From a virus, in IMG/VR virus record IMGVR_UViG_3300030107_003793, positions 1 to 20,818 of that record: a stretch of 20,818 bases of DNA; one strand, 5' to 3'. Position numbers and translations under genes: made by a program. Each line of letters starts with the position of its first letter. The stretch's first letter is position 1. Below are positions 1 through 20,818 of the stretch, one piece after another. The notes under the pieces are model-generated. The model made no database searches and was not told the DNA's origin. It saw nothing but the letters and a program-made list of their open reading frames with translations.

Positions 1-155
1 AAGCAACCTTCAGCGTGATGTCTTAACGCTCTGTGTGCAAAATGGGTAGAAAGTTTTTTACTTTCATCCATCCAATCGTGTATAGGTTGGTAATCTTGAG
101 TTTTACCTCCCCATCTTTTTACACTTGATTTACTATGGTAATAACAATTAGCCAT
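1..155 (-). CDS. DUF6915-like hypothetical protein (3' end beyond window)
   Basis: The reading frame is open from an ATG at 155 down to the window edge, giving the first 51 residues. The protein begins MANCYYHSKS and carries a central PIHDWMDESK segment and a HRALRHHAEG segment near the cut end. From memory this pattern (Y-H-x-S, P-I-H-x-W-x-D-x-S-K, H-R-A-L-R-H-H-x-E-G) matches the DUF6915 family, small His-rich proteins of unknown function found in phages and bacteria. The start overlaps the end of the upstream membrane-protein gene by 8 bases, so the two are translationally linked. The conserved His and Glu residues would suit metal binding, but that is inference. The gene is certain to be incomplete here. 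Confidence 0.7.
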   Translation of the reverse strand, partial: MANCYYHSKSSVKRWGGKTQDYQPIHDWMDESKKLSTHFAHRALRHHAEGC

Positions 156-336
156 CTGATATCCTTTTTTTTAATTCGTTAACAAAATCACCAATTAATT
201 CGGTAGTTTTACCTATAAAATGTAATCCCCACACTAATAATGATAAAAAAGCAGCTAATGATATTTTACCATATTTTATTATTGTGCGTTTTTTTTCTTG
301 TAATTTTGATGTAGCGGGTTGAGAAACATCTTTCAT
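148..336 (-). CDS. Small single-span membrane protein
   Basis: This 62-residue protein has a basic N-terminal third (residues 11-24 include KLQEKKR and KYGK) and one hydrophobic segment at about residues 25-42. A mixed, amphipathic tail with ELKKR follows. Such a layout fits a small inner-membrane protein with its basic end in the cytoplasm. I do not recognise a family. It overlaps the next leftward gene by 8 bases. Upstream, the AAGAAAG stretch is only a weak ribosome binding site, unlike the strong sites of its neighbours. It lies just beyond a strong hairpin at 359-388, so its expression may depend on read-through or a separate start. A holin-like role is possible but there is no lysis gene beside it. 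Confidence 0.55.
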   Translation of the reverse strand: MKDVSQPATSKLQEKKRTIIKYGKISLAAFLSLLVWGLHFIGKTTELIGDFVNELKKRISDG

Positions 337-358
337 ATCAATACTTTCTTATTGTTTT

Positions 359-400
359 CTGGTGGTACTTTCCTTTCGGTACCACCAGTTTTAATATTTT
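359..400 (+). terminator. Perfect 10-bp hairpin with T-rich tail, plus-strand polarity
   Basis: CTGGTGGTAC at 359-368 is exactly complementary to GTACCACCAG at 379-388, leaving a 10-base loop. On the plus strand it is followed by TTTT, AATA and TTTT (389-400), which fits an intrinsic terminator for rightward transcription. On the minus strand it sits directly after the stop codon of the 107-residue gene but is followed by A-rich sequence. There it could instead be a processing or stability hairpin between two leftward genes. No rightward gene is visible upstream in this window. Confidence 0.5.
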
Positions 401-722
401 ACTCATCTACTTTTTGAATTACAGCAACTTTACCAGCAATATAATCTCCTGGAAGTGATTGATGTCCAGTTTTTTCTTGCCATTTATACCAAGCATTAGT
501 GATGTGTTTATTCGGTATCACTAACTCTTTAAACTTGCCTTCTTCATCAAAGTATATATCTGTATATCCGTCTTTTCTATTAGACCATTCAGGTAAATAA
601 CCTGTTGATATTTGAATCATATCACAATCTAAATAACCATACATATCTTTGAATGTTGGTTTAGTTTTAAAGTCATATGATTTAGTACCGTCTAATGGAA
701 TTGATACATGTAATTTATACAT
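399..722 (-). CDS. DUF3846-like hypothetical protein
   Basis: This is a 107-residue soluble protein beginning MYKLHVSIPL. It has a FKDMYGYLDCDMIQI stretch near residues 24-38, an acidic DIYFDEEGKF turn near 55-64 and a C-terminal SLPGDYIAGKVAVI segment. The order (short beta-rich start, index-like helix, D-E-x-G turn, late G-D-x-x-x-G-x-x-x-V) resembles the DUF3846 family of small phage and plasmid proteins of unknown function. That match is from memory and is weak. A GGAG site lies 8 bases before the ATG, inside the end of the upstream coiled-coil gene, whose stop codon is one base away. The two are therefore co-transcribed and probably translationally coupled. A strong hairpin follows the stop. 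Confidence 0.75.
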   Translation of the reverse strand: MYKLHVSIPLDGTKSYDFKTKPTFKDMYGYLDCDMIQISTGYLPEWSNRKDGYTDIYFDEEGKFKELVIPNKHITNAWYKWQEKTGHQSLPGDYIAGKVAVIQKVDE

Positions 723-723
723 A

Positions 724-1332
724 TTATTTCTCCGATAACATTAGTAAGTTTTTAGCAACACTATCTGGTATTCCAGCTTTATTAAATACATTAGATATGT
801 ATTGTCTTACAGCTTGAATTGATCCACCAGAGTATAAAGCATTTTCTGATTCTTCTCTTTGTGCATCTAGCAATCTTATTGCTGCACCTTTTTTAGATTG
901 ATCATATGCTTTTCTAGTTTCATCTTTACATCTAGATTCTATGTAAGAATGAACTTCGTTTAATTTAACAGGTGAAACTTTATTATCAAATTTATCATTA
1001 ACAATATCAGCTTCGTTTTTCCAATTACGAATCTGATTCCAATTGTTAAGTTTCTTTTCTAATTTTTCACCAGCTATTAAACATTTATTTCTGATTTCAG
1101 TTAACTTTCTATCGTAGTTATCTCTGTAATCAATGTACTCTTTTTCTAATTGAACAACTGTTTTAAGTAATTTTTCAACATTTAATTTTGATTTAAATGC
1201 AGGTAAATTCTTATCTGTTGTTCTATCAACTTCAACTTCTCTTTCAGATTCTAAAGCTGATCTTCTAGATTTGAATTTCTTATCAATATAATTAGATAAG
1301 TATTCAATCTCGTCTTTTCTTATTGGCTTCAT
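724..1332 (-). CDS. Coiled-coil hypothetical protein, 202 residues
   Basis: The protein is 202 residues long, highly charged and mostly helical by composition. The central part (about residues 50-105) is rich in Lys, Glu and Leu, with heptad-like spacing that suggests a coiled coil (VEKLLKTVVQLEKEYIDYRD and further). The C-terminal part carries an AAIRLLDAQREESENALYSG stretch. I see no catalytic motif and no membrane segment, and I do not recognise the family. The start at 1332 is well supported by AAGGAG six bases upstream of the ATG. It follows the ParB-like gene with only 8 bases between them, so it belongs to the same leftward transcript. Confidence 0.75.
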   Translation of the reverse strand: MKPIRKDEIEYLSNYIDKKFKSRRSALESEREVEVDRTTDKNLPAFKSKLNVEKLLKTVVQLEKEYIDYRDNYDRKLTEIRNKCLIAGEKLEKKLNNWNQIRNWKNEADIVNDKFDNKVSPVKLNEVHSYIESRCKDETRKAYDQSKKGAAIRLLDAQREESENALYSGGSIQAVRQYISNVFNKAGIPDSVAKNLLMLSEK

Positions 1333-1340
1333 ATTACTCC

Positions 1341-2081
1341 TTATCGTTTGTAGTCATACAGCTCTAATCTAATCTTATTTTTAGGATTAGTTCCGTGATT
1401 ATATATTCTTTCTATATTGACTATAAAATCATTCCTACTTCCTTGATTCTTAAGTTTAGATGAATTGCCTTCTAGTCTTTTCTTAAAGATATCCCACTTA
1501 AATGTTTTATCTTTAAAAACAGATAACATAGCAGCAATGAACTGTCTTTTTTTGTAGTATTGGAAAAACTCACCAATCCAAGCTAGTCGTCTTGCTTGAG
1601 TCTTTCCCCATTCAAGATCAGAGATCTTAAATTCTCCTTCTTTATAACCTTTGATAGTTTTGCTATCGACAAAACCTTTGCCATTTAACATAGCAACAGA
1701 TGCCAAAATAGGCATTTCATAGGTTTTAACAAACCATTCTAATAACTGATAATCTTTATTACCTAATTTAACAAATGACATCATATAATCTGTCAATGTC
1801 CATTTTTTAGAATTTTGATTTATTGCTCTTACTTCATCAAGACCCCACTTATTTTTAATAATATATTTAACTGGAAGACCTACAATTTTATAGGCTTCTA
1901 ATCTATGTTGTCCATCTTGGACTATCATTTTATCATCTACAATTATTGGTATTTGTAGATCATTTTCTTTAATAAGTTCTGCAAGTTTTCTTACCCAAGG
2001 TTCGTGAATAGCACGATTACCTTTAAGGTATTTAAACATCTTGTAATCAGATGTTTCATATATCTTTTTATGTTCTGTCAT
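1341..2081 (-). CDS. ParB/sulfiredoxin-fold protein with DGQHR motif
   Basis: This 246-residue protein has an N-terminal ParB-like (ParB/Srx superfamily) domain. An N-R-A box lies at residues 22-24, followed by the helix WVRKLAELIKEN and the strand IPIIVDDKMIVQ. The diagnostic D-G-Q-H-R-L-E-A is at residues 56-63. In this superfamily the GxxR-type box binds a nucleotide, and members include ParB CTPases, sulfiredoxin and various phage nucleases. Residues after about 90 form a basic helical region with no family I can name. It could bind DNA, hydrolyse nucleotides or modulate host transcription; the sequence does not decide. AAAGGAG lies 6 bases before the ATG. The gene overlaps the upstream 58-residue gene by 14 bases. 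Confidence 0.85.
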   Translation of the reverse strand: MTEHKKIYETSDYKMFKYLKGNRAIHEPWVRKLAELIKENDLQIPIIVDDKMIVQDGQHRLEAYKIVGLPVKYIIKNKWGLDEVRAINQNSKKWTLTDYMMSFVKLGNKDYQLLEWFVKTYEMPILASVAMLNGKGFVDSKTIKGYKEGEFKISDLEWGKTQARRLAWIGEFFQYYKKRQFIAAMLSVFKDKTFKWDIFKKRLEGNSSKLKNQGSRNDFIVNIERIYNHGTNPKNKIRLELYDYKR

Positions 2082-2244
2082 TTGACTCCTTTATTTTAAA
2101 GTTTTTTAATTTCCAACCTTGATCATTCATATCATCACCAAGTGATTGATATACTGAATCTTTAGTATAACAAGATGGATCTATTAAATCTCCATCATCA
2201 TCAGATTCAGGACATATCAAATCAAATTGAATTTTATATTTCAT
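2068..2244 (-). CDS. Small acidic hypothetical protein, 58 residues
   Basis: I place the start at the ATG at 2244 (protein begins MKYKIQFDLI) because AAGGAG sits 5 bases upstream. It also forms a classic ATGA overlap with the stop of the preceding gene. A longer frame reaching 2280 exists, but its first ATG lacks a comparable site. The protein starts with a beta-strand-like KYKIQFDLICPE, then an acidic ESDDDGDLID stretch, and ends KLKNFKIKESNDRT. The first half and length recall small single-domain phage proteins, but I cannot assign a family. Its 3' end overlaps the ParB-like gene by 14 bases, implying coupled translation. Confidence 0.7.
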   Translation of the reverse strand: MKYKIQFDLICPESDDDGDLIDPSCYTKDSVYQSLGDDMNDQGWKLKNFKIKESNDRT

Positions 2245-2450
2245 TTCTTCTCCTTTGCTTTTGCTTGATCTAATTTCCACATAGCTCTAGCTTCTTGTGC
2301 TTCATCTAATAACATATGTATATCCATTGGTGAGCTGTAACCTAATTCGGTAATACCAGCTATAAATGCTTGGGTATCAATTTTACATTCACCATAATCA
2401 GATTGAAGTTGTTCTAACTTCTCTCTAGTCATTTGATTTACTTTGTTCAT
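2241..2450 (-). CDS. Small helical hypothetical protein, 69 residues
   Basis: This 69-residue protein, beginning MNKVNQMTRE, is predicted helical by composition. An N-terminal helix (EKLEQLQSDYGE) is followed by AFIAGITELGY and a C-terminal helix ending in the charged KLDQAKAKEKK. The pattern of two short helices around a G-Y-S-S-P-M turn looks like a small protein-binding or DNA-associated fold, but no family is recognised. An AAAGGA site lies about 8 bases upstream of the ATG. The gene overlaps the 47-residue gene upstream by 26 bases and the next gene by 4 bases (ATGA). Confidence 0.7.
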   Translation of the reverse strand: MNKVNQMTREKLEQLQSDYGECKIDTQAFIAGITELGYSSPMDIHMLLDEAQEARAMWKLDQAKAKEKK

Positions 2451-2568
2451 TTATAAATCCTTTCTTACTTTTAGGTTTAGTTGGTAAAATAGTTTTGCCA
2501 CAAAAACTATCAATCCATTTTCTATGTTCTTTCCAACTGAATTTTTTAGTTTTCTTTTTTGTCTTCAT
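2425..2568 (-). CDS. Small lysine-rich protein, 47 residues
   Basis: This short frame runs from an ATG at 2568 to a TAG at 2425-2427. It encodes 47 residues beginning MKTKKKTKKFSWKEHRKWID and ending NEQSKSND. A good ribosome binding site (AAGGTGG) precedes the ATG by 6 bases. The frame overlaps its neighbours by 23 and 26 bases, as is usual in this packed module. About a third of the residues are Lys or Arg, with a single Cys (residue 23) and Trp at 12 and 18. Such peptides often bind nucleic acid or host enzymes, but no function can be given. It fills a gap that otherwise looks noncoding. Confidence 0.65.
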   Translation of the reverse strand: MKTKKKTKKFSWKEHRKWIDSFCGKTILPTKPKSKKGFINEQSKSND

Positions 2569-2746
2569 CTTTTACCACCTTTGGTTCTTCATTAAACATC
2601 TCGGGAACAATAGTTTCCCTAACATCTATTTCGTTACCATCTTCATCTACAACGATATACTTATTATCTTTTTTAGATAATGTATTTTCGTGTACACGGT
2701 ATGCTGCATATCCAAAACATATGCATAACAATAATATCCAAAACAT
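2546..2746 (-). CDS. Small membrane-anchored protein with acidic tail
   Basis: This 66-residue protein has a hydrophobic N-terminal segment (about residues 2-16, MFWILLLCICFGYAAY). A polar, strongly acidic tail follows (VVDEDGNEIDVRE, then EEPKVVKDEDKKEN). It probably sits in the inner membrane with one span. The Cys at residues 8 and 10 are inside the span and do not form a typical lipobox. AAAGGAG lies 5 bases before the ATG. It heads the downstream part of a run of four tiny membrane-type genes (2546-3215). I do not recognise the family. Confidence 0.65.
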   Translation of the reverse strand: MFWILLLCICFGYAAYRVHENTLSKKDNKYIVVDEDGNEIDVRETIVPEMFNEEPKVVKDEDKKEN

Positions 2747-2773
2747 ATTACTCCTTTCTAGTTTAGAATGATT

Positions 2774-2851
2774 CTAATATAGTACTGACACACCATACAG
2801 AAACACTATTGTGTATATTATAAATATACTCCACATAACTTTATTTGACAT
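2774..2851 (-). CDS. Tiny membrane peptide, 25 residues
   Basis: A 25-residue frame (MSNKVMWSIFIIYTIVFLYG, then VSVLY) runs from an ATG at 2851 to a TAG at 2774-2776. Almost the whole product is one hydrophobic span. The start overlaps the stop codon of the upstream 53-residue gene as TAATG, and AAAGGA lies 6 bases before it. Correct spacing and coupling support translation, although the frame is short enough to arise by chance. It would be a single-pass membrane peptide of unknown role. Confidence 0.5.
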   Translation of the reverse strand: MSNKVMWSIFIIYTIVFLYGVSVLY

Positions 2852-3012
2852 TACTTGTCCTTTCTTTTTATTTCATAAGGTATTTCTACTTTTTCAGGCA
2901 TATATTTAGCTATCGCATAAAATAAGCCTAATGTTGCTCTTATAGGAAACATAATCGCTGCCCATATCCATCTTGCTGCAACATTCATTAACCAATCTTG
3001 TAGCTTCTTCAT
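2851..3012 (-). CDS. Small membrane-associated protein, 53 residues
   Basis: The frame runs from an ATG at 3012 to TAA at 2851-2853 and encodes 53 residues beginning MKKLQDWLMN. It has an aromatic, amphipathic to hydrophobic middle (ARWIWAAIMFPIRATLGLFY, residues 13-32) and a charged tail ending EIKRKDK. This would be one membrane span or an interfacial helix. AAAGGAG lies 5 bases before the ATG. The gene follows the two-span protein gene by two bases and shares its stop with the start of the 25-residue peptide, so the set is co-translated. No family is recognised. Confidence 0.65.
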   Translation of the reverse strand: MKKLQDWLMNVAARWIWAAIMFPIRATLGLFYAIAKYMPEKVEIPYEIKRKDK

Positions 3013-3014
3013 AC

Positions 3015-3215
3015 TTACTCCTTTCTATTTTCTCTTATTTGTTGATTCATATTGTCAATGAACTCATCATTCCATTGCATTAACTTAAGACCTATTACTA
3101 CAATCAGTATAATAGATGCATAGAACATAGTAACTAAATGGCTTTCATCCATTATTGCTATGTAAATAAACAATACTAATATACTCAATATTAAGCATAG
3201 CTGTATTATTCTCAT
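3015..3215 (-). CDS. Small two-span membrane protein (holin-like layout)
   Basis: This 66-residue protein has two hydrophobic segments, at about residues 3-21 and 28-46. They are separated by a short acidic turn (MDESH), and a charged C-terminal tail follows (NDEFIDNMNQQIRENRKE). Length and topology fit a class II holin, but the same layout occurs in many phage membrane proteins, and no endolysin is near. AAGGAG precedes the ATG by 6 bases. It is the first gene downstream of the paired terminators at 3293-3368, so it probably starts its own transcription unit. Confidence 0.65.
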   Translation of the reverse strand: MRIIQLCLILSILVLFIYIAIMDESHLVTMFYASIILIVVIGLKLMQWNDEFIDNMNQQIRENRKE

Positions 3216-3292
3216 ATCTTACTCCTTCTTATTTATTTATTGTCAACTAACTACTCCATTCGGTATTATCATCGTACTATCAGGGAGAGTGT

Positions 3293-3327
3293 CCAGCGAG
3301 AACTCTCGTTCTTGCTGGTTTTTTTTC
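3293..3327 (+). terminator. Intrinsic terminator, plus-strand polarity
   Basis: CCAGCGAGAAC at 3293-3303 pairs with GTTCTTGCTGG at 3308-3318. The stem is 11 bp with one G-U pair (3298 with 3313) and a TCTC loop, followed by eight T (3319-3326). The G-U would become an A-C mismatch on the minus strand, so the signal is for rightward transcription. No rightward gene precedes it, which suggests it blocks antisense transcription or ends an unseen small RNA. Confidence 0.75.
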
Positions 3328-3337
3328 TTTACACGAT

Positions 3338-3368
3338 AAAAAAAAGCCCTGCCGATTAAAGCAGGGCT
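3338..3368 (-). terminator. Intrinsic terminator, minus-strand polarity
   Basis: AGCCCTGC at 3345-3352 pairs with GCAGGGCT at 3361-3368 around an 8-base loop. On the minus strand the hairpin is followed by an eight-T tract (the A run at 3338-3345). It lies 17 bases past the stop codon of the 172-residue gene, so it ends the short 4097-3385 transcript. Confidence 0.85.
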
Positions 3369-3384
3369 AATCTTTATGGAACTA

Positions 3385-3903
3385 TTATATTAATGTTCCT
3401 TGTTTTAATGCATTCTTTAAGAACGCTTGGCTTTCAGCAGATTTCTTGATATCTGTCTTAACCTTCTTATTACTTGAGGGAGTCCAATCTTTACCCAATA
3501 TTTTCTTATATTGCTCTTTAGCAACATCTAGTAAATATTGTGCTCTCTCAATGTTTATTTCCTGTGCTTTACTAGCAAAGGTTAGTTTATTAGACTGATT
3601 AATGTCAATTTCAGTTTGATTATCTTCAGCAATCAATTTCTGAATTTTCATTTTAGTCTTGTCGTGTGTTTCAATACATCTATCTAAATGATATTGAAAT
3701 GACGCAACGAATCTACTTGCGTCAGCACTTCCGTGCCAACTCCAATTCTTATCTTCATAAAATACAGATACGAATTGTTCAAAGAAGTTAGTGATTGTTT
3801 GTTCAATAACTTCTTTACTAGACTCAAATGTATCTCTCATTGACTCTAGTCTTTCGTTAGAAAAATCAAATTCTCTAACTTCTGATGCTAATGTATTTGT
3901 CAT
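3385..3903 (-). CDS. Hypothetical helical protein, 172 residues
   Basis: This 172-residue, mostly helical, soluble protein begins MTNTLASEVREFDFSNERLE. A middle aromatic stretch reads NWSWHGSADASRFVASFQYH (about residues 53-72), and the C-terminal part is Lys-rich. There is no membrane segment and no catalytic motif that I can name; the W-S-W-H-G-S box may be the conserved core. AAAGGAG lies 8 bases upstream, and the start overlaps the preceding stop as TAATG. It is the last gene of a two-gene unit that ends at the minus-strand terminator 17 bases away. Position next to the divergent region suggests early expression, which is inference. Confidence 0.75.
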   Translation of the reverse strand: MTNTLASEVREFDFSNERLESMRDTFESSKEVIEQTITNFFEQFVSVFYEDKNWSWHGSADASRFVASFQYHLDRCIETHDKTKMKIQKLIAEDNQTEIDINQSNKLTFASKAQEINIERAQYLLDVAKEQYKKILGKDWTPSSNKKVKTDIKKSAESQAFLKNALKQGTLI

Positions 3904-4097
3904 TATTTGACTCCTTTCATATTAGCTATATTATTTAATGAAAATGGCGAAACCTTGTCATATATCTGACTTATTTCAGCATTTATTTCATTCTCATTAT
4001 CTTTATTACGAATACTATCTAACTCTTGTACTCGTATCTTATCACTATCTGATAGACTAAATTCAAACCAATCTATCAAATCATTAATATTACTCAT
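3903..4097 (-). CDS. Small acidic hypothetical protein, 64 residues
   Basis: This 64-residue protein begins MSNINDLIDWFEFSLSDSDK and ends NNIANMKGVK. It is acidic and probably helical, without membrane segments or known motifs. AAAGGAG is placed 5 bases before the ATG. It is the first leftward gene beside the noncoding block 4098-4718, so its promoter must lie in or near that block, although I could not find a convincing -35/-10 pair. Its stop codon overlaps the next start (TAATG). Confidence 0.7.
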   Translation of the reverse strand: MSNINDLIDWFEFSLSDSDKIRVQELDSIRNKDNENEINAEISQIYDKVSPFSLNNIANMKGVK

Positions 4098-4130
4098 ATA
4101 ACTCCTTTCAGTTATGTTTAGTAATTACCC

Positions 4131-4363
4131 TTAACGCACGGGTTACTCGAGCAGTCATCACGAGGCAAAGCTATATTTCACTGCGAAAAGTTGTTGCACT
4201 TGGTTTAAGTGCGACCACTTTTCCTCGCTGAAGCGATAGCGTAAGGCAGGGAAATGTAGGCAAACTCGTGATACAAGCGAGGAACTCCCGTGTGTGTGGG
4301 GGCCCCATAGCAGTACTGAGTAACGCAGGGAAGTGCTAAATGCACTTCACGAGTAACGCAGGG
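4131..4363 (+). repeat. Dispersed GTAACGCAGGG-type repeats
   Basis: A 13-base unit, GAGTAACGCAGGG, occurs exactly twice, at 4318-4330 and 4351-4363, on either side of a GAAGTGC/GCACTTC hairpin. Shorter variants are GTAAGGCAGGG at 4241-4251 and TTAACGCACGGG at 4131-4142. Each copy lies beside a helix of the proposed RNA. GTTACTC at 4142-4148 is complementary to the first part of both exact copies. Confidence 0.7.
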
Positions 4364-4647
4364 GTTTCACCATTTCACCAATAGCGTACAACTACACTTA
4401 CGAAAAGCGACAGCTTTTGCGTTTGTGTATGTTGTTAGCGAATAAAGCAGCGACCCTAGGAGCTGCGTAGAGTGAAAACTGCGTATGGGGAGAGAGAGTA
4501 TCGCCTTTGGCGATTCCTTATAAGAAATTCCTAGAGTGTTGTAATGAGCTTTTAAAAGAAGCGACCGCTTGGGAGCGTTGGTCCACGACCATCTTTTAAA
4601 TGCGAATGAAAACTCCATATGTAGTAGTGTGAGTAGCGAATGCTACT
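4131..4647 (+). ncRNA. Candidate large structured RNA (or structured late leader)
   Basis: This gene-free block folds by hand into nested helices. Domain 1: 4157-4164 pairs with 4265-4272 (8 bp). Inside it, 4171-4184 pairs with 4246-4259 (13 bp, one A/G mismatch), enclosing a 16-bp hairpin at 4185-4223 with one mismatch. In addition, 4221-4229 is perfectly complementary to 4276-4284 (9 bp), a possible pseudoknot. Domain 2: 4303-4309 with 4484-4490, hairpins 4330-4348 and 4388-4435, and possibly 4365-4370 with 4472-4477. Domain 3: hairpins 4500-4514, 4551-4600 and 4632-4647. By hand count 120 of 240 bases in 4141-4380 are G or C, against 68 of 240 in 16321-16560. Two pairs (4174 with 4256, 4195 with 4213) are G-U only on the plus strand, favouring plus-strand RNA. 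Ends and promoter are not defined. Confidence 0.55.
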
Positions 4648-4718
4648 AAAGTGCCATAATAATACTTGACAAGAGGATTTTAATATTCCACTAACGATAA
4701 GAAGCAGAATAAATAATA

Positions 4719-5090
4719 ATGAGCGAATTAACAGATAAGCAGAAGGCCTTGGTTGATACCATCGTAGCAACAGGATGTAGTATCAAGGAAGCAGCAGAAA
4801 AGGCAGGATATTCAACAAAAGGTTCACCTGAAGCAGGGAGAGTAAGTGCTTCTCGCACACTACGATTACCAAAGGTACAGAGTTATATGCAATCAAGGAT
4901 AGCACAAACACTTGGACTTGGTGCAGTAAGTGCGAGTAAAAGACTTATCGAGCTGTCTTCAGGAGCTAGGTCAGAGTATGTCCAGCTCGAAGCCAGTAGA
5001 GATATACTCGATAGAGTTGGGTTAAGAGCTCCCGATAAGGTAGCTCATAACATACAAGGTGATATTAAGATTAATATCGACTTGTCTTAA
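4719..5090 (+). CDS. terS: Terminase small subunit
   Basis: The 123-residue protein begins MSELTDKQKALVDTIVATGC. It has a helix-turn-helix of the terminase small subunit type at about residues 8-50: L-T-x-K-Q-x-A-L-V, then SIKEAAEKAGYS, then ASRTLRLPKVQSYM. This matches the Terminase_2 pattern (LTxKQ at the start, AAxxAGYS, LxxPxVxxY). The subunit recognises the packaging site on phage DNA and loads the large subunit. It is the first rightward gene, 1.1 kb ahead of the large subunit with small genes between. The ribosome binding site is weak (AAGAAG, 12 bases upstream), and the stop lies just before a cluster of hairpins. Assignment rests on motif and position. Confidence 0.8.
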   Translation: MSELTDKQKALVDTIVATGCSIKEAAEKAGYSTKGSPEAGRVSASRTLRLPKVQSYMQSRIAQTLGLGAVSASKRLIELSSGARSEYVQLEASRDILDRVGLRAPDKVAHNIQGDIKINIDLS

Positions 5091-5221
5091 CAGATTAAAG
5101 TAGGTCGCTACTACAGCGACCTTCCGTTTTGGCCCCACCTTACGGGGTGGGGGCAAAATTATCCAGCGTTAGCTGACAAGGCCACTTGCTCAGACAACAG
5201 GGGTTAAAATAAGTTCGCAAT
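5091..5221 (+). other. Gap with three consecutive hairpins
   Basis: No gene is seen here. AGGTCGCT (5102-5109) pairs with AGCGACCT (5115-5122). CCCCACC (5133-5139) pairs with GGTGGGG (5146-5152). A short CAGC/GCTG hairpin with a GTTA loop lies near 5163-5174. The first is followed by TTTT only at 5127-5130, so it is at best a weak terminator after the small terminase. The second is very GC-rich for this genome. They may continue the structured RNA theme of 4131-4647 or slow 3' decay. Confidence 0.55.
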
Positions 5222-5356
5222 ATGGCAAAGAAGAAAAGTACTTTCGGAATAAATACTTATGTTAAAACGACCAAAAGAAAAATAGGTCGGCATAAGAAGC
5301 GATTAAATAAATCTGAAAAAAGGAATTTTAAAGCATACAACCGTCAAGGGCGTTGA
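5222..5356 (+). CDS. Tiny basic protein (MAKKKSTFG type), 44 residues
   Basis: The frame runs from an ATG at 5222 to a TGA at 5354-5356 and encodes 44 residues. It begins MAKKKSTFGINTYVKTTKRK and ends AYNRQGR. Nearly half the residues are Lys or Arg, with Gly-Arg-His in the middle and the closing Y-N-R-Q-G-R. I recall proteins with the same beginning, the R-H-K-K core and the closing G-Q-G-R or R-Q-G-R from marine podovirus genomes near the terminase, function unknown. Nucleic-acid binding is likely from charge alone. The ribosome binding site is weak, and the gene stands between two structured gaps. The conserved-looking product is the main support. Confidence 0.65.
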   Translation: MAKKKSTFGINTYVKTTKRKIGRHKKRLNKSEKRNFKAYNRQGR

Positions 5357-5387
5357 GTCTGTGCGTTTAAAAATTTTTTAAATTCTA

Positions 5388-5416
5388 TAAAGGTTCTCCT
5401 TTACACAATAGGAGAA
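5388..5416 (+). promoter_or_regulatory. Possible translational switch before the 71-residue gene
   Basis: The ribosome binding site AGGAGAA (5410-5416) is perfectly complementary to TTCTCCT (5394-5400), a 7-bp hairpin that would hide it. The same upstream arm can instead join TAAAGG (5388-5393) with CCTTTA (5398-5403) in a 6-bp hairpin around TTCT, freeing the site. The two folds exclude each other. No ligand or partner is suggested by the sequence. Confidence 0.45.
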
Positions 5417-5422
5417 ATAAAT

Positions 5423-5638
5423 ATGAATTATCTAGTTAAGATATGGAATCATTCTGATTCTCACTTCAAGAAAGAAATATTGTTTTCAGCAGACAATGAT
5501 GTTATAGCTATGCAAAAGGTATCAGCTGCAACACCTGATGGCTGCAGAGCAACCTTTGAAGAAATAAACAAAGACCAATATGAACAAGAAAAAGCCAAAC
5601 AAACAGAAGTAACTATAACAGGAGAAAATAATGCCTAG
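5423..5638 (+). CDS. Hypothetical protein, 71 residues
   Basis: The protein begins MNYLVKIWNHSDSHFKKEIL and is acidic at the C-terminal end (INKDQYEQEKAKQTEVTITG). The first half alternates like beta strands, with W-N-H at residues 8-10 and FSADNDVIAMQKVSAATPDG in the middle. I see no known motif or membrane segment. AGGAG lies 8 bases before the ATG and may be hidden by an upstream hairpin. Its last 8 bases overlap the start of the next small basic gene, which suggests coupled translation. Confidence 0.7.
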   Translation: MNYLVKIWNHSDSHFKKEILFSADNDVIAMQKVSAATPDGCRATFEEINKDQYEQEKAKQTEVTITGENNA

Positions 5639-5738
5639 AGGAAAAGGAACCTATGGTTCAAAAAGAGGAAGACCATCAAAGTCTAAATCAAACAAAAAAG
5701 AAAATGGCAAAAAACCGAGCAAAAAGAAAGGGTACTAG
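5631..5738 (+). CDS. Tiny basic protein (MPRGKGTYGSKRGRP type), 35 residues
   Basis: The frame runs from an ATG at 5631 to a TAG at 5736-5738 and gives a 35-residue product. It begins MPRGKGTYGSKRGRPSKSKS, followed by a Lys-rich tail ending KKKGY. The start motif (M-P-x-G-K-G-T-Y-G-x-K-x-G-R-P) is one I recall from many marine phage small proteins. The G-R-P core with flanking basic residues also resembles an AT-hook, which binds the minor groove of AT-rich DNA. That function is inference. AGGAG lies 7 bases before the ATG. It overlaps the gene before by 8 bases and the nuclease gene after by 35. Confidence 0.7.
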   Translation: MPRGKGTYGSKRGRPSKSKSNKKENGKKPSKKKGY

Positions 5739-6042
5739 AGTCGAGAATAAGATCAAGAATTTATTTCTTGACTTAGGTATTCCAACAAGAAGGCAACCAA
5801 TGTCTGGAGCTATTGTTGGATTTCCCCATGATGTCTATGCAGATGTAATGGGTGGACTTAGTATTGAATGTAAAGCTAGAAAGGGAGCTAAAGGATTTGT
5901 CACTATGGAGAAGTGGCAAGGCAGTGCAGATCTTTTAGTTCTTGTATCAGATTATCAAGAACCTCGTGTTCAGATGAGATGGAGAAAATTTAAGGAGTTA
6001 ATGGGTTATGTCATTTCTGAACAACCTGAGTCTAAAGGATAG
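5704..6042 (+). CDS. PD-(D/E)XK nuclease, Holliday-junction-resolvase-like
   Basis: Counted from the ATG at 5704, this is a 112-residue protein with the PD-(D/E)XK layout of small Hjc-type or VRR-type nucleases. Glu14 is in the first helix (GTRVENKIKNL), followed by SGA, then Asp43 in P-H-D and Asp47, and the I-E-C-K box at residues 54-57. After that comes a helix with W71-Q72-G73. Such enzymes cut branched DNA, and the gene's place just before the large terminase suggests debranching DNA for packaging. The frame stays open to an ATG at 5653 behind AAGGA. I prefer 5704 because the protein then begins MAKNRAKRKG, as relatives do, and the extra part lies across the small basic gene. Choice of start is uncertain. 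Confidence 0.75.
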   Translation: MAKNRAKRKGTRVENKIKNLFLDLGIPTRRQPMSGAIVGFPHDVYADVMGGLSIECKARKGAKGFVTMEKWQGSADLLVLVSDYQEPRVQMRWRKFKELMGYVISEQPESKG

Positions 6043-6196
6043 AAGAAGACTTAGAACTATAGTTAAAAAAACTCACCTAAAGCATTATCCTACACATATG
6101 ATTACTGACTATGAAGCAGATAAGTTAGTTGAAGCATTTGGCGAAGAAGTAGTTTATAATATGCTAAAAGCCAATGTAGGAACTAATGTCGATTAA
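6008..6196 (+). CDS. Small basic hypothetical protein, 62 residues
   Basis: The protein begins MSFLNNLSLKDRRRLRTIVK and continues with KTHLKHYPTHMITDYEADKL and a helix rich in acidic residues (VEAFGEEVVYNML). It looks like a small helical protein with a basic face at the start. I recall similar proteins just before the large terminase of T7-like marine phages, but no function is known to me. AAGGAG lies about 10 bases before the ATG inside the nuclease gene, which it overlaps by 35 bases. It overlaps the large terminase by 11. Confidence 0.7.
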   Translation: MSFLNNLSLKDRRRLRTIVKKTHLKHYPTHMITDYEADKLVEAFGEEVVYNMLKANVGTNVD

Positions 6197-7724
6197 TTTT
6201 CAATATAAACCAGAAGGCGATACATTAAAAAACTTTATGAAGTCTAATGACTTCTTTAGAGGCTTAAGAGGCCCAGTTGGATCTGGTAAATCTGTGAGTT
6301 GCTGCATAGAGATTTTTCGTAGAGCAATCCTCCAAGAAAAGAACAAAGAGGGAATAAGAAAATCTAGATGGGCAGTAATTAGAAATACAAATCCCCAATT
6401 AAGAACCACGACCATTAAAACTTGGTTAGATTGGTTCCCGGAAGATAAGTGGGGAGATTTTGCTTGGTCAGTTCCTTATACCCACTTTATAAGAAAAGGA
6501 GATTTAGAAATTGAAATTATATTCCTTGCTTTGGATCGCCCTGAAGATGTTAAAAAACTTCTATCACTTGAACTTACAGGTGTGTGGGTTAATGAAGCCA
6601 GAGAGATACCTAAGAGCATTATTGATGCTTGTACTATGCGTGTGGGGCGTTATCCATCTATGCGTGACGGTGGAGCAACCTGGTATGGAGTTATTGCAGA
6701 TACTAATGCTCCAGAAGAAGATCATTGGTGGCCCATAATGGCAGGGGATGTTCCCGTGCCAGATCACATATCTAGAGATGAAGCCTTGATGTTAATCAAG
6801 CCTGACAACTGGAGTTTCTATTCTCAACCTCCAGCTCTTGAAGAAAAGAAAGATAAAGATGGAAGTACTACTGCTTATGAACCTAGCAACCTTTCTGAAA
6901 ATAAAAAAAATTTAACTCCTAAATATTATGAGAATATTATTAGAGGTAAAACAAAAGGTTGGATCGATGTTTATGTTTTAAATAAACTTGGATCTATAGA
7001 AGAAGGAAAACCTGTCTATCCTAATTATAAACAAGAATTACATTTATCAAAAGAACCTATTGAACCTAATCCACTTCAACCTTTATTTATTGGTATTGAC
7101 TTTGGATTAACTCCTGCAGCTGTCTTTGCTCAAAGATTAGTTACAGGTAGATGGATTATATTAAATGAACTTGTATGCTTTGATATGGGTGTAATGAGAT
7201 TTTCTGAATTACTTAGAGGTGAAATAAGAAAGTTATATAGAAACTATGAAGTAATGATTTATGGAGATCCTGCTGGAGATTTTAGATCTCAAACAGATGA
7301 GAGAACTCCATTTCAAATTATGAGAACCTATGGATTAAAAGCAATACCTGCTCCATCAAATGATCCTGCATTAAGAATAGAAGCTGTTGATGCAGCTCTT
7401 TGCAGACTATTAGATGGTAAAGCAGGATTCCAATTAGATCCTAAATGTATTAATTTAAAAAAAGGATTTAATGGAGGATATCATTATAGAAGATTACAAA
7501 CATCTGGTAATAGATATGATGAGAAGCCTATGAAAAATAGATACTCTCACTGCCACGATGCATTACAATATTTAATGATGGGAGCTGGTGAAGGTAGAAC
7601 TATTTTATCAGGAACTAATAGAAGTCAACCTACTATAGTTAAAAAGGATTGGGATGTCTTTGCTAAACAAACTAAAAAAAGAAAGGTTAAAAAAGTATGG
7701 GATTTGTTCAAAAGGAATGGTTAA
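6186..7724 (+). CDS. terL: Terminase large subunit
   Basis: This 512-residue packaging motor joins an ATPase domain to a nuclease domain. The Walker A box is G-P-V-G-S-G-K-S at residues 29-36, and the Walker B strand is V-W-V-N-E-A at 133-138. The C-terminal RNase H-like nuclease shows G-I-D-F-G at 303-307 (Asp305), G-D-P-A-G at 360-364 (Asp361) and the last Asp in H-C-H-D at residue 458. The ATPase pumps DNA through the portal and the nuclease cuts the concatemer. Length is a little below T7 gp19 (586). AGGA precedes the ATG by 6 bases, and the start overlaps the previous gene by 11. All active-site residues I can check are present. Confidence 0.95.
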   Translation: MSINFQYKPEGDTLKNFMKSNDFFRGLRGPVGSGKSVSCCIEIFRRAILQEKNKEGIRKSRWAVIRNTNPQLRTTTIKTWLDWFPEDKWGDFAWSVPYTHFIRKGDLEIEIIFLALDRPEDVKKLLSLELTGVWVNEAREIPKSIIDACTMRVGRYPSMRDGGATWYGVIADTNAPEEDHWWPIMAGDVPVPDHISRDEALMLIKPDNWSFYSQPPALEEKKDKDGSTTAYEPSNLSENKKNLTPKYYENIIRGKTKGWIDVYVLNKLGSIEEGKPVYPNYKQELHLSKEPIEPNPLQPLFIGIDFGLTPAAVFAQRLVTGRWIILNELVCFDMGVMRFSELLRGEIRKLYRNYEVMIYGDPAGDFRSQTDERTPFQIMRTYGLKAIPAPSNDPALRIEAVDAALCRLLDGKAGFQLDPKCINLKKGFNGGYHYRRLQTSGNRYDEKPMKNRYSHCHDALQYLMMGAGEGRTILSGTNRSQPTIVKKDWDVFAKQTKKRKVKKVWDLFKRNG

Positions 7725-8134
7725 TATATTTTTACGAAAATCCTAAGGAAGAAAGAAGTCCTTGGTTGCATTTTGTTAAAAAAGGATTCAGGCATTGTGG
7801 TGCATTAGGTTATGTACAACCTATTCAAAGATGGGTTCATTTAGAATGGACTCATATGGGAGTACGCCATATCTTATTAGATGATGATGAGATGAATCAA
7901 ATAATAAGCTATATGTATGATTTTAAGATGCTTAGATGTCCTGTTAAGGATCTATACCAGCTATTAAGAATTAAAGATTACACCTGTGTTTCATTTGTAA
8001 TGAGATTAATAGGCTACTACAAGTGGTGGATCTTCACTCCATACCAATTATATTGTGCGTTGAAAAAAGATGGATATAAGTCATTTTACCAGGAAATTAA
8101 GGATCCAAATGAAAAAAAAGAAATTAACACCTGA
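7697..8134 (+). CDS. Possible papain-like (circularly permuted) protein, 145 residues
   Basis: The protein has an early G-F-R-H-C-G-A-L-G motif (His33), a W-V-H-L-E-W strand (46-51) and a later Y-T-C-V-S-F-V box (Cys97) with R-L-I-G. T-P-Y-Q-L-Y (114-119) follows. A His before a Cys that opens a helix is the order in circularly permuted papain-like folds (NlpC/P60-LRAT relatives). I recall similar proteins beside the terminase of marine phages, but the assignment is only structural reasoning. It could be a peptidase, an amidase or an inactive adaptor. The start overlaps the terminase end by 28 bases without a clear ribosome binding site, so coupling from the terminase is likely. Confidence 0.7.
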   Translation: MGFVQKEWLIYFYENPKEERSPWLHFVKKGFRHCGALGYVQPIQRWVHLEWTHMGVRHILLDDDEMNQIISYMYDFKMLRCPVKDLYQLLRIKDYTCVSFVMRLIGYYKWWIFTPYQLYCALKKDGYKSFYQEIKDPNEKKEINT

Positions 8135-8264
8135 AGCAATCTTTGACAAACTTGATGAATTACATCAGGAAGAACAAGATCTTTTAGAACAATTAAGAGA
8201 TGAAGTTTGTGAATGCAATGATATGGATGACGATTTAGATGCTGACTTTGAGGAGGACAGATAA
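8109..8264 (+). CDS. Small acidic helical protein, 51 residues
   Basis: I start this gene at 8109 (protein MKKKKLTPEAIFDKLDELHQ) because AAGGA lies 6 bases before the ATG. The open frame extends to 8070 without such a site. After a basic start the protein is a Leu/Glu-rich helix (DELHQEEQDLLEQLRDE) that could form a coiled coil. It then has C-E-C-N and a very acidic end (DMDDDLDADFEEDR). No family is recognised. It overlaps the upstream gene by 26 bases, and its stop overlaps the next start as TAATG. Confidence 0.7.
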   Translation: MKKKKLTPEAIFDKLDELHQEEQDLLEQLRDEVCECNDMDDDLDADFEEDR

Positions 8265-8422
8265 TGAGTATTAAAGATAAATTAAAAAATGTTTGGACAG
8301 AGTATAAAAATACTCAACAAGAAAATAAAGATGCAGCACAAGATTACTATGATAAATATATCAAAGATAAATCTATCAAAGAAAGAATTAAACATTCAAT
8401 TAAAATAAAGAAATATAAATAA
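8264..8422 (+). CDS. Small Lys-rich helical protein, 52 residues
   Basis: The frame from the ATG at 8264 to TAA at 8420-8422 encodes 52 residues beginning MSIKDKLKNVWTEYKNTQQE and ending SIKIKKYK. It is a charged, amphipathic helix with many Lys and Tyr. An AGGAGG site 7 bases upstream is the strongest ribosome binding site in this module, and the start overlaps the previous stop (TAATG). Both facts support translation despite the short length. Function is unknown. Confidence 0.7.
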   Translation: MSIKDKLKNVWTEYKNTQQENKDAAQDYYDKYIKDKSIKERIKHSIKIKKYK

Positions 8423-8424
8423 TT

Positions 8425-8634
8425 ATGGGCGGAATATTTTCAAAACCAAAACCACCACCAAGAAATCTAGCTCTTGAAAAACAATTAGCTGACGCAAAAG
8501 CTGCTGAACAAAGACGGGCAGATGAGTTAGCTGCTAAAACAGCAGAACAAGAATACAAGGTAGCTAAAGGTTTATATGGATCTAGATCATTGTTTGGTAA
8601 AGCAGGTGGTCGAGGTTACTTTGATACGGTTTAA
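8425..8634 (+). CDS. Conserved small protein next to the portal, 69 residues
   Basis: This 69-residue protein begins MGGIFSKPKPPPRNLALEKQ. It continues as an Ala/Glu-rich helix (ADAKAAEQRRADELAAKTAE) and ends LFGKAGGRGYFDTV. The M-G-G-I-F-S-K-P start, helical middle and G-G-R-G-(Y/F)-F-D end form a pattern I recall from T7-like marine phages directly upstream of the portal, possibly a virion component. Function is not established. A clear ribosome binding site is missing. It lies two bases after the preceding stop and six bases before the portal start. Confidence 0.75.
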   Translation: MGGIFSKPKPPPRNLALEKQLADAKAAEQRRADELAAKTAEQEYKVAKGLYGSRSLFGKAGGRGYFDTV

Positions 8635-8640
8635 AAAACT

Positions 8641-10224
8641 ATGGCATATGTCGATATATCAGATACACCATCAGTTGGTGCAACAGATAAAGCAACCTCT
8701 ATACTTAAAAAGTATAAAGAAGCTCAAAACATAAAGGATCATTGGAAAGATAAATTCGAAGAAGCATATGAGTATTGCCTCCCTAATCGCGAGTCTTTTT
8801 ATGATGAATCTCCAGGTCAAAGAAGAACCGATAAAATATTTGATGAAACCGCTGTTGTTGGAGTACAAGAGTTCGCTTCAAGACTCCAAGCAGGAATCAC
8901 ACCTACATTTGCACGATGGGCAGACTTTCAAGCTGGATCTGAAATTCCACCAGAACAACGAAACTCAATAAATTTAGAATTAGATAAAATTACTAATTAT
9001 GTTTTTCAAGTTTTACAAACTTCAAACTTTAACCAAGAAGTACATGAATCATTTATGGATCTTGCTATTGGTACTGGAGTTATGTTGGTTGAAGAAGGTG
9101 ATGCAATAAATCCATTAAAATTTACAGCAGTTCCTTTACCTAGAGTATGTTTAAGTAATGGGCCTGATAATAAAATAGATTCAGTTTATAGAGTTAGATA
9201 TTGCAAACCTGAAGAAATAAATATTTTATATCCTAAAGCAGTTTTACCTGAAAACTTTGATCCATTAAAACAAAAGAAACAAGTTAAATTAATAGAAGCT
9301 GTTTATAAAATTTATGAACACAATGTAGAAAAGCATAAGCTATGTGTTGTAATGGAAAATCCTAAAGCAGTTATCTTTGAAGAAGAATATAAAGGAGAAG
9401 GTTCAAATCCCTATTTAGTATTTAGATGGAACAAAGCATCTGGTGAAGTTTATGGTAGAGGCCCAGTATTTAATGCAATGGGTGCTATTAAAACTTGTAA
9501 CTTAACTGTAGAATTAATATTACAAAATGCTCAAATGTCAGTAAGTGGAGTTTATACTTATGAAGACGATGGCGTAATTAATCCAGACAATATCTCTCTT
9601 GTACCTGGATCTTTAATACCAGTAGCTCCTGGTAGTAAAGGGTTAGTACCAATTAGTGCAGCATCAAACTTTGATGTTGCTCAATTGGTTTTACAAGATA
9701 TGAGAAACAATATTAAAAAAGCATTATATATGGAAACTCTTGGAAGACCTGAAGGAACTCCAATGACAGCTACAGAAGTTTCAGAAAGAATGGCAGATCT
9801 TTCAAAACAAATAGGATCTTCATTTGGAAGACTACAATCAGAATTTATTAATCCATTATTAAAAAGAATAATTAGAATATTAGCTAAACAAGGTAGAATA
9901 ACTATTCCTTCTATAGATGGTAGAGAAGTACAGGTATCTCCACGATCTCCATTAGCACAAGCTCAACATTTACAAGATGTTGCTGATGTAACTAGATTTA
10001 ATGAAATTATTGCTGGTACATTTGGGCCACAAATGATAAATGTAATTGTGAACCAAAGTGAAACAGCAAAATATATAGCCGAGAAAATGAATCTTCCTGA
10101 GAAGTTGATAAGAGATGAATCTGAACAACGAAGAATTGTTGAACAGATTTCACAGCTACAGCAGTCAGCTGAAGCTCCACAAGAACCTGGAGCTCCTCCT
10201 AATCAACCACCAGAAGGAATGTAA
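8641..10224 (+). CDS. Portal protein (head-tail connector, T7 gp8-like)
   Basis: This 527-residue protein has the T7-like connector pattern. The N-terminal helix is K-Y-K-E-A-Q-N-I-K-D-H-W-K-D. Next come E-Y-C-L-P-N-R and Q-R-R-T-D-K-I-F-D-E-T-A, then A-S-R-L-Q-A-G-I-T-P near residue 80. A core strand reads Y-L-V-F-R-W-N-K-A-S-G-E-V-Y-G-R-G-P, and the helix-rich C-terminal region ends in a Pro/Gln-rich tail. Length matches T7 gp8 (536). Twelve copies form the ring at the vertex through which terminase drives DNA and onto which the tail tubular proteins assemble. The ribosome binding site is weak. The stop overlaps the next start as TAATG. Confidence 0.95.
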   Translation: MAYVDISDTPSVGATDKATSILKKYKEAQNIKDHWKDKFEEAYEYCLPNRESFYDESPGQRRTDKIFDETAVVGVQEFASRLQAGITPTFARWADFQAGSEIPPEQRNSINLELDKITNYVFQVLQTSNFNQEVHESFMDLAIGTGVMLVEEGDAINPLKFTAVPLPRVCLSNGPDNKIDSVYRVRYCKPEEINILYPKAVLPENFDPLKQKKQVKLIEAVYKIYEHNVEKHKLCVVMENPKAVIFEEEYKGEGSNPYLVFRWNKASGEVYGRGPVFNAMGAIKTCNLTVELILQNAQMSVSGVYTYEDDGVINPDNISLVPGSLIPVAPGSKGLVPISAASNFDVAQLVLQDMRNNIKKALYMETLGRPEGTPMTATEVSERMADLSKQIGSSFGRLQSEFINPLLKRIIRILAKQGRITIPSIDGREVQVSPRSPLAQAQHLQDVADVTRFNEIIAGTFGPQMINVIVNQSETAKYIAEKMNLPEKLIRDESEQRRIVEQISQLQQSAEAPQEPGAPPNQPPEGM

Positions 10225-10511
10225 TGTCTTGGGATGCATTAAAATCACAAAAAGAAAAAACAATACCAACAAAAAGCGTAGATGGTTTCATTCGAAACCC
10301 TGAAGACGAAACAAAATTAAATAAACATTTTGCTAATGTCTTTAAGGGTGAAGAAGGAAAAGCAGTAATAGACTATTTAAAATCTATTACTACTGAAACA
10401 GTTGCTGGGCCAAATATCACCAGTAACGGCTTATTCCATATTGAAGGAATGAGATTTTTAATGGGTATAATAACAACACGAATAAAAAAAGGAGAAAAAG
10501 ATGGCCGATGA
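10224..10511 (+). CDS. Bbp19-like small structural-module protein
   Basis: The 95-residue protein has the stretch LNKHFANVFKGEEGKAVIDY (about residues 32-51), then NGLFHIEGMRFLMGIITTRI. A F-x-x-V-F-x-x-x-x-G-x-x-V-x-x-x-L core followed by an E-G-x-R helix is typical of the Bbp19 family of small phage proteins. They lie between portal and scaffold or capsid in T7-like and BPP-1-like phages, and their role is unknown. AAGGA precedes the ATG and the start shares the portal stop (TAATG). Its 3' end overlaps the scaffold gene by 11 bases. Family call is from memory. Confidence 0.8.
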   Translation: MSWDALKSQKEKTIPTKSVDGFIRNPEDETKLNKHFANVFKGEEGKAVIDYLKSITTETVAGPNITSNGLFHIEGMRFLMGIITTRIKKGEKDGR

Positions 10512-11253
10512 TAATGCTAAAGAAACAACAGCACCAATCGCCACAGAACAACCTTCTGAGGCAACTCGACCTGAATATGTTCAGGAAAAGTTTTGGAATG
10601 CTGATACAAAGCAAGTCAATGTAGAAAACCTAGCTTCAAGTTATAATACACTTGAACAAAAATTAGGTTCTCGTACAGAAGACCTTTCTAAACAAATCAG
10701 AGATGATATTGAAAAAGAAAGATTAAACAATGTTCCAGAGTCTTACAAATTAAATGTTCCTGAAATTCCAGAGAATGTAAATTTGAAGGTTGATAAAGAT
10801 ATGGATCTTGTTAAATGGTGGGATGGTACTGCTAAAAAAGCAGGACTTTCTCAAGAGCAATATGATGAAGGTGTTAAAGCCTTTGTTACTAATGCTATGG
10901 CTCAATTACCTAACCAAGATTTAGAAATACAAAAACTTGGTGACAAAGGTAAAGATAGAGTACAAGCAGCAGAGATGTGGAGTAAAAAACATTTATCACC
11001 AGAAGGTTATAATAATTTTGCTAGACTAGCAGCTACTGCTGAAGGAGTTAAGGTTATTGAAGAATTAATGAATCTTAATAAAGACTCTACTATGCCAACT
11101 ACACCTACACAAGTAGATGTTTCAGCTTCTGCTGACGACTTAAAATCAATGCTTAATGATCCTCGTTACTATGATAGTTCAAGACGAGATCCAGCATATG
11201 TAAAAAGAGTAACAGAGCTGTATGAGAAGGCCTACAAAAACACACAAAAATAA
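10501..11253 (+). CDS. Capsid assembly scaffolding protein (T7 gp9-like)
   Basis: The 250-residue protein is acidic, rich in Gln, Lys and Glu and mostly helical. It has the scaffold-type segment PEYVQEKFWNADTKQVNVEN followed by LASSYNTLEQKLG (about residues 24-56) that such proteins share. The next region PESYKLNVPEIPENV leads to a helical domain, and the C-terminal D-P-R-Y-Y-D-S-S-R-R-D-P helix probably contacts the capsid. Scaffold guides the shell size and leaves before maturation. It is a little shorter than T7 gp9 (307). AAGGAG lies 7 bases before the ATG. The position between portal and capsid genes agrees. Confidence 0.9.
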   Translation: MADDNAKETTAPIATEQPSEATRPEYVQEKFWNADTKQVNVENLASSYNTLEQKLGSRTEDLSKQIRDDIEKERLNNVPESYKLNVPEIPENVNLKVDKDMDLVKWWDGTAKKAGLSQEQYDEGVKAFVTNAMAQLPNQDLEIQKLGDKGKDRVQAAEMWSKKHLSPEGYNNFARLAATAEGVKVIEELMNLNKDSTMPTTPTQVDVSASADDLKSMLNDPRYYDSSRRDPAYVKRVTELYEKAYKNTQK

Positions 11254-11494
11254 AGTTAAGTTTAACTTTAAGAAATTAAATAAACCCATAAAGTGGCTTG
11301 ATTGTGTAAGTCAAACTGGTTGGATATCTGAAAAAGATATAGATGATGCTAGACCAGCTAATTGCATAACAGGCGACTTTTGGGTTTATAGAGATACACC
11401 TGAATATATCACTTTATTTGGCACATACTCCTATGATGAAAAAGGAGAAATAGAATTTGGAGAAGTTATTACTATACCTAAAAAGTGGGTATAA
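11222..11494 (+). CDS. Small conserved phage protein, 90 residues
   Basis: The protein starts with a basic stretch (MRRPTKTHKNKVKFNFKKLN), then KWLDCVSQTGWISEKDIDDA, NCITGDFWVYRDTPEYITLF and an end in EVITIPKKWV. The W-x-D-C-x-x-x-x-G-W, C-x-T-G and final I-P-K pattern suggests a small beta-barrel. I recall proteins of this design in T7-like phages, where they are unassigned. The first 32 bases overlap the scaffold gene. The overlap part could be spurious, with translation beginning at a non-ATG codon later. No strong ribosome binding site is seen. Confidence 0.65.
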   Translation: MRRPTKTHKNKVKFNFKKLNKPIKWLDCVSQTGWISEKDIDDARPANCITGDFWVYRDTPEYITLFGTYSYDEKGEIEFGEVITIPKKWV

Positions 11495-11637
11495 TGTGCG
11501 TTGCCTACAACATCTAGTAAATTTAATTATCACTTAGACCTGAAAAGTTTCAATGTTAGCCCTTTTTGGATAACTAATATAATCTTTACAGACAATCGAT
11601 TGTTTAACATTAACTATAACAAAAAGGACACAATACT
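11495..11637 (+). promoter_or_regulatory. Intergenic region before capsid gene, with -10-like box and palindrome
   Basis: No gene is seen in this 143-base gap, one of the largest among the late genes. It holds a perfect TATAAT at 11578-11583, but no good -35 box stands 16-18 bases upstream, so promoter status is weak. A 12-base palindrome, ACAATCGATTGT, at 11592-11603 lies just downstream, where an operator would sit. AAAAAGGA before the ATG is the capsid gene's ribosome binding site. A separate capsid promoter would fit the need for many copies. Confidence 0.35.
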
Positions 11638-12468
11638 ATGGCAAGTTCAATAAATAATGCCTTTATTACTCAGTTCGAAGCTGAAGTCCATATGGCTTAT
11701 CAGCGTATGGGTTCAAAGCTAAAAAACTTAGTAAGAACTGTCAACGGTGTTAACGGATCGACTGTTAAGTTCCAGAAAGTTGCAAAAGGTTCTGCAAACA
11801 CAAAAGCAAGACATGCTGAGTTGGTTGCAATGGATCTAGCTCACAGCAATGTAAGTGCGACTTTAACGGATTACTATGCAGCAGATTATGTTGACAAATT
11901 AGACGAACTAAAGGTTAACATTGACGAAAGACAAGTTGTGGCTCAATCAGCAGCGTATGCATTAGGCAGAAAAACTGACCAAGTGCTTATCGATGTTCTT
12001 GATGCTTCAACCTCTATTGCTGTTAATGTCAATTCTGATGCTTCTGAAGCTATGACTTTAGTCAAAGCTAAGAACATGATGGAAGTGTTCAATGGAAATG
12101 ATGTTCCAGATGACGGTCAAAGATACTGGGTTGTAGGGCCAAGACAATGGTCTGACCTATTATCAGTAGATCAGTTTTCTAGAGTAGAGTATGTAGGGCC
12201 GAATGAATTACCATTCCCTGGCGGTATGACTGCTAAGAGATGGATGGGATTCTTGTTCTTCGTACACTCTGGATTATCTTTATCTGGTGACGACAGAAAA
12301 ACATTGGCGTTCCACAAATCAGCAATTGGCTGCGGTATCGGGTCAGATGTACGAACTGAAGTTAACTACATTCCAGAAAAAGTATCTCACTTAATCACTT
12401 CTATGATTTCATTAGGTGCGGTTGCTATTGATGGTGATGCAGCTAGAGTTCAGCTTTGTGACGAGTAA
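11638..12468 (+). CDS. Major capsid protein (HK97-fold)
   Basis: The 276-residue protein starts MASSINNAFITQFEAEVHMA and has F-E-A-E-V-H-M-A-Y-Q-R-M-G-S-K-L followed by GVNGSTVKFQKVAKGSANTK. The region Y-V-D-K-L-D-E-L-K-V-N-I-D-E-R-Q and the later YIPEKVSHLITSMISLGAV form the rest of the core. This matches a phage capsid family (Phage_capsid_2 type, from memory) common in T7-like marine phages. It is shorter than T7 gp10A (345) and shows no obvious frameshift extension. It forms the icosahedral shell over the scaffold. AAGGA lies 10 bases before the ATG. Less AT-rich codons than its neighbours suggest selection for high expression. Confidence 0.93.
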   Translation: MASSINNAFITQFEAEVHMAYQRMGSKLKNLVRTVNGVNGSTVKFQKVAKGSANTKARHAELVAMDLAHSNVSATLTDYYAADYVDKLDELKVNIDERQVVAQSAAYALGRKTDQVLIDVLDASTSIAVNVNSDASEAMTLVKAKNMMEVFNGNDVPDDGQRYWVVGPRQWSDLLSVDQFSRVEYVGPNELPFPGGMTAKRWMGFLFFVHSGLSLSGDDRKTLAFHKSAIGCGIGSDVRTEVNYIPEKVSHLITSMISLGAVAIDGDAARVQLCDE

Positions 12469-12487
12469 TAAATAGGAGGAATATAAA

Positions 12488-12736
12488 ATGGCTTACTCAA
12501 CAGACAATCCTGTGAAAAAAATTTCACAGATGGGTGCTAGTAATTCTCTTTGGTATTACACTGACGGAGATGCAATTGGCACAATAGATGACGCGGACTA
12601 CTTTCTTGCTGACTACGAAAACCTTAAAGCTGGTGACATAATTTTTGTCAACAGTGGAGGTTCAAATGGCGTAGTTGACATTTTAATGGTTTCAGCATCG
12701 TCTTCTAGTACAGTTACAACTGTATTATTAGCATAA
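12488..12736 (+). CDS. Small protein after capsid, possible head decoration
   Basis: This 82-residue protein begins MAYSTDNPVKKISQMGASNS and has SLWYYTDGDAIGTIDDADYF, then NLKAGDIIFVNSGG and a Thr/Ser-rich end. The Y-S-T-x-N-P start, W-Y-Y-x-x-G-D and L-K-x-G-D-I-I pattern recalls small proteins directly after the capsid gene of many phages, thought to be decoration or head-associated. That role is inference. A strong AGGAGG lies 9 bases before the ATG, and the capsid gene ends 19 bases earlier. The two genes are clearly co-expressed. A G/C-rich hairpin follows. Confidence 0.8.
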   Translation: MAYSTDNPVKKISQMGASNSLWYYTDGDAIGTIDDADYFLADYENLKAGDIIFVNSGGSNGVVDILMVSASSSSTVTTVLLA

Positions 12737-12748
12737 CGCTTAAAACTT

Positions 12749-12766
12749 GGGGGGAGCAATCCCCCT
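12749..12766 (+). terminator. G/C hairpin with GCAA tetraloop after capsid pair
   Basis: GGGGGA (12750-12755) pairs with TCCCCC (12760-12765) around GCAA, a GNRA-type tetraloop. A flanking G-U pair (12749 with 12766) extends the stem on the plus strand. No T run follows, so it is not a complete intrinsic terminator. It may stabilise the 3' end of the capsid transcript or cause partial stopping before the tail genes. Confidence 0.5.
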
Positions 12767-12791
12767 GAGTTACTGATAAAAAAGAAAAACT

Positions 12792-13391
12792 ATGGCAACA
12801 ACGAAAATAGATATTTGTGCAAGAGCTTTGATAATGATAGGTGCTCAACCTATTTCTTCATTTTCAGATGGCAGCACAGAAGCATTAGTTGCATCTAATA
12901 TTTATGATGATGTTGTAGAAGCATCTTTGACAAGACATAGATGGAGATTTGCAACAACACAACAACAACTTTCATTATTAACAAGTGCTCCAACAGGTAG
13001 ATATGATTATGCATATCAAGTACCTACTTCACCTGCGGTATTACAAATAATTACATTAACAGTTAATGACTATGTAATTCCTTATTCAAGATATCAAAAC
13101 TATATTTATTTAAATGGCTATGGAGCAAACAACGAAGTTATTATGGATTATATTTACAAAGTAGATGAACAATATTTTCCACCTCATTTTAGACTAGCTT
13201 TAGAATATGAATTAGCAGCTTTATTTGCAGGTTCAGTTGCAAGAGATAATGGTTTAATAGAACAATTTAAAACTTTATCAGAAAGACAATTTCTTATTGC
13301 TAGAAATATTGATTCTACTGAAACTACTTCTAAAGTTTTAGATACTAATAGATTTATAAACGCTAGAAGATCAACGAGAACAGATGCATAA
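12792..13391 (+). CDS. Tail tubular protein A (T7 gp11-like)
   Basis: The 199-residue protein has the gp11-type start MATTKIDICARALIMIGAQP with ISSFSDGSTEALVASNIYDD, then ASLTRHRWRFATTQQQLSLL and YDYAYQVPTSPAVLQI. The later E-L-A-A-L-F-A-G-S-V-A-R-D region is also typical. Length nearly equals T7 gp11 (196). Twelve copies form the gatekeeper ring between portal and nozzle that closes the tail after packaging. The ribosome binding site is poor (AAAGAAAAA). The stop overlaps the next start as TAATG, which couples it to tail tubular protein B. Confidence 0.93.
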   Translation: MATTKIDICARALIMIGAQPISSFSDGSTEALVASNIYDDVVEASLTRHRWRFATTQQQLSLLTSAPTGRYDYAYQVPTSPAVLQIITLTVNDYVIPYSRYQNYIYLNGYGANNEVIMDYIYKVDEQYFPPHFRLALEYELAALFAGSVARDNGLIEQFKTLSERQFLIARNIDSTETTSKVLDTNRFINARRSTRTDA

Positions 13392-15589
13392 TGCCAAGAG
13401 TACTACGAAGCGTATTAACCAATTTTTCATCAGGGGAATTAAATCCTTTATTAGCAACTAGAACAGATGTAGCATCTTATTTTCAAGGTGCAAAACAATG
13501 TAGAAATTTTGCATTACTTTCAGAAGGTGGAGTAATGAGAAGACCAGGTACAACTTACCTTGCTTCATTACCTGCTGAATGTAGATTAATTCCATTTATA
13601 TTTTCTGATGATGAAGTAGCTATTATAGTATTATCTAATAATAGATTAGATGTTTATAATACAAGTGGTACAGCTATTACATCAAATTATACAACTAATT
13701 GTAATTGGACTACAGCTCAATTATTTGAATTAAACTTTGCTCAATTTGGAGATACTATTTATGTAACTCATAGAAATAATGCAATTCGAAAAATTTTTAG
13801 AACATCTGCAACTTCATTTACAGTTACTACATTTGCTTTTGATACTCATTCTTCTGGATATCCAATATATCAACCATATTACAAATATGCAGACTCAGCG
13901 ACAACAATATCTACAAGTGGAACAAGTGGCTCAGTAACAGTTACTGCAAGTGCTAATACTTTTACTTCTTCTTGGGTAGGAATAAATATTCGAAAAAATA
14001 AAAAAACAATGACAATAAGTGGTTATACAAGTGCAACACAAGTTACAGCTACAGTTAATGAAACACTAGATAATACAACTGCAACAGCAGATTGGGATGA
14101 ACAAACTATATCTTCATTAAGAGGATATCCTCAAGCAGTTACTTTTCATAATAGTAGATTATGGTTAGGTGGATTATTTTCTAGACCTGCAGGAATAGTA
14201 GCATCTAAAATTTCTGAATATACTAATTTTGATGTAGATGATGGAGAGTCTAATGACGCAATTGATTTAGATATTGCAGGTGATCAAGTTAACGAAGTTA
14301 GACATATGATATCTGGAAAAGAATTATTAATCTTTACAGATGGTGGAGAATATTATGTACCACCTTCTTCTGACAATACTATTACTCCAGGTAATATATC
14401 AATTGAAAAACAAACACCTTATGGAATATCTAGAACAGCTCCTCAGATGTTTGATCAAGCAGCAGGTTATGTTCAAAAGAATGGTAAAACAATTAGAGAG
14501 TTTATTTATTCAGATATTGAAGATGGATATAAATCTGCATCAGTATCTGTATTAGCACAACACTTAATAGATAATCCAAAACAAATAGCTATTATGAAAG
14601 GTAATACCGTTAGACCTGAGCAATACGCTTTCTTTTTAAATAATGGAATAACACAAACAGGAAAACTTTCTGTATTTCATTCTATAAGAGATGAAAAAAT
14701 TGCAGGATGGAGTATGTGGACTACAAGAGAAAATGATTTATATCAATCTATTGTAGCTTTAAATGATAATTTAATTGTAGCTGTTAAAAGACAACTTAAT
14801 GGATCAACTGTATATACATTAGAAAAATTTTCTGATGATGATTCAGTTACTTTAGATTGTCAAGGCACAACAACATTATCACAAAGAGGAACTCCACTTG
14901 TAGATGGAGGATCTCAATCTGGAACTACATTAGTTATGGATGGATTAACATCAGCTCCTGTTACTAATGAAACTTTTACAATTGCAGGAAATGCAACTGA
15001 ATATACAATACAAGGAGTAACTGACAATGGTTCAGGAGAATACAGTATAACTTTAGATAAAACTTTAGCAGCAACTCCAGGAGATAATGCAGTAATAACT
15101 TTTACCAAAGGTTTTTTTCATACCGTTCCTTCTATTTATCAAGCAGAAAAGATAAATGCTGTAGTAGGTAATTCATCATTAGGAGAATACACAGTATCAG
15201 GATCTAACACTATAACATTAACTGCATCAGCAGGAGCTCAAGCTACAGGTGTTAAAGTAGGATTTAATTATATTCCAATTATTGAAACTATGCCTGTTGA
15301 CAAAGAGTTGCCTGAAGGGCCATTAACAGGATTGCCTAAAAGAATATCTAGAGCTATAGTAGATATTAATAGCACTTTAGATATGACAATTAAAGCAGCA
15401 GATAAAACAGCAAAAGAATTAGTAGTACATCAATTAGGTTTTACAGCAGGTTCAGATTTAGAACCTGTAACTTCTAAAAAAGAATTTTATTTTTTAGGAT
15501 ATAGTAAAAACCCAACAGTAACAATTTCTCAAAATGATCCATTACCATTAAGATTATTAGGGATGTCAGTAGAAGTGGTATTTGTATGA
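13391..15589 (+). CDS. Tail tubular protein B, nozzle (T7 gp12-like)
   Basis: The 732-residue protein begins MPRVLRSVLTNFSSGELNPL and goes on with TDVASYFQGAKQCRNFALLS and GGVMRRPGTTYLASLP, the hallmark start of nozzle proteins. The body is beta-rich, including LRGYPQAVTFHNSRLWLGG and later W-S-M-W-T-T-R. Two Thr/Ser/Gly-rich inserts (about residues 173-235 and 495-560) probably are small beta domains. Length is close to T7 gp12 (794). Six copies form the tail nozzle, which carries tail fibres and opens during DNA ejection. The start overlaps the gp11-like stop. It overlaps the next gene by 4 bases. Confidence 0.93.
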   Translation: MPRVLRSVLTNFSSGELNPLLATRTDVASYFQGAKQCRNFALLSEGGVMRRPGTTYLASLPAECRLIPFIFSDDEVAIIVLSNNRLDVYNTSGTAITSNYTTNCNWTTAQLFELNFAQFGDTIYVTHRNNAIRKIFRTSATSFTVTTFAFDTHSSGYPIYQPYYKYADSATTISTSGTSGSVTVTASANTFTSSWVGINIRKNKKTMTISGYTSATQVTATVNETLDNTTATADWDEQTISSLRGYPQAVTFHNSRLWLGGLFSRPAGIVASKISEYTNFDVDDGESNDAIDLDIAGDQVNEVRHMISGKELLIFTDGGEYYVPPSSDNTITPGNISIEKQTPYGISRTAPQMFDQAAGYVQKNGKTIREFIYSDIEDGYKSASVSVLAQHLIDNPKQIAIMKGNTVRPEQYAFFLNNGITQTGKLSVFHSIRDEKIAGWSMWTTRENDLYQSIVALNDNLIVAVKRQLNGSTVYTLEKFSDDDSVTLDCQGTTTLSQRGTPLVDGGSQSGTTLVMDGLTSAPVTNETFTIAGNATEYTIQGVTDNGSGEYSITLDKTLAATPGDNAVITFTKGFFHTVPSIYQAEKINAVVGNSSLGEYTVSGSNTITLTASAGAQATGVKVGFNYIPIIETMPVDKELPEGPLTGLPKRISRAIVDINSTLDMTIKAADKTAKELVVHQLGFTAGSDLEPVTSKKEFYFLGYSKNPTVTISQNDPLPLRLLGMSVEVVFV

Positions 15590-16185
15590 AGATTTATACT
15601 AAGATAGTTTATGATATTAATGATAATATTATAGAAGAAGAATCATTTGAATATAATGGGCCAATAGCAAAAGCTGATGGTGGTACAATGATGTTAGCAT
15701 CTTCTATATTTTCAGCAGCTAAAACATATACAGAGATACAATATGCTAAAGCTCAACACGATGCATATAAATATCAATTACATCTAGATATGGAAAAAAC
15801 AGAACTAGATGGAATGATTGAAAAAAATCAAATTGAAGAAGCTGGACAAAAACAAAAAAATAATAATTTAGCTTATGCGGTAGCACAAGGTTATTTAGAT
15901 ACATCTAGACATTTCTTAGCAGTACAAGAAGATCAAGATAGAATTACAGCTCAAGATAAAAAACTTGTGAGTTTAAACACAACATATGCTGTGGGAGTAC
16001 TTAAAAATAAAAAATATGTTGACAAACTTAAAACAGACAATGCAGTCTTTGGTGGTTACTTATCTATTGCTGCCGATGTTACTAATGGCTATGGTAAGTA
16101 CAAACATTACAAAGAAAAACCAAAAAAGAAATCAACTACAGGATCTAACTCATCTGATAGTGATTCAGGATGGAGGTACGATTAA
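15586..16185 (+). CDS. Internal virion protein (T7 gp14-like)
   Basis: This 199-residue protein begins MKIYTKIVYDINDNIIEEES with F-E-Y-N-G-P-I-A-K, a start I recall from internal virion proteins of marine podoviruses. A mostly helical, Gln/Lys-rich body follows, with GTMMLASSIFSAAKTYTEIQ near residues 33-52. The tail is Lys/Ser-rich and ends SDSGWRYD. Length equals T7 gp14 (196), which is ejected first and helps form a channel in the outer membrane. The start overlaps the nozzle gene by 4 bases (ATGA). Assignment relies on length, order and the N-terminal pattern. A tail-assembly adaptor is the alternative. Confidence 0.7.
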   Translation: MKIYTKIVYDINDNIIEEESFEYNGPIAKADGGTMMLASSIFSAAKTYTEIQYAKAQHDAYKYQLHLDMEKTELDGMIEKNQIEEAGQKQKNNNLAYAVAQGYLDTSRHFLAVQEDQDRITAQDKKLVSLNTTYAVGVLKNKKYVDKLKTDNAVFGGYLSIAADVTNGYGKYKHYKEKPKKKSTTGSNSSDSDSGWRYD

Positions 16186-16186
16186 T

Positions 16187-19100
16187 ATGGCTTTAAAGAA
16201 AACAAAATCTGTTGTTAATGTATCTTCAGCTGCTAATGCTAGAAATTTAAAAGCTGATAAAGAAATGGGTTCTAGTGCTTTAGCTTATGCAGAAAAAAGT
16301 GTTACAAATACTTTAGACTTTTTTGCTAAAGTTAAAAATGAACAATCTCAAGCTCATCATTATTCTAAATTTACAGTAGATCTTAAAAAGAAATTTGACG
16401 AAGTAGAAAATGATTATCCAATGGATGGAGATTATTTTAAACAAATTACTGACAAATGGATTAAATCTCAATTAGAAGGTATGCCAGAATTTTTACAACC
16501 AGCTGCAATGCAAGAAGCAGCAACTCATCAAGCTAGTTATGTTTCAAAAATAATGAATTTGAAATGGGTACACGATGATCAAAATACTTGGAATGATTCT
16601 GAAAGAGCTGTTGAAATTAAAATGAATAAATTAGATATGGCTATTAATGGAATTACTTCTAACCCAATGTTAGAAAATGAAGATGCAGCAGTTACATTAA
16701 CTAAAATTAATAGTTTAATTGAACAAGAAATAGGTTTGATTATTGGGCCTTATGAAAAAACTTTATTATATATGAATAAGAGAGGCTATAATAATTTTAC
16801 AGCTGCACATAATGATACAAGAATTAGAGAAATTTTAATTAATGTAGAAAAGAAAAGAGTAGCAGCTATTTATCAATTAATGCCTGATGGTGAAAAGCAA
16901 AGATATTTAAATGATTATATTAATTATCAAAATGGATATCAAAATGAAAGACTAGAAAAAATGTTTGGTGTTAATGGTAATCAATCAATGACACTTAATG
17001 TTTATGAATTAACTAAAGATAAAAATTTAAGAACTGACATAATAGAATATGCTCATACTTTAAATAAGAAATACATTGTAAATAAAAATAATGAATTATC
17101 TTATCAAGCAGAAGAAACTAATGGAACATTAAAGAAAAGTACAGCTTGGGCAGCTGGTGAAGTTACAACATTAAATAATGGTAGCAATCTTTATATGAGT
17201 ATAGAAAATGGTTTTTTTGATACTAGCAATATGGCTTCGATGCAAAAATATTTTCATAGTCATCCTTCTACAGTAGGTATGAGAAATTCAAAAACTTTTA
17301 ATGAATTTGTTAATAATGCAAAATTAGTTGAAAAATATATGATACCTATTATTCAAGGTCACGGTTTTATTTTACCTAAGGATAAAAAACAAAAAGCATT
17401 TATTTTAAAAGGGTTAGTAGATAATTTAGATATTAAAAATACAGATCCAGCTGACTTAGCTGCAACAATTAATGATGTTAGAAAACAAAATACTAAGTGG
17501 GGTAAATTATTAAATTACACTGCTAAATTTAATGAAATTCCTACTCAATTAAGTGCTAGATTTTTTGATCTTAAACACATCTCTCCTAAAAACCCAGAAG
17601 GCATAGATGAAGTTAAACTTAATATGGGTATATACAATTATATCAGAGAAATTAATCCTTCATTTGATTTTTCTCAATTAGACGGACACGAGTTTTATGA
17701 ATGGGCATATGCTAAAGGAGTTAATAGAGAAGGATCTAATAATGAAATAGCTATTGCTATAGAAAAATATTATGGCAAAGATGGAGGATTATCTTATGAA
17801 AAAAGAGAAGCTATCTTAGATTCTGAATTAAATACAGGCCCAACAATTAATTTAGAACCTGTAGTGGGTGATGCAGAAAAATCATCAATTACAAAAGACG
17901 GAGAACATAATATGTTTGATAAAGTCTTGTATAATAAATTAAATAAATGGAATACTAAAAGAGATTGGGCAAGTGAATCTTATTTACAAATAAGTGATTG
18001 GATGTTCACTATGGCAGGTAAATTATCAGACAAAGATCATATTCAAAAATATTGGGCAGATAGAGTTCAAACATTTGAAGAAGCTCCTCCCGGAATCAAA
18101 GCTATTCTTGAAAATGGATGGTTTGGAACTGAATTAAGTTGGATTCCTTTTGCAGGATGGGTAGGAGGTGCAACTCCATATGTTGGACAACCTTATATAT
18201 CAGAAGATAAAAGACAAAAAATATTTAAAGAATGGAAACATCAATATTTATTATTAAACGATGGAACTATTGATTTAAATTCTAAACAAGGTGAAGAATT
18301 ATCTGAGATTGCTATGAATAAAGCAATTGCTAAATTTGCTAATTATGAAGTTAATAATACTACATATGATGCTAACAAATGGATTCACGCAGATCATCTT
18401 GAAGTAGCAAATGAAATAGGTGATTTAAAATATAAAAATTTAGAATTATCTAAAGACTCTGATGAATATAAAAATAATTTAGCTAAAATACAGAATTTAG
18501 AAAATAGTTCTAAAAATATAAAAGTTACAGATACAACTTGGGCACCAGATATATCTAAATATTTTGATGTTAATAGCAAAACATCTAAAACTATAATGGC
18601 AGCTGATGCTGAAAAAATTATTACAGATTTATATATTAATAACAAAGAAGAATATATTCAAATCTTTGGAGATTTTGAACCTAAATATGTAATTAGAAAT
18701 AGAAAATTTACTAATGGTATTCAAGTTTCTATTAATGAAAATATGCCAGGTGAAGATGGATTACCTGCAATGAAATTATTAATTAGAGATGTAGATGGTA
18801 ATATGTATGATTTAAATGAATTAGCTGGTTCTTCTAATTATAGATTATATACAAAAAATTTTAAATTAGATAATGGTCTTCCTTTTACTTATGAAAATTT
18901 AAAAGAACATAAAGCTATAGAACAAGCAACAGCATTAACAAACAATATAAAAGAATTTGTTCCAATGTCAGATGGTGTTGAAAACTTTATTTATGAAACA
19001 TTTTTAACATTAGATAGATTTTCAACAACAGTTGGTAACTGGGAAGCAACATTACCTTCTATATCAAATTTATGGACAGATGATATTAACCATAAAACAT

Positions 19101-19963
19101 ATTCTCAATTTTCTTTTGCTAAATGGAAAAAGCAAGAAATGGAAGCATACAATGATGAAAATTTAAAATGGTGGGGCATATCTTTAAATGATAATGATTC
19201 ATTAACTATTAATGCTGTAAGTAAAGCAATGGGTTGGATTTTAAATGCTGCTGATTTAGATGGTAAAGTTTTTGAATACGAAGATGAAATTAATAAAGCT
19301 GTATTTGAAATAGCTTCTAAAGAAAAGAAATATAAAGAAATTGAGAAAAAAGGTTGGAGCAGTAAATCTGCTTTAACAGTTCCTTCAGATGTTCCTAATA
19401 CAATGTATAAAGAAAATTTATCTTTTTTAGATTGGACTTTAAATAATTATAATAAAAAAGAATTACCATTTCCATTTAGAACAAACAATTGGTTAGCTTT
19501 ATGGAAAACTAATAATAAATGGAATGGAAAAATTAATACAGCTGAATCTTCTAAACTAGAAGTATTTGAAAATCCTTCTTGGGGTATTAGAGCTGCATTA
19601 ATTAATATAGCTAATAAATCTATATTAGTTAGAGGTACAAAACCTGGGGAAAACGAAGCTGCATTAGGTAGTGAACCAACATTAAAAGAATTTATAACAA
19701 AAGGTCATATGCCTAAAGAATGGGAATCTTATTTAGCTCACTTTAAAAAAGAATTAGGTTGGGAAGAAGATCATATAATTAATTTAAAAGATGCTGAGCA
19801 AATGGCAACTATTGTTATGACAATGGCGTACCACGAAAATGGTAAAGATGCTAATGGAAATTATCTTTTAGATAAATTTATGCCTAATAAACAATTAATG
19901 TCTTTAATAATACAAGATGGTGTTAATTTGTATTTACAAGATACAAAGTGGTTAGATAAATAA
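16187..19963 (+). CDS. Large internal virion protein (T7 gp15-like) with C-terminal GIRA-type domain
   Basis: I start the gene at 16187 (protein MALKKTKSVVNVSSAANARN, 1258 residues). GGAGG lies upstream, and this is one base after the previous stop; an open extension to 15986 is only a shadow of the previous gene. The protein is mostly helical, Asn/Lys-rich and without signal peptide. Near the C-terminus (about 1127-1219), F-E-N-P-S-W-G-I-R-A-A-L followed by Y-H-E-N-G matches a domain I know from phage structural proteins linked to cell-wall cleavage. Thus the protein may both build the ejection tube and touch peptidoglycan. It is much longer than T7 gp15 (747). No transglycosylase signature is obvious elsewhere in the protein. 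Confidence 0.75.
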   Translation: MALKKTKSVVNVSSAANARNLKADKEMGSSALAYAEKSVTNTLDFFAKVKNEQSQAHHYSKFTVDLKKKFDEVENDYPMDGDYFKQITDKWIKSQLEGMPEFLQPAAMQEAATHQASYVSKIMNLKWVHDDQNTWNDSERAVEIKMNKLDMAINGITSNPMLENEDAAVTLTKINSLIEQEIGLIIGPYEKTLLYMNKRGYNNFTAAHNDTRIREILINVEKKRVAAIYQLMPDGEKQRYLNDYINYQNGYQNERLEKMFGVNGNQSMTLNVYELTKDKNLRTDIIEYAHTLNKKYIVNKNNELSYQAEETNGTLKKSTAWAAGEVTTLNNGSNLYMSIENGFFDTSNMASMQKYFHSHPSTVGMRNSKTFNEFVNNAKLVEKYMIPIIQGHGFILPKDKKQKAFILKGLVDNLDIKNTDPADLAATINDVRKQNTKWGKLLNYTAKFNEIPTQLSARFFDLKHISPKNPEGIDEVKLNMGIYNYIREINPSFDFSQLDGHEFYEWAYAKGVNREGSNNEIAIAIEKYYGKDGGLSYEKREAILDSELNTGPTINLEPVVGDAEKSSITKDGEHNMFDKVLYNKLNKWNTKRDWASESYLQISDWMFTMAGKLSDKDHIQKYWADRVQTFEEAPPGIKAILENGWFGTELSWIPFAGWVGGATPYVGQPYISEDKRQKIFKEWKHQYLLLNDGTIDLNSKQGEELSEIAMNKAIAKFANYEVNNTTYDANKWIHADHLEVANEIGDLKYKNLELSKDSDEYKNNLAKIQNLENSSKNIKVTDTTWAPDISKYFDVNSKTSKTIMAADAEKIITDLYINNKEEYIQIFGDFEPKYVIRNRKFTNGIQVSINENMPGEDGLPAMKLLIRDVDGNMYDLNELAGSSNYRLYTKNFKLDNGLPFTYENLKEHKAIEQATALTNNIKEFVPMSDGVENFIYETFLTLDRFSTTVGNWEATLPSISNLWTDDINHKTYSQFSFAKWKKQEMEAYNDENLKWWGISLNDNDSLTINAVSKAMGWILNAADLDGKVFEYEDEINKAVFEIASKEKKYKEIEKKGWSSKSALTVPSDVPNTMYKENLSFLDWTLNNYNKKELPFPFRTNNWLALWKTNNKWNGKINTAESSKLEVFENPSWGIRAALINIANKSILVRGTKPGENEAALGSEPTLKEFITKGHMPKEWESYLAHFKKELGWEEDHIINLKDAEQMATIVMTMAYHENGKDANGNYLLDKFMPNKQLMSLIIQDGVNLYLQDTKWLDK

Positions 19964-20818
19964 TGCCTTTTTTAAGTGATACAGGCCCTGTATTTGATCA
20001 ATTACAAAAACAAACACAGGATCAAAGAAAACAATCCAGAATGTATGGAACTGGATTTATTGATAAGTTTAATAAAGAAAATGTAATTTCATTAGCTTAT
20101 AATTATTTTTTAAATAACGAGGCTTTTCCTGCTGATCCTAATTATGATCCATTAAAAAATCCTGAGTTAGCACCATTCGGTGAAATAATGCATTTGTTTA
20201 TGAATGATAAAAGTGCTGCTGAATCTAAAGCAAGATTAGATAAATTAAGAGAAAGATCTGTACACGATAGAAGTAATCCATTAGCTGGATTAGGTACTAT
20301 GTTAGGATTCTTAACAGATCCTTCAGGATTATTATTATTTTCACCTGCTGCTAAAGTATTAGTTAGATCAGGTAAAATATCTAATACTGCTAAAATAGGT
20401 TCTGCATTTACTGCTGAAGAAGTTGCTAAACAATATTTAGATACTGATAGACCAGATATGTATGTACCATTAGTAGCTGGATTATCATTTGGATTACCAG
20501 CTGTAATGAACTCATTTAAAGTTGGAATACCACACGCAACTAAAATGAAAGTTAAAAGATTAGATCAAACATTTAATGCAGAAAAACCACCTAAGCAACC
20601 TGGATATGAAGATGGTAAGTTTATTCATCCAGAAGAAAGAATAACTCCTTCAAGTGTAGGTGCTTCAGTTGCTAAAGATGCAAGAGCACAAATGTCTTAT
20701 CAAGAAGCTAAAGATGCAGAAGAATTTGTTTCTACTATGTTTGGTAAAGTAGGAGAAGAAGGGCCTTGGACTCCTGTATTTAGAACTATGAAAGCTGTAT
20801 CTAAAGATGCAAGAGTAA
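19963..20818 (+). CDS. Internal virion protein, N-terminal part (T7 gp16-like position; runs off window)
   Basis: The frame opens at an ATG sharing the preceding stop (TAATG) and stays open for 285 codons to the window edge. The protein begins MPFLSDTGPVFDQLQKQTQD. It has a hydrophobic Gly/Leu-rich stretch (PLAGLGTMLGFLTDPSGLLL, near residues 105-124) and another near LVAGLSFGLPAVM. These may insert into or cross membranes. Its place as the third gene after the nozzle corresponds to T7 gp16, a large ejected protein. I see no lytic transglycosylase motif in the visible part. Function is inferred from order. Confidence 0.7.
   Translation, partial: MPFLSDTGPVFDQLQKQTQDQRKQSRMYGTGFIDKFNKENVISLAYNYFLNNEAFPADPNYDPLKNPELAPFGEIMHLFMNDKSAAESKARLDKLRERSVHDRSNPLAGLGTMLGFLTDPSGLLLFSPAAKVLVRSGKISNTAKIGSAFTAEEVAKQYLDTDRPDMYVPLVAGLSFGLPAVMNSFKVGIPHATKMKVKRLDQTFNAEKPPKQPGYEDGKFIHPEERITPSSVGASVAKDARAQMSYQEAKDAEEFVSTMFGKVGEEGPWTPVFRTMKAVSKDARV

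Follow-up and report, generated by a model that had tools for sequence, protein, structure and literature searches.

A candidate large, modular, structured noncoding RNA with mutually exclusive 5' helices beside the small terminase gene of pelagiphage-like podoviruses

The window analysed here, an IMG/VR virus fragment of 20,818 bases, apparently derives from a pelagiphage-like podovirus whose host is the marine bacterium Pelagibacter, and it carries a structured, gene-free block exactly between a leftward module and terS, the gene for the small terminase subunit. To the left of the block are small leftward genes, one of which is ParB-like, while terS on the right is followed in the rightward direction by genes for a RusA-like resolvase, TerL and a podovirus-type portal. 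A first-pass annotation had placed the block between divergent modules, and this placement is borne out, as the block adjoins both the leftward gene and terS. The ParB-like nuclease/partition protein of this podovirus leftward module is encoded at 1341-2081 on the minus strand (PHROG 12305, E 6e-30). The late module also encodes a 1325-aa protein of unknown kind (15986-19963), possibly an internal virion protein, and a near-perfect inverted repeat (AGGTCGCT-ACTAC-AGCGACCT) directly after terS, at 5102-5122, gave a terminator-like call on both strands. ARAGORN found no tRNA genes in the window. In the phage collection searched, the only cultured relative sharing terS was Pelagibacter phage EXVC031P Hodr (terS 57% and TerL 66% identical), which is the sole isolate of the phage group in that collection and has the cultured Pelagibacter strain HTCC1062 as its host. 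The features that frame the block are as follows.

3903-4097, minus strand: gene for a 64-aa product without a family match, forming the left boundary of the block.
4126-4660, plus strand (rightward reading inferred, exact ends not determined): the whole structured RNA block, based on its G+C content of 46.5%, its fold z-scores and homologues at the same place.
4666-4694, plus strand: sigma-70-like, promoter-like element between the RNA and terS, consisting of TTGACA (4666-4671), a 17-nt spacer and CACTAA (4689-4694).
4699-4712, plus strand: conserved start-site or leader element before terS, AAGAAGCAGAATAA in the window and TTAAGGGTAGAATAA in relatives.
4719-5090, plus strand: terS, terminase small subunit, opening the rightward late module (Terminase_2, PF03592, E 2e-10; PHROG 51, E 1e-12).

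The interval 4098-4718 had been described in the first-pass annotation as GC-rich, strongly structured and free of genes. The hand counts behind the first of these statements were exact (120 G+C of 240 bases in 4141-4380, 68 of 240 in 16321-16560), and the interval is indeed 43.6% G+C overall, but its limits needed refinement: the enriched core of ~530 bases spans 4126-4660, with flanks at 29.9% (left) and 31.9% (right) and a genome background of about 30-32%, and the structured block excludes the final ~60 bases (about 4660-4718), an AT-rich promoter/start region. Because terS itself is 42.5% G+C, part of the rise is regional, and composition alone is therefore not decisive. The strength of the fold was confirmed against 20 dinucleotide shuffles, the plus strand of 4098-4718 reaching -214.7 kcal/mol versus -162.3 (sd 6.9) for the shuffled sequences, a z-score of -7.6, with -4.2 for the minus strand. 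By part (200 shuffles), z was -7.0 for 4126-4300, -5.7 for 4303-4489 and -2.5 for 4490-4650; the blocks of relatives, including that of Hodr at the same place, are also structured (20 shuffles each). When relatives were compared, the absence of genes held as well, since no reading frame is kept and the conserved coding signal that would have refuted an RNA is absent. The sole sizeable ORF, of 83 aa on the minus strand at 4367-4618, was rejected as protein-coding, as its counterpart in the closest relative (L002) has no start codon and contains a stop, and it disappears in relatives beyond L002. Moreover, the lengths of homologous domains differ by non-multiples of three.

The block occupies a fixed genomic place. 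Two protein scans yielded 137 IMG/VR loci, and a GC-rich block lies just 5' of terS in nearly all of those whose terS is more than 78% identical. A DNA pattern, CGTGTGT..GGGRCCCATAGY, derived from the best-conserved stretch, matched 96 IMG/VR stretches; among 131 viral loci with the pattern, terS lies 150-600 nt downstream in 128, the remaining 3 having no terS on the available stretch. The CGTGTG hallmark is present at the place of the block in 95 of 97 distinct IMG/VR relatives (terS at least 78% identical), and the 97 distinct blocks include 84 with the sequences closing domain 2, 58 with a type I 5' domain, 59 with a 72-nt module as third domain and 88 with TTGACA. A covariance model of domain 1, scanned over 690 kb of sequence, matched at the place of the block only. 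Copies in host genomes were considered and rejected, as a search of 84,980 prokaryote genomes with the hallmark pattern gave 2 matches, from Nitrospirae and Cutibacterium, which are unrelated and were judged to be chance. Separately, phages with ~72-75% identical terS (L061:4862, L064:4862, L123:4200 and others) have another element about 122-136 nt 5' of terS, compact and highly conserved (CCAGACCGAAGCC...GGGCGAGACCTTGGCTCGA...GAGGGCTGG), possibly a distant form of the third module.

Folding and comparison with these relatives resolve the block into the following elements, all on the plus strand.

4127-4143, plus strand: P0, a local 5' hairpin, ACCC (4127-4130) with GGGU (4140-4143), which excludes P1; supported by the arm-swap test in 25 groups.
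4134-4295, plus strand: P1, closing domain 1, 4134-4142 with 4287-4295; supported by the fold, an arm-swap z of -8.5 and its CGUGUG side in 95/97 relatives.
4146-4281, plus strand: P2, CUCG (4146-4149) with CGAG (4278-4281); GGUGC/GCACC or GUGUGC/GCACAU in relatives.
4157-4272, plus strand: P3, AUCACGAG (4157-4164) with CUCGUGAU (4265-4272); 8 pairs, 100% of cells paired, one C-G/U-A compensated.
4171-4259, plus strand: P4 (4171-4178 with 4252-4259), topped by variable hairpins; both-side changes in 4 of 8 pairs.
4304-4489, plus strand: domain 2 in its long form, in which CCCAUAGCAGU (4304-4314) makes the closing helix with ACUGC-G-UAUGGG (4478-4489, G 4483 bulged); supported by covariation and a fold z of -5.7.
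4318-4361, plus strand: two copies of GAGTAACGCAG (4318-4328 and 4351-4361) with a hairpin between them; the copies form a helix with one another that contains an A.A mismatch.
4384-4439, plus strand: long domain 2 arm, whose helices covary most strongly (helices 8-11, both-side changes in 11 of 16 pairs).
4447-4466, plus strand: hairpin GCAGC-GACCCUAGGA-GCUGC (helix 12, both-side changes in 4 of 6 pairs).
4500-4514, plus strand: hairpin AUCGCC-UUU-GGCGAU, the linker between domains 2 and 3; supported by the fold and by a hairpin of variable stem that relatives have in the same position.
4548-4603, plus strand: domain 3 in the version of the window, a long stem closed by UUUUAAAAGA and UCUUUUAAA; supported by the fold.

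Domain 1 (4134-4295) is a rod in which P1, P2 and P3 lead to an internal loop, with GCAAA conserved on each side of it, and from there to P4 and the variable hairpins. In an alignment of 19 sequences, 96.6% of its cells are paired versus 27-56% when the strands are slid, changes occur on both sides in 6 of 27 pairs, and the covariation score is 0.237 versus 0.153 after shuffling. At the 5' edges of many relatives, the 5' strand of P1 invariably has a second complementary partner, a short arm upstream of it, and pairing with this arm gives P0. The arms of P0 are ACCC/GGGU in the window and elsewhere ACUCC/GGAGU, CCCAU/AUGGG, GUGC/GCAC, GACC/GGUC or UGUCC/GGACA, and each relative's version comes with a matching 3' arm for P1. 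When arms were exchanged among 25 sequence groups, own partners were clearly superior to swapped ones both for P0 (-7.47 versus -4.71 kcal/mol, z -7.6) and for P1 (-14.30 versus -10.52 kcal/mol, z -8.5), with none of 100,000 permutations as good for either helix; both were also specific in a run with 12 groups. Since the groups share ancestry and 13 of the 25 were cut by hand, these z-values are generous, although the control swaps identical cut pieces and relatedness alone has no power to create the complementarity of P0 and P1. The test of P0 also depends on cutting, giving p 0.32 with poor arm cuts and becoming significant once the arms are cut at the hairpin loop. As P1 is far stronger than P0, we infer that P0 is probably transient or one state of a switch.

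Compensatory change also marks domain 2, whose closing consensus is CCCAUAGC..GC-G-UAUGGG with a bulged G. The long form, which is that of the window, has 52 predicted pairs, 24 of them with compensatory changes; 94.6% of cells are paired versus 32-51% when slid, and cells with double changes number 82 versus 27.9 after shuffling. The pairs between the two GAGTAACGCAG repeats show no variation in 14 sequences. A short form found in relatives has compensatory changes in 7 of 20 pairs, 27 double-change cells and a score of 0.335 versus 0.124 shuffled. Its GAGYAACAGCGA hairpin loop hardly varies, and the two pairs that close this loop are variously A-U, G-C, C-G and U-A. At the place of domain 3, the 59 blocks mentioned above carry a different module of 72-77 nt (GCGACCAGGAUCGUUACCC...GUCGC), of which the window has a degenerate version only. 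The RNA is modular, since the combination of domain 2 form (long or short), 5' domain type (I or II) and third domain differs among relatives. The 72-77 nt module itself (GCGACCAGGAUCGUUACCC...CUAGAGCCUGUAAGUCGC, at L007:671-742 and 24 other loci) has many invariant unpaired bases and has the look of a self-standing small functional RNA domain. A tRNA-like reading of it was rejected, as its 3-nt loops are unfit and ARAGORN called no tRNA in the window, which holds the degenerate version only. MAFFT misaligned this module, and its automatic pair table was excluded from the evidence.

Covariation was also assessed with an R-scape-like test, written for this analysis, in which substitutions are re-dealt along the tree, a procedure with little power for 12-34 related sequences. 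The top-ranked pairs in domain 2 all fall in predicted helices (the best 5 for the long form, the best 6 for the short form), with two pairs at E<0.05 in each form. In domain 1, where power is likewise low, one pair reached E<0.05 (4148-4281) and the second best lies in P3; the former falls outside the consensus because it is a P2 pair in two groups and out of register in the window's group. Overall, the lack of covariation that would have counted against a structured RNA was not met with, as compensatory changes clearly exceed both shuffled and slid controls.

Several observations favour the plus strand as the one that is read, a reading that is supported but not proven. The consensus alignment-fold energy is lower on this strand in all 6 alignments, P1 is more stable on it in 18 of 25 groups and less stable in 4, and non-Watson-Crick cells in P1 are mostly G-U on it. 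Among pairs found on both strands, wobble counts favour the plus strand in domain 2 and are mixed in domain 1 (12 versus 21), the latter partly because columns are misaligned. The promoter-like element between the RNA and terS is likewise supported without being proven. TTGACA stands at a fixed distance (17-nt spacer) from a TACGTA-like hexamer in 87 of 98 distinct upstream regions, the -10-like hexamer being TACGTA or TACGAA in most relatives and TATACT in Hodr (TTGACA-17-TATACT). A pattern-based promoter scan of the window missed the terS promoter owing to its weak -10 hexamer. No clear promoter was found 5' of P0, which in some relatives lies only ~15 nt from the leftward start codon, and no intrinsic terminator was found at the 3' end of the block; in the absence of a convincing 5' promoter and a 3' terminator, the ends of the RNA are unknown. 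The TTAAGGGTAGAATAA element of the relatives is better conserved than an ordinary promoter start region and occurs once per genome stretch examined. A T7-type phage promoter reading of CTACGTAC..TTAAGGGTAGAATAA was rejected on two grounds: a high-scoring match occurs once per genome stretch, and a search of 12 records of the group yielded no T7-type RNA polymerase (PF00940). The rejection is weak, as is the polymerase result itself, given that the search controls gave no match.

The size of the block had suggested GOLLD or ROOL to the first-pass annotation, which named a new large RNA as one possibility, beside a structured late leader and an origin, and could match neither family by eye. No family of Rfam 15 matches the block, and the covariance models of GOLLD and ROOL were unmatched in the window, the block, 18 relatives and the blocks of three relatives (cmscan of the window and 18 relatives at gathering thresholds, and of the block and three relatives' blocks at E<=10). 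The phi29-type pRNA model was unmatched in the window, in the block at E<=10 and in 18 relatives at gathering. Group I and II introns, riboswitches, tmRNA and known ribozymes gave no gathering-level match in the window or the 18 relatives, and ARAGORN reported none in the window. The permissive matches that did appear, such as mir-290, SAM-VI and SIB_RNA, fall far below their own gathering scores and were dismissed as chance. We found no published description of this RNA, though our coverage of the literature was partial and a prior mention cannot be fully excluded.

Together, the covariation, the absence of a kept frame and the lack of an Rfam 15 match support the proposal of a new large RNA, for which there are no transcript data. 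Our favoured explanation, which we consider about evenly balanced between right and wrong, is that the block encodes a noncoding plus-strand RNA of ~400-600 nt that is large, modular and structured, acts in trans and represents a family absent from Rfam 15. The sigma-70-like element between the block and terS is what makes us lean towards an independent RNA: the RNA is likely a unit separate from terS, its independent transcription being inferred without transcript data.

The order of folding can only be inferred. As transcription proceeds, the 5' end would first form the local hairpin P0; once domain 1 is complete, the downstream CGUGUG strand would oust P0 and make the much stronger P1, so that the long rod of domain 1 would fold in transcription order. 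Domain 2, its junction closed by CCCAUAGC...GC-G-UAUGGG, would follow, and then the exchangeable third domain, while terS and the late genes would start from the separate sigma-70-like promoter 3' of the RNA. Action in trans is also an inference, and the function is untested: the finished RNA may serve, in the course of infection, as a scaffold made of RNA alone or of RNA and protein, much as has been proposed for GOLLD and ROOL, its invariant internal motifs possibly binding partners or copies of the RNA itself. More tentatively still, and with confidence that falls somewhat short of even, we propose a new class of modular phage RNA with built-in refolding, in which a 5' strand of almost free sequence remains complementary to its P0 and then its P1 partner and domains are exchanged, and which would act in trans as a late-infection machine, perhaps in packaging or host take-over, in marine pelagiphage-like podoviruses.

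In the main rival reading, the block would act in cis as the 5' leader of the late (terS) operon and would either make host RNA polymerase resistant to termination or gate late transcription, with P0 and P1 as its switch. We think this unlikely, though it remains a serious contender: every relative found has the block directly 5' of terS, with both on one strand, a conserved pair of helices that exclude each other is a typical feature of switches, and the missing T7-type polymerase, weak as that result is, points the same way. However, the TTGACA element, at fixed spacing to the conserved start element, intervenes between the RNA and terS, which therefore need not be read from upstream, and the 3' end has no terminator/antiterminator pair. 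A length of ~500 nt also far exceeds that of the put antitermination RNA of phage HK022, which measures about 70 nt and consists of two hairpins.

An origin or packaging site acting as DNA is less likely, but is not excluded. In this reading the block would be a packaging (cos/pac) or replication site with hairpins forming in its single strand; packaging sites are usually found beside terS, which the block adjoins, and P0 is a dyad near the start of the left gene. What makes this improbable is that paired changes extend across about 350 nt with elaborate junctions, that G-U is tolerated on one strand in P1 while loop motifs are invariant, and that helix sequences vary freely with pairing kept, whereas packaging and origin sites usually keep their primary sequence. 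Doubt is greater for a packaging RNA like phi29 pRNA, assembled on the portal with terminase: its constant linkage to terS and TerL would fit, but no Rfam match was obtained with a library that includes phi29-type pRNA, the phage has ordinary terS and TerL genes, and no kissing-loop pair was identified. Finally, a minus-strand leader (5' UTR) of the leftward module has very little to recommend it, for although the leftward start codon at the left edge means that the promoter of that gene must fall in or beyond the block, and the minus strand folds well too, plus-strand energies are lower in 6/6 alignments and P1 is weaker on the minus strand in most groups.

If the block does encode a trans-acting RNA, it would add another class to the few large structured phage RNAs of unknown function, such as GOLLD and ROOL, and one that almost all members of a marine phage group carry at the same genomic position. 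Its conserved, exclusive 5' helices would offer a clear test case for programmed refolding during transcription, and phages with freely exchanged domains provide natural experiments on the role of each domain. More generally, gene-free blocks beside terminase genes can hold RNAs missed by Rfam.

Among known systems, the gap of Hodr shares the interval between the leftward gene and terS (57% identical), a long-range stem and a TTGACA-17-TATACT element after it, but is only ~330 nt long, lacks CGTGTG and is not matched by the covariance model; its element is probably very diverged or analogous. In that gap (L171:11650-11976), a structured stretch of 330 nt with a very long stem, alternative arms like those of P0 and P1 can be drawn by eye only. 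HK022 put would be alike as an RNA element at the start of a phage operon, if the leader reading were right, but the new RNA runs to several hundred nt and has a promoter-like element between itself and the gene. The pRNA of phi29, which is 174 nt long, is likewise a structured phage RNA with a possible link to packaging, a link that rests on position alone for the new RNA, which has neither an Rfam match nor an identified kissing-loop pair like that of pRNA.

The nearest systems in kind are GOLLD and ROOL. ROOL is an ornate RNA of phages and prophages, several hundred nt long and of unknown function, and GOLLD is a large, elaborate phage-associated RNA, also of unknown function, that has a conserved and a variable part, occurs in marine samples too, is usually longer than 800 nt and lies near tRNA genes; both form homo-oligomeric RNA cages (PMC12286853). 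The new RNA resembles ROOL in being phage-encoded, ornate, several hundred nt long and without known function, but lies outside a tRNA island, differs in fold and motifs and has no Rfam match. With GOLLD it shares large size, elaborate structure, phage and marine setting, conserved and variable parts and unknown function, but it measures ~300-650 nt, adjoins terS, has no tRNA genes in the window and carries other conserved motifs. Given the unmatched models, the lack of a tRNA gene in the window and the differences in size and motifs, it is not a member of either family; at most, it may work as GOLLD and ROOL do while belonging to neither.
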